From NCBI GenBank assembly GCA_014729775.1, contig WJJJ01000023.1, positions 1 through 56,021 of the forward strand: a stretch of 56,021 nucleotides of DNA, read 5' to 3'. Below are positions 1 to 56,021 of the stretch, in pieces. Source of the DNA: Candidatus Omnitrophota bacterium. GTDB taxonomy: Bacteria; Omnitrophota; Gorgyraeia; Duberdicusellales; 4484-171. Position 1 is the first letter of the stretch; each line of letters starts with the position of its first letter. Below the pieces are notes generated by a model. That model ran no database searches and had not been told where the DNA came from. It worked only from the letters and a program-made list of their open reading frames with translations. Made by a program: the position numbers and the translations under genes.

Positions 1-3000
1 ACCGGGCGGATCGAAGAGCTGCAGCAGCAGCTGAGCGACGCGCGCCAGGCGAAGGCGGAGACCGAGAAGGAGCTGAAAGAGAGGCTGGTGGCGCTGGATA
101 AGGCAGGCGCGGCCAAGGAGACCGCACTGCGCAATGAACTGAAACAGTTCGTCGAGGACAGTCAGCAGAAGGAAAAATCACTCACCCGACAAATTGATGA
201 TCTTTCGGCGACCGCGGCATCGCTTCGGCAGGAACTGGCACGTACCGTCGAAGAAAAAAACCGGCTGGAGAAGAACGCCGCTAACCGGATTTCCGCGCTG
301 CAGCAGAATCTCAAGGAGGTGACGGAAAGGGAAGCCCAGCAGAAGAAATCCTTTCTTCAGGAACGCAAATCCCTCGAACGTAAATTCGCACAGCAGGAAC
401 AGGAGCTGATGAGTCAGCTCACCCGCGCGGAACAGGCAAAAAAGACTGCGAAAGATACGCTCCGAAAAGAAACCGCCCGGCTGGAAGGGACAATTGAGGG
501 GCTCACCGAACAAATAACCGGTTTAGAGGAAGCCGGCGCCCAGCAAGAGGCGAAATTCGCCACCCGTATCGCGACCCTGCAGGACACCATAGAGAAACTG
601 AAAGAGGAAAAAAAATCACGGGAAAAGGAATTACTTGCGGAAATTGCCTCTTCCGGCGAGACACTGGCGAACGCGCAGCAGAAGCACCGCCGGGAACTCG
701 CCGCGCTTGAGGAAACCCTTACCGGGGAAAGGGAAGCGCGGGCGCGGGAGAAGTCAGCACTGAACGAAGAAATCAGTGCGTTACAGACGCAAGTGCAGTC
801 TCTGGAGACAGAGAAAAAGAAGCTCGTCCAGGCGTTGGAGACGCTGCGGGATGATTCCTCCCAAAGAGTCGAGGCGCTGGAGAGAAGGCTTGAGACCGCC
901 CTGGCAGAACATTCCCAGGTAAAGAGCGCTTTGGAGCAGGAGCTGGCCGGGATCCGGGAGGAATCCCGAAAACAGATTACCGCACTGCAGTCCGAACTGG
1001 CACGCACGAAAAAAGAATACGAAGAAAAAACCGGGCAGCTGCGGTCCGAACTTTCCTTTATGCGGGATATTGAAGACAGGCTCATGCAGGAAGTGCTGGA
1101 ACTGAAAGAAGAGAAGGACGATGCGGCGCTGGAGCTTGCCCGTCTCGCCAATGAAAAGGAGAAAAACGAGAAATTGCTGCAGGCGAAGCTCGCGTTCGCG
1201 CGGGACGCGATGGAAACCCTCGAAAAGGAAAAACGCGGGAATGAGACTCGTCTTCAAAATCAGCTGATCGACGTGCAAAACCGAAAAGAGGAAATCGAGG
1301 CGCAGTTGAAAGCGCAGGTGTCCGCATTAGAGGAAGAAATGAATGCGCTGTCGCGGGAAAAGAAAAGGGAAGTCAATGCCCTCCAGGAGCAGGTGGTCGC
1401 GTTGGATAAAAAGAAGGCGGAGAACGAAACGCTTCTCCGCCGGCAGCTGGAACAGGTGCGCGCTGAACGCGCCAAGCTGGTCGATGAGCTGCGGCAACAG
1501 GAAGAGCTTTTGGAAAACCTGAAGATGCAGGCCCGGCAGGCCGATACGCAGATTGGCAATCTGGAGAAATCCAACAGTGAATTGCAGAAGGAGCTTGCCG
1601 CGGTCAGCGCGGAAAAGGAATCACTTGCCCAATCACTGCGCGGGGAAAAAGCAAAGGAAGACGCTTTACGCAACGCGCTCGCGGCACTGAGGCGGGAAAA
1701 AGAAACGGCGGAGAAGAATTTCCAGCAAAAAATTTCCGAGTTGAATAATACTGCGTTATCATTTAAGGAACAACTCGCCCAAACCGAAGATCGGCTGGAG
1801 TCAACAGAGGACCGCTATGCGGCCGAGATTGAAGAATTGCAAGGCGCGTTGAGCGCGGCGCACTCAGCCAGTGAATCCGACGAGGCGGCTCTTGACGCCG
1901 TCCGTGCCGAGGTGGAAAAGAGAGAAAGGGATATTGAGCAGCTGCTGGCGCAGGTGAACACGTTGCGGACCGCGGCCGAATCGTATAAGGACCAGCTGGC
2001 ACAGCTTGAGCGGGAAAAAGAGGCCGCCGAAGTTGCGCTGGAACAGAAAACCGACCAGCTCACACAGCACACACGCGCGGCTGAGACCGCATTAAAGCAA
2101 AGGGAGAAAGAGTTTACGGAAACGGTCGCATCGCTAAAAAAAGAGAAAGAGTCGCTTGAGGCATCTCTCACGCGGAGGATCGGAGCATTGGCCCAAACCA
2201 TAGATCAGCTCAGGGAAGAAAAGACCGCGGCCGAAGAAGATCTTCAGCAGACGGTGCGGTCACTGGAGCGCACCCACTCGCAGGCCCAGGCGGAGCTCCT
2301 GGCGGAAAACGCCGATTTACGCGAGGAATTAGCACGGGAAAAGGCCGATTCTCGTATGGAACTCGTCCAGCTCGAGAATAGGCTCAGCCAACTGCGTCAA
2401 AGCACTCAAGAATCCGCTGAGGCGCAGGACACACAGCTGGGAAAAATAAAAAGTGATTTCAGCCGGCGGGAACGCGAGCTTCTGGATACGATCGAACAGC
2501 TGAGGTCGTCGAATGCAGAGCAAAGAACGCGGTTAGAAGAACAGATCGCCGCGCTGGACCAGGAGGTCGGGCGGCTGGCGAAACAAAAAGAAACCTTACA
2601 AAGCCGGCTTAATGAGACCCTCGAGCAGGCTGAGGCAAAGAATACCGCGGCGCAGGCCGAGCTGCTGTCGGAAAATGCCTCCCTGCGGGAAGAGCTTTCC
2701 GCGGCCCGGCAAAAATCGGCGCAGCTGCTCCGGGAAGCAAACCGCGTCCGTACCTTGCTCAGCCAAAAAGAAGAAGAGTCGGCGGAGTTTGCCGAAGAAC
2801 TGGATACGCTCCGGGAACAGCTGGAAAATTACCGTACTAAACTCGCGGCGAACGAACGCCGGGCCGGAGAGGCGTATGCCGCGCAGACCAACGAGATCCA
2901 GCAGGATCTTCTTTCTCTCCGGCAGGAAAAAATAGAGGCTGAAAAAGAACTGCAGACTGCGGCACAGTCGCTGACCGCGGTGAAGAACCGTGCCGCCCGG

Positions 3001-3471
3001 CTGGCGGAGGAAAATCAGACCCTGGAGCGTCAGATTGCCGCCCTGAAGCAGGAACGTGCTGATGAGAGCGCGGACGAAACCGACGTCAAAATGCGGGAGA
3101 TGGAGGCAACCATCGCCCGTCTGCGCCGACAGCTGGCCCGCGCGCCGGAAAGGGAAAATGAAACGGGCAGTCAATCCGGCTCCGAAACCGCGGTTGTTCC
3201 TGCCGATGACGCCTGGCGGGAAAAGCTGAAACAGGAACTGGAACGGAGGCGTGAGGCGATCGAATCGCTGCGGAACGGCCGGAGCCGGAGCGCGGTTCCC
3301 CCGACCGGGAACGAAGAACAGATCGCCGCAGTAATAAAAAAGGCACAACGATTCATTCTGATGGGGCGGTACGCCGAAGCCTCTGATGAGCTGGAAAAAG
3401 TGATCTCGTGGAATCCGGATCATCGGGAAGCGCGGCGGCTGTTGGAATATATTAAGATTAGGGCAAAATAA
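1..3471 (+). CDS. Giant coiled-coil protein, 5' end outside window
   Basis: The reading frame is open from base 1, so the gene is cut by the window edge; the first in-frame GTG (88) is not a convincing start. At least 1,150 residues are almost unbroken heptad-type coiled coil rich in Glu, Lys, Gln, Ala and Leu. Two similar segments (LLAENADLREELA and LLSENASLREELS) point to internal duplication. The last ~55 residues differ: after a Pro/Gly-rich linker comes a short TPR-like helical pair (GRYAEASDELEKVISWNPDH). No enzymatic domain, membrane segment or signal peptide is visible in this part. It ends 9 bases before the next gene, so it is probably cotranscribed. A cytoskeletal or polar scaffold role is possible but is inference only. 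Confidence 0.85.
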   Translation, partial: TGRIEELQQQLSDARQAKAETEKELKERLVALDKAGAAKETALRNELKQFVEDSQQKEKSLTRQIDDLSATAASLRQELARTVEEKNRLEKNAANRISALQQNLKEVTEREAQQKKSFLQERKSLERKFAQQEQELMSQLTRAEQAKKTAKDTLRKETARLEGTIEGLTEQITGLEEAGAQQEAKFATRIATLQDTIEKLKEEKKSREKELLAEIASSGETLANAQQKHRRELAALEETLTGEREARAREKSALNEEISALQTQVQSLETEKKKLVQALETLRDDSSQRVEALERRLETALAEHSQVKSALEQELAGIREESRKQITALQSELARTKKEYEEKTGQLRSELSFMRDIEDRLMQEVLELKEEKDDAALELARLANEKEKNEKLLQAKLAFARDAMETLEKEKRGNETRLQNQLIDVQNRKEEIEAQLKAQVSALEEEMNALSREKKREVNALQEQVVALDKKKAENETLLRRQLEQVRAERAKLVDELRQQEELLENLKMQARQADTQIGNLEKSNSELQKELAAVSAEKESLAQSLRGEKAKEDALRNALAALRREKETAEKNFQQKISELNNTALSFKEQLAQTEDRLESTEDRYAAEIEELQGALSAAHSASESDEAALDAVRAEVEKRERDIEQLLAQVNTLRTAAESYKDQLAQLEREKEAAEVALEQKTDQLTQHTRAAETALKQREKEFTETVASLKKEKESLEASLTRRIGALAQTIDQLREEKTAAEEDLQQTVRSLERTHSQAQAELLAENADLREELAREKADSRMELVQLENRLSQLRQSTQESAEAQDTQLGKIKSDFSRRERELLDTIEQLRSSNAEQRTRLEEQIAALDQEVGRLAKQKETLQSRLNETLEQAEAKNTAAQAELLSENASLREELSAARQKSAQLLREANRVRTLLSQKEEESAEFAEELDTLREQLENYRTKLAANERRAGEAYAAQTNEIQQDLLSLRQEKIEAEKELQTAAQSLTAVKNRAARLAEENQTLERQIAALKQERADESADETDVKMREMEATIARLRRQLARAPERENETGSQSGSETAVVPADDAWREKLKQELERRREAIESLRNGRSRSAVPPTGNEEQIAAVIKKAQRFILMGRYAEASDELEKVISWNPDHREARRLLEYIKIRAK

Positions 3472-3480
3472 AGCCAAGGC

Positions 3481-4380
3481 ATGACCGAGTCCGTACGGCT
3501 GACCGTTCCGCCGGTATTTACCCATAATTCCTTCGAATATTTTTTAGGGCAGCTGCCGGAGGGCCTGAGCGCGGGGGGCTGCTGTGTCTTTGATTTCCGT
3601 GTGGTAACCGGGATGACCGCCTTCGGTGTGCTTTCCCTTCTCATCCTGTGCGAAACCCTTTCCTCTCTCGGGATCAAGGTTTCCGTCGACAGCCGAGACA
3701 ATCAACCCGTCAAAGATATGCTGGCGCAGTGGGGTTTCTCTCAATTTTTCCCGCAAGAAGAGGGTGCTGTTTCCGGACAAGGGCATTCCTCGCGCATTGT
3801 CCTGCCTATTACCCCTATTCAGGGAGAGCAGGACGTCTATGAGGTCATTTCGGCGCTGCGGGACAGCATTCCCATGTCTCCCCGCCAGGCGACGGATTTG
3901 GTCGTCGTGGTGTCGGAAATCGCCCAAAATATTATGGAGCACAGCAGTGCCAAAGGGTATATTGCCGTCGGACGCCACCGGCGCCGGGCGCGTCAGGACA
4001 TGGTGGATATTTGCGTTGCTGACGGAGGGGTGGGGATGGGGCAGAGCTTAAAGGAAAAGCTCGCTTACGTCGACCGGCGCTATTTGGATTCCTTCGCGAT
4101 ATATAAAGCTTTGTATGAAGGGTTGTCGCGTCACGACGAGCCCGGAAGAGGCAATGGGATCGTGAAAACCAGAGAGCTTGTGCGTAAACACGGGGGGCGG
4201 TTGAGTCTTCGATCCGGCCGTGCGAAAATTTGGGGGACGGTATCCTTTTGGCAGATTGAACGGGTACTGAAAAAACAATTATGTTTTCTCCCCGGCACCC
4301 AGGTGCATATCGAGTTTCCGCTCAGCAGAGAGCTGCCGCAGTATGCCGAGGAATTAAATCTTGACACTTCTCCGGCTTAG
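3481..4380 (+). CDS. STAS-like / GHKL histidine-kinase-type ATPase protein
   Basis: A 299-residue protein in two halves. Residues ~1-95 look like a STAS-type alpha/beta domain. Residues ~115-290 carry a GHKL ATPase fold of the anti-sigma-factor kinase type: N-box SEIAQNIMEHSS (~145-156), G1 box DGGVGM (181-186) and G2 box GRGNGI (222-227). There is no phospho-accepting H-box or transmembrane segment, so it is not a normal sensor kinase. Start is the ATG at 3481 with AAGG four bases upstream. Family knowledge suggests a serine kinase or partner-switching role. The next gene encodes a STAS-like/DNA-binding protein, a plausible partner. Substrate unknown. Confidence 0.72.
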   Translation: MTESVRLTVPPVFTHNSFEYFLGQLPEGLSAGGCCVFDFRVVTGMTAFGVLSLLILCETLSSLGIKVSVDSRDNQPVKDMLAQWGFSQFFPQEEGAVSGQGHSSRIVLPITPIQGEQDVYEVISALRDSIPMSPRQATDLVVVVSEIAQNIMEHSSAKGYIAVGRHRRRARQDMVDICVADGGVGMGQSLKEKLAYVDRRYLDSFAIYKALYEGLSRHDEPGRGNGIVKTRELVRKHGGRLSLRSGRAKIWGTVSFWQIERVLKKQLCFLPGTQVHIEFPLSRELPQYAEELNLDTSPA

Positions 4381-4389
4381 TGATATAGT
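4361..4389 (+). promoter_or_regulatory. sigma70-type promoter inside the end of the upstream gene
   Basis: TTGACA (4361-4366), a 17-base spacer and TATAGT (4384-4389). This is close to the vegetative consensus with ideal spacing. The expected start near 4396 leaves only about 14 untranslated bases before the ATG at 4410, so the STAS-like/wHTH gene can be expressed apart from its upstream neighbour. Confidence 0.7.
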
Positions 4390-4409
4390 TCAATTGAATT
4401 GGTTGAAAC

Positions 4410-4994
4410 ATGGCTGCTGTAGTGACTATTCAGCTCAAGGATGTGGTGCGGCGCCAGGTCAAGGGAAGATATTATGATCTGGTGACGCGGCAAATTGGGA
4501 AGAGCATATTTCGTCATCTGGAAGAGAAAATCGCAAAGGCCGGAAGCGGTACCGTGATCATCCTGGATTTCGCCGATATCGGCGCAATAGATTATTCGTG
4601 CGCCGATGAGATCTTTGCCCGGCTGGTGAGGCGTTTGCAGCTGGATGAGTACGGAGAAAAGTATCTCGCGCTGAAAGGGCTGTCACCGCATCACAAGGAG
4701 AATATCGATATTGTGATGGAAAAAAACGACCTCGCGGTCTTGGTGTATGAAAAGCGTACCTGGGAGGTGCTTGGTTCCTTAGACAACTATTTATTCCAGA
4801 CGCTGGAAGCGATCATGGACGCGGGACAGATGTCCTCGCCGGTACTCTCTCAACAGCTGGACCTGGCGTTAAATACCGCCAGCATGCGTTTGCGCAATTT
4901 AAGCAAGCTCCGGCTGGTAAAAAAAAGGCCGGCGACCAACGACGGCGGAAAACGGTGCTTTATTTATGAGACTTTGACCGGCCGTCGAAATTAA
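4410..4994 (+). CDS. STAS-like (DUF4325-type) protein with winged-helix C-terminus
   Basis: A 194-residue protein. Residues ~10-85 resemble the DUF4325 STAS-like domain (VIILDFADIGAIDYSCADEI), which is often found beside GHKL ATPases. Residues ~118-190 look like a winged helix (SSPVLSQQLDLALNTASMRL followed by NLSKLRLVKKR). It follows the GHKL protein and lies directly upstream of the flagellar promoter at 5030. An inference is that the pair forms a switch whose output is DNA binding, perhaps at the flgB promoter. There is no strong Shine-Dalgarno before the ATG; the short leader predicted from the promoter fits weakly led translation. Confidence 0.68.
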   Translation: MAAVVTIQLKDVVRRQVKGRYYDLVTRQIGKSIFRHLEEKIAKAGSGTVIILDFADIGAIDYSCADEIFARLVRRLQLDEYGEKYLALKGLSPHHKENIDIVMEKNDLAVLVYEKRTWEVLGSLDNYLFQTLEAIMDAGQMSSPVLSQQLDLALNTASMRLRNLSKLRLVKKRPATNDGGKRCFIYETLTGRRN

Positions 4995-5029
4995 GCGGAG
5001 ACCACGCAAAGGGGTGTGAGGCGTACTAC

Positions 5030-5058
5030 TTGACAAATTGAAATCAAATTGTTATATT
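5030..5058 (+). promoter_or_regulatory. sigma70-type promoter for the flgB operon
   Basis: TTGACA (5030-5035), 17 bases, TATATT (5053-5058), in an AT-rich pocket of an otherwise GC-rich region. The expected start near 5065 gives a leader of about 145 bases before flgB. No sigma54-type -24/-12 element or sigma28 box is seen here. Confidence 0.72.
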
Positions 5059-5067
5059 TAACATGTC

Positions 5068-5153
5068 GCGTACACATAAACAAAGAGGGATATGCATGAC
5101 TGGACCGCGGAGCGGAAGTCGTTCTGCCGCTGACCGATCGATGCGGCGTACGC
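5068..5153 (+). promoter_or_regulatory. Candidate structured leader RNA upstream of flgB
   Basis: The flgB leader contains a closing 6-bp pair (GCGTAC 5068-5073 with GTACGC 5148-5153), an inner GCAT/ATGC pair and a hairpin AGCGG/CCGCT (5111-5131), plus a purine-rich unpaired stretch ACATAAACAAAGAGGGA. It precedes a terminator-like hairpin, the usual aptamer-plus-expression-platform layout. It does not match the GEMM-I c-di-GMP consensus. No known class is assigned; the pairing is by eye. Confidence 0.35.
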
Positions 5154-5176
5154 AACATTACGGGATTTTTGTAGCA

Positions 5177-5208
5177 AGGGCAACCCTATAGGGTTGCTCT
5201 ATTTTTTT
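5177..5208 (+). terminator. Terminator-like hairpin abutting the flgB start codon
   Basis: A perfect 18-base palindrome (GCAACCCTATAGGGTTGC, 5180-5197), extended by G-U, G-C and A-T pairs, is followed by A and seven T (5202-5208). The ATG at 5209 follows immediately. In form it is a rho-independent terminator, but it stands between promoter and first gene, so it would act as an attenuator. Confidence 0.6.
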
Positions 5209-5628
5209 ATGGGAGACGTATTTTCCGCCAATCATATGATGCGCGTGCTGGAAAAAAGTCTGGAAGGGCTTTCCCGTCGGCACGACGCGCTCACCAACAA
5301 TATCGCCAATGTCGATACTCCGCACTACAACCGCAAAGACGTCAATTTCAGGGACACGCTGAAGCAGGTGATCAAAGAAGATACATCCCGGGTCAATTTG
5401 CATACTACCGACCCGGGACATATAGGGCTGTCCGTCCAAAGGAACGGGCCCTCCTTTTCCATTGAGGCCGTAAACGATACGGCGTACCGCAACGACCGGA
5501 ATAACGTCGATATAGAAAAGGAAATAGTGGAAATCAACAAAAATTCGCTGCTTTATAATGCGGCGACAGATATGCTGAACAATGAATTCTTTCTTTTACG
5601 CTACGCGATAGAAGAAGGAAGGAGGTAA
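5209..5628 (+). CDS. flgB: Flagellar basal-body rod protein FlgB
   Basis: A 139-residue proximal rod protein. The N-terminus carries the rod/hook signature NNIANVDTPHYNRKDVNF; the C-terminus has the matching amphipathic helix (NNEFFLLRYAIEEG) that packs with it. It is exported by the flagellar type III system without a cleaved signal. Start is uncertain: ATG 5209 gives the usual ~13 residues before the LEKSLEGL helix but has almost no Shine-Dalgarno because the terminator-like hairpin sits against it. ATG 5236 is an alternative. It is followed after 2 bases by flgC. Confidence 0.93.
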   Translation: MGDVFSANHMMRVLEKSLEGLSRRHDALTNNIANVDTPHYNRKDVNFRDTLKQVIKEDTSRVNLHTTDPGHIGLSVQRNGPSFSIEAVNDTAYRNDRNNVDIEKEIVEINKNSLLYNAATDMLNNEFFLLRYAIEEGRR

Positions 5629-5630
5629 TT

Positions 5631-6065
5631 ATGAGTTTTCAGGGAATGGATATTTCCGCATCGGGACTGACGGCTCAACGGTTAAGAATGGACGTGATCT
5701 CCGGAAATCTGGCGAACGTCAATACTACGCGTACTCCCGAGGGCGGCCCCTATCGGAGAAGAATGGTGGTGTTTGAAGAAATGCTCCAGCAAGCGGTCGA
5801 CACTCTGCCTTTCCAGCCGACCCGGACGCCTCTTTCCGGGGTCAGGGTGTCTGCGGTGGTCGAGAGCGAAGAACCGCCCATGATGGTATACGATCCCCAG
5901 CATCCCGACGCGAACGAAGAAGGATATGTCGCGATGCCGAACGTGAATTCCGTCCACGAGATGGCCGATATGATCTCGGCGTCCCGCGCATATGAGGCGA
6001 ATCTGACGGCAATGAATCTGAGCAAAACGATGACCCAGAAAGCGTTGAGCATTTTGAGGGTCTAA
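5631..6065 (+). CDS. flgC: Flagellar basal-body rod protein FlgC
   Basis: A 144-residue rod protein of normal length. It has the N-terminal motif DISASGLTAQRLRMDVISGN followed by LANVNTTRTPEGGPYRRR, and the C-terminal MADMISASRAYEANLTAMN typical of FlgC. It forms the rod with FlgB, FlgF and FlgG on the MS-ring. GGAGG lies 5 to 10 bases before the ATG. Second gene of the flgB operon. Confidence 0.96.
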   Translation: MSFQGMDISASGLTAQRLRMDVISGNLANVNTTRTPEGGPYRRRMVVFEEMLQQAVDTLPFQPTRTPLSGVRVSAVVESEEPPMMVYDPQHPDANEEGYVAMPNVNSVHEMADMISASRAYEANLTAMNLSKTMTQKALSILRV

Positions 6066-6078
6066 GGAGGATGAAGAT

Positions 6079-6381
6079 ATGAACGAGATCGATATCAGGT
6101 TCCCCGCCCTGAAAGAGATTTATCAGGAACAGAGACAGGCAATGGTCGGAGAATCTTCTCAGGAAGGCTCGTTCCTGGGAGTGTTGCAGGACAAAATCGG
6201 CCAGCTGAATGAAAATTTTACCGAGGTGAACGAGAAGGTTGAGAACTTTCTTCTCGGCAGGGAAAACATCGAGTCGGTAATGACTTCCATGCAGAAAGTG
6301 AATCTAGAATTCCGCATGGCGGTGCAGCTGCGGAATAAGCTGGTTGAGGCATACCAGGAAATTTTCAGAATGCAGGTGTAG
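6079..6381 (+). CDS. fliE: Flagellar hook-basal body complex protein FliE
   Basis: A 100-residue MS-ring/rod adaptor. The C-terminal half (NIESVMTSMQKVNLEFRMAV, then QLRNKLVEAYQEIFRMQV) is the FliE signature. Its position between flgC and fliF is the classical order. AAGGAGG precedes the ATG. Confidence 0.95.
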   Translation: MNEIDIRFPALKEIYQEQRQAMVGESSQEGSFLGVLQDKIGQLNENFTEVNEKVENFLLGRENIESVMTSMQKVNLEFRMAVQLRNKLVEAYQEIFRMQV

Positions 6382-6406
6382 GCGTACATATTAAAGGAGA
6401 GGCGAG

Positions 6407-7987
6407 GTGAAAGAATTTTTGTTGCGCATTCAATCTCAGTTCCAGAAATACTGGCAGGCCTTGACCGGTCCTCAGCGGATTGCGGTCACGGCGCTTGGAG
6501 CATTGATCCTTGTCTCACTGATCGGTTTTACTTTCTGGACGACCCGGCCTGATTATTCGGTGTTATTTTCCAATCTTTCGCCGCAGGACGCGTCTTCGAT
6601 CATCGAAGAGCTCAAAGAAGCCAATACACCGTATCGGATCACGCAGGACGGGGATACGATCTTGGTTCCCACGCGCTCGGTATACGAGTTAAGAATTTCG
6701 CTGGCCGGCCAGGGGCTTCCTCAGGGCGGAGGAGTGGGATTTGAGATCTTCGATCAGAATTTTTTCGGGATGACCGAATTTACCCAGAAACTCAATTATC
6801 AGCGCGCTCTGCAGGGCGAGCTTGAACGGACGATCCGGCAGATGTCGGGGGTCCAGGGCGCGCGCGTACACCTGGTGATACCGAAAAAAGAATTGTTCGT
6901 GGAAGAAGAGAAGGACCCGTCGGCGAGCGTCCTGCTGAAACTGGAGGCTTCGGCGAAGCTGGAGAAGGCACACGTGCAGGCAATCGCAAATCTGGTGAAA
7001 ACCAGCGTTGAAGGGCTGAAGAACGAAAATATTTCGATTGTGGATACGCGCGGAGAAATCCTGTCTGATGTGCTCGAAGATGATTTTCAGGTGATGGGTA
7101 CGGTGACCGATGTGTTTAAGATGAAGAAACGAATCGAACGCGATCTGCAGGAAGAAGTGCGACTGCTTCTGGAAAGAATCGTGGGGATCGGGAACGTCGC
7201 GGTGCTGGCCAATGTCGAATTGAACATGGATAAACAGGAGAGCACAAAAGAAGAATACGCGCCGGTCGTAGACGAACAGGGTATCGTGAGAAGCCAGCAC
7301 AGAGAATCAGAGTTCTTTAAAGGGTCTTCCGGCTCAAGCGGAGGGGTGCCGGGGGTGGAAAGCAACCTTTCCACGGTACCGGGATACGTGCAGAGCGGCG
7401 GCGGAGAAGGATCGAGTGATTACACGCGGGAGCAGGTCACGACCAACTATGAGATCAATAAAACGCTTTCTCATATTTCCTCCCTTCCGGGAGAGATCAA
7501 GAAAATTTCCATTTCGGTCTTGCTGGACGGAGAGTTTCCCTCGGAAAAATTGCAGTCAATCGAACAGCTGGTGTCTTCCGGAGTGGGGATACAGCAAGAC
7601 AGGGGCGATCAGGTGACCGTGCAGAGTTTCGCGTTTGATAAGTCTTTTAAAGAGGGGAGGATCCCTTCCCAGGAACAGTTTGACCGGAAAGAATTGCGTA
7701 ATATGCTGATCAAGGCCGGAGTAATTGTGCTGGTAAGCGTGATCGTATTGCTGTTTACCCTGTCGATGATCCGGCACGCCCGGCTGATCACGTCCGCCAA
7801 ACGGCAAATACAGGAGTCGCAGGGAAAAGTTTCCGGCGCGCCAGGGCTGGATATCGAAGACGTTGAGGAATCATTTCCGTCGGAAGAGGATGACGAATTC
7901 GAAAGCATGAAACGTCAGGTAAGGGAGATCGCGCAGCAGGATCCCGAACGTATCGCGAACGCGATAAAGGCGCTGCTCGCGAGTTGA
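6407..7987 (+). CDS. fliF: Flagellar MS-ring protein FliF
   Basis: A 526-residue inner-membrane ring protein that houses the export gate and mounts FliG. Transmembrane helices are visible at ~25-45 and ~430-452. Between them lie the YscJ/FliF ring-building domain (VLFSNLSPQDASSIIEELKE; RVHLVIPKKELFVEEEKDP) and the FliF-specific domain with the variable Gly/Ser-rich loop (~300-345). The acidic C-terminus (DIEDVEESFPSEEDDEFESM) is the FliG-binding tail. Start is GTG 6407 with AAAGGAGAG upstream. Confidence 0.97.
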   Translation: MKEFLLRIQSQFQKYWQALTGPQRIAVTALGALILVSLIGFTFWTTRPDYSVLFSNLSPQDASSIIEELKEANTPYRITQDGDTILVPTRSVYELRISLAGQGLPQGGGVGFEIFDQNFFGMTEFTQKLNYQRALQGELERTIRQMSGVQGARVHLVIPKKELFVEEEKDPSASVLLKLEASAKLEKAHVQAIANLVKTSVEGLKNENISIVDTRGEILSDVLEDDFQVMGTVTDVFKMKKRIERDLQEEVRLLLERIVGIGNVAVLANVELNMDKQESTKEEYAPVVDEQGIVRSQHRESEFFKGSSGSSGGVPGVESNLSTVPGYVQSGGGEGSSDYTREQVTTNYEINKTLSHISSLPGEIKKISISVLLDGEFPSEKLQSIEQLVSSGVGIQQDRGDQVTVQSFAFDKSFKEGRIPSQEQFDRKELRNMLIKAGVIVLVSVIVLLFTLSMIRHARLITSAKRQIQESQGKVSGAPGLDIEDVEESFPSEEDDEFESMKRQVREIAQQDPERIANAIKALLAS

Positions 7988-8008
7988 CGCGAAAAAAAGG
8001 ACGGTGCT

Positions 8009-9019
8009 ATGGTTGAGGAACGCGGGATGGACAATTATAAAAAAATAGCGATTTTGATCGTGACTCTCGGGATAGATCTGGCGGTAGAGATATTTAAATT
8101 CTTGGACGAACGACAGATAGAAATTATTTCCAAGGAAATCGCCCAGCTGGAACAGATGGATAAGGAAGAAGCCGCGGAGGTAATCCGTGAATTTCACGCG
8201 ATGCTGCTGGCCGAAGCAAGCGAAGCGGGGGGCGTGGATTATCTGAAAAAAGTGCTGGAAAAGACCGTCGGCCCGCATAAAACCATGGGCATTATCCGGA
8301 GGTTATCCGACATTCGTCCCTTTTCTTATCTGGAGAATACGCCCACGAATCAGATTGCGGAGATTGTCGCCAAGGAAGATCCCCAAATTATCGCGCTGGT
8401 GCTGTCCTACATTCCGGGCAATCGTTCGGCAGAGGTGTTCTCCCTCCTGCCGGAGAAGCTCCAGCAGGAAGTCTCCCTGCGGATGATTTCTCTCAAAGAT
8501 ATGCACCGGGAGGCGATCGATACCGTGCACAAGGCGCTGGAAAAGATGGTGACCACGAAGAAGCAGGGGTTAAGCGAGAAGGTGTCGTTTGAAGGAACGG
8601 GAGTAAAGACTTTGGCCGGGATCCTCAACGCGGTCCCGCGGCAGGTGGAAAAAGGGGTCCTGGAGCATCTGCAGACCGTGAACGCGGAGGTCGCCGAGGA
8701 GGTCCGCGCCAATATGTTCCTGTTCGAGGACGTGTCCCTGCTTGAAGATACCGCCCTGCAGAAAGTGCTTCGCCAAGTTGACATGAGCGATCTTACCGTG
8801 GCTTTAAAAGGTGCCGAAGGGAAAGTGAAAAAGAAAATCATGAACAACCTGTCGGAGCGTGTCCGGGAAACTACCGCGGAAGAGCTGGAATACATGGGGC
8901 CGGTGCGGGTGCGTCAGGTGGAGGAAGCGCAGCAGAAAGTAATTGACGCGGTGAAGAAAATGGAAAACGCAGGGGAAATCGTCGTGCCGCGTAAAGGGGA
9001 GAAGGAAGAATTCGTATGA
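8009..9019 (+). CDS. fliG: Flagellar motor switch protein FliG
   Basis: A 336-residue rotor protein that couples MotA to rotation. The middle domain has the EHPQ-type motif as EDPQ (KEDPQIIALVLSYI), and the C-terminal torque domain has the alternating charged helix (LRQVDMSDLTVALKGAEGKV). Length matches the family (~330). The ATG at 8009 has AAAAAGGA upstream; ATG 8027 is an alternative. The stop overlaps the fliH start. Confidence 0.97.
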   Translation: MVEERGMDNYKKIAILIVTLGIDLAVEIFKFLDERQIEIISKEIAQLEQMDKEEAAEVIREFHAMLLAEASEAGGVDYLKKVLEKTVGPHKTMGIIRRLSDIRPFSYLENTPTNQIAEIVAKEDPQIIALVLSYIPGNRSAEVFSLLPEKLQQEVSLRMISLKDMHREAIDTVHKALEKMVTTKKQGLSEKVSFEGTGVKTLAGILNAVPRQVEKGVLEHLQTVNAEVAEEVRANMFLFEDVSLLEDTALQKVLRQVDMSDLTVALKGAEGKVKKKIMNNLSERVRETTAEELEYMGPVRVRQVEEAQQKVIDAVKKMENAGEIVVPRKGEKEEFV

Positions 9020-9837
9020 GCCGTGTGTTGAAACGAGAACGGGTGTGGGCTGAGTTTCATCTTGCCGATTGGACCGCATCCAGTTTCGATCCCTCGGAAC
9101 AGGGAGATGAGCCTTTTTCGCTTGAGGAAATGAAACGGTCGTTTCAGGACTCGTGCGCCGAACAGCCGGCGCAGGCTGGGGCCGGCAGCGAGGAACCCGA
9201 ATCTACGGAACTGCCGGCGGAGGAAGCCGGCGGAGTTCGGGAAGCGGCGGCGCGGCTGCGGGCCCAGGCGGAGAAAGACGCCGAGCGGATCCGGGCGCAG
9301 GCCGAGCAGGAATATGCCGGCATCAAAGAGGATGCCTACCAGGAGGGCCTGCGGCAGGGAGCCGCGGAAGGGGAGCGAAAAGCAAGAGAAGCACACCGGG
9401 CGGCGGCTGAAAGAGAAATTGAGCAAATTCGCACGCTCGCTCGCCAGATTTCCGACGGCTATCCTCGGGCGATAAAGATGACGCAAAATGATCTGGTCAG
9501 GCTTGCATTGGAAGTGGCGGAAAAAGTGATCAAGGACGAAAGCCAGAAACGAAAGAAGGTCGTTGAGGGGATGATCCGGGAGGGATTGCGGCGGGTTTCG
9601 GAAAAAGCGTACGTAAAGGTCCGGGTGAATCCCGGTCAGTTGGATTTCGTGAGGGAAAAGAAAGAAGATTTTATCCGCCAGCTCGGCGACGTGGAACGGT
9701 TTGAATGCGTGCCGGACGAATCGGTGGATCCCGGGGGCTGTATCATTGAAACGCCCTCGGGCAGTGTGGATATGCGGATAGGGAAACAGGTAGCCGAGGT
9801 CCGCAGTACGCTTATCGGTGAGGAAGAAAATGAATGA
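9016..9837 (+). CDS. fliH: Flagellar export regulator FliH
   Basis: A 273-residue negative regulator and stator stalk of the FliI ATPase. Its central helical region, with small-residue and charged repeats (AEKDAERIRAQAEQEYAGIK; YQEGLRQGAAEGERKAREAH), is typical of FliH, as is the C-terminal V-ATPase-E-like domain (GGCIIETPSGSVDMRIGKQV). It overlaps fliG by 4 bases and fliI by 8, indicating translational coupling. Confidence 0.94.
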   Translation: MSRVLKRERVWAEFHLADWTASSFDPSEQGDEPFSLEEMKRSFQDSCAEQPAQAGAGSEEPESTELPAEEAGGVREAAARLRAQAEKDAERIRAQAEQEYAGIKEDAYQEGLRQGAAEGERKAREAHRAAAEREIEQIRTLARQISDGYPRAIKMTQNDLVRLALEVAEKVIKDESQKRKKVVEGMIREGLRRVSEKAYVKVRVNPGQLDFVREKKEDFIRQLGDVERFECVPDESVDPGGCIIETPSGSVDMRIGKQVAEVRSTLIGEEENE

Positions 9838-11161
9838 TCACGCCTTCGGAATAATGGACTTCGAAAAATATCATAAAGTGGTGGAGAGCACCGATCCGGT
9901 GAAACTGAACGGGAAAGTGACTCAGGTGATCGGGCTGATCGTCGAGTCCGAAGGCCCGGCGGTCGGCGTCGGGGAGCTGTGTCACATATATTCGAAGAAA
10001 ACCGACACCTCGGTGCAGGCTGAGGTGGTCGGGTTCCGGGGGAATAAAGTGCTGCTTATGCCGCTGGGAGAAATGACCAAGATCGAACCCAAGAGCGAAG
10101 TGGTGGCAACCGGGCATTCCCTGGGGGTGAAAGTGTCCGAAGATCTGCTCGGCCGGGTACTGAACGGCTTAGGCAACCCCATCGACGGCAAGGGGCCGAT
10201 TGTCACCCACCTGAGATATTCCATCCGGAATCGTCCGCCCCATCCGCTTTCCCGGGAACGGATCACCGAGCCGTTGAGCAGCGGCGTGCGCGCGATCGAC
10301 GGTATGATGACGTTAGGAAAGGGACAGCGGATAGGGATTTTCTCCGGCAGCGGAATCGGGAAATCAATGCTGCTGGGGATGACCGCGCGCAACACCAACG
10401 CCGATATAAACGTGATCGCCCTCATCGGCGAACGCGGGAGAGAAGTGAGGGATTTTATCGAAAAAGACCTTGGTCCAGAAGGATTGAAACGGTCGGTCGT
10501 GATCGTGTCGACCTCTGATCAGCCTGCGCTGATCCGGATCAAAGGCGCCGAAGTCGCGACGGCGATCGCGGAGTATTTTCGCGATCAGGGCAAGAACGTG
10601 ATGTTCATGATGGATTCGGTCACGCGTTTCGCGACCGCCCAGCGCGAGATCGGGCTCGCCGTGGGGGAACCTCCGGCAACGCGGGGGTACACGCCGTCGG
10701 TATTCGCGCTGCTTCCCAAACTCCTTGAACGCAGCGGCGCGTCACAGAACGGAACGATTACCGGTATCTATACCGTGCTCGTGGAGGCCGACGATATGAA
10801 CGAGCCGGTGGCGGACACGGTGCGCAGTATTCTCGACGGGCACGTGGTATTGTCCCGGGAACTGGCTTCCGCAGGGCATTATCCTCCGGTGGATGTGCTG
10901 GCCAGCATCAGCCGGTTGATGCGGGATATCGTCAGCCGTGAGCATTTTGAAGCCGCCAATAAAATTAAGGATTTACTCGTCACGTATAAAGACGCGCGGG
11001 ACCTGGTGAATATCGGAGCGTACGTAAAGGGGAGTAATCCCAAGATCGACCGCGCGCTGGAGATGCTGGATCCGATCAACCAGTTCCTGCGGCAGAAGGT
11101 TGAGGAGCGGGCGGAGTTTGACGCAACCGTTGACCGTCTTATCCGGATGTGCGAAGCATGA
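9830..11161 (+). CDS. fliI: Flagellum-specific ATPase FliI
   Basis: A 443-residue export ATPase related to the F1 beta subunit. It energises unfolding and delivery of export substrates. Walker A is GSGIGKS (~residue 175), Walker B region is MFMMDSVTRFA, and EIGLAVGEPPATRGYTPSVF is the family stretch. The ATG at 9830 is chosen over GTG 9818 because GAGGAAG lies just upstream and because other type III ATPases have short N-termini. It overlaps the fliH stop. Confidence 0.97.
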   Translation: MNDHAFGIMDFEKYHKVVESTDPVKLNGKVTQVIGLIVESEGPAVGVGELCHIYSKKTDTSVQAEVVGFRGNKVLLMPLGEMTKIEPKSEVVATGHSLGVKVSEDLLGRVLNGLGNPIDGKGPIVTHLRYSIRNRPPHPLSRERITEPLSSGVRAIDGMMTLGKGQRIGIFSGSGIGKSMLLGMTARNTNADINVIALIGERGREVRDFIEKDLGPEGLKRSVVIVSTSDQPALIRIKGAEVATAIAEYFRDQGKNVMFMMDSVTRFATAQREIGLAVGEPPATRGYTPSVFALLPKLLERSGASQNGTITGIYTVLVEADDMNEPVADTVRSILDGHVVLSRELASAGHYPPVDVLASISRLMRDIVSREHFEAANKIKDLLVTYKDARDLVNIGAYVKGSNPKIDRALEMLDPINQFLRQKVEERAEFDATVDRLIRMCEA

Positions 11162-11169
11162 GAGGATAA

Positions 11170-11625
11170 ATGAAATTTAAATTCCGTCTTCAGAAAGTAC
11201 TGGAACTGCGCCAGCAAAAAGAAGAAACATGCGAGCGGGAGCTGGCGGAACTGAAACGGGTTCTGATTCAGGAGGAGCAGTTTCTCGTCGATCTGAAGGA
11301 AAAGAGCCATGAAATGCGGCAGAGGCTCGATCACCTCCAGGACGGAGAGGAGAACGCTCTTTGTATGGAGGAACTGGTCCGGTACGCGGATTATCTCGAT
11401 CATCTCCAGAACAGGATCGTCGATCAGATCCGGCGGGTGAAAAAAACAGTCAATGACACCGATCAGAAACGTGATGAACTTGTCGAGGCGTCAAAAGAAA
11501 AAAAAGTGATCGAAAAGCTGAAAGGACAGCAGCTAAAAAGGTTCCGGGATTCCGCGGCTGAAACGGAGCGGAAACGGCTGGACGAAATCGGAATGAATAA
11601 TTACAGTCACAGGAGGAAAAAATGA
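11170..11625 (+). CDS. fliJ: Flagellar export chaperone FliJ
   Basis: A 151-residue, almost wholly coiled-coil protein starting KFKFRLQKVLELRQQKEE, the FliJ N-terminal signature. FliJ forms the central stalk of the FliI hexamer and contacts FlhA. Position after fliI and length fit. It overlaps the next ATG by 4 bases. Confidence 0.92.
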   Translation: MKFKFRLQKVLELRQQKEETCERELAELKRVLIQEEQFLVDLKEKSHEMRQRLDHLQDGEENALCMEELVRYADYLDHLQNRIVDQIRRVKKTVNDTDQKRDELVEASKEKKVIEKLKGQQLKRFRDSAAETERKRLDEIGMNNYSHRRKK

Positions 11626-12887
11626 GTTTTATTGAAATGCTCTCAATGAGTAATTTTCCTTCTTCACAGGATCTTCGCCCGGAGCATATTATCGACAGCG
11701 AGAAGATGCCTCAGACCAAGTTCGCGCAATTTCTCCAGAAACTGAGCCGTGCCTTCACGGAAAACGACGCGCTTACCGGGGAAGAAACGGCGGTGTCCGA
11801 GACAATCAATGCTTTTTTGCAGGAGCTGCGCGCGTTTTTTCAGTCGCTTGGGATGGACGAGGAGCAAGTTCGCGAAATGGTGAATGCCGCCGCCGAAAAA
11901 ATTTTCGCGCTGGCGGCGCAGGGCGATCTCGCGGGAGTACAGGCGCTGATCGAACAGTTGTTGTCCTCCGAAACGGCGGCCGAGGCCGGGAAAATCCTTT
12001 CCGAGGCAGTAGCGTGGGGGCAGTCCAAGGGCCCCGCGGCTTCTTTTTCGGAATTGATCCCGGAAGAAACCGGGAAATCGCATCCGGGGAAAGGGGGCGC
12101 CGCGTTGCCTGAGGCGGAAACCGGAAGAACGCGGCCGATGCAGGAGCTCGCGGCATTATTGCGCAGATACGTGCCCGAAAAAGGGAATCATCCCTCGCCG
12201 GCGCAGCTGCTTCCCGAAGTGCTGGCGGCGCTTGAGGAAAAAGCCGCGGCCGAGGCCGAAGGGTACCGGTTCCTGGCGGCGCCCGGCCAGGAAAAGGATT
12301 TCTTCCCCTGGGTGACCCACTCTGCGGAGGCCCAGCAGGAATTGCTGGACGCGCTTGCCGCGGGGATGATGGTAAAAGAATCGCAGGCCGGTACGGCCGC
12401 GGGCGAGGTCTCGTTCGATATCGTCGAAGCGCAGCCTGAGGCGCGTGCGGAATTCCTCCAGCTGATCAAAGAGATGGTTTCCCGGATGGAGTTGAGGAAC
12501 CGGGGCACGACCTGGAAGTCTTTCCTCGAGCTGACCACGAAAGAACTGGGGAACACGCACGTGCGGCTTGAACTTTCCGGGACGAAGGTGATATTGAATC
12601 TGCTGGTCGCGCGAGCCGAGGCGAAAGATACCGTGAACAACTATCTTCCCGAGTTAAAGCAGATGCTGGAAGAGAGAGGACTGGTACTCGACGGATGTTC
12701 GGTGGACGTGGATCAGAATCTGCGCCACGGGCGTTCACCGTTCGCGCAGGAGTTTATCCCGCGGGAAAACCGGATGCCGGGGTACGAAGCGCTTTCCTCC
12801 ACGTTAGTGGAGAAACTGCAGGCCAGGGGAACACAGCTGGACGAAATGATCGTAATCGGCGAACAGCGGGTGAACTGTTTCGCCTAA
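11622..12887 (+). CDS. fliK: Flagellar hook-length control protein FliK
   Basis: A 421-residue molecular ruler exported during hook growth. The N-terminal ~280 residues are Ala/Glu-rich and poorly conserved. The C-terminal Flg_hook domain (~300-390) is recognisable (FLELTTKELGNTHVRLELSG, then TVNNYLPELKQMLEERGLVL); it switches FlhB specificity. It lies between fliJ and flgD as in many flagellar operons. A second FliK-like protein occurs at 30477. Confidence 0.9.
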   Translation: MSFIEMLSMSNFPSSQDLRPEHIIDSEKMPQTKFAQFLQKLSRAFTENDALTGEETAVSETINAFLQELRAFFQSLGMDEEQVREMVNAAAEKIFALAAQGDLAGVQALIEQLLSSETAAEAGKILSEAVAWGQSKGPAASFSELIPEETGKSHPGKGGAALPEAETGRTRPMQELAALLRRYVPEKGNHPSPAQLLPEVLAALEEKAAAEAEGYRFLAAPGQEKDFFPWVTHSAEAQQELLDALAAGMMVKESQAGTAAGEVSFDIVEAQPEARAEFLQLIKEMVSRMELRNRGTTWKSFLELTTKELGNTHVRLELSGTKVILNLLVARAEAKDTVNNYLPELKQMLEERGLVLDGCSVDVDQNLRHGRSPFAQEFIPRENRMPGYEALSSTLVEKLQARGTQLDEMIVIGEQRVNCFA

Positions 12888-12902
12888 AAGGAGGTGGGAG
12901 AG

Positions 12903-13310
12903 ATGATAGTAAATGAGGTGTACGCTCCGCCGCTTCATTACCGGAGCGCGGGCGAAAGCGGAGAATCGCTGGGGAAGAATGATTTTCTCCAGCTTCTGCT
13001 CACCCAGATGCAGAATCAGGATCCGCTTGATCCGCTGAAGAACGAGGAGTTTATTGCGCAGTTGGCGCAATTTAACTCGCTGGAACAGTTGGTGAATTTG
13101 AATACGACCATGGAGTCGATGGGAACGCTGCAGATCCTGACGTCGTCGAGCAGTCTGATCGGACGGACGGTCGAGGCCGCCGACGGAGAAGACACGGTGC
13201 AGGGGCAGGTCCAGGAAGTGGCGTTTCTCAAAGGAGATATCGCGCTACAGCTTGACGCCGGCGGACGGCTGGTCGAAGTGAGTATCGATGATATCGTGAA
13301 GGTGAGGTGA
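12903..13310 (+). CDS. flgD: Flagellar hook assembly scaffold FlgD
   Basis: A 135-residue hook-capping protein. It has the N-terminal export and assembly motif LGKNDFLQLLLTQMQNQDPL and EFIAQLAQFNSLEQLVNLN, then a short beta region (GRTVEAADGEDTVQGQVQEV). At 135 residues it is the short form, without the full Tudor/Fn3-like head of enterobacterial FlgD (~230). The ATG at 12903 follows GGAGGTG with 8-base spacing; the in-frame GTG at 12894 is part of that ribosome site. Confidence 0.95.
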   Translation: MIVNEVYAPPLHYRSAGESGESLGKNDFLQLLLTQMQNQDPLDPLKNEEFIAQLAQFNSLEQLVNLNTTMESMGTLQILTSSSSLIGRTVEAADGEDTVQGQVQEVAFLKGDIALQLDAGGRLVEVSIDDIVKVR

Positions 13311-13315
13311 GAGAA

Positions 13316-13699
13316 ATGTCCGAGGCGAATCATGTGAATCATATCAGGATTCCGGGCGTCGGACGGGCCAAGATCCAAAAGTCAAAGGCGGTTCAGGATC
13401 AGAAGGGACCCGCGTTTAAAGAGATCCTCGAATCGAAACTCGATCATCAGCTGACCTTTTCCGGGCACGCCCTGCAACGGATACAGCGGCGCGAAATCGT
13501 GCTTGACGATGCCAAGCTCGGAAAATTAAAGACGGCGGTCGAGAAAGCTGAAAAGAAAGGGGCTCGTTCTTCGCTGGTGCTTATGGATGATCTGGCGTTT
13601 ATCGTCAGCGTGAAGAACAGGACCGTGATCACGGCGATGAACGGCGGTCATATCAAAGAGAACGTGTTTACCAACATCGACAGTGCGCTGATCATATGA
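13316..13699 (+). CDS. Flagellar operon protein of the TIGR02530 type
   Basis: A 127-residue conserved protein found between flgD and flgE in many Firmicutes, spirochaete-like and candidate-phylum operons. Recognisable stretches are FSGHALQRIQRREIVLDD, KTAVEKAEKKGARSSLVLMD and NRTVITAMNGGHIKENVFTN. No biochemical role is established; a hook-assembly role is inferred from place. ATG 13316 is preceded by AAGGTGAGG. Confidence 0.85.
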   Translation: MSEANHVNHIRIPGVGRAKIQKSKAVQDQKGPAFKEILESKLDHQLTFSGHALQRIQRREIVLDDAKLGKLKTAVEKAEKKGARSSLVLMDDLAFIVSVKNRTVITAMNGGHIKENVFTNIDSALII

Positions 13700-13748
13700 A
13701 TACCCGGGGAATATTTTCAGGAATGAGAGAGAAAACTTTGGAGGCTGG

Positions 13749-13810
13749 ACCTCAGATGAGGGGGCCTCGGAGAAACCCGCGGACGCGGGCGAACGAAAGG
13801 GGGCTGAGGT
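13749..13810 (+). promoter_or_regulatory. Candidate three-way-junction RNA covering the flgE ribosome site
   Basis: A 7-bp closing stem ACCTCAG (13749-13755) / CTGAGGT (13804-13810) encloses two hairpins: GAGG/CCTC (13758-13768) and CCCGC-GGAC-GCGGG (13776-13789). A purine-rich strand CGAACGAAAGGGGG runs into the 3' side of the closing stem. The GGGGGCTGAGG that would serve as ribosome site for the ATG at 13814 is partly in the closing stem. No known riboswitch class is recognised. Confidence 0.4.
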
Positions 13811-13813
13811 AGC

Positions 13814-15445
13814 ATGTTACGTTCAATGTTTACCGCAATTTCCGGGATGCAGAATCACCAGGTTCGGCTGGATACGGTGGCCAATAATATCGCGAACATC
13901 AATACTACCGGTTTTAAACGCAGCCGGGTGAGCTTTGAGGATATCTTGAGCCAGACGATTAGCGGCGCGAGCCGTCCCACCGATGACTTGGGCGGGGTGA
14001 ATCCGAGACAGGTCGGATTGGGAATGACGGTGGCGAGCATCGATACGATTTTTACCCAGGGAAATTTGCAGCTGACCGGCGTGAATACCGATCTGGCGAT
14101 CCAGGGCGACGGGTTCTTCATCCTGAAGGATCCAGAAGACGTGCCCTTTTACACCCGCGCCGGGAATTTTACGCTTGATGCGGGCGATCCCACGACGGGA
14201 CAGTCTCGTCTGGTCAACACATCCAACGGATATTTCGTCCAGGGATGGAACGCCGACAGCACGGGGACGATCACTCCCGACAGCGACACCGAAGACGTGA
14301 TCATTCCGCTGGCGAGTACCATCGAGCCCAACGCGACCTCCAATATCGCGTTTGCCAACAATCTTGACGGGACAGAGACCGGAGAGGTGGCGTTCAGCGT
14401 GTACACACAGACCTATACCGAAACGGTTGAAGGAAACGTAACCGTGAGCTGGACGGTGGAACCTACCGGGACGTTCAATCAGATGCGGGTGACCGGCGAA
14501 CTGAGCGGCGGCGCCAGTCCCCAGTGGGGCAGTACCGGCACCGACACGCTGACCTACACGTTTACCGTGGACAGCGATCCGACCAGTGCGACTTACGGTC
14601 AGATCACCGCGGATACCGGGCCGGGAGCGCAGGATACGATCGATCCCGACGGTGACGCCGATGCCGATGACATTACGGTCGATCTGCTGAATGTCGGCGA
14701 TGACCTGCTTGCCGGGACCAACCAGATTAACGTAGTAGGGCCGGATACGGTAGATAACGCGATTACCGCCACGCTTACTCCGCCGACCCACAGCACGTCG
14801 ATCAACGTGTACGATTCGCTGGGGAACGTGAGAGAGGTGACCTTTACCTTTACCAAAACGGCCAATTTGAACTGGCACTGGACTGCCGGCGGTGATGCCA
14901 CCGCGGGAGACGGCACGATCCAGTTCGATACCGACGGTTCGCTGTTGAGCTCCAGCGTGGTTAACGCGGTAACCGTTACCGGCGCGTTCGGCGCGCCTAA
15001 TTTTACGATTAGCCCGGATTTCACCGATTCGACCCAGTACGCGTCCGAAAGTACGCTGATTGTGTCCAATCAGGACGGCTATCAGGAAGGGACGTTATCC
15101 AGTTTCACCATCGGAAATTCCGGTGAAGTCATGGGAATCTATACCAACGGGCTGACCCGTACGCTGGCACAGGTCGCGATGGCGACGTTTCAGAATCCCG
15201 GAGGGCTGCTGAAAGAGGGGGAGAACATGTTCTCCGAAAGCGTCAACTCCGGGATTCCCCAGGTAGGAACTGCCAACAGTGCGGGCCGCGGCGAGATCTC
15301 AGCGGGCACGCTGGAGATGTCGAATGTCGACATCGCGCAGGAATTCGTGGATATGATCACCGCCCAGCGCGGTTTTCAGGCGAATTCGCGCAGTATCACG
15401 ACATCCGATGAGATCCTCCAGGAAGTGATCGCCCTGAAGCGGTAA
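13814..15445 (+). CDS. flgE: Flagellar hook protein FlgE
   Basis: A 543-residue hook subunit. The N-terminus MFTAISGMQNHQVRLDTVAN, NIANINTTGFKRSRVSFEDI and the C-terminus NVDIAQEFVDMITAQRGFQA are diagnostic. It is longer than E. coli FlgE (~400); the extra mass is an Asp/Thr-rich surface insertion (~residues 180-330), expected in the exposed D2/D3 domains. It is exported by the type III system and polymerises under FlgD. A strong hairpin follows at 15468. Confidence 0.96.
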   Translation: MLRSMFTAISGMQNHQVRLDTVANNIANINTTGFKRSRVSFEDILSQTISGASRPTDDLGGVNPRQVGLGMTVASIDTIFTQGNLQLTGVNTDLAIQGDGFFILKDPEDVPFYTRAGNFTLDAGDPTTGQSRLVNTSNGYFVQGWNADSTGTITPDSDTEDVIIPLASTIEPNATSNIAFANNLDGTETGEVAFSVYTQTYTETVEGNVTVSWTVEPTGTFNQMRVTGELSGGASPQWGSTGTDTLTYTFTVDSDPTSATYGQITADTGPGAQDTIDPDGDADADDITVDLLNVGDDLLAGTNQINVVGPDTVDNAITATLTPPTHSTSINVYDSLGNVREVTFTFTKTANLNWHWTAGGDATAGDGTIQFDTDGSLLSSSVVNAVTVTGAFGAPNFTISPDFTDSTQYASESTLIVSNQDGYQEGTLSSFTIGNSGEVMGIYTNGLTRTLAQVAMATFQNPGGLLKEGENMFSESVNSGIPQVGTANSAGRGEISAGTLEMSNVDIAQEFVDMITAQRGFQANSRSITTSDEILQEVIALKR

Positions 15446-15467
15446 GCAACGCTCTTAACAGTTACGG

Positions 15468-15506
15468 CAAAGCACAAGACGGATTCCCCGTCTTGTGCTT
15501 TGTTTT
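15468..15506 (+). terminator. Strong hairpin with short T-run after flgE
   Basis: A perfect 15-bp stem (15468-15482 with 15488-15502), loop ATTCC, then TTTT. It is the strongest hairpin in the early operon and may partly terminate the transcript or mark an mRNA 3' end, lowering flbD-mot expression relative to the hook genes. The T-run is short, so read-through is likely. Confidence 0.6.
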
Positions 15507-15529
15507 CGGGGTAAACTAAAGGAGCCAGA

Positions 15530-15733
15530 ATGATAAAGCTGACACAGGTAAACGGAGAGCTGATCGTCATTAATTCGGATTTGATTTCGTTCGTCCGGGC
15601 GCATCCCCATACCGTAGTGACCCTGACCAACGGCGATAAGCTTATGGTCGAGGAAACGCCGGACGAGGTGATCCAAAAGGTGATCCGGTTTAAGCGTAAT
15701 ATTTATCAAAACGGAGAAAGGGAGGCGGGCTGA
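15530..15733 (+). CDS. flbD: FlbD-type flagellar small protein
   Basis: A 67-residue protein: MIKLTQVNGELIVINSDLIS, then VVTLTNGDKLMVEETPDEVI. This is the short FlbD family found beside motA in Firmicutes and spirochaetes (not the Caulobacter sigma54 activator of the same name). Its role is poorly defined. AAAGGAG precedes the ATG; motA follows after 1 base. Confidence 0.88.
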   Translation: MIKLTQVNGELIVINSDLISFVRAHPHTVVTLTNGDKLMVEETPDEVIQKVIRFKRNIYQNGEREAG

Positions 15734-15734
15734 T

Positions 15735-16556
15735 ATGGACATAGCCAGTATTTTGGGGATTATCGGCGGGATCCTGTTGATAACGATAGCCATCTGGGAA
15801 AACATTCAGCTGTTTATCAGTCCCCAGTCGGCGATGATCACCTTCGGCGGCGCCTTCGCGGCTACATTCATTAATTTTCCCATGGCCCAGGTGGGAAAAG
15901 TGCTGACCGTCGCGGCAAAAGCGTTCTTCGCCCGTCCGGAAGATCCTTATAAGAAGGTGGAGCTCATTGTGCATTTGGCGGAAAAGGCCCGGCGTGAAGG
16001 GTTTCTCGCGCTGGAGGCGGAACTCGCCCAGGTTGAAGATCCCTTTTTGAAACGGGGGGTGCAGAGCGTGATCGATGGGATCAGCCATGACGCGTTAAAA
16101 GACACCATGGAAAAGCAGATGGATTTTATCGACGAACGCCACTCTATGGGACAGGAAATTTTCGTGTCCATCGGCACCTATTGTCCGTCGTTTGGTATGG
16201 CCGGGACGCTGATCGGGCTTATTATCATGCTCTATAATCTTGATGACCCGAAAAAAGTGGGGCCGGGTATGGCGTTGGCGATTATGACAACGCTGTACGG
16301 GGTGCTGGCCGCCTATCTTGTATTCATACCCATTGCCGGAAAACTGAAAGTGCGCAGCGATGAAGAACGTCTCCTGAAAGAAGTGGTCATGGAAGGGATA
16401 CTCGGCCTGCAGGCCGGAGACGCTCCCCGGTTTATCCGTGAACGGCTGCATGCCTATCTGAATCCGCGGCTTGCCGGGAAGGCGGCCAAAGAGGCCGCGG
16501 CAGCCGCCGCGACGGAACAGAATCAGCCGGAATCCGAAGGCGAAGAGGAAGGATGA
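15735..16556 (+). CDS. motA: Flagellar stator protein MotA
   Basis: A 273-residue stator subunit with four membrane helices (~5-22, ~32-52, ~152-172, ~185-205). The family stretch GMAGTLIGLIIMLYNLDDPK and PGMALAIMTTLYGVLAAYL is clear. The cytoplasmic loop with KARREGFLALEAEL contacts FliG. The motA-motB pair is complete and adjacent to flbD. The C-terminal tail is Ala/Glu-rich. Confidence 0.96.
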   Translation: MDIASILGIIGGILLITIAIWENIQLFISPQSAMITFGGAFAATFINFPMAQVGKVLTVAAKAFFARPEDPYKKVELIVHLAEKARREGFLALEAELAQVEDPFLKRGVQSVIDGISHDALKDTMEKQMDFIDERHSMGQEIFVSIGTYCPSFGMAGTLIGLIIMLYNLDDPKKVGPGMALAIMTTLYGVLAAYLVFIPIAGKLKVRSDEERLLKEVVMEGILGLQAGDAPRFIRERLHAYLNPRLAGKAAKEAAAAAATEQNQPESEGEEEG

Positions 16557-16563
16557 GCAAGAA

Positions 16564-17208
16564 ATGAAGAAAAAGCAGTTTAAGCTGGGAAAGCCGGCAC
16601 CTCCCTGGATGTTGACTTATTCCGATATGATCACCCAGGTGCTCATTTTCTTTGTCCTGCTGTTTACCCTGTCGGACATCAATATCGTGAAGTTCAGCCA
16701 GTACTTTAAAAAGATGAAAAAACCTCCGGTGGTCCTCGATGAGCAGCAGCTGCGGCGGGTGATGCTGGAGCTGGCCGAATATGCCAAACAAAAAGGGCTT
16801 GAGGAGCTCATTAGGATGGAAATAGACGAAACCGGGTTGAAAATTAGTCTTACCGAAAGTTTAATGTTCCGGTCGGGGCAGGCAAAAATCCTCCCCGAGG
16901 CGCTTCCGGTGATGGAAGTGATCGCCGACAAAGTGAAGAATCTCTCCAACGAAATAATGATCGAAGGACACACGGATAATATTCCGATCAGTACCGAGAA
17001 ATTCCCTTCGAACTGGGAACTGTCGGTGGCCCGGGCGGTGAACGTGTTGAAATATCTGGTGGAGAGCAAAGGGCTCGATCCATCCCGGGTTTCGGCGTCC
17101 GGGTACGGCGAGTACCGTCCGGTCGCTTCCAACGAAACCCAGGAGGGGCGGGCGCAGAACAGAAGGGTTGTGTTGGTGGTATTACGGACACGTCTTAAAG
17201 GATTTTAA
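16564..17208 (+). CDS. motB: Flagellar stator protein MotB
   Basis: A 214-residue stator subunit. One membrane helix (~20-40) carries the proton- or ion-binding Asp in PPWMLTYSDMITQVLIFF. The C-terminal OmpA-like peptidoglycan-binding domain has IEGHTDNIPIS and NWELSVARAVNVLKYL, ending GRAQNRRVVL. ATG 16564 is chosen: it follows GAGGAAGG and gives the usual short cytoplasmic N-terminus. Confidence 0.95.
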   Translation: MKKKQFKLGKPAPPWMLTYSDMITQVLIFFVLLFTLSDINIVKFSQYFKKMKKPPVVLDEQQLRRVMLELAEYAKQKGLEELIRMEIDETGLKISLTESLMFRSGQAKILPEALPVMEVIADKVKNLSNEIMIEGHTDNIPISTEKFPSNWELSVARAVNVLKYLVESKGLDPSRVSASGYGEYRPVASNETQEGRAQNRRVVLVVLRTRLKGF

Positions 17209-17222
17209 CTCGTGAGGAGGCA

Positions 17223-18116
17223 ATGATGAAAGAACAGATGTCGAAAAAGGATTTGGAGATATTACGGTACGTCCATGACGATCTGGGAAAAAAGATATCG
17301 AAAGTACTCTCCACACTATTGGGCAAGAATGCGCGGATGTCCCTGCGGAATCTGAGTGTCGAATCCCAGCCTGCGCTCGCGAAAAAATTGAAAGGGGAGT
17401 ATTTATGCGCGGAGTATTCCGTCAAAGAGCATGACGCTCCGGGAATGCAGTGCATGAGCACCAAGATGGCAACGTTATTCAGCCAGCTGCTCATGGGGGA
17501 AGAGAAAAAAGAGAAAGAGCAGCTTGCGGAAAAGAGCATCGAAGTGTGCGCCGAGGCGCTGAAAAAAACCATGGAGGCGCAAAGTGCGGTCCTGGAACAG
17601 CAATTGGGCAAGAAGTATACCTTTGAGCTGACGGACGCCGCCACGGCGGTACCGGCGGACCGGCTGAAAGCGATGGGGCAGGAAAAATGGATGCTGGTGG
17701 AGTATACCGTGGGAGTAAACGGATTTTTCGAAGAATCGTTATACGAACTGGTGTCTTTTCCGGTGGCGGCGGCAATGGTGGAGGCGGCTTCCGGCCGCGT
17801 GTCTCCGCAGGGAAAAGTCGGTTCGTTCGCTCCGGAGGAGCTCACTCCACGCACAGGCGCCCGCGGGCTGAAGGATCTTTCGCTCCTGCTTGATACGCCC
17901 TTGTCGCTCGCGGTCGAGCTGGGACATTCCACGATGAACCTGAAAGAGATCCTCGAGCTGGGGATCGGGTCGATCGTGGAATTGGATAAACTTGCGGGCG
18001 AGCCGGTCGATATCAAGGTCAACAACAAACTCCTCGCCAAGGGAGAGGTCGTCGTGGTCGACGAAAGTTTCGGCGTGCGCATCGTGAATATCGTGAAGCC
18101 GAATGAACGCATTTAA
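17223..18116 (+). CDS. fliN: Flagellar motor switch protein FliN (long, FliY-like)
   Basis: A 297-residue C-ring protein. The last ~75 residues are the FliN SpoA domain (LLDTPLSLAVELGHSTMNLK, then GSIVELDKLAGEPVDIKVNN). The preceding ~200 residues resemble the FliM/CheC-like middle domain of FliY, but I see no CheC-type E-x-x-N phosphatase motif, so it is probably structural. fliM lies 13 kb away at 31615. GAGGAGG precedes the ATG. Confidence 0.9.
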   Translation: MMKEQMSKKDLEILRYVHDDLGKKISKVLSTLLGKNARMSLRNLSVESQPALAKKLKGEYLCAEYSVKEHDAPGMQCMSTKMATLFSQLLMGEEKKEKEQLAEKSIEVCAEALKKTMEAQSAVLEQQLGKKYTFELTDAATAVPADRLKAMGQEKWMLVEYTVGVNGFFEESLYELVSFPVAAAMVEAASGRVSPQGKVGSFAPEELTPRTGARGLKDLSLLLDTPLSLAVELGHSTMNLKEILELGIGSIVELDKLAGEPVDIKVNNKLLAKGEVVVVDESFGVRIVNIVKPNERI

Positions 18117-18693
18117 GATCATACTCCTCATTGTTTTCCTTACGGTTCCCCGGACGATGCCCGCGGCATTCGCCCAGACTGCGGATTCTGCCCAGGAAGC
18201 GGCACCGGAAGAAGAAATCGCTCCGTATGTCGCTCCTTCCCCGGGAGCAAACGTGCCTTCATTCGGCAGTTTGCTTGGAACGATTATTCAGATTTGCATT
18301 TCGCTGGCCGTTATCGTCGTGTTCGTGTATTTAACCGTATTCGTGCTGAAAAAGCTTTCCGGCGCCTCCCGGGCCGAGCCGGGGCCGCATTACGGGGTGT
18401 TGTCGCTGGTGGACTCATTGTCACTGGGGCCGAATAAAAGCCTGTATCTCGTTTACGCGGGGCGGGAGCTGTTGGTCGTTTCGCTGTCGGATAAGGGCTT
18501 TTCGCTCCTTTCCCGCATTACCGAACAGGAGGCGGTGGAGGAGGTGCTCGCCAAGAAAAAAGAGGAATGGGAAAAAGCGAAACCGTTCCGCGAGTACCTG
18601 CACGCTGAACAGAAGAAAGAGATGGTGAAACAGTACATGAAAGATTATCTTTCCTCGATGAAGGATATTTTTCGCGGCAGGTCTCATAAGTAG
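18103..18693 (+). CDS. fliO: Flagellar biosynthetic protein FliO
   Basis: A 196-residue protein with an N-terminal signal-like helix (~3-23), a Pro/Ala-rich stretch and one membrane helix (~57-77, ending VFVYLTVFVLKKLSG). The FliO beta domain follows (LVDSLSLGPNKSLYLVYAG; ELLVVSLSDKGFSLLSRI). FliO is a scaffold for FliP assembly. It overlaps fliN by 14 bases and precedes fliP. Confidence 0.88.
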   Translation: MNAFKIILLIVFLTVPRTMPAAFAQTADSAQEAAPEEEIAPYVAPSPGANVPSFGSLLGTIIQICISLAVIVVFVYLTVFVLKKLSGASRAEPGPHYGVLSLVDSLSLGPNKSLYLVYAGRELLVVSLSDKGFSLLSRITEQEAVEEVLAKKKEEWEKAKPFREYLHAEQKKEMVKQYMKDYLSSMKDIFRGRSHK

Positions 18694-18697
18694 CGAT

Positions 18698-19480
18698 ATG
18701 CGATATCAGTTCACATCACGCGTCTGGAAAATTTTTTTCGCGGTTGTCGTCGCGCTCGCGGGAACGGCGGCGTTACTTTCTTCCCCCGTACTCGCGCAGA
18801 CGATTCCCATCCCATCGCTGTCGATGGAAGTGGGGCAGGCCGAAAATCCGCAGGACGTCGCCTTTAGTCTTCAAATTTTATTTCTGATCACGATTCTCGC
18901 CCTGGCGCCGGCGATAATTATTATGGTGACTTCGTTTACCCGGATTGTGATCATTCTCGCTTTCGTCCGCCATGCGCTGGCGACGCAGCAGATCCCGCCC
19001 AATCAGGTCCTGGTCGCGCTGGCCTTATTCTTAACCTTTTTTGTTATGTCTCCGGTTATTCAGAATATTCACGACGAGGCGCTTGCGCCTTACACGCAGG
19101 GAGAAATTACCCAGGCACAGGCTTTTGATAACGCCGTGCAGCACCTGAGAGGATTCATGATCAGGCAAACGCGTCCTAATGATCTGGCGTTATTCGTTGA
19201 TTTATCGAAAAGCGAACGCCCGGAAAAAATGGCGGACGTCTCCACCACGGTGCTGATCCCGGCGTTCGTGATCAGCGAATTAAAAACCGCGTTCCAGATC
19301 GGGTTCGTAATCTTCGTGCCGTTTCTTATTCTTGATCTCGTGGTGGCCAGTACCCTGATTTCGATGGGGATGTTGCTGCTGCCGCCGATCGTGATTTCGT
19401 TTCCCTTTAAAGTGCTGCTGTTCATTATGGTAGACGGATGGCATCTCATTACCCGGTCAATTGTGTACAGTTTTCATTAA
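18698..19480 (+). CDS. fliP: Flagellar export gate protein FliP
   Basis: A 260-residue polytopic protein with a cleavable signal (~1-31, ending SSPVLAQ). Family stretches are ITILALAPAIIIMVTSFTRI, FVRHALATQQIPPNQVLVAL and FLILDLVVASTLISMGMLLL. FliP forms the pentameric core of the export gate with FliQ and FliR. Confidence 0.97.
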   Translation: MRYQFTSRVWKIFFAVVVALAGTAALLSSPVLAQTIPIPSLSMEVGQAENPQDVAFSLQILFLITILALAPAIIIMVTSFTRIVIILAFVRHALATQQIPPNQVLVALALFLTFFVMSPVIQNIHDEALAPYTQGEITQAQAFDNAVQHLRGFMIRQTRPNDLALFVDLSKSERPEKMADVSTTVLIPAFVISELKTAFQIGFVIFVPFLILDLVVASTLISMGMLLLPPIVISFPFKVLLFIMVDGWHLITRSIVYSFH

Positions 19481-19521
19481 AAGAGGAACGAGAAAGTAAA
19501 AAGGCAGAGAAGCGAAGAAGC

Positions 19522-19791
19522 ATGACTGAAACGTTTGTGATGGCGCTCGGACAGAAGGCTCTGGTGACCTATCTGCATCTCGCGGGACCGATCCTGCTGT
19601 TCGCGTTGAGCATCGGGCTTATGGTGAGCGTGGCCCAGGCCGTGACGCAGATTCAGGATATGACGCTCACGTTTATTCCGAAGATCCTCGCGACGCTGCT
19701 GGCATTGGTGATTTTCGGTCAGTTCATGCTCAGGTCGATCGTGCAGTTTACCTATTATGTGATCGTGAGTATTCCAAATATCGCGCAATGA
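19522..19791 (+). CDS. fliQ: Flagellar export gate protein FliQ
   Basis: An 89-residue protein, exactly the family length, with two hydrophobic helices (~17-40 and ~50-75). VSVAQAVTQIQDMTLTFIPK is diagnostic. ATG 19522 is chosen on length and homology; it has only a weak AGAAG upstream. fliR starts 4 bases before its stop. Confidence 0.95.
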   Translation: MTETFVMALGQKALVTYLHLAGPILLFALSIGLMVSVAQAVTQIQDMTLTFIPKILATLLALVIFGQFMLRSIVQFTYYVIVSIPNIAQ

Positions 19792-20573
19792 ATATTTTCC
19801 GGGAATTGTTCCAATTCGGGTATCAGGATTTTCAGGGTTTCCTGCTGGTGTCGGTGCGCTTTTCAGGACTGGTGCTTTCCGCGCCGCTTATCAGTAATCC
19901 CAATATTCCGAAAACGGCGAAAATCGGCTTTATCCTGTTTATCTCCTTTTTGGTATTCCCGTTTATTGCGTCAGGCGGAGTGATGATCCAGAATAATCTG
20001 GTGCTCACGGCGATGGCTTTGCGCGAACTGATCATAGGTTTCTTCCTCGGCTTCTTTGTGAGCCTTATTTTCGCGGGGATCCAGCTCGCCGGCCAGTTCA
20101 TCGATTATCAGTCGGGGTTCGGTCTGGTCAATGTCATCGATCCACAGTCAAACGTGCAGGTGCCGCTTGCGGGGCAGTTCATGTATATCCTGGCGTCTCT
20201 GCTGTTTTTGATCCTGGGCGGTCATCATATGCTGCTTCGCGGTCTCGTCGGGACGTTTGACGTGTTCCCCCTGGGAACGCTGGCGTTTGATCTGAATATT
20301 TCCCACGCGGTCCAGACCCTGTTCGCGCGGATGGTCGTCGTGGCTTTTCAGATTTCCGCGCCGGTTGTGGGCGCGATATTCGTGGCAGAAATGACCTACG
20401 GGGTCGTGGCCCGGGCGATTCCGCAGATCAACATTCTAATCGTCGGGCTCCCGCTGAAAATAGGCATCGGCACGCTGTTTTTACTGCTTTCGCTGCCCTT
20501 TTTTTTCTGGGTGATCAAACGGGAATTCATGAATGTCTTTGAATCCCTGCAGCAGTTAGGTATCGGAGTGTAA
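19788..20573 (+). CDS. fliR: Flagellar export gate protein FliR
   Basis: A 261-residue polytopic protein with about six hydrophobic segments. Family marks are VRFSGLVLSAPLISNPNIPK, RELIIGFFLGFFVSLIFAG and AGQFIDYQSGFGLVNVIDPQ. Length is normal. It completes the FliPQR gate and is coupled to fliQ by an ATGA overlap. Confidence 0.96.
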   Translation: MNIFRELFQFGYQDFQGFLLVSVRFSGLVLSAPLISNPNIPKTAKIGFILFISFLVFPFIASGGVMIQNNLVLTAMALRELIIGFFLGFFVSLIFAGIQLAGQFIDYQSGFGLVNVIDPQSNVQVPLAGQFMYILASLLFLILGGHHMLLRGLVGTFDVFPLGTLAFDLNISHAVQTLFARMVVVAFQISAPVVGAIFVAEMTYGVVARAIPQINILIVGLPLKIGIGTLFLLLSLPFFFWVIKREFMNVFESLQQLGIGV

Positions 20574-20576
20574 TTC

Positions 20577-21647
20577 ATGGCGGATCAAGAACGAAGATTT
20601 CCGGCGACGCCGCATAAGCGCAGACAGGCGCGGCAAAAAGGACAGGTAGTAAAAAGCGTTGAGGTGAACACGGTATTTGTGCTCCTGGGCGGTTTTTTGC
20701 TGCTCAGGTTTCTGGGGAACTTCATGTTCGCCCAGCTGGAGGAGCTGGCCGAAAGAAGTTTTGTGGCTTTTCCCTCCATGCGGGAAATTACCATGCAGCT
20801 GCTGATATTTCACGCGCCGGGGATCGTGGGACGTTTTCTGCTCATTCTTATGCCGTTTTTGCTTGGTGTCGGGGTGGTCGCGTTTCTTGCAAACGTTCTG
20901 CAGGTGGGATTTATGTCGAGTTGGACTTCGATAAAACCGCGACTGGATAAGTTGAATCCGGTGAACGGATTCAAACGGTTATTCTCTCTGAAATCGTTCG
21001 CGGAAGGGGTCAAGTCCGTGTGTAAAATCCTCATCATGGCCGGGGTTTCGTATGTGGTGATCCGGGACGCGGTTCCCACGCTCATCTATACTCTTTCGAT
21101 GACGCCGACCCAGAGCGTGTCGGAGGTTTCCGGTGTCGTCATGACGTTGATCTTTCGTCTCGTGATGGCGCTGGGCGTTCTGGCGATTCTCGATTTTTTT
21201 TATCAGCGTTATGAACATGAAAAATCCTTGCGGATGTCCCGTCAGGAATTGAAAGAGGAGGTCATCCGGTACGAGGGGCGTCCTGAAGTAAAGCAAAAAC
21301 GCCGTTCCCTGCAAAGACAGCTCGCGCAGAGAAGAATGATGCAGGAAGTGCCGAAAGCCGATGTGGTGATCACCAACCCTACGCATCTGGCGGTCGCGGT
21401 TCAGTACGATCCGGCGGCGTCCGCCGCGCCTCTGGTGATCGCCAAAGGCGCCAGACTGGTGGCCGAAAAAATTATCGAAACCGCAAAGGAAAATGAAGTG
21501 CCGGTGATCGAAAACAAGCCGCTGGCGCAGGCGTTGCACAAACTTGTAGAAGTCGGGCAGAGCGTGCCGGTGCATTTATATCAGGCGGTTGCTGAAGTGT
21601 TGGCGTATCTGCATCGGATCGGGAAAACGAAAAGAAAATGGCTGTAG
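20577..21647 (+). CDS. flhB: Flagellar export switch protein FlhB
   Basis: A 356-residue protein with four membrane helices in the first ~210 residues and a cytoplasmic domain carrying the autocleavage motif NPTH (N267; VVITNPTHLAVAVQYDP). Cleavage between N and P switches export from rod/hook to filament substrates under FliK. The start ATG 20577 is 3 bases after fliR. A cleavage-less paralogue is at 31295. Confidence 0.97.
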   Translation: MADQERRFPATPHKRRQARQKGQVVKSVEVNTVFVLLGGFLLLRFLGNFMFAQLEELAERSFVAFPSMREITMQLLIFHAPGIVGRFLLILMPFLLGVGVVAFLANVLQVGFMSSWTSIKPRLDKLNPVNGFKRLFSLKSFAEGVKSVCKILIMAGVSYVVIRDAVPTLIYTLSMTPTQSVSEVSGVVMTLIFRLVMALGVLAILDFFYQRYEHEKSLRMSRQELKEEVIRYEGRPEVKQKRRSLQRQLAQRRMMQEVPKADVVITNPTHLAVAVQYDPAASAAPLVIAKGARLVAEKIIETAKENEVPVIENKPLAQALHKLVEVGQSVPVHLYQAVAEVLAYLHRIGKTKRKWL

Positions 21648-23725
21648 GCGCAATGACTCCCCCAGTAATGACGAAACGCTTCGCCCAGATGGGCGAGGTT
21701 ATCATCGGCGCCGGTCTGCTGTTGGTAATCGGAATGATCCTGTTGCCGCTGCCGCCGGTGCTTCTGGATATACTGCTGGTATTCCATATCGGGATCTCGC
21801 TGGTGGTCATGCTGGTAACGCTGTACGTGCGGGAATCGGTGCAGTTCTCCATTTTTCCCAGTCTGCTTCTGATGGTGACGTTGTTCCGTCTCGGCCTCAA
21901 TGTTGCCTGTTCCCGGGCGATCCTTACCAAGGGAACGCAGGCCGCAGATCTTATTAATGCCTTCGGCGGATTTGTGGTGAGCGGAAATTACGTGGTCGGG
22001 CTGGTGATTTTCGTCATTCTGGTGATCATTCAGTTTATTGTCATTACCAACGGGGCACAGCGGGTAGCCGAAGTCGCCGCGCGGTTCACTTTGGACGCGA
22101 TGCCGGGAAAACAGATGTCCATCGACGCCGACCTGAACGCCGGCGTTATTACCGAGCAGGAAGCCCGGGCCAAACGGGAGGAGATAGAGAAAGAAGCCGA
22201 TTTTTATGGGTCGATGGACGGGTCGGCGCGGTTTATCCGGGGTGACGCCATCGCGGCGATCATTATCATCCTGGTGAACATCGTCGGCGGATTCGTGATC
22301 GGGGTCGTCCAGCTGGGGATGTCTCTGCAGGAAGCGCTGCAGACCTACATCCTGCTCACGATCGGCGTGGGGATCGCGATGCAGATCCCGGCACTGCTGA
22401 TTTCCACGAGTGCGGGCGTGATTGTGTCCCGCGTCGCGTCTTCTGAGGAGCATCTCGGCAAGGATATTTCTTCGCAGGTGTTGAAACAGCCCCAGGCGTT
22501 AGTGATCGCCGCGGCGCTGCTGTTTGTCTTCTTATTCGTTCCCGCACTGCCGAAGTTCCCTTTTCTGGTAATTACGTTGTCCACGGGAGGGATCGCCTAT
22601 ATCGTGCAGTCGGCGACAAAAAAAGCGGAAGCGGTACAGCGCGAGCAGGATGAAAAAGAGGCGCGTTTGCAGCGCAAACCGGAAAACGTCATGAATCTGC
22701 TGAAGGTCGATCCGGTGGAGTTGGAGATCGGGTACGGACTCATCCCGCTGGTGAATCCTGAGCAGGGAGGGACGTTGCTTGACCGGGTGAGTCTTATCCG
22801 CCGTCAGCTCGCGCTGGATCTTGGAGTAGTCGTGCCGCCGGTGCGTATCCGGGATAATGTTCAGCTTGCGCCGAACGAATATGTGATTAAAATAAAAGGG
22901 ATAGACGCCGCGAAGAAAAACGTCCAGCTGAATCATTATTTGGCGATCAATCCCGGGAAGATCAAGGGCGCGATTCAGGGAATCCCGGGGAGTGAGCCGG
23001 TATTCAATCTTCCGGGGGTATGGATTATGGAAACGCAGAGGCGCAAGGCGGAAATGAGCGGATATACGGTTGTCGATATCCCGACCGTGATTTCAACGCA
23101 TTTAAGCGAAATGATCAAACAGCACGCGCCGGATATCCTTACCCGGCAGGATACCAAGAATCTCATAGAGAATTTAAAAAAGGACTATCCGGCGCTGGTC
23201 GAAGAGCTGGTTCCTCAGCTGATGAGCGTGGGAGACATACAGAAAGTATTGAAGGGCCTTCTCAACGAGAAAGTCCCGATTCGGGACCTGGTGACGATTT
23301 GCGAAAATCTGGCCGATCACGCCCGGGTGACGAAGAATATCGACGCTTTGATTGAAGAAAGCCGGATGGCCCTCGGGAATCATATTTGCAAGCAGTTCGT
23401 GAGCGCCGAAGGCACTCTGTACGTGGCGACGCTCGCGCCGGGACTGGAGCAGGTCCTCACCGAAAAAGTGAACGCCCAAAGCGAGGCGGAACAGATGTTT
23501 TTCGAGCCGGAATTCATTAAGAAGCTGCTCGGGTCGGTCACCCATGCCATGGAGGCAATGCTTAAGCGGGGGCATCAGCCCGTGATTTTGGCCGCGCCTC
23601 AGATCCGTCTGACGCTGCGGCGTCTGATCGAACGGTCTCTTCCGAACGTGGCCGTTCTTTCGTACCGGGAAATCCCCACCGATCAGCAGGTAAAAGTGCT
23701 CGCGAGGGTGGAGATGTCTACATGA
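21638..23725 (+). CDS. flhA: Flagellar export protein FlhA
   Basis: A 695-residue export component. The N-terminal half has about eight membrane helices and the FHIPEP-type loop (DAMPGKQMSIDADLNAGVIT). The cytoplasmic half carries docking domains (LEIGYGLIPLVNPEQGGTLL; QVLTEKVNAQSEAEQMFFEP). Length is typical. The ATG at 21638 lies inside the end of flhB; ATG 21653 is an alternative. Confidence 0.97.
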   Translation: MAVGAMTPPVMTKRFAQMGEVIIGAGLLLVIGMILLPLPPVLLDILLVFHIGISLVVMLVTLYVRESVQFSIFPSLLLMVTLFRLGLNVACSRAILTKGTQAADLINAFGGFVVSGNYVVGLVIFVILVIIQFIVITNGAQRVAEVAARFTLDAMPGKQMSIDADLNAGVITEQEARAKREEIEKEADFYGSMDGSARFIRGDAIAAIIIILVNIVGGFVIGVVQLGMSLQEALQTYILLTIGVGIAMQIPALLISTSAGVIVSRVASSEEHLGKDISSQVLKQPQALVIAAALLFVFLFVPALPKFPFLVITLSTGGIAYIVQSATKKAEAVQREQDEKEARLQRKPENVMNLLKVDPVELEIGYGLIPLVNPEQGGTLLDRVSLIRRQLALDLGVVVPPVRIRDNVQLAPNEYVIKIKGIDAAKKNVQLNHYLAINPGKIKGAIQGIPGSEPVFNLPGVWIMETQRRKAEMSGYTVVDIPTVISTHLSEMIKQHAPDILTRQDTKNLIENLKKDYPALVEELVPQLMSVGDIQKVLKGLLNEKVPIRDLVTICENLADHARVTKNIDALIEESRMALGNHICKQFVSAEGTLYVATLAPGLEQVLTEKVNAQSEAEQMFFEPEFIKKLLGSVTHAMEAMLKRGHQPVILAAPQIRLTLRRLIERSLPNVAVLSYREIPTDQQVKVLARVEMST

Positions 23726-24846
23726 AGGTAAAACGTTACGAAGGCAACACAGTTCAGGAAGTGTTATCCAAGATCAAGGTAGATCTCGGTCCGGAAGCGA
23801 CGATTTTATTCATCAAGGAGCGTACCCGGGCGCGTCTGTTCCGGAGAGGCAAAAAATACGTCGAAGCCATGGCCTCGAGCCAGGAAGACAAGCCCGCCTA
23901 TGACGCCGCCAAGCTGGAAATGATTTACTGGGAATTAAAAGAATTGAAAGATTCGGTGAAGAATATTAAGGTGCGCGAAGAGCACGTCCGTGAAGAAGAG
24001 GACGCGTTGTATCCGGTTCTCCGGGGATATCGTCAGAAGCTCTGCGAGGCCGGGGTCGAAACGGAAAACGCGCTCACCGTTTTGAAGGATTTCCAGGAGC
24101 GGTTTACGGAAAAAGAACTGCGTAATTCGGCGCTGCTTGAGGAGAGTCTGATTCGCCACATGGCGCGGTACCTCGACGTCGCCGGTCCGATCAGCGCCGA
24201 CGAGAACAAAATCGTGGCGATCGTCGGGTCTACGGGAGTGGGGAAAACCACCACGGTGGCAAAATTGGCGGCGCAGTTTTCGCTCATGGAACGTAAGCGG
24301 GTGGCGTTGATTACGATCGACACCTACCGGATCGCGGCGGTCGACCAGCTTAAAACCTACGCGGAAATTATCGGCATCCCGATCGAAGTAGTGTTCAACC
24401 CCCAGGAACTTTTGGTGAGTTTGAACCGGAACAAGGACAAAGAATTGATCCTGATCGATACCGCGGGTAGCAACCCGTTCGATAAGGTTCGTATGGATGA
24501 CCTGCGGCGCTTTTTAGGGTCCAGTCCCAATATCGAAACGCATTTACTTCTTACGATGACGACTAAACCCAAGAACCTGCTCGAGATATACAACTGTTAC
24601 AATATTATGAAGATCCATAAAGTGATTCTGACCAAACTCGATGAATCGGTACGGTTCGGTAATATCCTCAATCTTGCCACCCGGGTAAACCGGCCGATCT
24701 CGTACATCACGACGGGGCAGAACGTTCCCGACGATATTGAAGTCGCCGATCCGTATAACCTGGTGCAGTTGATATTAAAAGGGCGTGAGATGCTGCCGGA
24801 AAAAAAAGAGGGAAAGAAGAAGGGAACGGTGGAGAACTATAGATGA
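23722..24846 (+). CDS. flhF: Flagellar placement GTPase FlhF
   Basis: A 374-residue SRP-type GTPase. The N-terminal B region (MKVKRYEGNTVQEVLSKIKV) is FlhF-specific. NG domain motifs are GSTGVGKTTTVAKLA (~169-183), ALITIDTYRIAAVDQLKTYA, LIDTAGSNPFD and the G4 motif TKLDES. It marks the site and number of polar flagella. It overlaps flhA and the next gene by 4 bases. Confidence 0.96.
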   Translation: MKVKRYEGNTVQEVLSKIKVDLGPEATILFIKERTRARLFRRGKKYVEAMASSQEDKPAYDAAKLEMIYWELKELKDSVKNIKVREEHVREEEDALYPVLRGYRQKLCEAGVETENALTVLKDFQERFTEKELRNSALLEESLIRHMARYLDVAGPISADENKIVAIVGSTGVGKTTTVAKLAAQFSLMERKRVALITIDTYRIAAVDQLKTYAEIIGIPIEVVFNPQELLVSLNRNKDKELILIDTAGSNPFDKVRMDDLRRFLGSSPNIETHLLLTMTTKPKNLLEIYNCYNIMKIHKVILTKLDESVRFGNILNLATRVNRPISYITTGQNVPDDIEVADPYNLVQLILKGREMLPEKKEGKKKGTVENYR

Positions 24847-25709
24847 ACATGAATTTTGATCAGGCGGCGAATCTGCGGAAACTCACCGAGCGTATGGGGA
24901 AGGGTGTGGACCTTTCTTTTCAGCATGTGGTGCGGAATTTATTTCCCGCGGATAAGCCGGTGTTTGTATTTGTGGGGGAGGGCGCCGGGATTATTTCTTT
25001 TTCCGCCCTTATGGGGAATCTGGCGGTGGCGCTGAGCCGGAGGGGTACGGTGCTGGCCTGTTGCGAGGCGCATTCTCATTCGATGTCGATCGGCCGGCTG
25101 TTCGCCCGCGAGAGCCTGCCTCTGAGTGCCTTCGCCCGCGGCGCGGCGAGACTGCCGAGGGTGATCGTGGATTTTTCCGAACGGATTAAGCTTATTTCCG
25201 GCTTTGAAGCGGTCGAAGGGATCAATGAGTGGGACCCGGATAAAAAGTTCCTTTTCTTCCAAGCAATGGAAGGAATGTGCAGGAATACCGTGGATATGGT
25301 TTTCGTGAATGAAACGGATCTCCGCTTCGCTCCGGTAATGGATCATATTGTGATCGTGCTTTCTCCGGATGATGATTCGGTCATTTCCGCCTACAAAAAG
25401 GTGAAGCTGATCCATGAAATGAACGAAGATGCCCGTTTTTACTCTATCGTGAATCACGTGCACACGCCCGCTCAGGGAAAGGAAGTGAGCGCCAGATTCC
25501 AGGAATCGGTGGAAAAGTTCCTGGGGGTGAGCGTGCGTTCGCTCGGGTGCTCTCTGCTTACGCCGGAGGTGCTGCGAAGTATCAAACAACGCAAGGCCTA
25601 CGTGCTTTCTTATGTGTATTCGAAATCCGCTGCGCATATCAGGGAGATAGCGCAGAATATCGAGCATGTTTCTTCACGCGCGAAGAAACCCAAGATACCA
25701 TGGAGTTAA
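24843..25709 (+). CDS. Degenerate FlhG (MinD-like) protein lacking a P-loop
   Basis: A 288-residue protein in the flhG position. It keeps the N-terminal FDQAANLRKL, which in FlhG/YlxH proteins stimulates FlhF GTPase. The fold follows MinD/FlhG (IVLSPDDDSVISAYKKVKLI; SIVNHVHTPAQGKEVSARFQ). The deviant Walker A (normally GKGGVGK-T/S) reads VGEGAGIISFS at ~44-54, without either signature lysine, and the DTGAG stretch is replaced by VNETDL. ATP hydrolysis is therefore unlikely. Inference: an FlhF activator that is not cycled by ATP. MinD-like descent is probable but not certain. Confidence 0.75.
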   Translation: MNMNFDQAANLRKLTERMGKGVDLSFQHVVRNLFPADKPVFVFVGEGAGIISFSALMGNLAVALSRRGTVLACCEAHSHSMSIGRLFARESLPLSAFARGAARLPRVIVDFSERIKLISGFEAVEGINEWDPDKKFLFFQAMEGMCRNTVDMVFVNETDLRFAPVMDHIVIVLSPDDDSVISAYKKVKLIHEMNEDARFYSIVNHVHTPAQGKEVSARFQESVEKFLGVSVRSLGCSLLTPEVLRSIKQRKAYVLSYVYSKSAAHIREIAQNIEHVSSRAKKPKIPWS

Positions 25710-25710
25710 T

Positions 25711-26394
25711 ATGGGATGGTTTGGATTAAGCGGCAAGGAAAAGGCGATTTGGCGTGCCATTAAGCCCGGAGATAAGGTCACCATAATGCTCGGCGATGAG
25801 GCGCAGGAAAAGTATGAAACGAAAGTCTGTGACGTCAATCCTTACTATGTCTACGTTGATACTCCGGAAATTGACCGGGCGCTTCTTGATGTCGTGCAGA
25901 ACACCCCGGTAAAACTGGAAATCGAGGTGTTCAATCCCGAGACCGGCAAGATCCGTTTCGCTTCGAAGGTGCTCGGACAGGAGTGGTTTAAGAAGCAGAG
26001 GATTCAGGTTTCCCGGCCGCGGAAAATTGAATGGGTCCAGCTGCGCCGGCACCGGAGGGTGCCGACCGCGCTTACCGCCGAATTTTCTTTCGTGGAAGAT
26101 GATTCCACCCGGCATCTTAATTTGAGTTCGGAATCGTTTACCGCCAAGGTCCAGAACGTGTCGGAAGGAGGCGCTCTGCTGGTGATTGAAAAACTGATGT
26201 CGGTTGAAACAGGGGCGCAGGTGAACCTAAAGATTACGCTGTCGCCGGAATATACCGTGCGCGCGCGGGGCAAGATCGTCCGCATCGAGGCCTCGGAGGG
26301 GAAATACGGACTGGGCATCGATTTCTTGCGGATAGGGGAAAAAGATAAAGAACTGCTTCGCAAGTACATCAGCGTAAACGTCAAACGGTTTTAG
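25711..26394 (+). CDS. PilZ-domain (YcgR-like) protein 1 of 3
   Basis: A 227-residue protein with a YcgR-N-like beta domain (~1-100) and a C-terminal PilZ domain. The c-di-GMP motifs are both present: RRHRR (in QLRRHRRVPTALTAEF) and NVSEGG (in VQNVSEGGALLVIEKL). The ATG at 25711 directly follows the stop of the flhG-like gene and gives the N-terminus MGWFGLSGKEKAIW shared with the two following paralogues. Likely role: slowing or biasing the motor when c-di-GMP is bound. Confidence 0.85.
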   Translation: MGWFGLSGKEKAIWRAIKPGDKVTIMLGDEAQEKYETKVCDVNPYYVYVDTPEIDRALLDVVQNTPVKLEIEVFNPETGKIRFASKVLGQEWFKKQRIQVSRPRKIEWVQLRRHRRVPTALTAEFSFVEDDSTRHLNLSSESFTAKVQNVSEGGALLVIEKLMSVETGAQVNLKITLSPEYTVRARGKIVRIEASEGKYGLGIDFLRIGEKDKELLRKYISVNVKRF

Positions 26395-26414
26395 AGGAAG
26401 AAGGAGTTGGCCTC

Positions 26415-27110
26415 ATGGGGTTTTTTGGGTTAAGTAAAAGCGAACGAGCAGTGTGGTCGAGGATCTCTCCCGGGGAGAAGCTGCGCATTACGTTGGCCGG
26501 GAATCCGGTGGAATCCTACCCCAGCGAGATCGTGTCCGTGAAATCTTCGGAGATTTCAATCCAGACGCCGGTGAAAAAGACTTCTTTCGTGGAACTGCCC
26601 AAAAACGCGGAGGTGGACGTCGATCTGTTCACTCCTGATTTCGGAAAGATCAGTTTCCGTACCCGCGTGCGCGAACAGAACTGGTCCGGGAAGAAAGTGA
26701 CGAAACTGGCCTGTCCGCGGACATTACAGCGGACGCAGATGCGCGCCTATTACCGTCTGGACATTATCAGGGACGTGGAGTATATCATCGCCGAAGGCAA
26801 AGGTGCCAAGAAGAATACGGGAAAGAGGCCGGTGTTTTTCGGGCTTACCCGGGACATTTCCGAAGGAGGGATCCAGCTGATCGGGAATAAGGGGGTTCCC
26901 GCCGGGACTTTCCTCTGGTTAAAGATCAAGCTGAGCGAACGCTATTCCGTCCGCGGATTGGGACAGGTGCTACGGGCCGGGCGCACGCAGAATCAGAGCA
27001 AATATTCTCTGGGGATAAAATTCGTCAAAATGGAACAAGAGGATAAAGAGATTCTCAGAAGATTCATCTTCAGTAAAGGACGGGAATCTTTTCAGGGAAG
27101 AAACAGGTGA
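26415..27110 (+). CDS. PilZ-domain (YcgR-like) protein 2 of 3
   Basis: A 231-residue paralogue starting MGFFGLSKSERAVWSRI. The PilZ motifs are present as RAYYR (QMRAYYRLDIIRD) and DISEGG (TRDISEGGIQLIG). An extra basic loop (AKKNTGKRPVF) sits before the DxSxxG motif. AAGGAG precedes the ATG after a 20-base gap. Likely a c-di-GMP receptor acting on the motor or export apparatus. Confidence 0.85.
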   Translation: MGFFGLSKSERAVWSRISPGEKLRITLAGNPVESYPSEIVSVKSSEISIQTPVKKTSFVELPKNAEVDVDLFTPDFGKISFRTRVREQNWSGKKVTKLACPRTLQRTQMRAYYRLDIIRDVEYIIAEGKGAKKNTGKRPVFFGLTRDISEGGIQLIGNKGVPAGTFLWLKIKLSERYSVRGLGQVLRAGRTQNQSKYSLGIKFVKMEQEDKEILRRFIFSKGRESFQGRNR

Positions 27111-27114
27111 ACCG

Positions 27115-27810
27115 ATGGGATTTTTTGGACTGAATCCGCAGGAGAAAAAGATCTGGGAGAGTATCGAACCCGGCAATAAGATGTGCATTACGCTTTTGCG
27201 GGGCAGGGCGGAAAGTTATTCCACGACGGTGATCAAAGCCGATGCGGGAGATTTGGTATGCAAAATCCCGCAGCTTGGCAAAATATCCTTTGAGGTCCCC
27301 GAGCGGGAGCCGGTTCGGGTGGAAGTGGAGGTATGCAATCCCCGCGCGGGCCGGATTCAGTTCAGGTCTTCGGTGCAGAAACCCCATCAGGAGGGCCGGC
27401 GGGTCATATGTGTGTCTAAACCGCGCAGTCTGCGCTGGATGCAGCTGCGGAAGCATTTCCGGGTAGAGCAGGTATTGAACGTGGAATACGCTTTTGTGGA
27501 TCCGGAAACCGGATCCGACCAGATTGAACTGCGCCCGCCGAAATTTTTCGCGCTGGCCAGGAACATATCGGAGAAGGGAACCTTTCTCATTACCGATAAT
27601 ATTCATGAGTTATATCCGGGGATGCATGTGGATATGCAGTTATCCTTTCCCGGCAAGGATCAGTTTAAGGCGAGAGGACGGATAGTGCGGACGGAAAAAG
27701 TCCCTGCCGAAGATCAGTTCGGTGTGGCAATCGAATTTTTAAGAATTGAAGGTGCCGGGTGCTTAGCCGAATTTATTGAGAAAAAAAAGCAGGAGACGGC
27801 CGCCATATGA
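27115..27810 (+). CDS. PilZ-domain (YcgR-like) protein 3 of 3
   Basis: A 231-residue third paralogue (MGFFGLNPQEKKIWESI). The PilZ motifs are RKHFR (QLRKHFRVEQVLN) and NISEKG (ARNISEKGTFLI). The last Gly of the usual pair is kept, so c-di-GMP binding is plausible. It starts 4 bases after the second paralogue and overlaps the next gene by 4 bases. Confidence 0.84.
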   Translation: MGFFGLNPQEKKIWESIEPGNKMCITLLRGRAESYSTTVIKADAGDLVCKIPQLGKISFEVPEREPVRVEVEVCNPRAGRIQFRSSVQKPHQEGRRVICVSKPRSLRWMQLRKHFRVEQVLNVEYAFVDPETGSDQIELRPPKFFALARNISEKGTFLITDNIHELYPGMHVDMQLSFPGKDQFKARGRIVRTEKVPAEDQFGVAIEFLRIEGAGCLAEFIEKKKQETAAI

Positions 27811-28178
27811 TGGTGTTTGTCTATTATGGCGCGGCGTTATTGTTCTTTCTCTCTCTTCTGGCCGGGGTCTTTAAAGGGGATCCCCTGAGTTCGCTCCTTT
27901 TGAGAAGTTTCGGCATTTATCTCTGGGTATTGTTTTTAGGCTATCTTGCTTCGAAAGTATGTGACGCCGTCGGCCTCACGAGTTCCCGTCCGGGTCAAGG
28001 CGAAGAACCGGTTGAATCGGGCGCCGGCGCCGAAACGCAGCGCGAGACCCCGGAGCCGTCCGGAGAAGGAGCGTCGGTCGAATTGTCAGCAGAAGGCAAA
28101 GAGCTCGCCGATTTGAAAAAAAATGTGGCGGTAGATCCCAAGAAAGCCGCGGAAAAAATTAAAGGGATGATGAAATGA
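27807..28178 (+). CDS. Small membrane protein of unknown function
   Basis: A 123-residue protein. Two hydrophobic helices (~4-22, ~30-50) are followed by a Glu/Gly/Pro-rich linker and a Lys-rich amphipathic tail (KKNVAVDPKKAAEKIKGMMK). I do not recognise the family. It is coupled by 4-base overlaps to the third PilZ gene and to fliA, so it is made together with them. Confidence 0.7.
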   Translation: MMVFVYYGAALLFFLSLLAGVFKGDPLSSLLLRSFGIYLWVLFLGYLASKVCDAVGLTSSRPGQGEEPVESGAGAETQRETPEPSGEGASVELSAEGKELADLKKNVAVDPKKAAEKIKGMMK

Positions 28179-28879
28179 TGGGCAAAGCGGAAACAGTGTC
28201 CCGGGAAAAAATCCTTGAATATCTTCCTCTCGTGAAGAAGGTGGCTTCCCGGATTTTTCTCACCATACCCAAGCAGCTGATGGATTTCGAGGATCTGGTG
28301 GGATACGGCATCATGGGACTTATCGAAGCGGTCAACACCTTCGACTCCGAAAAAGGCGTGAAATTTTCGACGTACGCTTTTTACCGGATTCGGGGAGCCA
28401 TGCTCGACGCGCTGAGAGAGATGGATTGGATGCCGCGGACGCTCCGGGCGAAAATCCATAAAGTTGACGGCGCCGCACAGGAGCTTGAAGGGAAACTCGG
28501 CCGGCCCGCCCGCGAGGATGAAATCGCCGAGGAAGTGAGGATGCCGGTTGAAGAGGTTTCGACGCTGCTCCTCCATTCATCCCAGAGCGAAGTGATCTCC
28601 TTGGAAAACAATCTGCATAACTATCTCGTGCGCAAAACGGAAAATTTTCTGAGCATGAACGAGAATGAGTTGAACGACATGAAAGAGCTTTTGGCCGGGG
28701 CGATAGAAAAACTGGGAGAAAAAGAGCGGTTAGTGCTCACGCTTTGCTATTACGAAGAATTGAATTTGAAAGAAATAGGAAGCGTGCTGGAGTTATCGGA
28801 ATCGCGGGTGTGCCAGATATTGAAAAGCGCGGTGACGCATCTCAAGGGCAATTTGAATTTCCTGAACGGGGAGATATAA
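28175..28879 (+). CDS. fliA: RNA polymerase sigma factor FliA (sigma28)
   Basis: A 234-residue FliA/WhiG-type sigma factor. Region 2 (LVGYGIMGLIEAVNTFDSEK, then GVKFSTYAFYRIRGAMLDAL), region 3 (GRPAREDEIAEEVRMPVEEV) and the region 4 helix-turn-helix (LKEIGSVLELSESRVCQILK) are complete. It would read the TAAAGTTT/GCCGATAA promoters seen at 38406, 44722 and 47917, and be held by FlgM (38452). It overlaps the upstream gene by 4 bases. Confidence 0.97.
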   Translation: MMGKAETVSREKILEYLPLVKKVASRIFLTIPKQLMDFEDLVGYGIMGLIEAVNTFDSEKGVKFSTYAFYRIRGAMLDALREMDWMPRTLRAKIHKVDGAAQELEGKLGRPAREDEIAEEVRMPVEEVSTLLLHSSQSEVISLENNLHNYLVRKTENFLSMNENELNDMKELLAGAIEKLGEKERLVLTLCYYEELNLKEIGSVLELSESRVCQILKSAVTHLKGNLNFLNGEI

Positions 28880-28932
28880 TGTTTTTGTCTTTTTGGGAAA
28901 GGGGAAGGAAGAGGAGGCGTAGCACCGCGTGA
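28879..28932 (+). CDS. Possible 17-residue peptide coupled to fliA
   Basis: TAATG joins the fliA stop to an ATG that opens a 17-codon frame (MFLSFWERGRKRRRSTA): a short hydrophobic start and a strongly basic end. It may be a real micropeptide or simply a translation-coupled spacer that carries ribosomes toward the gene at 28952. No homologue is known to me. Confidence 0.25.
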   Translation: MFLSFWERGRKRRRSTA

Positions 28933-28951
28933 AAGAAGTGAGGGCACGGCT

Positions 28952-29245
28952 ATGGCGTTGCGGCCAACCGATATTCAGATTGTTCTGCAGGCGACAAGAA
29001 ATGTAGGGAAGCTGCAGCAGGTGCATCAGCAGCACGCGCGGCAACAGCAGGAGCATCTCTCGGTGTATATGCAGAAGAATTTGGAAGAAAAGAAGAAACG
29101 TCCCGTGAAGCTGGATGAAGTCCCCGAGTCAAACGTGCGGCCGGTTTCCGGCGACGAGAAAGGGAAGGGGAGAACGAATGGGGGCAAAAGGAGAAAGAAG
29201 AAATCGGAGAAAAAGATCGGCGGAAACGTTGATTTGCTGGTGTAA
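28952..29245 (+). CDS. Conserved flagellar-cluster protein, unknown function
   Basis: A 97-residue hydrophilic protein: MALRPTDIQIVLQATRNVGK, a Gln/His-rich stretch (LQQVHQQHARQQQEHL), a Lys-rich middle and an end NVDLLV. The pattern (MxxRPxDxQxxx...VxxxQxxQQ with a basic middle) recalls small proteins encoded near fliA in Firmicutes flagellar operons. No role is known. The ATG at 28952 lacks a strong ribosome site. Confidence 0.65.
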   Translation: MALRPTDIQIVLQATRNVGKLQQVHQQHARQQQEHLSVYMQKNLEEKKKRPVKLDEVPESNVRPVSGDEKGKGRTNGGKRRKKKSEKKIGGNVDLLV

Positions 29246-29248
29246 GAC

Positions 29249-29938
29249 ATGAAATCAAAAGAAATCGTCGGAAAACAAGTGGTGAGCATTCGGGACGGAG
29301 GCGTGCTGGGAAGGATCAGATGTCCGGTCATCGACGGGACGCACCAGATTATCGTCGGGTTTATCGTCGATGACGAAGAATGGTTTCTCGAAACGAAGGT
29401 GGTTCTTTTTCAGTTCATCCGCGGGCTTGAAGAGGAAGTGGTCACGGTGGATGATGGTTCGGTGATTCTGCCGGTGAAGGGATTAGAGAAGATCCATTCC
29501 TATTTGAAGGAGAATCTGCAGTTGGTCAATACCAAGGTCATTACCGAATCCGGCAAACAAATCGGCAAAGTCGAAGATTTCCTTTTTAATTCCCGGACGG
29601 GAAAGATCGAAGGGTACAAACTTGAATCGAAGCATACCGTACTGGACTGGAGGGAAGCGCTCGCGCTCGGCAGGGAGATGGTGATCGTAAAGGAGGAAAC
29701 CGCGGCCGAGGTATACCAGGATAAGGCGGAGAGTTATTCCGATGTGGATTTGAGCGCGTTGTTCGAAAAACGGCAGGTTGAATTTCTCATCGGGAAACAA
29801 CTCATGCGCGACGTGCGCGACGAGGAAGGAGAAGTGATACTGGGGTCGGGAAGCGTGATCAGTAGGGACGCGATACATAAGGTGAAATCGATGGGGAAAT
29901 TTACCGAGCTTTTGATGAGCGTGGAGGCGGAGGAATGA
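29249..29938 (+). CDS. PRC-barrel domain protein
   Basis: A 229-residue protein with probable tandem PRC-barrel beta domains: KEIVGKQVVSIRDGGVLGRI at the start, then NTKVITESGKQIGKVEDFLF (~90-165), and a third related segment KQLMRDVRDEEGEVILGSGS. PRC barrels act as adaptors in RNA processing, photosystems and cell polarity. Its place among flagellar accessory genes suggests a structural or assembly role; this is inference. It overlaps the next gene by 4 bases. Confidence 0.72.
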   Translation: MKSKEIVGKQVVSIRDGGVLGRIRCPVIDGTHQIIVGFIVDDEEWFLETKVVLFQFIRGLEEEVVTVDDGSVILPVKGLEKIHSYLKENLQLVNTKVITESGKQIGKVEDFLFNSRTGKIEGYKLESKHTVLDWREALALGREMVIVKEETAAEVYQDKAESYSDVDLSALFEKRQVEFLIGKQLMRDVRDEEGEVILGSGSVISRDAIHKVKSMGKFTELLMSVEAEE

Positions 29939-30480
29939 TCGGCTCTGTGACATTGTTCATCGGCGGGGCGGTCATGCTGTGCGCGATGAATATCTATATA
30001 TGGAAATGGGTTCTGCGGGAGAAGCGCGTTCCTTCTTCCGAAGATTCTTCGCTCAAAGTGCCGGTCGAAATGGACGAAGAAATCGCCGCCGGGTTTCGCG
30101 AGCTTGAACAGATGCTTCGGGAGGGTTTGCGGCAAATCGCCGAAGAACGCGAGTCTCTGAACGCGGCAAGGTCGGAGTACCGGCAATTGCTGGATCGTGG
30201 CCGGAAACAAATGGAAGAACTGCGCGGGATTGAAGCAAAACTCGCGGACGCCGGTTCCGTACGGCACTGGCCCGAGGCACGTTTGCCCCGGGAGGAACAT
30301 GCCGGCATACACCGAGAACAGGTGGCGCAGCCGCCGCGGCGTACCCGGGAATGCGATAAGATCTGTGAATTGTTCCAGCAGGGCTACAGGATCGAGGAAG
30401 TCGCTCAGCAAATGGAAATGACGATCGGAGAGTTAAAACTGCGGCTGGCATTATGGGAAAAAGAAGGGGCGCTGTTGTGA
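29935..30480 (+). CDS. Membrane-anchored coiled-coil protein with C-terminal HTH-like segment
   Basis: A 181-residue protein: an N-terminal membrane helix (~4-25, ending IYIWKWVLREKR), a coiled coil (~50-110), a Pro/Arg linker and a helix-turn-helix-like end (CDKICELFQQGYRIEEVAQQ, then MEMTIGELKLRLAL). This build matches membrane proteins of the DUF6115/DUF2802 type found in flagellar operons. DNA binding is not shown; the end may be a protein-binding fold. Confidence 0.62.
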   Translation: MIGSVTLFIGGAVMLCAMNIYIWKWVLREKRVPSSEDSSLKVPVEMDEEIAAGFRELEQMLREGLRQIAEERESLNAARSEYRQLLDRGRKQMEELRGIEAKLADAGSVRHWPEARLPREEHAGIHREQVAQPPRRTRECDKICELFQQGYRIEEVAQQMEMTIGELKLRLALWEKEGALL

Positions 30481-31298
30481 AAATCCACGGCGCGGCTAAA
30501 CATGCCGCTCACGCGGGCCAGCGCACAGCGACGCTCGCGGCTCAGCTGAAAATGCTCATGGAATCTGACGGGGGGGATCTCCGCGGGACCGACAGTATTC
30601 AGGTGCCGGGGGCGCATCAGTCCGGCACCTTGAAAGAACTTCTGGAGCAGATGATAAGACTTTTGGGTGTGCTGGAAAGGGAGCATCCGGAGCCGTACCG
30701 GGATATGCGCGGCCGGCTTGCCGAGGAGATGAATGCCGCCGGGAAAGCGGCGCGCTTCACGCCTTCTCTTGTGCGCGCGTCTTTTTCTCTCACTCGCCGG
30801 ATGCAGATCCTTTATCACCATCTGCGGCAGCGCCTGGGAGCGCGGGGGATGAAGATTCCCGGAAGCGGCCCTGAGCGGGAGAGCGCGCAGTTCTTTTCGG
30901 TACTCGATCTGCCCGAAGAGGTGAACGAGAAAGACATCTTTTTTTTCCCGGTATGGAATCCGCGGGATCCCCGTAAAAGAGTCTTTTTTTCTTTTTACCG
31001 GCAAAAAGATCAGGCAAAAAAACGGAAGGGAAGACGGGAATGGTCTTTCCTGCTGCAGATTGCGACTGACCGGTTTCGGGAAGTCGTGGTGCGCGGCAGG
31101 CTTTCAGGCCGGGATATTACCCTGGGGATCGAAGTGGAAGAAGAACGAGCGAAGCAGATACTCAGCGAGCATCTTCCCCGTCTGCGGAAATCCCTGTCGA
31201 AGGATGATTACCGTCTCGAAGATTATTTCGTTACGGTTTCCGCTGACCGCGGGCGGCCGTCCGGCGGCGAGGGTGAGGGAATGGAGGTGTACGGGTGA
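30477..31298 (+). CDS. Second FliK-like protein (hook-length control C-terminal domain)
   Basis: A 273-residue protein from the GTG at 30477, which overlaps the upstream stop and has AAGGGG 8 bases before it (ATG 30453 is an alternative). The C-terminal ~100 residues resemble the FliK/YlqG-type domain (WSFLLQIATDRFREVVVRGR; GIEVEEERAKQILSEHLPRL). It lies directly upstream of the FlhB C-terminal paralogue, the same pairing as ylqG-ylqH in Firmicutes. Presumably it acts on that paralogue or on FlhB; the true FliK is at 11622. Confidence 0.65.
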   Translation: MKIHGAAKHAAHAGQRTATLAAQLKMLMESDGGDLRGTDSIQVPGAHQSGTLKELLEQMIRLLGVLEREHPEPYRDMRGRLAEEMNAAGKAARFTPSLVRASFSLTRRMQILYHHLRQRLGARGMKIPGSGPERESAQFFSVLDLPEEVNEKDIFFFPVWNPRDPRKRVFFSFYRQKDQAKKRKGRREWSFLLQIATDRFREVVVRGRLSGRDITLGIEVEEERAKQILSEHLPRLRKSLSKDDYRLEDYFVTVSADRGRPSGGEGEGMEVYG

Positions 31299-31600
31299 AA
31301 AAGCACAAAGCGGTGGCACTGCGTTATGAGAGCGGGACCGATCCGGCGCCGAGGCTGGTGGCGAAGGGGAGGGATAAGACTGCCGACCGCATTGTCGCGC
31401 TCGCGCGCGCCTACGATGTTCCTTTATACGAAGATGCCGCCTGTATCGATCAGTTTTACCGGGTTGAATTGGGAGAATATGTCCCCGAAGAACTGTACGC
31501 GGTTGCGGCAACCGTGCTCGCGTGGGTGTATTCAATGGAACCGCATCACGCGCGGCAGGGGTTTTTCGGCCGCGTGAGATCGCCCAGAAAGGAGAAATAA
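31295..31600 (+). CDS. FlhB C-terminal-domain paralogue (FhlB/YlqH type)
   Basis: A 101-residue stand-alone copy of the FlhB cytoplasmic domain: AVALRYESGTDPAPRLVAKG, DRIVALARAYDVPLYEDAAC and GEYVPEELYAVAATVLAWVY align with FlhB after its NPTH site. It has no membrane part and no NPTH, so it cannot autocleave. Such proteins can substitute for the cleaved FlhB fragment in some species. It is coupled by a 4-base overlap to the FliK-like gene. Confidence 0.86.
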   Translation: MKKHKAVALRYESGTDPAPRLVAKGRDKTADRIVALARAYDVPLYEDAACIDQFYRVELGEYVPEELYAVAATVLAWVYSMEPHHARQGFFGRVRSPRKEK

Positions 31601-31614
31601 AGGAGGCAGGTAAT

Positions 31615-32565
31615 ATGCAAAAAGATATACTCTCTCCAAAAGAGATAGAAGCGCTGGTGAAGAAAGAAGATCCTTCCTATGTGAAGGGAAAGATGGTTTC
31701 TCCGTACGATTTCCGCACGCCTGAGCTGCTGTCCAAGGAAAAGTACCGCATGTTTCAGCTGCTCATGGAGGAGTTTGCGAATAAACTGAAAAGTTTTCTT
31801 TCGACGCAGTTTAAAGTGTCGTTTGACATGGAGATCTCTTCGATACGACAGGGCGTGTTTCGCGAAGTTCAGGAATCGGGTGATCAGGCGTTTATGGTGG
31901 TGTTCAACACGCCCCCTCTGGAAGGGAATTCGCTTCTCGAACTGAGGATACCGTTCATTTTGTTTTTTCATCAGGTCCTGCTGGGAAAAGATCCCGAAAA
32001 ATTTCCTCAGCCGAGAAAACTTACCGCGGTGGAGGAGGAAACGGGACATTATCTCGCGGATAAATTTTTCCTCTCGTTTCAGGAGGCGTTCGCGAAACTG
32101 GTGCAGTTCAGCTACAGTGTCGTTTCGGTAGAGCGGAACCCAAAACTCCTCTTTCTGGCGTCTCCGGAGGAACCGGTGATTTTAGTGACGCTTCAGTTCT
32201 CCAAGAAAAGCGCCAGTTCGGAAGCGACGTTTTGCTTTCCGTACATGATGTTTGATTCGCTGCTTCCGTACCTGGATTTCAAAAAATGGTTTTTTATCGC
32301 TCAGCGGAAAAAGGATAAGATTACCGACGAGCGGATACGGAACAATATCGAAAAGATCGATATTGATCTTGTATGTCAAATGGGGGAGATCGAACTGCCG
32401 CTCAAAGATCTGCTGGATCTCGAAGAGGGAGATTATCTTCGTCTGGACAGAGCGGCGGATGATCTTTTGGAAATGACGATCGGCGGACATAAAAAATTCG
32501 AAGTGAAGCCCGGGAAGATCAAGGGCAAGTCCGCCGTGCGCATCGATAAGATCCTCAAAGACTAA
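31615..32565 (+). CDS. fliM: Flagellar motor switch protein FliM
   Basis: A 316-residue C-ring protein. The N-terminal CheY-binding motif is present (ILSPKEIEALVKKEDPS), although no cheY is in the window. The middle domain and the C-terminal SpoA domain (VCQMGEIELPLKDLLDLEEG, DYLRLDRAADDLLEMTIGG) follow. The ATG at 31615 has AGGAGGCAGG upstream. It is separated from fliN by 13 kb. Confidence 0.95.
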   Translation: MQKDILSPKEIEALVKKEDPSYVKGKMVSPYDFRTPELLSKEKYRMFQLLMEEFANKLKSFLSTQFKVSFDMEISSIRQGVFREVQESGDQAFMVVFNTPPLEGNSLLELRIPFILFFHQVLLGKDPEKFPQPRKLTAVEEETGHYLADKFFLSFQEAFAKLVQFSYSVVSVERNPKLLFLASPEEPVILVTLQFSKKSASSEATFCFPYMMFDSLLPYLDFKKWFFIAQRKKDKITDERIRNNIEKIDIDLVCQMGEIELPLKDLLDLEEGDYLRLDRAADDLLEMTIGGHKKFEVKPGKIKGKSAVRIDKILKD

Positions 32566-32575
32566 GGAGGTGAGT

Positions 32576-33331
32576 ATGATCAGAGGATTATATATATCAG
32601 CGGCCGGGATGAGTTCGCAGATGAAGAATCACGAAGTGATCAGCAATAATCTCGCGAACGTCGATACCGCCGGATTCAAAAAGGATGAAATGGTGTTCGA
32701 AAGTTTCAGGGAATTCTTGCTGAGCCGGGTGGATGATCCCACGGACATAGGAGGTAATCCGGTAATCGGATCGGTTTCGCTGGGAGTCCTCCCTGACGAT
32801 ATCGTGACCGATTATTCGGTCGGCGTGCCTCAAGAAACCGGGAGAAACCTGGATCTGGCGATTCAGGGAGAGGACGGGTTTTTCGTGGTGGAAACCCCGC
32901 AGGGCGCCCGATACACCCGCGCCGGGAATTTCCACCAGACTGCCGGCGGCGCCGTCGTGACCTCGGACGGATATCCCGTTCTTGGAGACACCGGTCCCAT
33001 TCAAATCGGGCAGAGTGATTTCGTGGTCTCCCAGGCGGGTGACGTGATCGTGGACGGAGAGATCGTCAACCGGATACTGGTCGTGGCGGTTCCGGAAGAC
33101 GCCCTGGTCAAAGAAGGAGATTCGTTGTTCCGGGCCCAGGAGGACGCCGCGGCGGTTCCGCTGCTTGACGCGACGGTATACCAGGGATTTCTTGAATCGT
33201 CGAACGTCAACGCGGTCGAGGAAATGATCGATATGATTTCCGGTCTCAGGCTTTACGAGGCGAATCAGAGATCTTTGTCCGTACAGGATGAAACATTGGC
33301 ACAATTGTTGAATGAATCTCTTCGGGGATAA
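32576..33331 (+). CDS. flgF: Flagellar rod protein FlgF
   Basis: A 251-residue rod protein: MIRGLYISAAGMSSQMKNHE, NNLANVDTAGFKKDEMVFES and, at the end, LESSNVNAVEEMIDMISGLR. Its order before flgG and its length separate it from FlgE and FlgG. ATG 32576 follows AAGGAGGTG. Confidence 0.93.
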   Translation: MIRGLYISAAGMSSQMKNHEVISNNLANVDTAGFKKDEMVFESFREFLLSRVDDPTDIGGNPVIGSVSLGVLPDDIVTDYSVGVPQETGRNLDLAIQGEDGFFVVETPQGARYTRAGNFHQTAGGAVVTSDGYPVLGDTGPIQIGQSDFVVSQAGDVIVDGEIVNRILVVAVPEDALVKEGDSLFRAQEDAAAVPLLDATVYQGFLESSNVNAVEEMIDMISGLRLYEANQRSLSVQDETLAQLLNESLRG

Positions 33332-33346
33332 AGGAGGTGAGTGAGT

Positions 33347-34135
33347 ATGATGCGTTCACTGTGGACTGCGGCGACAGGGATGAGCGGTCAGCAAACCAAT
33401 ATTGACACGATCGCGAACAACCTCGCGAACGTCAATACGAACGGGTTCAAAAAATCCCGGGTCGATTTCCAGGATTTGTTTTACCAAACTCTGCAGCTTC
33501 CCGGGACTCCGGTTGCGCAGGGAGAGTACGAATTGCCGGTAGGCGCCCAGGTGGGACTGGGGACCCGTCCCGCGGCGATCTTCAAAATTTTCTCGGTAGA
33601 AGGTTTCCAGGAAACACAAAATCCGTTGGACCTCGCAGTTGAAGGAGACGGGTTTTTTCAGGTGTTGATGCCTGACGGGTCTACCGCCTATACGCGGGAC
33701 GGGTCATTTAAAATCGATTCAGACGGGCGGATTGTCACGTCCTCCGGGTATCCTCTTTTTCCGGAAATTACGATCGATGAGGACGTGACTGATATCGCGA
33801 TCAGCAAAGACGGGGCGGTCACTGTTTCTTATGCCGACGGGACCAGTGACGAACTCGCGACCCTGGAACTGGCGCGGTTTATTAACCCTTCGGGGTTAAA
33901 GAGTATCGGCGGTAATTTGTACCGGGAAACCGACGCGTCGGGTCTGCCGGTGATCGGGGATCCCGGAGAAGAAGGGTTAGGAACGGTGCTCCAGGGATTC
34001 CTGGAAAGCTCCAACGTCAACGTCGTCGAAGAGATGGTGAACATGATTATCGCCCAGCGGGCGTATGAAGTGAATTCCCGTTCCGTGCAGACGTCGGACG
34101 AAATGCTTCAGATCGCGAATAATCTAAGAAGGTAA
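33347..34135 (+). CDS. flgG: Flagellar distal rod protein FlgG
   Basis: A 262-residue distal rod protein, the canonical length: SLWTAATGMSGQQTNIDTIA, NNLANVNTNGFKKSRVDFQD and the end LESSNVNVVEEMVNMIIAQR. AAGGAGGTG lies before two in-frame ATGs (33347, 33350). It forms the drive shaft passing through the P- and L-rings encoded downstream. Confidence 0.96.
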   Translation: MMRSLWTAATGMSGQQTNIDTIANNLANVNTNGFKKSRVDFQDLFYQTLQLPGTPVAQGEYELPVGAQVGLGTRPAAIFKIFSVEGFQETQNPLDLAVEGDGFFQVLMPDGSTAYTRDGSFKIDSDGRIVTSSGYPLFPEITIDEDVTDIAISKDGAVTVSYADGTSDELATLELARFINPSGLKSIGGNLYRETDASGLPVIGDPGEEGLGTVLQGFLESSNVNVVEEMVNMIIAQRAYEVNSRSVQTSDEMLQIANNLRR

Positions 34136-34143
34136 GGAGAAGA

Positions 34144-34845
34144 ATGAAAAAATTGCTGCTATGCGCGTATCTTCTGACCGCGGCCATCTCCGGAAGAGCG
34201 GAACAGGTCGTCCCGGGGCAGGAGATCCTTGAGCTCTGCCGGGAATACGTGGGAGAGAAAAGCGGGCATCCGGCCGAGTCGCTGGTGATTATACCTCGTT
34301 CCCGGGTTCCGGACCTCACGCTTCCTGAAGGATACGTGAAAATGGAGGTCTCCGGCAGGGTCGAAGAACGCGAAATCGGCAGAGTTCCCCTGCAGGTGAC
34401 GGTGAGAGTTGACGGGAAAGAGGAAAAAGTGCTGTACGTCGCGCTGGATGTGGACACGAAAGCGAACGCGTTTGTGACGACCAGCTGGGTTCGGCGGGGA
34501 GGAACGTTTTCGCCGGGAAACCTCACTCCCGTGGAAACTACCGCATCGGATCTTCCTCCGGATCACGTGAAGACTCTCGAGCAGCTGAAAGGAAAAGTGG
34601 CCAAAGTCGCGCTGCCGAAAGGAAGAGTGCTGTCGCATCGGCACATTGAAGAACCGGCAATTGTCGACCGGGGTGCGATAGTTGATCTGGTGGTAGATGC
34701 CGCCGGTCTGCAGATCGAAACCAAAGGCAAAGTATTGAGCGACGGGAAACGAGGAGAGCGGGTAAAAGTGCGGAATCTGCGTTCCGGAAAAATTGTGTAC
34801 GGACAGGTCCGGAACGCGACCACCGTGACCGTCGAGGTGTATTAG
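34144..34845 (+). CDS. flgA: P-ring assembly chaperone FlgA
   Basis: A 233-residue periplasmic protein. An N-terminal Sec signal (~1-20) is followed by an assembly domain and the C-terminal SAF-like FlgA domain (FSPGNLTPVETTASDLPPDH; GAIVDLVVDAAGLQIETKGK; RNLRSGKIVYGQVRNATTV). It helps FlgI assemble. AAGGAGA precedes the ATG. Confidence 0.93.
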   Translation: MKKLLLCAYLLTAAISGRAEQVVPGQEILELCREYVGEKSGHPAESLVIIPRSRVPDLTLPEGYVKMEVSGRVEEREIGRVPLQVTVRVDGKEEKVLYVALDVDTKANAFVTTSWVRRGGTFSPGNLTPVETTASDLPPDHVKTLEQLKGKVAKVALPKGRVLSHRHIEEPAIVDRGAIVDLVVDAAGLQIETKGKVLSDGKRGERVKVRNLRSGKIVYGQVRNATTVTVEVY

Positions 34846-34854
34846 GAGGCAGAT

Positions 34855-35475
34855 ATGAAATATGCGATGATGACGCTGGTTCTGGTAATGCTCTCCGTTC
34901 CGGCCTACGGCGATTCTCTCTGGGAGCCTGCTCCGGCATCGTACGGCGGGAATTCGCTGTATACTGACGATACCGCGACCGCCGTGGGAGATATTATTAC
35001 GATTCTGGTCGTCGAGTCGGCAACCGCGTCACAAAAAGCGGCCAAGTCGACTACTCGCGATTCCGAAATAAAGGGAGAGGTAAAGGAATGGTTTAACATC
35101 GATTTCGGGAAAATGACGACCACTCCCGCGCAGACTCTTCCGGCGTGGGAAATCGACACGGAAAATCAATTCGAAGGAGGCGGGACCTACAGCGGCAATT
35201 ACGCGGTAAAGGGCCAGATTACCACGCGGGTGGTTGAAGTGATGCCGAACGGAAACTTGTTGGTTGAAGGGCAAAACCAGGTGAAGATTAACGAGGAAGT
35301 GAACACGATCGCGGTTGCCGGGATTGTCCGGCCGCAGGATATTGGACCGAGCAATACCGTGTTGTCGACGCAGGTTGCGGACGCAAAAATCCATATTGTC
35401 GGGAAAGGGCCGTTGAATGACAAGACAAACCGGGGGATTCTGGGCCGGTTGCTTGATTTTGTGTGGCCGTTTTAA
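34855..35475 (+). CDS. flgH: Flagellar L-ring protein FlgH, no lipobox
   Basis: A 206-residue outer-membrane ring protein: SLWEPAPASYGGNSLYTDDT, VGDIITILVVESATASQKAA, GNLLVEGQNQVKINEEVNTI and VRPQDIGPSNTVLSTQVADA. The signal peptide ends near AYG-DSLW and there is no cysteine in or after it, so it lacks the lipobox of enterobacterial FlgH and would be a soluble, non-lipidated subunit. AGGAGG precedes the ATG. Confidence 0.95.
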   Translation: MKYAMMTLVLVMLSVPAYGDSLWEPAPASYGGNSLYTDDTATAVGDIITILVVESATASQKAAKSTTRDSEIKGEVKEWFNIDFGKMTTTPAQTLPAWEIDTENQFEGGGTYSGNYAVKGQITTRVVEVMPNGNLLVEGQNQVKINEEVNTIAVAGIVRPQDIGPSNTVLSTQVADAKIHIVGKGPLNDKTNRGILGRLLDFVWPF

Positions 35476-35617
35476 GAGCGAGGATCGATCCTTGATCCTG
35501 TATGCATGAATTGATGGGTAAAAAACGGGGCGGCGGAGAGCGAATGGGAAAAAATACGCGTATTGATCTGATGAACTGTATGTCAAACGAATGGCCTTTG
35601 GAAAAAAGAGGGGCAGT

Positions 35618-36733
35618 ATGAAGAAGATCGTTTTCTGTGTGCTTATAGGCGTGGTGTGTGCGGTGAGCCAGAATGCGGCGGACGCAGCGACCCGGCTCAA
35701 AGATATCGCCCATATTCAGGGCGTACGGGAAAACCAGCTGTACGGGTATGGACTGGTCGTAGGGCTCAACGGTACCGGGGACCGGCAAAGCTCATTTCCC
35801 ACGCTCCAATCGGTGGGCAATATGCTGAGGCGGCTGGGGATGCATGTGTCGCCGGCAGAGGTGAGCAATAAGCTCCGTACCCGGAATATCGCCGCGGTGA
35901 TGGTGACCGCGACACTGCCGGCTATGGCCCGGCCCGGGGCTCAGATCGACGTAACCGTTTCTTCGATCGGTGACGCCAATTCTCTTGAAGGAGGGGTGCT
36001 GCTGCAGACTCCTCTGCAGGGCGCCGACGGGAACGTGTATGCGGTGGCGCAGGGGCCGGTATCCACGGGAATCTCAACCGCGGGCAATACCCGCGGTGCT
36101 CCGGTGACGGTCGCCCGGGTACCCGAAGGGGCGCTGGTGGAGCGTGCCGTTCCTTCGACGGTGGTAAACCAGAATAAACTTTCGATCGTGTTGCGGAATC
36201 CCGATTTTACCACGGCCGCGAGAATTATCCGGGAAATAAACGCGCAGTTTTCCCAACCGGTGGCATCGTCTCAGGACGGCGGGATGGTGGAGGTCCGTAT
36301 CCCGCCGGAATACAAGAACAATCTCGTCGGTTTTATTTCATTTTTAGAGACCCTCTCCGTAGAGCCGGATTTCCGGGCGAAGGTGATTGTCAACGAACGG
36401 ACGGGAACGATCGTCGCCGGGAAGGACGTGAAGATCTCCACTGTTGCCGTCAGCCACGGCGACATTTCGGTCCAGGTGAACGTCCAAAAAGACGTGACCG
36501 AATCGACCGGAGGATCTCGTTACGGGGAGGCCGGCCGAACCAGTACGTTGAGCAGTTCCAAAACCATTGCCGGCCGGGGCATGGCGGAAATGGAACTGGT
36601 AGAGGAGAGCGTGAGCATTCACGATCTGGTCAAAGCGCTGAACGCGCTGGGGGTTGCTCCGGAAGATCTGATCGCGATTCTGCAGGCGATAAAAAATGCC
36701 GGAGCGCTTCACGCCGCGTTGGAATTTATTTAA
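35618..36733 (+). CDS. flgI: Flagellar P-ring protein FlgI
   Basis: A 371-residue periplasmic ring protein with a Sec signal (~1-22). Diagnostic stretches are QLYGYGLVVGLNGTGDRQSS, RNIAAVMVTATLPAMARPGA, and IVNERTGTIVAGKDVKISTV. ATG 35618 is taken, with AGAGGGG upstream; the earlier in-frame ATG (35591) would put nine charged residues before the signal. The 142-base gap from flgH holds only a small palindrome near 35480 and no clear promoter. Confidence 0.96.
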   Translation: MKKIVFCVLIGVVCAVSQNAADAATRLKDIAHIQGVRENQLYGYGLVVGLNGTGDRQSSFPTLQSVGNMLRRLGMHVSPAEVSNKLRTRNIAAVMVTATLPAMARPGAQIDVTVSSIGDANSLEGGVLLQTPLQGADGNVYAVAQGPVSTGISTAGNTRGAPVTVARVPEGALVERAVPSTVVNQNKLSIVLRNPDFTTAARIIREINAQFSQPVASSQDGGMVEVRIPPEYKNNLVGFISFLETLSVEPDFRAKVIVNERTGTIVAGKDVKISTVAVSHGDISVQVNVQKDVTESTGGSRYGEAGRTSTLSSSKTIAGRGMAEMELVEESVSIHDLVKALNALGVAPEDLIAILQAIKNAGALHAALEFI

Positions 36734-36757
36734 CGGAATTCAGGCAGAGGAGGAAAA

Positions 36758-37141
36758 ATGCAGTTGCAGGGAATGTCGCAGGATAATCTGTGGTGGCCGC
36801 CGAACAAGGGGGAGCTGTACAGAGGGGAGCAGAAACTGACCCGTGAAAAACTGCTGCAGGAGAGGGAACGGGCGGCGGAATTGCCCCCGCAAGAGGGCGC
36901 GCAGCTTCAGGAGGCCTGTAAAGACTTCGAATCTTTTTTCCTCTACTATCTCCTTAAGGAAATGGACAAGAGTGTTGACCGGGAACGGGGGCTGATCGGC
37001 GATACCCGTTCGATGCAAATCTACCGGGAAATGTGGTACGAACAGCTCGCCGAACAAATCGCCGAACGGGGGATGGGTCTGCAGGATGCCCTGTACGAGC
37101 AGGTACAGCGACAGGCGGCAGTCGAGCTGTATAATAAGTAG
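36758..37141 (+). CDS. flgJ: FlgJ-type rod-binding protein (no muramidase domain)
   Basis: A 127-residue protein with only the rod-binding domain: LQEACKDFESFFLYYLLKEM, RSMQIYREMWYEQLAEQIAE and RGMGLQDALYEQVQ. The C-terminal peptidoglycan hydrolase domain of enterobacterial FlgJ is absent, so a separate enzyme must open the wall. GGAGGAAAA precedes the ATG. Confidence 0.9.
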   Translation: MQLQGMSQDNLWWPPNKGELYRGEQKLTREKLLQERERAAELPPQEGAQLQEACKDFESFFLYYLLKEMDKSVDRERGLIGDTRSMQIYREMWYEQLAEQIAERGMGLQDALYEQVQRQAAVELYNK

Positions 37142-37183
37142 TTCCTTCTGCGGGGCGGAGTCAGGTAATCGGTGAGTCATTGT

Positions 37184-37684
37184 ATGAATACGCATGCATC
37201 AACGCGGTACAGAAACGAACTTTGTGAGGTGCTTCGGCGGCTTCTTCGTCTGTACGAACGGGCGTTGTCGGTGAGCCGGGAAAAGACGACTGCGCTGACC
37301 GAAAATAAGATTGACAATATTAAGAATACGACCGGGGTGATCCAACAGCTGGGGGAGCAAATCGAGCAGGCAGAAGAGGCCCGCGGCGCTTTGATGGAGA
37401 AAATTTCCGGCGCGGAGGGACAAACCCCCGGGAAGCTCACCCTTCGCGCACTCGCGGGGCTCTGGGAAGACGAGGAGGTTCTGGCGCTGCGCGGCGACCT
37501 GCGCCGGGTGCTTGCCGAATTAAAAAAGGTGAGCGAACGCAATGCGCTCCTTGTCGGTCAAGCCCAGAAAGTGTATTCATTTTTATCGCAGATTTATTAT
37601 TCGGCATTCGAATCCCGAGGCGGCTATAACGCGCAGGGGAACCGGGAAAAACGTCAGGGAGGATATTTTGAAGGTGAAGTTTGA
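37184..37684 (+). CDS. flgN: FlgN-family export chaperone
   Basis: A 166-residue helical protein placed, as flgN usually is, between flgJ and the FlgM/FlgK genes. A long N-terminal helix (NELCEVLRRLLRLYERALSV), a central alpha-hairpin (NTTGVIQQLGEQIEQAEEAR) and the end NALLVGQAQKVYSFLSQIYY fit FlgN. It would hold FlgK and FlgL before export. Start is uncertain: ATG 37184 (GGTGAG upstream) is taken; GTG 37172 is possible. Confidence 0.82.
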   Translation: MNTHASTRYRNELCEVLRRLLRLYERALSVSREKTTALTENKIDNIKNTTGVIQQLGEQIEQAEEARGALMEKISGAEGQTPGKLTLRALAGLWEDEEVLALRGDLRRVLAELKKVSERNALLVGQAQKVYSFLSQIYYSAFESRGGYNAQGNREKRQGGYFEGEV

Positions 37685-38342
37685 GCGTGAAAAGAGAATA
37701 TTCGTGGTCGCCAAGGCGGGACGGGCGAAAGATATTCCGCTTGAATTTATAAAGAAATACGCGCCGCGCATGCGGGGAGCGGGGATTCACGCCATGAGCA
37801 TGAAGATCCACAGCCGCAGGGACCTTGAATCTTTAGGGGAGCGGGCTCCGCTGTTAAAGAGAAGGAATGTGTATGTAGTGGCGAATATGAGCACGACGCT
37901 GCCCCTGCAGGGCGCGTATCTTCCGGTTGATGCCTTTCAGGTAGAGTTTTCCCGGCTGAGGCAGAGTCAGTTACTGCCGCTGGTGCAGTCTGAAGGGATT
38001 CCCGTGTTTGCCGATTTTGTACCCAAAGATTTGCCTTCGGTGAAGAAATTTCTTGGTGATCAATGGAAAAAACGCGCCTTCCCGCTGGTGCTCATGGCCA
38101 GTGCGGCCAGAGAGGAAATCTTCCGTTCACTGTCACATATCCGCAAAAAGTCGTTGTATACCGGCTATACCGACCGCACCGAAGGGGTGGTCAGCGGAAT
38201 TCTCGCACTGTCCTGGGGGGCACAGGTAGTGGAAAAGCGAATCCGCACTTCGCGCGCCTCAGGGGTTGCGCACAGCTATTCATTCGACGAACTCAAAATT
38301 TACGCATCTCTCCTCAAAGAAACCAAACGCCACCTGGGATAA
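37668..38342 (+). CDS. NeuB-like barrel pseudoenzyme with both metal histidines replaced
   Basis: A 224-residue protein from TTG 37668 (AGGGAGG 5 bases upstream; overlaps flgN by 17). The C-terminal half follows the sialic-acid-synthase barrel: GYTDRTEGVVSGILALSWGA and QVVEKRIRTSR, then a helix like the end of the barrel, parallel to FSDHSEG and VIEKHFTLD in the intact synthase at 40015. In NeuB the His of SDH and the His of EKH bind Mn2+; here both are Arg (R170, R191). The N-terminal NHxG motif and the C-terminal SAF domain are also absent. It is therefore probably non-catalytic. Its place between flgN and flgM suggests a chaperone or regulatory role; this is inference. Confidence 0.7.
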   Translation: MKVKFEREKRIFVVAKAGRAKDIPLEFIKKYAPRMRGAGIHAMSMKIHSRRDLESLGERAPLLKRRNVYVVANMSTTLPLQGAYLPVDAFQVEFSRLRQSQLLPLVQSEGIPVFADFVPKDLPSVKKFLGDQWKKRAFPLVLMASAAREEIFRSLSHIRKKSLYTGYTDRTEGVVSGILALSWGAQVVEKRIRTSRASGVAHSYSFDELKIYASLLKETKRHLG

Positions 38343-38405
38343 TATATTTAAGCTATTGATTCCCAATAGGTTGCAAAATTGCGTGTGCTTTGCCGCTTTT
38401 TGTGC

Positions 38406-38432
38406 TAAAGTTTTCGGTTAAATTGCCGATAA
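38406..38432 (+). promoter_or_regulatory. sigma28 (FliA) promoter of flgM
   Basis: TAAAGTTT (38406-38413), 11 bases, GCCGATAA (38425-38432): identical to the enterobacterial sigma28 consensus and spacing. It lies ~20 bases before the flgM ATG, so FlgM is made by the sigma factor it inhibits. Confidence 0.93.
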
Positions 38433-38451
38433 TGAGGGTGAGGAGGAAAAT

Positions 38452-38784
38452 ATGGATATTTTTCGTCTAGAGAACTTACTCAACGCCCTGAAACTCGGGA
38501 AAAAAGTGGAGCCGACCTCCCGGGGCCAGAAAGGCCGCGAAACGGAAAAGGTCCGCGGCACCCAGTCTCAGGAGTCTGATTCGGTGACGATCTCGGACGA
38601 AGCGGTGCTGAAGTCCAAGGTGGAGGAGTTAAGCGCCGAAGTTAGACAAGAAGGAAACGCGCAAAAGACTGAAAAGATCCGCGAATTAAAAGAGAGAATC
38701 GCGCATAATCGATATTCTGTCTCATCGTCCGATGTCGCTGACCGAATTACCCGCGGGCCGGATGTGTACGAGCAGCTAAAGTAA
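38452..38784 (+). CDS. flgM: Anti-sigma28 factor FlgM
   Basis: A 110-residue protein. The C-terminal sigma28-binding region is clear: SDSVTISDEAVLKSKVEEL, then KIRELKERIAHNRYSVSSSD and VADRI. The N-terminal ~40 residues are polar and probably disordered, as FlgM is when exported. AGGAGGAAAA precedes the ATG, with a perfect sigma28 promoter upstream. Confidence 0.95.
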   Translation: MDIFRLENLLNALKLGKKVEPTSRGQKGRETEKVRGTQSQESDSVTISDEAVLKSKVEELSAEVRQEGNAQKTEKIRELKERIAHNRYSVSSSDVADRITRGPDVYEQLK

Positions 38785-38794
38785 CCACGTGTAC

Positions 38795-40018
38795 ATGGCC
38801 TTATCGAGGAAGCTCCCTGCCATTTGCGGTGGCTTTCCCACCAGAAAAAGATTTCTGCCTTTTCACCGACCATCCCTTGACAGGCGTGAAGAGCGCGCCG
38901 TGTGCGCGGTACTGCGCAGCGGGTGGCTCACGACCGGTCCCAAAACGCATGAATTTGAAGACCGGATAAAAAATTATCTCGGTGCACGGTACGTGAAAGC
39001 GGTCAATTCCTGTACCGCCGGACTTCATTTGGGGCTTCTCTGTGCGGAGGTGGGCCCCGGAGATGAAGTGATCACTTCTCCGCTGACGTTTGCGTCGACC
39101 GGAAACGTGATCCAGTATCAGCGGGCGCGTCCGGTGTTCGCGGATGTGGATCCGGACACCGGAGCGTTGGATGCCGCGCATGTCCGCCGTGCCCTGACTG
39201 CCAAAACAAAAGCGGTGGTGCCCGTGCATTACGCCGGGATTCCGGCGGACATAGCCGCGATCCGGCGGGCGGTAAGAGGACGGCCGGTGCGCGTCGTGGA
39301 AGACGCGGCGCACGCGTTCGGGGCGGCAGACCGGGGGGAGAAAATAGGCCGGAATTCCTACTTTGCCGCATACAGTTTTTACGCGACAAAAAACCTTACT
39401 ACCGGCGAGGGAGGCGCGATCGCGACCAGGTCGAAGTCGGTCGCCCAGCGCGTGGAGTGTCTCCGCCTGCACGGATTGAGTCACCATGCCTGGAAGCGCT
39501 ACTTAGACAAAAATTTTAAGTACCGTGGTCTTGAAGTGAAGGAACTCGGCTACAAATACAATTGCTCGGATGTGCAGGCCGCTCTGGGCTGTGTACAGCT
39601 CGAAAAATACCCGCGGTTCCTCGCTGCCAGACGCCGGATCGCACAGTGGTATGACGCGGCCTTCCGGGAAAGCGAATGGGTCCGGCCTTTGACGCATCCC
39701 TTTTCTTCGACCCGCAGGTCGGCGTATCATCTCTATGTGGTGAAGCTGTGTCTGGAAAAACTCAAGATCACCCGGGATCAGTTCGTTCAGGCACTGCAAA
39801 AAGAAAATATCGGGGCGAGTGTCCATTTCAAAGCGCTCCATTTTCATTCGTGGTACCGGAAACGGTTCGGTCTTCCCCCGGGGTCGTGTCCGGCAGGGGA
39901 AGATTTGTCTTCCCGGGTCGTTTCTCTCCCGCTTTATCCGGACATGCGGCGGAGTGATGTGCAGGATGCGGCGGCGGCGGTGCAGAAACTAGGATGCTAT
40001 TTCCACCGGAAGCGATGA
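38795..40018 (+). CDS. DegT/DnrJ/EryC1 aminotransferase (PseC/LegC-like)
   Basis: A 407-residue PLP enzyme. Family motifs: RSGWLTTGPKTHEFE, NSCTAGLHLGL, VVEDAAHAFGA and the PLP-lysine site SFYATKNLTTGEGG. It would transaminate the 4-keto group of a UDP-6-deoxy sugar made by a PseB-type dehydratase such as that at 54200. PseC (pseudaminic) is favoured over LegC because a PseG-like domain is nearby. ATG 38795 is used; GTG 38789 is possible, and neither has a good ribosome site. Confidence 0.85.
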   Translation: MALSRKLPAICGGFPTRKRFLPFHRPSLDRREERAVCAVLRSGWLTTGPKTHEFEDRIKNYLGARYVKAVNSCTAGLHLGLLCAEVGPGDEVITSPLTFASTGNVIQYQRARPVFADVDPDTGALDAAHVRRALTAKTKAVVPVHYAGIPADIAAIRRAVRGRPVRVVEDAAHAFGAADRGEKIGRNSYFAAYSFYATKNLTTGEGGAIATRSKSVAQRVECLRLHGLSHHAWKRYLDKNFKYRGLEVKELGYKYNCSDVQAALGCVQLEKYPRFLAARRRIAQWYDAAFRESEWVRPLTHPFSSTRRSAYHLYVVKLCLEKLKITRDQFVQALQKENIGASVHFKALHFHSWYRKRFGLPPGSCPAGEDLSSRVVSLPLYPDMRRSDVQDAAAAVQKLGCYFHRKR

Positions 40019-41040
40019 GAAAAAAGATACCGAAAAAAAAGAGGTTTTTTTCTTCGGACCGGCCGGTATGGATTATCGCCGAAGCCGGGCTGAATCACAA
40101 CGGAGATCCGGCAGCCGCCCGCAAGCTGGTTGACGCGGCGCACGCGGCCGGAGCCGACGCGGTAAAATTTCAGGTGTTCCGTCCGGAATCGTTGTGCAGT
40201 AAAGAGAGCGCACATTTTGCGCTCTTCTCGCGGCTGGCCCTGAACGAAGACGTCTGGCGGGATCTCGCGCGGCGTGCGGCCCGTAAAGGGATCGTTTTTT
40301 TTGCCAGCTGCTTCGACCGTGAGTCCGTGGATCTGCTCAATGCGCTGGGGGTGCCGGGGTTTAAGATCGCTTCCGGGGATCTCACGCACCTTCCGCTTAT
40401 TCGGTACGCGGCATCCAAAAAAAAATTCCTGATCATTTCGACCGGCATGTCCCTGCCTGCGGAGATCCGCGCCGCGGTGGATACCGCGAAGCGGGGCGGC
40501 GCGTCGGAAAGCGTGCTTTTGCACTGTATTTCTCACCGTCCTGCCAAGCTTGAAGAGCTTAATCTGCGGGTGATTCAGTGGCTTGAACGTACCTTCGCGC
40601 TCCCGGCGGGATTCTCCGATCACAGTGAAGGGCTGTTCGCCCCGGTTGCGGCGGTATGTGCCGGCGCGCGGGTGATTGAAAAACATTTTACCCTCGACAA
40701 AGACGCGTCCGGACCGGATCACCGGCTGTCACTCGATCCGGAAGATTTTTCGGAGATGGTGCGGATGATCAGGTCAACGGAAGTGGTGTTGGGCGAACCG
40801 CAGCGGCGGGTGTACGCCTGCGAAGGCGAACGCCGTACCGGCTCACGGCGGAGTCTCTACGCCGGAAAACAGATTGCCAAAGGGAAACGGCTCACCAGAG
40901 CTGATATCGCAATTCTCCGGCCGGCCAAAGGGATTCTTCCGGGAGAATTCGCCAAGGTGGTAGGGAAGAAAGCGCGTCGGACGATCAATGCAGGAGAACC
41001 ACTTACATGGCGCGATCTCGATCGCTCAGCCCAAAAATAG
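40015..41040 (+). CDS. NeuB-family nonulosonate synthase (PseI/LegI-like)
   Basis: A 341-residue enzyme that condenses phosphoenolpyruvate with a deoxy-hexosamine to form a nonulosonic acid. The barrel has WIIAEAGLNHNGDPAAARKL (NHxG motif), FSDHSEG with the metal His, and VIEKHFTLDKDASGPDH with the second metal His. A C-terminal SAF (antifreeze-like) domain follows (GSRRSLYAGKQIAKGKRLTR). ATG 40015 overlaps the aminotransferase stop by 4 bases. Pseudaminic acid is the likely product. Confidence 0.92.
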   Translation: MRKKIPKKKRFFSSDRPVWIIAEAGLNHNGDPAAARKLVDAAHAAGADAVKFQVFRPESLCSKESAHFALFSRLALNEDVWRDLARRAARKGIVFFASCFDRESVDLLNALGVPGFKIASGDLTHLPLIRYAASKKKFLIISTGMSLPAEIRAAVDTAKRGGASESVLLHCISHRPAKLEELNLRVIQWLERTFALPAGFSDHSEGLFAPVAAVCAGARVIEKHFTLDKDASGPDHRLSLDPEDFSEMVRMIRSTEVVLGEPQRRVYACEGERRTGSRRSLYAGKQIAKGKRLTRADIAILRPAKGILPGEFAKVVGKKARRTINAGEPLTWRDLDRSAQK

Positions 41041-42755
41041 CGGCATCCGCCGTGATCATCCAGGCGCGTACCGGTTCGACCCGTCTCCCGGGGAAAGTAT
41101 TGATTGAGATCAACGGAGAGCCGATTCTTGATATCGTGATTTCCCGCTGCTGCCGGGCCCGGCTCCCGGGCCGGGTGATCCTCGCCACCACCCGCCGCAC
41201 CCAGGACACGGTCCTTGCCCGACAGGCGCGGGCGTGCGGCATTGGAGTATACCGCGGCGCGGAAAAAGACGTGCTCGCCCGTTTTCTGGGTGCCGCCGAG
41301 GCGTTCGGTCTGGATACCGTGGTGAGGGTGACTGCCGATAATCCGCTGGTATCGCCTGCCTTGATCGATTTCGCATTAAAACGGCACTGCCGTACCCGAA
41401 TAAAATACAGCCGCTTGCGGCTGATGCCGCGCGGTACAGGGATCGAGGTGATGCAGACGGCCGCCTTGCGGCGTTCCGCGGGGATCGCGGGCGGTAAGCG
41501 GTACCGGGAGCACGTGACCCTGCACCTGCGCGAACGCCTGCCGGCGCAAGAGAAACAAGCGCTTGCCGTTCCGGTAAAATACCGCGGTCCCTCCCTGCGG
41601 CTTACGGTGGATGAATCCCGTGATCTCACAGTGATGCGGAAACTCGCCAGGAAATTCGGGAAATTAAGCCAAGTCGATACCGCCCGGATCATCCAATATT
41701 GCGCAGCCTATCCGGAATTGCAGGCGGTGAACCGGAAAGTGACCCAGCGGGAGCGGGGAGGCCCGGTGGTGCTGTTCCGGCTTGATGCCGGCGGCAGACA
41801 TGGCTACGGCCATTTCTTTCGTTCCCTCGCGCTGTTCCGGGAACTGCGCCGCGTGCTGCCCTGCCGGGTGGTATGGGCGGTCAAAGGGAAGGTTCCTTCT
41901 TCCGCGGTTCCGCGGGGTGTGGAAGTGGTATCCTCCGCGCGGCAAAAGGTGCTTTCTGTGATACGCCGGCAGTCGCCGGCGCTGCTCATTGCCGACGTGC
42001 AGGGAGCACTCAATCCCGATGAGGCCGCTCAATGGAAGCGGCAGGGGGGGCTGAAGATCGTGTTGTTCGACGGGCAGGGTCCCGCCGCGTGCTATGCCGA
42101 CCGGGTGGTGAATTCTTTGCTGCGCTGTCCTTTTTCCGGCCGCGGCCGTCTGTGCGGGGCGCGGTATCTGGTGCTTCGTCAGGAATTTGCGCGGGCCCGC
42201 ATCCGCCGCGGGAAGCGCAGGACGCGGAAAGCGCTCAAAACGGTCCTGCTCGCGGTAAGCGCGACTGATCCCGGAGACGTGAGCGCGCGGCTTCTTAAGG
42301 CGCTGAACCAGGTGCCGGGACAATTCACGGTCCATGCCGTTCTGCCGCCGGGAAAACGGGGCCGTGCATGTTATCGCCGTCTGCTCAAGAATTCACCCCA
42401 TTCCATAAAAGTGCATGAACGGCTTCTTCCGCGGCAAATGGCGGAACTCGCGGCGGAAGCGGATATCGCGCTTACCGGCTCAGGGATTACCGCCTATGAG
42501 TGCGCCTGTGTGGGAGTTCCCCTGATCACGGTCAATACCGCTCCTTGGCACCGCGGCCGGATCCTGCTGCCCGAATACGGTTTCAGTGTCCATTTCGCGC
42601 AGGTCTCCTCCCGGGGCATTCTCAGAACGATGCGTACACTCCGGGATCCCGCGGCGAGAGAGAGGCTTTCCCGCCGCGCCCGGGCCGCAGTGGACGGGAA
42701 AGGTGCCGGCCGGATCGTGGAGATGTTAGTTGATTTGATTCGGGGAAAAGAGTAA
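41007..42755 (+). CDS. Fusion: SpsF/PseF-like cytidylyltransferase + PseG-like hydrolase
   Basis: A 582-residue protein. Residues ~12-245 are a nucleotidyltransferase of the SpsF/PseF type (AVIIQARTGSTRLPGKVLIE; VVRVTADNPLVSPALIDFAL), which would make the CMP-sugar. Residues ~250-575 match PseG, the UDP-sugar hydrolase: RLDAGGRHGYGHFFRSLALF with the catalytic-type GHxxR His, then IALTGSGITAYECACVGVPL. The two activities act before and after NeuB, so the fusion joins separate steps. ATG 41007 overlaps neuB by 34 bases with AGGAGAA upstream. Confidence 0.85.
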   Translation: MARSRSLSPKIAASAVIIQARTGSTRLPGKVLIEINGEPILDIVISRCCRARLPGRVILATTRRTQDTVLARQARACGIGVYRGAEKDVLARFLGAAEAFGLDTVVRVTADNPLVSPALIDFALKRHCRTRIKYSRLRLMPRGTGIEVMQTAALRRSAGIAGGKRYREHVTLHLRERLPAQEKQALAVPVKYRGPSLRLTVDESRDLTVMRKLARKFGKLSQVDTARIIQYCAAYPELQAVNRKVTQRERGGPVVLFRLDAGGRHGYGHFFRSLALFRELRRVLPCRVVWAVKGKVPSSAVPRGVEVVSSARQKVLSVIRRQSPALLIADVQGALNPDEAAQWKRQGGLKIVLFDGQGPAACYADRVVNSLLRCPFSGRGRLCGARYLVLRQEFARARIRRGKRRTRKALKTVLLAVSATDPGDVSARLLKALNQVPGQFTVHAVLPPGKRGRACYRRLLKNSPHSIKVHERLLPRQMAELAAEADIALTGSGITAYECACVGVPLITVNTAPWHRGRILLPEYGFSVHFAQVSSRGILRTMRTLRDPAARERLSRRARAAVDGKGAGRIVEMLVDLIRGKE

Positions 42756-42764
42756 AATAACGCT

Positions 42765-43964
42765 ATGAATTTTATCTTCATTGTTGCCGACTGCGCCCGG
42801 GCCGATTATGTGAATGAACCTTCCCGCTACGGTCTTTGCGCTGATACCCTTGATGCCCTGCGCGCCCGAGGAACTACTTTTCTGAACGCGGTGACCGTCG
42901 CGCCCTGGACCAATCCCGCGATTTCAAGTATGCTGACCGGCAGATATCCGTTTAAATTGAATACCTATCAGCACCGCGGCACCATTCCTTCCTCCTGCGT
43001 TACGCTCCAGTCGTTTTTTGAGCAAAGGCAATACGCGGTCGCCTCTTTTTTTAACACCAGAGGGCTGTTTGGTGATTCTCCGGTGGCAGAAGCCGGAACG
43101 ACGCGGGATATCCCGGTGATTCTTGACTGGATTAAAGGGCATGCCGGCCGCCCTTTCTTTTTGTTCCTGCACTACTGGCAGACGCATCCGCCTTATTTTT
43201 ACCGGTATTCGAAAGAATCCTGGTACCGGGGAAAAGACAGGGTGGTGGAATTGCTGCGCAGCGGCGGTCAGGGCCGGGAAGTGGTCCGGAGGCGTTACGC
43301 GGACGCGGTCGAGCGGTTCAGTGAGGAGTTCCTGGAGGCGGTGCTCGATCAGATTGACCGGCTTCATCTGCGGGATGAAACCAATATTGTGCTTACCGGA
43401 GATCACGGAGAATCTTTCGGCGACCGTACCGGGCAAGTGCGTGATTTATTCGCGATGCACGGCGAAAGTTTGTATGACGAAGTTCTGAGAGTGCCGTTGA
43501 TTGCCGCGGGTCCGGCCTTTCCGAGAGGAGAGAAGATACCGTTTCAGGTAAGGAATATGGATATATACGAAACACTGCGTGACGTGGCCGGAGGCGGTTC
43601 CCGGCCGGAAGAGGTGGACAGCCGTTCCCTCCGCCCGTTATGGGAGCAAAGGGAGCGCGGTGCAAGGACCGCGATCGTTTCGACTACGTATGCCTATTTT
43701 CCCCGGGAAGAGACGCTGGAGGCGTTTTCCAAATACGCGGTGCGCGACGGCGAATGGAAGTATCTGCTGGATCTGCGCCAGGAGAGGGAAGAATTATACC
43801 ACCTGTCTCAAGATCCTGAAGAACAAAAGAACGTCCTTGAGAAATATCCCGAGCAACGAAGCCGTCTGGAGAAGGTACTGCGGGATCACGTTGAAATCGG
43901 CGGGCATACCCCGGAAGAGAAAGAAGCGCTGCGGCAGCAGCTAGAAGATTTAGGATATCTCTGA
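42765..43964 (+). CDS. Sulfatase-like alkaline-phosphatase-superfamily protein with Thr nucleophile
   Basis: A 399-residue protein of the sulfatase/phosphotransferase superfamily: metal motif near the start (VADCARADYV), TGDHGESFGD (~203-212) and an end like WKYLLDLRQEREELYHLS and DPEEQKN. The nucleophile region reads APWTNPAISSMLTGRYP, so the formylglycine Cys of C-x-P-x-R sulfatases is Thr49 and the Arg is Ile53. A Thr is used by phosphoethanolamine and lipoteichoic-acid type transferases. Its place among sugar genes suggests phospho-modification of a glycan or flagellin; this is inference. No membrane helix is seen. Confidence 0.78.
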   Translation: MNFIFIVADCARADYVNEPSRYGLCADTLDALRARGTTFLNAVTVAPWTNPAISSMLTGRYPFKLNTYQHRGTIPSSCVTLQSFFEQRQYAVASFFNTRGLFGDSPVAEAGTTRDIPVILDWIKGHAGRPFFLFLHYWQTHPPYFYRYSKESWYRGKDRVVELLRSGGQGREVVRRRYADAVERFSEEFLEAVLDQIDRLHLRDETNIVLTGDHGESFGDRTGQVRDLFAMHGESLYDEVLRVPLIAAGPAFPRGEKIPFQVRNMDIYETLRDVAGGGSRPEEVDSRSLRPLWEQRERGARTAIVSTTYAYFPREETLEAFSKYAVRDGEWKYLLDLRQEREELYHLSQDPEEQKNVLEKYPEQRSRLEKVLRDHVEIGGHTPEEKEALRQQLEDLGYL

Positions 43965-43977
43965 ATACGAACCGGTG

Positions 43978-44694
43978 ATGCGAGTCGCAATCCTTCAACC
44001 CATGTATATCCCCTGGATGGGGTATTTCGGATTGATCGGCAATGTCGATGTGTTTGTGTTTCTCGACGACGCCCAATTCGAAAAACAGTCCTGGCAAAAC
44101 CGGAACCGGATTAAAACCCCTTCCGGCCCGCAATGGCTTACTATTCCGGTCCATTATTCCTTCGGCCAGCATATCCGCGAAGTAAAGGTTGATTCCCGGG
44201 GGCACTGGCGCAAAGATCACAGAAAGGCGTTTCAGTTCAATTACGCCAAGGCTTCGTTTTTCCGGGAATACCAAGAGCTTTTGGAAAGAATGTTCGATTC
44301 CCCCGGAGATTCTTTAGCCGGCTTTACCGTTCACGGGATCCGGCTTCTCTGCGAGGCGCTGGGGATCCGTACGCCGCTGCGGTTTTCTTCCGAATTCGGG
44401 GTCCGCGCTTCCAAAACCGCGCGCCTTTGTTCCCTGCTCAAAAAAATCGGAGCGACGGAATACGTATCGGGCCCGGCCGCGAAGGAGTATCTGGATACCG
44501 CGAGTTTACACCGGCAGGGGATCAAGGTGTACTGGTGGGAATACGCGGTGCCGGAGTATCCCCAGCTTTTCGGGGCCTTTGTTTCTCATCTCACCGTTCT
44601 GGATCTTTTGTTGAACGCCGGTCCCGAATCAGGGAAATATCTTTCCCAAGGCTCATCCGCGGCGCTGGTCGGGGATTCCTTTCCCTCCGCATAA
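43978..44694 (+). CDS. WbqC-family protein
   Basis: A 238-residue protein: VAILQPMYIPWMGYFGLIG, FVFLDDAQFEKQSWQNRNRI and LTIPVHYSFGQHIREVKVDS are WbqC-like stretches. The family occurs in O-antigen and flagellin-sugar loci and its reaction is not established; an acyl-transfer or sugar-modifying role has been suggested. It could supply the acetyl- or aminoacyl-modification that the pathway needs here, since no PseH is visible. ATG 43978 follows GGTG. Confidence 0.85.
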   Translation: MRVAILQPMYIPWMGYFGLIGNVDVFVFLDDAQFEKQSWQNRNRIKTPSGPQWLTIPVHYSFGQHIREVKVDSRGHWRKDHRKAFQFNYAKASFFREYQELLERMFDSPGDSLAGFTVHGIRLLCEALGIRTPLRFSSEFGVRASKTARLCSLLKKIGATEYVSGPAAKEYLDTASLHRQGIKVYWWEYAVPEYPQLFGAFVSHLTVLDLLLNAGPESGKYLSQGSSAALVGDSFPSA

Positions 44695-44721
44695 AATTTT
44701 CTCCCCCTTTTCTTTTTTCGC

Positions 44722-44748
44722 TAAAGTTTCCTTTAAATATACCGATAA
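44722..44748 (+). promoter_or_regulatory. sigma28 promoter of the flgK operon
   Basis: TAAAGTTT (44722-44729), 11 bases, ACCGATAA (44741-44748): one mismatch from consensus. It lies ~22 bases before the gene at 44771 and should drive flgK-flgL as well. Confidence 0.9.
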
Positions 44749-44770
44749 TAATAATGACGAGAGGGAAGTG

Positions 44771-44986
44771 ATGAAAAGCGTTGCAATGAAATACACTCAG
44801 GAAAAGGCCGGCGGGAAAATGCAAATGCTTCCGCACGCGTTTAATTATATGCTCAAAGAGGAGATCCTGCAGAGAGCGGCCGAAGTGAACAGCGAACGGG
44901 TACGGCGTCTGAAGCGGCGGCTCGTCGCCCGGAAAGTGCGACTGGCGAGCAGTCTGGTTGCGAAAAAAATCATGGAGGGTGTTTAA
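44771..44986 (+). CDS. Small basic helical protein leading the flgK operon
   Basis: A 71-residue protein, mostly helix, with a very basic C-terminal half (RVRRLKRRLVARKVRLASSL). No family is recognised. It is the first gene behind a sigma28 promoter and its stop overlaps the flgK start, so it is coexpressed with hook-junction proteins. It could be an export cofactor, chaperone or regulator. ATG 44771 has GAGGGAA upstream. Confidence 0.7.
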   Translation: MKSVAMKYTQEKAGGKMQMLPHAFNYMLKEEILQRAAEVNSERVRRLKRRLVARKVRLASSLVAKKIMEGV

Positions 44987-46443
44987 TGGCAAATTCGCCT
45001 TTTTTCGGAATTGATATCGGATTACGAGCCTTACAGTCTTACCAGACGGTGTTGGACACGATCGCCCATAATGTGGCTAATGCTAATACGCCGGGGTATT
45101 CGCGCCAGAGGGTCAATATTTCTTCGACCGATCCGTTCACCAATCCTTCTTTTTTCCGGCCGATGGCGACAGGACAGATCGGGACCGGCGTGGAAGTCGA
45201 CAGCATAACCCGTTTCCGCGACGCGAGCCTGGAACGGCAGATCCGGACCAACGTGGAAATGCTGAACGAGTTCGAGGCCCGGGAAGAGGTCTTACAGCGG
45301 CTGGAAGCGGCGTTTAACGAGCCCGGGGGGACAGGTATCAGCGGTTTGATGAACGACTTTTTTAATTCCTTTTTGGAGTTGAACGCATCGCCCGAAAGCG
45401 ACGTGGTAAGGGCTCAGGTCAAGCAGCTCGGCGATTCTTTAAGCGATATGTTCAACCGTATCGCCCAGGAACTGATCGATCTTCGCGAAGACGTCGACAG
45501 CGACGTCCGGGAGACGATCGCGGGAGTGAATACTATCCTGGATCAGCTGGGATCGGTCAATGAGCTGCTTACCGGGATCGCGCCTACCGGGGATAATCCC
45601 AATGATTTGCTTGATGAACGGGACAGAAAATTGGGGGAGCTTGCGGAATTAGTGGACATCGACATCAGCGAAGAGAGCGACGGGACGGTGAACGTGTATA
45701 TCGGGGGCCGGGTCGTGGTCCAGGACGATATCGTGCGGCACCTGGTCGCGGTGGACGATTCCACGAACAGCAATCTGGCCGCGATCAAAGTGGAAACCGA
45801 TCTAACCGGGCCGGACGTCGAGCCGTTGAGCGGGGAATTGAAGGGATTGCTGGACATGCGCGACGATGAATCGGTCGGCGTTCCCTTTTTCCAGGAACAA
45901 CTGGATGATCTGGCATACTATATCAGTGATTACGTGAACGCCCAGCACCAGCAGGGATACGGTCTGCTGAACGAAGGCAACGGGCATGATTTCTTCGTGA
46001 CGCCGTCGCCGACGAACGCGGCACTGGCGATGGAACTGTCGGCGTGGATCAGCGATCCGGTGCGCGGCCTGGACCGTATCGCCGCCTCAGCGAACTCAAC
46101 CGGGGTGCCGGGCGCGGGTTTGCCCGGCGACGGGGCAAACGCGCTCGCAATCGCGCAGCTGGCCGATACCGACGTCAGCGAGCTCAATAACAGCACCTTC
46201 AGCGAACGCTACAATACGTTTGTATCCGAACTGGGGGTGTTTTCGCGGGAAGAATCGAACAAAGTGGACAACAGCGAATTTTTAATTAACCAGCTGGAAA
46301 CCATCCGTGATGATATTTCCGGAGTTTCCCTGGACGAAGAAGCGGCGAAAATGGCGGTGTTCCAGAATTCACTCAACGCCGCCGCACAGGTGATCCGGAC
46401 GATGGATGAAGTGTACAGCACACTCATCGAAATGATGGGATAA
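44986..46443 (+). CDS. flgK: Hook-filament junction protein FlgK
   Basis: A 485-residue protein: FFGIDIGLRALQSYQTVLDT, NVANANTPGYSRQRVNISST at the start and the family C-terminus (SLDEEAAKMAVFQNSLNAAA, then QVIRTMDEVYSTLIEMMG). It caps the hook as HAP1. It overlaps the upstream stop by one base. Confidence 0.96.
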   Translation: MANSPFFGIDIGLRALQSYQTVLDTIAHNVANANTPGYSRQRVNISSTDPFTNPSFFRPMATGQIGTGVEVDSITRFRDASLERQIRTNVEMLNEFEAREEVLQRLEAAFNEPGGTGISGLMNDFFNSFLELNASPESDVVRAQVKQLGDSLSDMFNRIAQELIDLREDVDSDVRETIAGVNTILDQLGSVNELLTGIAPTGDNPNDLLDERDRKLGELAELVDIDISEESDGTVNVYIGGRVVVQDDIVRHLVAVDDSTNSNLAAIKVETDLTGPDVEPLSGELKGLLDMRDDESVGVPFFQEQLDDLAYYISDYVNAQHQQGYGLLNEGNGHDFFVTPSPTNAALAMELSAWISDPVRGLDRIAASANSTGVPGAGLPGDGANALAIAQLADTDVSELNNSTFSERYNTFVSELGVFSREESNKVDNSEFLINQLETIRDDISGVSLDEEAAKMAVFQNSLNAAAQVIRTMDEVYSTLIEMMG

Positions 46444-46453
46444 GGAGAAAAAT

Positions 46454-47413
46454 ATGAGAATAACGACACAAGGATTATTGCGCAATTCGGTGATGAATAT
46501 CAACCGGCATTTTGAGCGGCTGGCGGAAAACCAGCGCCAGTTGTCTTCCGGGAAGCGCGTGCACGTGCCCTCCGACGATCCGATCGCGACTCAGCGGATC
46601 TTACGCTGGCGGAAGGTTGAAGAGGGAGTGAAGCAGTACCAGCGCAATATCAACACCGGCAATATCTGGATGCGGACCACAGAGTCGACTATCGTGTCCG
46701 TACGCGAGATCGCGCAGACCGCCTATGAAACCGCGCTGGTCGCCGGCAATAGTCTTGTTCCCCAGGAAACACGGGACGGGATGGCCCAGCAGATCGAAAC
46801 ACTGCTCAAGGACGTGCTGCGCATGGCGAACGTGGCGGTGGAAGGAAACTATATTTTCGCCGGTCACGCGACCGACACCCGGCCCTTCAGTGAGAACGTC
46901 AATATTGTGACCGGCCTGATTACCAGCGTGGATTATAACGGCGACGGAGGCGCACGGGACGTACAGATCAGTGATACTACCGACGTAACCATAAACGCGT
47001 TGGGCAGCAACGATGCCGATGATGACGGCGTCGCCGATTATTCCGGGTCGGCGGTTTTCCGCGACGCGAATTTAGGGGTGGATATTTTTGACACCCTGAT
47101 CAACCTCAGGGATGATCTGACTGCCGGCAACACCGATAATATCAATAACCTTCGGGTGCCGGAGTTAGCCGATGTCATCGATAACCTGACGGTGCAGCAG
47201 TCGATCATCGGATTGGGACAGGAAGCCGTGCAGTTGACCGGCGACATTCTCGGCAAGGAAGAGATCGACGTGTCGACCGAGATCGACAGCAGCGAGCAGG
47301 CGGACCTGGCGAAAGTCGTGGCGGATCTGAATTACGATCAGACGATTTACCAGGCGAGTCTTTTCGCTTCGACGCAGTTGTTTCAGGGCACATTGTTTGA
47401 TTTTCTGCGGTGA
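46454..47413 (+). CDS. flgL: Hook-filament junction protein FlgL
   Basis: A 319-residue HAP3 protein: RITTQGLLRNSVMNINRHFE, SSGKRVHVPSDDPIATQRIL, and the C-terminus YDQTIYQASLFASTQLFQGT followed by LFDFLR. It joins FlgK to flagellin. AAGGAGA precedes the ATG. Confidence 0.95.
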   Translation: MRITTQGLLRNSVMNINRHFERLAENQRQLSSGKRVHVPSDDPIATQRILRWRKVEEGVKQYQRNINTGNIWMRTTESTIVSVREIAQTAYETALVAGNSLVPQETRDGMAQQIETLLKDVLRMANVAVEGNYIFAGHATDTRPFSENVNIVTGLITSVDYNGDGGARDVQISDTTDVTINALGSNDADDDGVADYSGSAVFRDANLGVDIFDTLINLRDDLTAGNTDNINNLRVPELADVIDNLTVQQSIIGLGQEAVQLTGDILGKEEIDVSTEIDSSEQADLAKVVADLNYDQTIYQASLFASTQLFQGTLFDFLR

Positions 47414-47436
47414 GGGAAACAAGGGAGTGAATGCAT

Positions 47437-47919
47437 ATGAGTGATTCTCGCGTGGCGCATACCAATACGAAGGTTTTGGACCTGAATCCCGAGCATATGT
47501 TTACGTTCGCGGACGGGATTCCCGGTTTTGAAAAGGTGAAGAAATTCGTGATCTTACGGCATGAGCAGGAAGTGCCGTTCGGGCGGCTTACCGCGGTGGA
47601 TTTCGATCTCTGCTTTATTGTCATCGATCCCTGGGTGGTATATCCTGAATACGCGCCGGATATTGACGATGAGGAGTTGAAAAAAATCGATTCGCCCAGC
47701 CGGGAGGAACTGCTGATCCTGGCGATCGTGAATATCCCGGAAGGGAAGCCGCAGGATTCGACGATGAACCTGGCCGCTCCCGTGATCCTGAACGTGAAAA
47801 AGGGAATGGGCCGCCAGGTGATTATCAATAATTTCAAGGATTATTCGGCCCGGTATGCGCTTTGGAAACAGGAGGGCGAGCCGGCCGCGGCGCCGGAGAG
47901 GTCTTCCGGTCAGGGCTAA
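47437..47919 (+). CDS. fliW: Flagellar assembly factor FliW
   Basis: A 160-residue protein: FTFADGIPGFEKVKKFVILR, LLILAIVNIPEGKPQDSTMN and NLAAPVILNVKKGMGRQVII are diagnostic. In the family FliW binds either flagellin or CsrA, so that flagellin made in excess frees CsrA to stop its own translation. It sits directly before csrA and flagellin. ATG 47437 is preferred (GGGAG spacing 9); ATG 47431 is also in frame. Confidence 0.95.
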   Translation: MSDSRVAHTNTKVLDLNPEHMFTFADGIPGFEKVKKFVILRHEQEVPFGRLTAVDFDLCFIVIDPWVVYPEYAPDIDDEELKKIDSPSREELLILAIVNIPEGKPQDSTMNLAAPVILNVKKGMGRQVIINNFKDYSARYALWKQEGEPAAAPERSSGQG

Positions 47920-47944
47920 AGTTTCTTTGAAAATCTGCCGATAA
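47917..47944 (+). promoter_or_regulatory. sigma28 promoter of csrA-flagellin
   Basis: TAAAGTTT (47917-47924), 12 bases, GCCGATAA (47937-47944). Both boxes are perfect; the spacer is one base longer than at flgM. The fliW stop codon TAA is the first three bases of the -35 box. It should drive csrA and flagellin together. Confidence 0.9.
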
Positions 47945-47969
47945 CGATAGTAGAGACCAAGGAGGGGGT

Positions 47970-48278
47970 ATGCTCGTTCTTGCACGGAAGCAGGAAGAAT
48001 CGCTGATTATCGGCGAAAAAGTCGAAGTGAAGGTATTGGAAGTCCGGGGAGATCAAGTCCGGCTGGGGATCGTTGCCCCCCGGAACGTGAGCATTTACCG
48101 GAAAGAGCTCTATGAAAAAATGCGCGAGGAAAACGTCGCGTCGGTAAAGACAAAGCAGGATAAAGTAGAAGTGCCCTTAGATCGGCGGAAAGGAGGTGAG
48201 GCTGAAACGACGACGCAGAAAAGGGCATTGGATACACAGGGAGGTACAAAGGACATAGGGAGGAACAAGGAGGTTTAA
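47970..48278 (+). CDS. csrA: Translational regulator CsrA with extended tail
   Basis: A 102-residue CsrA. Residues 1-~50 are the normal dimer fold: MLVLARKQEESLIIGEKVEV, GDQVRLGIVAPRNVSIYRKE with the RNA-binding Arg. Usual length is 60-75; here ~35-40 extra polar residues rich in Lys, Thr and Gly follow (VPLDRRKGGEAETTTQKRAL). The DNA for that tail holds many GGA motifs and the flagellin ribosome site. AAGGAGGGGG precedes the ATG. Confidence 0.95.
   Translation: MLVLARKQEESLIIGEKVEVKVLEVRGDQVRLGIVAPRNVSIYRKELYEKMREENVASVKTKQDKVEVPLDRRKGGEAETTTQKRALDTQGGTKDIGRNKEV
48187..48273 (+). promoter_or_regulatory. GGA-rich CsrA-binding-type leader of flagellin
   Basis: Eight GGA triplets occur in 87 bases (48187, 48192, 48230, 48240, 48251, 48259, 48262, 48269). 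The last is in the AAGGAGG ribosome site of flagellin. GGA in loops is the CsrA target. The region codes for the csrA tail, so CsrA may bind its own message and block flagellin translation. Confidence 0.6.
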
Positions 48279-48279
48279 A

Positions 48280-49110
48280 ATGCCTATTTATGTCGCAAGT
48301 AACATTCCTTCGGAACGCGCGCAGAGATATTTAGGAATCGCGCAGCGCAGTCTGAACACGACTCTGGAACGGCTCGCATCCGGAAAACGGATTAACTCCG
48401 CGCAGGATGATCCGGCCGGGTTGCTTATGTCGAACCGGTTGACCCGTGCCGTCCAGGCCTGGGATCAGGGTGCGTCCAACATGCGTATGGGGCTGGATCT
48501 TCTTCAGACCGCCGACAGCTTTATGACGATCATTGAAGAAGACCTGCTGCGTATGGATGAACTGGCCCGTGAGTCAATGAACGGGCTGTTGACAGACGAT
48601 GAACGGAATCTCTTAAACAAAGAGTTTACGGAAATCATTCCGGAGATCACCCGTTTGACCGAGAATACGAAGTATCTCGGACAGACGCTGTTTACCGGCC
48701 TTTCCGTATCTCTCGTGGCCGGTGAAGGCGCCGGAAACGTCGTAACGGTAATGATCAATGGCATGACGACCGGAGCCGCGGGCGGCCTGTCGATCACCAG
48801 TTTGACGATCGGCACGTTTTCCCAGGCATCGGTAGCCGTTGGCGTGCTTTCCGCGCAGGCGTTTCCTCTGCTCACTTCCGTGATCGCGCAGATCGGTGCG
48901 CAGGCGAACGCGTTTACCAAGAGCGTCGACGCGACTGACGCGTTGGTGGAAAACCTGACCGCAGGCCGCGACAGGATTCTGCTGGCTGACCTCGCGCAGG
49001 AGACTACTAATCTGACGAATAACCAGATTATCGTTCAGTCCGGTATCTCGGCGCTGGTCCAGGCGAATTCCGCACAGACCCTTGCGTTAGGGCTGTTAGG
49101 TTCTGCCTAA
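48280..49110 (+). CDS. fliC: Flagellin FliC
   Basis: A 276-residue flagellin: N-terminal D0/D1 (LERLASGKRINSAQDDPAGL, with SNRLTRAVQAWDQGASNMRM) and a C-terminal D0 (DLAQETTNLTNNQIIVQSGI, then SALVQANSAQTLALGLLGSA). The central variable part is only ~90 residues and hydrophobic/Gly-rich, so there is almost no surface domain. Start is one base after the csrA stop with AAGGAGG upstream. It is the only flagellin in the window and the presumed Maf substrate; there are many Ser/Thr in the centre. Confidence 0.96.
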   Translation: MPIYVASNIPSERAQRYLGIAQRSLNTTLERLASGKRINSAQDDPAGLLMSNRLTRAVQAWDQGASNMRMGLDLLQTADSFMTIIEEDLLRMDELARESMNGLLTDDERNLLNKEFTEIIPEITRLTENTKYLGQTLFTGLSVSLVAGEGAGNVVTVMINGMTTGAAGGLSITSLTIGTFSQASVAVGVLSAQAFPLLTSVIAQIGAQANAFTKSVDATDALVENLTAGRDRILLADLAQETTNLTNNQIIVQSGISALVQANSAQTLALGLLGSA

Positions 49111-49121
49111 GGAGAAATGTA

Positions 49122-49150
49122 CGGGGGAGAGCGGTGCGCGCTCTCCCCCG
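49122..49150 (+). terminator. Perfect hairpin after flagellin, no T-run
   Basis: A 12-bp GC-rich stem (49122-49133 with 49139-49150) and a GTGCG loop, directly after fliC. There is no T-tract. It may stabilise the flagellin message or pause transcription before flaG rather than end it fully. Confidence 0.55.
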
Positions 49151-49172
49151 CTTATAACCAAGGCAGGGAACA

Positions 49173-49658
49173 GTGAGGGAAAATATAGGAATCAAATCAG
49201 TCGACTTCAAAAAGATCCGGGCGCAGTTTTTCCGGTATCTGCGCACGGAAAAAAGGCGCCAGAAAATGCAGGCCGAGGCGGCCAAGAGTGCGCAGGTTGA
49301 TAACCGCAACAGGATTGATCAGGATGAATTTCAGAAGGCCAAAGCCGGGCTGGAAAAACTGAAAGAGTTTCAGGAAGCGCATAAAAATGAAGAAACAATG
49401 AAACAGCTCCGGGAACTGGTGGAAAAACTGAAAGAAACCTCGATTACTATCCGGTTTGAAAAAGACCGCGGCCTGGTGCGGGCGCATATGTTTAACCGCG
49501 TGACCAACCAGCTGGTGGCGGTGATCCCCGATTATTTTCTGAACGGTCCCCAGGAGGACGGAAGGGATGCCAACAGTACATTGTTTCATTTGAAGCGTGA
49601 TGTCTTGTCTTTTTTGCAGGGGTTGAATCAGCAGAAAAATATTGATCGACGGATATAA
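49173..49658 (+). CDS. flaG: FlaG-like protein
   Basis: A 161-residue protein from GTG 49173 (AAGGCAGGGA upstream). The helical N-terminal ~100 residues precede a FlaG-like beta segment (TSITIRFEKDRGLVRAHMFN, then RVTNQLVAVIP). FlaG in other species limits filament length or cap function. The location between fliC and fliD is typical. The long helical part is unusual for FlaG (~110-120). Confidence 0.72.
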   Translation: MRENIGIKSVDFKKIRAQFFRYLRTEKRRQKMQAEAAKSAQVDNRNRIDQDEFQKAKAGLEKLKEFQEAHKNEETMKQLRELVEKLKETSITIRFEKDRGLVRAHMFNRVTNQLVAVIPDYFLNGPQEDGRDANSTLFHLKRDVLSFLQGLNQQKNIDRRI

Positions 49659-49675
49659 GTAACAGGGAGGCAGTT

Positions 49676-51544
49676 ATGATCTCCGGAATTAGCGGTACAA
49701 ACATCAACATTAATCTGATCGTTGAGCAGTTATTGGCGCGCGCGTCAACGCCGCTCATCCGGCTGGGGACACGCCAGGAAACGTTTACCGAAGAATTGAA
49801 CTCCCTGCAGCGGGTGCAGTCGAAACTGACCGCGTTCCGCAGCGAAGTCGCCACGCTGAAGTCGCTTACCAGTACGGTTTTTGACGAAAAGACGGCCGAG
49901 TCCAGTAACGAAAGCGTGCTGACTGCGTTGGCCGATTCTTCTGCGGCGCAGGGAATTTACAACATGACGGTGAACAATTTAGCGGCTCAGCATAAGGTCG
50001 CTTCCGACCAGTGGGACGCGACTGGTACCCAGATCTCTTCCGCGGAAGGAGCCGGAGTGCACACGTTGCGGATAGCCATTAACGGAACCGATACCGATAT
50101 AGACGTGACCATAAACGCCGGAGACGATAATCAAACGGTACTTCAGAATATGGCTTCGGCGATCAATTCATCCGCCGCCGAAGCCTCCGCCATTGTCGTG
50201 AACGAGACCGGGACCAGCGCGCGGCTGGTGGTGACTGCCGATGAGATGGGGTCACTTGGCGAGATGGCCATGCAGGATGTTGCCGGTACGCTGCTTTCAT
50301 CCAGCGGGGTGATCGGCGGCCAGCTCTTCGCGGATAATTTTGAATCCGGGGCGGGACAGTGGGCCACGCTGGGCACGGGCGTCATTGCCGGTGATCAGGC
50401 ATCTTCCCCTACGCAGAGCTTAAAACATACCCAGTATGCCTCCGGCGGGGATGCCTTTTCCAATTTTATCGACGTCAACCCGTCGACCAATTATTCGTTC
50501 TCGGCGGATATCCGGGTGCAGTCCGGCTCGAGCGGCGTGCCCTATATCGGAGTGAAATTTTACGACGCGACTCAGACCCAGATCGGCGAGAATTGGCTCA
50601 TCGGAGGAGGAAGCGCGACACAGGATATCACGCCGGTTCCCACGGACGCCTGGAACACGTATCAGCAGAATTTCACTACTCCCGCGAACGCCGCATACGT
50701 GAAAATCGAAACCGAATATTATGACGAATACAGCGCTCCTGTGTCAGGAGCGGTGTGGTTTGACGATGTTTCTCTGAGCGATCCTTCGGCCGCGGGGTTT
50801 AAAAACGAACTGCAGGCGGCGCAGGATGCCGATTTTGATATCGACGGTCTCAACTTTACCCGTTCCACGAATACTGTTGATGACGCGATTTCCGGTGTTA
50901 CCTTAAGTTTATTGAGCGCTGGGAATTCCACGCTCACCGTGGAACAGGATACCGAATCGCCCTACGCGGCAATCGAAGAATTCGTGGCCGATTACAATAC
51001 CGCCATTCAAACGATCAAAAACCAGACGGCCTATGACGTTGATACCCAGGAAGGCGCGCCGTTATCGACCGATACGTTGGTCAAGCGAGTGACGACTAAT
51101 TTGCGCAGGCTTGCGACGTCCACGGTGGCGGGACAGCCGGAAGCGTATAATTCGCTGGCGATGATCGGTATCGAGGTAGACAAAGAAGGGACAATGTCGA
51201 TCGCCGACAGCGGCAAGCTCACCGCGGCGCTGGAGAACGATCCGGAAGAAGTCGAAAGTTTGTTTAACCGGAGCGGAACCGGGATCGCACAGCGGCTGGA
51301 TGATTATCTGGATTCGATGGTCGATCCCGACGGAAGAATTACCCGGCGCATTGATACGACCAGTGAACGGATCAATGAGCTGAGCGACGAGATTGAAGAT
51401 TTTCAGGAATATTTAGACGGGCTGGAGGAGAAACTGCTGCTGCAGTGGTCGCGCGTGGAACAGCAGATTTCCGCGAACGATTCTCTGAGTCTGTTCATGG
51501 CCCAGCGCCTTTTGCCGACATTCCAGAATCAGCAGGGCGGCTGA
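49676..51544 (+). CDS. fliD: Filament cap protein FliD with inserted carbohydrate-binding-like domain
   Basis: A 622-residue cap protein. The N-terminus (LIVEQLLARASTPLIRLGTR), the QDADFDIDGLNFTRSTNTV stretch and the C-terminal coiled coil (~535-600, LDGLEEKLLLQWSRVEQQIS) are FliD. Residues ~216-371 (50321-50790) are an extra jelly-roll-like module: FADNFESGAGQWATLGTG, SLKHTQYASGGDAFSNFI, YVKIETEYYDEYS and AVWFDDVSLSDPS, typical of CBM4/9-type carbohydrate binding. The insert lies in the exposed head. AGGGAGG precedes the ATG. Confidence 0.93.
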   Translation: MISGISGTNININLIVEQLLARASTPLIRLGTRQETFTEELNSLQRVQSKLTAFRSEVATLKSLTSTVFDEKTAESSNESVLTALADSSAAQGIYNMTVNNLAAQHKVASDQWDATGTQISSAEGAGVHTLRIAINGTDTDIDVTINAGDDNQTVLQNMASAINSSAAEASAIVVNETGTSARLVVTADEMGSLGEMAMQDVAGTLLSSSGVIGGQLFADNFESGAGQWATLGTGVIAGDQASSPTQSLKHTQYASGGDAFSNFIDVNPSTNYSFSADIRVQSGSSGVPYIGVKFYDATQTQIGENWLIGGGSATQDITPVPTDAWNTYQQNFTTPANAAYVKIETEYYDEYSAPVSGAVWFDDVSLSDPSAAGFKNELQAAQDADFDIDGLNFTRSTNTVDDAISGVTLSLLSAGNSTLTVEQDTESPYAAIEEFVADYNTAIQTIKNQTAYDVDTQEGAPLSTDTLVKRVTTNLRRLATSTVAGQPEAYNSLAMIGIEVDKEGTMSIADSGKLTAALENDPEEVESLFNRSGTGIAQRLDDYLDSMVDPDGRITRRIDTTSERINELSDEIEDFQEYLDGLEEKLLLQWSRVEQQISANDSLSLFMAQRLLPTFQNQQGG

Positions 51545-51615
51545 GGAGTTCAGAGTTCTCGCGCGTCGAGAGGTTTCCCCGGCAGACAGTACGTGACTAC
51601 TAACCAGGGAGCACT

Positions 51616-51876
51616 ATGGGGAACGGACAATTAGAGCAGGAGTTGCGGCAGATGGTGGTTTTTTTGCGAAAAGGGAATCCGCACGAAGCCGTAACGCGTA
51701 TGCCGCGGGTAATAGCCGGTCTGAAGTCTTTTTTTTCCTCACAAAAGGATTCCCCGTCTCTTCGTCCTGCCGCGATCGCCGTCCGTTCTCTCGTTCAAAG
51801 TTTTCAGCGCCGGGATTTCGTGTTCATGGCAGATATTCTGGAGTACGAGATCGAACCGCTGTTTTCCGGGAAATAA
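51616..51876 (+). CDS. Small helical protein between fliD and maf
   Basis: An 86-residue protein, mainly helical: QLEQELRQMVVFLRKGNPHE and a tail RRDFVFMADILEYEIEPLFS. The tail resembles small proteins encoded next to Maf genes in other flagellar loci. It may be a FliT-like chaperone or a Maf partner; not established. CCAGGGAG precedes the ATG and maf starts 2 bases after the stop. Confidence 0.7.
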   Translation: MGNGQLEQELRQMVVFLRKGNPHEAVTRMPRVIAGLKSFFSSQKDSPSLRPAAIAVRSLVQSFQRRDFVFMADILEYEIEPLFSGK

Positions 51877-51878
51877 GA

Positions 51879-53774
51879 ATGGAGAAAAGAGTGTACCAGC
51901 AGAACATGGCGATTATCCGGGACAGATATCCCGCCCTCTATGAAACGCTTGAGAAAACTCCCGAGAATCCCGGGGTGGAGCTATTGCAGGCCCGTAACGG
52001 CCTGCTCACTCTCCGGGTGAACGGGAAGTTTTTCCACAGCGCTTACGATCCGTGGCGGGCAAGTGAATATCTGACCGAGGATATAAAGACCGGCCAGGCA
52101 GAGGGCGTGATCGTACTGGGCTTCGGACTCGGTTATCACGTGAAAAAGATATGGGAGAACCGCGATTTTGACGGGAGTATTCTGATTATCGAACGGGATC
52201 CTTCGGTGTTTAAAAAGGTGCTTCAGCACATCGATTTACGGAATATGCTGCGCGACAGCCGGGTGATCTTCATCGTGGAGGAGGAGCCGGAAGCGGCAGT
52301 AAAAAAGATCGAACGACGGGGGTTTTTTAAGCTGAACATGGTGCATATAGAACTGCTCATACATCCTCCCAGTGTGCAGACATTTCTTGAGTACTACGTG
52401 CCGATCGCGAAAGCGGTACGGGGTCTGGTGAGTTTTACCAAAGGATCCTGGGGTGCGTTGAATATATTCCAGGATATCTGGCCGCAGAATATTTTGAGTA
52501 ACCTTCAGGATCTGGTGCGTTTTCCCGGGACAAAAGAAGTCGAAGGGATCGTGGCGGGAGATCGTGTTCCCGCGATTGTGGTGAGCGCGGGTCCGTCACT
52601 GGATCAGGATATCGAGGAACTCAAAAAACTCAAAGGAAAAGTGCCGATTTTCTGCGTCGGAACCGCGCATAAAGCACTGCACACACACGGATTGGTCCCC
52701 GATTTCGTCGTTGCCCTGGACGCAAAAGAGAGAGTGGCAGAACAGCTTGAAGGCGTGGAGACGCAAGGGGTGACGCTGTTCGCGGTTGATTTCGTCAATC
52801 ATCAGGTCGTCGAACAATTCAAACCGGAAGTGTTTTTTTTCCACTCCACCCAGAATCCCTTCATGATTCTGCTTCCGGAACACCAGCGGTTTAAAGGCCA
52901 CGTATATGCCGGCGGTTCGGTGTGTCATGCCGCGGTGGATATCGCCGCGAAAATGGGATTCAGTCCGGTGGTTCTGGTCGGGCAGGACCTGGCGTTTTTG
53001 GAGAACCGCACGCACGCCGGCGGAACGATCTATGACCGTAAAAGGGTTTCGTTCAAGGACGAAGACGAGTTCAAGAAGAAGAATCTCATTTGGCTGAAAG
53101 GGAACTACCGGGAGAAGGTGGTAAGCACCCAGGTGTTTTACGTATTTTTGAATATGATGGAACGCTATATCAAGAATCATCCGGATACCGAATTCTGGAA
53201 CGCGACCAGTGCCGGCGCGTTCATTGAAGGGGCCCGTCTGGTGAAGATGAAGGATGTCCGGCAGACATACCAAGATTGCGAATTTCTGCCGATGATCCGG
53301 CACCGGCTGGATAAAGTAAAACGTGAATTTACGCCAGCGCTTGACTCCTTTCGTGATCAGCTGGAGCAGAGCCGGGAACAGATGCGCAAAATCACCGAAG
53401 ATCTGGAAATCGGATATGAAAAAGCGTGCCGGCTCAAAGCGTTTCTGGACGGCAATGACGAAGTGAGCCGGCATCGTGAGGAAATTCAGGACATTGTCCT
53501 CACGCTGGATCATCTCGGTACCCAACTGGATTCCAATCCGTATACCAGTATGCTGCAGTACGGCCGGGGATTTTGCCAATTTTTGGCCTTGGATGTGGAA
53601 TTGCGGCATATGCGGCTGAAGGCCGAAGTGCCGAGGAAGATTTGCGCCGAGGCGGGGGGTATTTATAAAGGATTTCTGGACACGTCAACGAATATCCTCG
53701 AGACGATCGAGGATATTTTGGTGAGGGAAGCGATATGGAAACAGGACGTCACGAAAGTCAAAAGTACCGGTTAG
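51879..53774 (+). CDS. Maf-family flagellin glycosyltransferase (DUF115)
   Basis: A 631-residue motility accessory factor. The N-terminal Rossmann-like part (GVIVLGFGLGYHVKKI), the central DUF115 domain (PAIVVSAGPSLDQDIEEL; GSVCHAAVDIAAKMGFSPVV; LVGQDLAFLENRTHAGG) and a helical C-terminus are all present. Maf proteins transfer pseudaminic or legionaminic acid to flagellin Ser/Thr in the cytoplasm. It fits the sugar genes at 38795-42755 and 54200. Confidence 0.9.
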   Translation: MEKRVYQQNMAIIRDRYPALYETLEKTPENPGVELLQARNGLLTLRVNGKFFHSAYDPWRASEYLTEDIKTGQAEGVIVLGFGLGYHVKKIWENRDFDGSILIIERDPSVFKKVLQHIDLRNMLRDSRVIFIVEEEPEAAVKKIERRGFFKLNMVHIELLIHPPSVQTFLEYYVPIAKAVRGLVSFTKGSWGALNIFQDIWPQNILSNLQDLVRFPGTKEVEGIVAGDRVPAIVVSAGPSLDQDIEELKKLKGKVPIFCVGTAHKALHTHGLVPDFVVALDAKERVAEQLEGVETQGVTLFAVDFVNHQVVEQFKPEVFFFHSTQNPFMILLPEHQRFKGHVYAGGSVCHAAVDIAAKMGFSPVVLVGQDLAFLENRTHAGGTIYDRKRVSFKDEDEFKKKNLIWLKGNYREKVVSTQVFYVFLNMMERYIKNHPDTEFWNATSAGAFIEGARLVKMKDVRQTYQDCEFLPMIRHRLDKVKREFTPALDSFRDQLEQSREQMRKITEDLEIGYEKACRLKAFLDGNDEVSRHREEIQDIVLTLDHLGTQLDSNPYTSMLQYGRGFCQFLALDVELRHMRLKAEVPRKICAEAGGIYKGFLDTSTNILETIEDILVREAIWKQDVTKVKSTG

Positions 53775-54184
53775 AGAAACTGAAGTCGGCCTCGGACCTG
53801 GAAGCGTTGATTATCCTGTACGATGAGGCGGTCAGCCGGTTGAACGAGGCGAGGCAATGTTTCGAAGAAAAGAACATCAAGCGGATGAAAGAGCAGATTG
53901 AGATGACGAAAAAAATCATCCGCGGCCTGGTCGGTATTCTTGATTTCCAGGCGAACAGAGAGATGGCCGGAAATTTGTATAAAATTTATGAATATATTCT
54001 GCGCAGGCTCGGAGTCGCTGAAGTCGGGATCAGGCAGACGCCGAAAATCCTTGAGGAGGCCGGCGGTCATCTTTCCCAACTGAGAGAGGCGTGGATCGCG
54101 GTGCAGGAAAAAGGAGATGTGACCGAAGGTTTTAAAGTGCACCTTACCTCCGAGGACCGTAATTTTCTGAATATAGAAATTTAG
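53735..54184 (+). CDS. fliS: Flagellin export chaperone FliS
   Basis: A 149-residue helical-bundle protein: LEALIILYDEAVSRLNEARQ, KKIIRGLVGILDFQANREMA and LYKIYEYILRRLGVA match FliS. It binds the flagellin C-terminus. ATG 53735 overlaps maf by 40 bases and has GAGGGAAG upstream. The overlap ties flagellin chaperone and glycosyltransferase expression. Confidence 0.88.
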   Translation: METGRHESQKYRLEKLKSASDLEALIILYDEAVSRLNEARQCFEEKNIKRMKEQIEMTKKIIRGLVGILDFQANREMAGNLYKIYEYILRRLGVAEVGIRQTPKILEEAGGHLSQLREAWIAVQEKGDVTEGFKVHLTSEDRNFLNIEI

Positions 54185-54199
54185 TTCCGAAAAGTGCAG

Positions 54200-55201
54200 A
54201 TGAAATTTAAAAATCATTTCAAAAACAAAAACATTTTGGTGATCGGCGGGACAGGAACGATCGGCGCCGGTTTGACGGAAACATTATTGCGCGAGGCAAA
54301 GCCGAAAGTACTCAGGGTGTTGAGCAACGACGAAAACGCGCTGTTTCAGATGAAGTACCGGCTGCGCGCGTATGAGAATATCAGGTATCTGATCGGCGAC
54401 GTGCGGGACAAGAGCCGGATGCGCTGGGCGGTGCGCGCGGTCGATACGGTCTTTCATTCCGCTGCGCTCAAACACGTAGCGCTTTCCGAATATAATCCGT
54501 TCGACGCGGTAGAGACCAACGTCCTCGGTACCCAGAACGTGATCGAAGCCTGCCTTACCGAACGGGTGAAGAAGATGGTATTTATTTCGACCGATAAGGC
54601 GGTATGCCCCACGAGCACGATGGGGGCGACCAAGCTGCTCGCCGAACGGCTGGTGCGGGACGCTTCCGCCTACCGCGGCGCGGCTCCGACTCAATTTTGC
54701 TGTGTGCGTTTTGGAAATGTGTTGGGATCACGGGGTTCTCTGGTACCGCTCATTTCCCGGCAGGTGCGCGACGGTGGTCCGGTGACAATTACCGATTCCC
54801 GGGCGACACGGTTCTTTATGTCCGTGGATGAAGCCGTGCGGCTGGTACTCAATGCCGCGGCGGATTCCAAAGGGGGAGAAATTTATATTTTGAAGATGCC
54901 TTCGATCCGTATCCGGGAGCTCATGGAAGTAGTGATTGAGCATTTCGCTCCGAAATTCGGCTATTCAGCGGATGAGATCCGGATTGAGGAGATAGGTCTG
55001 CGCAAAGGCGAAAAACTGCACGAGGAGCTGATGACCGAAGAGGAATCCTTTGCCGCCCGGCAGATCAACGGGATGTTTAAAATCAAAACCCCTCGTCCGG
55101 ATAAGAAGCAGCAGGAATATTCTTCGGAAAAAAACCGCTTTTTGAATAAACGGGAAATAAAAAAATTGCTTGTGCAGGCGAGCGTACTGGAAAAAGAATG
55201 A
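54200..55201 (+). CDS. PseB/FlaA1-type UDP-GlcNAc 4,6-dehydratase
   Basis: A 333-residue extended SDR: NAD site GGTGTIG (~17-23), SAALKHVALSEYNPFDAVET, FISTDKAVCPTSTMGATKLL and RFGNVLGSRGSLVPLI. The catalytic position preceding GATK is Met rather than the Tyr of FlaA1, as in the CapD-like branch. It would make the 4-keto-6-deoxy substrate for the aminotransferase at 38795. ATG 54200 is chosen (GTG 54194 possible). Confidence 0.87.
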   Translation: MKFKNHFKNKNILVIGGTGTIGAGLTETLLREAKPKVLRVLSNDENALFQMKYRLRAYENIRYLIGDVRDKSRMRWAVRAVDTVFHSAALKHVALSEYNPFDAVETNVLGTQNVIEACLTERVKKMVFISTDKAVCPTSTMGATKLLAERLVRDASAYRGAAPTQFCCVRFGNVLGSRGSLVPLISRQVRDGGPVTITDSRATRFFMSVDEAVRLVLNAAADSKGGEIYILKMPSIRIRELMEVVIEHFAPKFGYSADEIRIEEIGLRKGEKLHEELMTEEESFAARQINGMFKIKTPRPDKKQQEYSSEKNRFLNKREIKKLLVQASVLEKE

Positions 55202-55272
55202 AGAAAATTGCAGAATTTTTGTAAGGCGTTTGTTTGCAGGCGGTTGTGCAAACAAAAAAAACGCCGGGCGGT

Positions 55273-55302
55273 TTGCAAATTACGGATGAGGTATGGTATA
55301 TT
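55273..55302 (+). promoter_or_regulatory. sigma70-type promoter of the riboswitch RNA
   Basis: TTGCAA (55273-55278), 18 bases, TATATT (55297-55302). The expected start near 55309 lies just before the riboswitch. Confidence 0.55.
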
Positions 55303-55344
55303 CAAACTGTAACAGCGAAGTTCTTTCGAAATTGAAGAGTGTCC

Positions 55345-55425
55345 GATAAGAGCAAACCCCGGGAAACCGGGGGGCGCAAAGCTATGGACCTAATGGGCAT
55401 CAGCCCTATGGTTGCCAGGTTGCCG
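55345..55425 (+). promoter_or_regulatory. GEMM-I (c-di-GMP class I) riboswitch
   Basis: The GEMM-I core is present in order: GCAAACC (55352-55358), a GC stem closed by a GAAA tetraloop, GCGCAAAGC (55374-55382), GGACCTAA, and the tetraloop-receptor/second-helix end GGTTGCCAGGTTGCC (55410-55424). The base before GCAAACC is A where Vc2 has G; whether this changes c-di-GMP versus cGAMP choice needs alignment. It is followed by a terminator, consistent with transcriptional control. Confidence 0.88.
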
Positions 55426-55444
55426 AAGAGACTTGAACTCAAGG

Positions 55445-55476
55445 AAACCGCGCCTGGGCAAGCGCGGTTTTTTTTT
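55445..55476 (+). terminator. Rho-independent terminator after the riboswitch
   Basis: Stem AAACCGCGC (55445-55453) / GCGCGGTTT (55462-55470), then T through 55476. It is the probable expression platform of the riboswitch. Confidence 0.85.
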
Positions 55477-55484
55477 GATACGAC

Positions 55485-55517
55485 AACCGCGCCATAGAAG
55501 AGCGCGGCTTTTTTTTT
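55485..55517 (+). terminator. Second, near-duplicate terminator
   Basis: Stem CCGCGC (55487-55492) / GCGCGG (55502-55507), then C and nine T. It shares its stem sequence with the first terminator, 41 bases upstream, so it probably arose by local duplication. Confidence 0.82.
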
Positions 55518-55532
55518 GCGTGTGGGCGATTG

Positions 55533-55549
55533 GGCTTAGGTAAGGAATT
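55533..55549 (+). repeat. Short dispersed repeat, copy A
   Basis: GGCTTAGGTAAGGAATT. Four bases upstream is CGTGTGGGCG (55519-55528). A copy with one change is at 55765, and reverse-complement relatives occur in the tandem repeat at the window end. Confidence 0.7.
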
Positions 55550-55616
55550 GCATGAAGGTACGCGAGTATAATCAGATTGGAGCATCCCTCTGTGCAGGGA
55601 TAATCGATAGAATTCA

Positions 55617-55650
55617 GGCCGTATGCGTGAAAGCGTACGGCCTTTTTTTT
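55617..55650 (+). terminator. Third rho-independent terminator
   Basis: Stem GGCCGTA / TACGGCC (55617-55642) around GCGTGAAAGC, then eight T (55643-55650). No gene is assigned just upstream; it may end a small RNA starting after copy A. Confidence 0.75.
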
Positions 55651-55764
55651 ATTCCCCGTGGTGAGCGGGCGCGGAATGTGATTCGGCGGGACAGCACCAT
55701 ACGGTGCAGGATCCGGCCGGATTCCCATGGGCAGGGATAATTTCGCACGGACACGACGGGAAAG

Positions 55765-55781
55765 GGTTTAGGTAAGGAATT
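55765..55781 (+). repeat. Short dispersed repeat, copy B
   Basis: GGTTTAGGTAAGGAATT, one base different from copy A. TAAGGA lies before an ATG in both copies (55552 and 55782), so the repeat supplies a ribosome-site-like sequence. Confidence 0.7.
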
Positions 55782-56021
55782 ATGAAATTATTCGGGCAAT
55801 ATTTTTACGGTATTCCGTTTTCTTCCCGCCCTCTCTCTCTTTCTTTTGTATCCGAACTTTTTTCCAGCCGGGACTCATTGAGTCTGTCCTTATCTAAGCC
55901 TAATCAGCTCCCGTGCGCCCACACGGAGCTGACGTCTTCTTGGTATTCCTTATCTAAGCCTGATCAGCTCCCGTGCGCCCACACGGAGCTGACGTCTTCT
56001 TGGTATTCCTTATCTAAGCCT
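55782..56021 (+). CDS. Possible repeat protein, open at the window edge
   Basis: An ATG with TAAGGA upstream opens a frame of 80 codons without a stop up to the edge. After a Ser/Leu-rich start (MKLFGQYFYGIPFSSRPLSL) the 60-bp repeat is read in phase as a 20-residue unit containing SLSKPDQLPCAH and TELTSSWY. The AT- and pyrimidine-rich start is unlike the neighbouring genes, so coding status is uncertain; the repeat may be non-coding. Confidence 0.35.
   Translation, partial: MKLFGQYFYGIPFSSRPLSLSFVSELFSSRDSLSLSLSKPNQLPCAHTELTSSWYSLSKPDQLPCAHTELTSSWYSLSKP
55888..56021. repeat. 60-bp tandem repeat reaching the window edge
   Basis: Units 55888-55947 and 55948-56007 differ at one base (A55902 versus G55962); a third unit starts at 56008. 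Each unit holds an imperfect inverted repeat CAGCTCCCGTG / CACGGAGCTG around CGCCCA. On the minus strand each unit carries GGCTTAGATAAGGAATA and CGTGTGGGCG, relatives of copy A. The array continues beyond the window. Confidence 0.9.

Follow-up and report, generated by a model that had tools for sequence, protein, structure and literature searches.

An apparent pseudoenzyme of NeuB descent encoded between flgN and flgM in one family of Omnitrophota

Between flgN and flgM, in the 56,021-nucleotide stretch of Omnitrophota DNA analysed here (the window, which is the 56-kb contig G000:C18 in a genome of 1.65 Mb), lies a gene whose product, hereafter X, is a barrel relative of the nonulosonate synthase NeuB and not a NeuB synthase. 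We regard X as a new flagellar pseudoenzyme that descends from NeuB and has a narrow distribution. The reading that we prefer, with a probability of about one half, is that X is a NeuB-family barrel devoid of catalysis, which one Omnitrophota family has taken over for its flagella alone and which likely binds a protein at the hook-to-filament step. The fold, the loss of catalytic residues, the conservation, the position and the selection are drawn from sequence and prediction; the inactivity, the protein-binding function and the identity of possible partners are inferred.

The gene and its operon

X (224 aa; 37668..38342, forward strand) was delimited from its open reading frame, Pfam, its orthologues, the structural model and a profile comparison. 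It begins at a TTG codon 17 bp ahead of the flgN stop, preceded by a strong ribosome-binding site, AGGGAGG (37657..37663, +), which is embedded in the flgN coding sequence. This arrangement is common to the four genomes that carry X, and the overlap between the end of flgN and the start of X (37668..37684, +) is 17 bp in each of them: translational coupling is probable. A longer ORF starting at ATG (37542-38342) appears in the mechanical listing of reading frames; it is superfluous.

Upstream of X come flgA, an flgH-like gene (assigned by eye from the sequence), flgI, a flgJ-type rod-binding protein gene (36758..37141, +; PF10135, 47.8 bits) and flgN (37172..37684, +; PF05130, 66.1 bits). Downstream are flgM, encoding the anti-sigma-28 factor (38452..38784, +; PF04316, 38 bits), then a nonulosonate cassette with, according to Pfam, a PseC-type aminotransferase (38789..40018, +) and an intact NeuB/PseI-type synthase carrying its SAF domain (39994..41040, +), a paralogue which served for comparison. 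These are followed by a CMP-sugar cytidylyltransferase fused in one protein to a PseG-like hydrolase (41007..42755, +) and, further on, by a Maf/PseD-type flagellin glycosyltransferase (51879..53774, +). The first-pass annotation, made from the letters alone, had placed the ORF between flgN and flgM, within the rod/chaperone operon and upstream of an intact synthase. This placement is confirmed, and the NeuB-SAF protein at 39994-41040 is the synthase in question. X is the final gene of a rod operon flgA-flgH-flgI-flgJ-flgN-X.

An exact sigma-28 promoter consensus, TAAAGTTT-N11-GCCGATAA, separates X from flgM in the four genomes (38406..38432, +, in the window), so that X is the last gene ahead of the late-gene border; the -35 element even starts within the X stop codon in two of them, G027 and G009. 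The site of the window is the sole exact match in its genome, where three sites have two mismatches or fewer. A scan for terminators on the same strand from X to flgM found none; transcripts of the rod operon may therefore run on into flgM. A second sigma-28 promoter-like site, with one mismatch, lies upstream of flgK (44722..44748, +); between this site and flgK there is also a 72-aa ORF without Pfam match (44768-44986).

Kinship with NeuB and predicted fold

The Pfam NeuB family is matched by all four X orthologues; for the X of the window the match covers residues 162-209 only and scores 21.5 bits, slightly below the cut-off of 22.1, and in the genome scan three of the four reach the cut-off, two of these only together with neighbouring stretches. 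In a profile-profile comparison with 15 NeuBs taken from these genomes, the four X orthologues aligned over 223 columns and scored 101.6 (98.3%); 100 column-shuffled controls reached 26 at most, and the reversed profile 14.4, which rules out a chance likeness. By sequence, the nearest solved relatives are the Leptospira sialic acid synthase and the Campylobacter PseI; PHROGs holds no family for X.

AlphaFold2 predicts a complete eight-stranded (beta/alpha)8 barrel for the X of the window (pLDDT 84, pTM 0.85) and again for the orthologue of G020, which is 30% identical to it (pLDDT 83, pTM 0.84); the two models are not independent, because one four-sequence alignment, merely re-ordered for G020, underlies both. 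The best PDB match found by Foldseek is for both models the sialic acid synthase 6ncs (E 1.7e-10 for the window and 7e-11 for G020). NeuB, PseI and SpsE structures occupy most of the top ranks, DAHP and KDO8P synthases come next, and the matches include 2nxg and 2nws, entries from engineered interconversion. The NeuB-type barrel proposed from the sequence alone is therefore what structure prediction gives.

X thus shares with NeuB, PseI and LegI (PF03102) the (beta/alpha)8 barrel, a full-length profile similarity and the motifs GYxDxxxG and GAxxxEK. It differs from them by the absence of the metal histidines, of NHxG, of KFQ, of the strand-5 serine and of the SAF domain, by its length (224 aa against about 330-360) and by its location in a rod operon. 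With the KDO8P and DAHP synthases it has in common the barrel superfamily and the lack of a SAF domain; nevertheless it is closer to NeuB in sequence and in fold, and is without the PEP-site residues (compared through NeuB).

Loss of the active site

R170 and R191 in the X of the window align with the two metal-binding histidines of the NeuB motifs SDH and EKH. The residues that the four orthologues have there are R, T, I or S at 170 and R or K at 191. More broadly, 33 columns are invariant in the 15 local NeuBs, and six of them are kept by every X (G32, G206, D209, G224, E229, K230). All four have lost both metal histidines, the catalytic Glu of strand 1, the NHxG that follows this strand, the strand-2 KFQ, the strand-5 Ser, the Asp of GPDH and the Arg of the SAF domain; this C-terminal, antifreeze-like domain is missing altogether, X stopping after helix 8. 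The replacement of the Mn2+ histidines by R170 and R191 and the absence of NHxG and SAF, which had been noticed at first reading, are thus upheld by the alignment to NeuBs.

In the meningococcal NeuB the ligands are contacted by Glu25, Gln55, Asn74, Thr110, Phe112, Lys129, Asn184, Tyr186, Ser213, His215, Glu234, Phe288 and Arg314 (PMC6795526). Matching the two numberings by motif, the equivalent of Glu234 is E189, present in all X, and that of Lys129 is present in three of the four, the X of the window having Gln; the other contacts that fall within invariant columns are altered or missing. GYxDxTxG is retained throughout, and strands 7-8 bear a conserved patch (Y167, D169, T171, E189, K190).

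Since most ligand and metal residues are altered or absent, the synthase activity has very likely been lost. There are, however, KDO8P synthases that are metal-independent, so the missing metal site is not by itself proof that X is inactive. On the residues that remain—E189, the Lys129 equivalent in three of four, GYxDxTxG—X may possibly bind a ligand or carry out an unusual chemistry.

Orthologues and distribution

Orthologues of X, 30-34% identical, are found in three further Omnitrophota genomes, G027 and G009 in one genus and G020 in another. Both genera belong to the GTDB family of the window, which brings X to three genera, the only independent lineages so far, and each of these genes has a TTG start and stands between flgN and flgM. 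Absence of the gene from this place in all relatives would have told against the first-pass annotation; three relatives do keep it there. Between G027 and G009 X displays a dN of 0.054 and a dS of 0.22; the resulting dN/dS, 0.24, is also that of flgN. X is a genuine and conserved gene, on which purifying selection acts as strongly as on flgN.

Across the family, X occurs in exactly four of 37 genomes, which are the four where Pfam detects FlgN and FlgM, and in none of the other 33. Flagellar status was judged here by these two Pfam families; FlgN being divergent, a flagellated genome without recognisable FlgN may be missed. Six more FlgN-bearing genomes of the sampled class, from two families (f6 and f17), have no X: their flgN is followed by other genes, and flgM is elsewhere. 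X is therefore an accessory flagellar gene, and the idea that it is universal in flagellated Omnitrophota is ruled out. As proteins with an MptE/Maf domain and NeuB-family proteins are present in all ten FlgN-bearing genomes, the four X genomes among them, X tracks the flagellar operon of one lineage rather than the mere presence of NeuB or Maf.

A first scan with the single X protein as query found no relatives. One pattern scan of GTDB r220 returned no carriers beyond the same three relatives, and class and phylum samples amounting to 384 genomes yielded no further X. The gene had seemed undescribed at first reading, and this holds: the searchable literature on flgN/flgM with NeuB, on sialic acid synthase pseudoenzymes and on Omnitrophota flagella contains no description of it.

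Possible functions of X

We suggest that an ancestral NeuB-type enzyme was recruited as a non-catalytic protein of flagellar assembly or regulation. X would be co-translated with FlgN and made before sigma-28 is activated; both features agree with a protein required at the hook-to-filament transition. FlgN is the chaperone of FlgK and FlgL (PMC8527033) and, in Salmonella, has been reported to control the translation of FlgM (PMC4054197). There is moreover a precedent in Salmonella, where RflP (YdiV), a degenerate EAL-domain protein, controls flagellar expression as a regulator of FlhD4C2 (PMC5930307). RflP works like the proposed X, as a degenerate protein derived from an enzyme and acting by protein binding, but it comes from an unrelated family, targets a master regulator and is not encoded with flgN and flgM. 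The co-translation with FlgN, the early expression and this precedent together favour protein binding as the role of X. The likeliest partners would be FlgN or its clients, or else the FlgM/sigma-28 switch; the glycosylation enzymes are a further possibility. Another parallel is offered by FlgV, a small basal-body membrane protein encoded near flhF/flhG, whose family includes Omnitrophota (PMC11607428). Like X, FlgV is an accessory protein at a fixed junction of flagellar operons, recognised through its gene neighbourhood; unlike X it is not a barrel.

A partner of another kind would be the intact synthase itself. In NeuB dimers it is by way of the SAF domain and Arg314 that active sites are shared (PMC6795526), and X lacks both, so that X might enter a mixed dimer, perhaps as an inactive subunit missing the SAF arm, and tune the synthase, delaying glycan synthesis until the filament stage; X also belongs to an earlier transcription unit than the window's sugar cassette. 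We find this doubtful, for X follows FlgN and FlgM, and many genomes of the family have NeuB-type genes without X.

The first-pass annotation proposed a sensor: by binding a nonulosonic acid, or the precursor of one, X would control FlgM or late flagellar expression. The homology with NeuB, the intact NeuB genes and the Maf-type gene present in all four X genomes, and the conserved patch on strands 7-8 are in keeping with it. Against sensing, the residues of the PEP/sugar pocket are mostly lost or variable, and X is kept whether the accompanying genes are of the pseudaminic type (G000) or of the NeuC/NeuB type (G020), or lie elsewhere (G009 and G027); furthermore flagellated relatives with Maf and NeuB do without X. 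The gating of FlgM fares no better, flgM having in all four genomes its own exact sigma-28 promoter 3' of X. Neither half of the proposal is thus supported, and we hold a sugar sensor to be unlikely. Unlikely, too, is a reading that makes the former sugar synthase a checkpoint protein: produced with FlgN, it would monitor how much nonulosonate-modified flagellin, or how much of the synthase itself, is supplied, and hold back the FlgM/sigma-28 switch for as long as glycosylation cannot go ahead.

That X is still an enzyme, with a different chemistry on a related substrate, could be argued from the retention of the Glu234 equivalent and GYxDxTxG in all four proteins and of the Lys129 equivalent in three. 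Yet positions 170 and 191 vary among them, which leaves no conserved set of catalytic residues in place of the lost one, and the pocket residues of strands 1, 2, 5 and 6 differ between orthologues, which makes a surviving activity quite improbable. Finally, a decaying or spurious NeuB fragment, which the truncation, the TTG start and the Pfam score slightly below cut-off might evoke, is ruled out for practical purposes by the orthologues, by the dN/dS, by the conservation of length, start, overlap and place across three genera, and by the complete predicted barrel.

X offers a clean case of an enzyme of flagellin-glycan biosynthesis that has become a fixed and, it seems, non-catalytic component of the flagellar gene programme; the flagella of this phylum have hardly been studied. 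It is also a defined candidate to connect glycan supply with filament assembly, and suggests seeking pseudoenzymes at the rod-to-filament operon junctions of other bacteria.

The neighbouring sugar genes

The sugar genes near X are of the pseudaminic type (PseB/C/F/G-type) in the genome of the window and of the NeuC/NeuB type in G020, where this cassette follows flgM and precedes flgK (G020:C8; L047 8732-16678, L127 1-3305); G009 and G027 have a NeuB-type cassette, located elsewhere and not adjoining X. As judged from these sequences, the cassettes may have been exchanged at one flagellar site, the NeuC/NeuB type of G020 standing where the window has the pseudaminic type. The latter is flanked by the two sigma-28 sites (38406-38432 and 44722-44748). 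Placed between the flgM promoter and the site 5' of flgK, it is probably expressed late, pointing to flagellin glycan synthesis as a late, sigma-28 function here.

Two observations concern the glycan and the filament. Inside the cassette, next to a WbqC-like protein, is encoded a sulfatase-superfamily protein (42765-43964), which raises the possibility that the flagellar glycan is modified in an unusual way. FliD, the cap protein of the filament (49676-51544), bears an insertion resembling a carbohydrate-binding module (CBM_4_9, E 4e-8).
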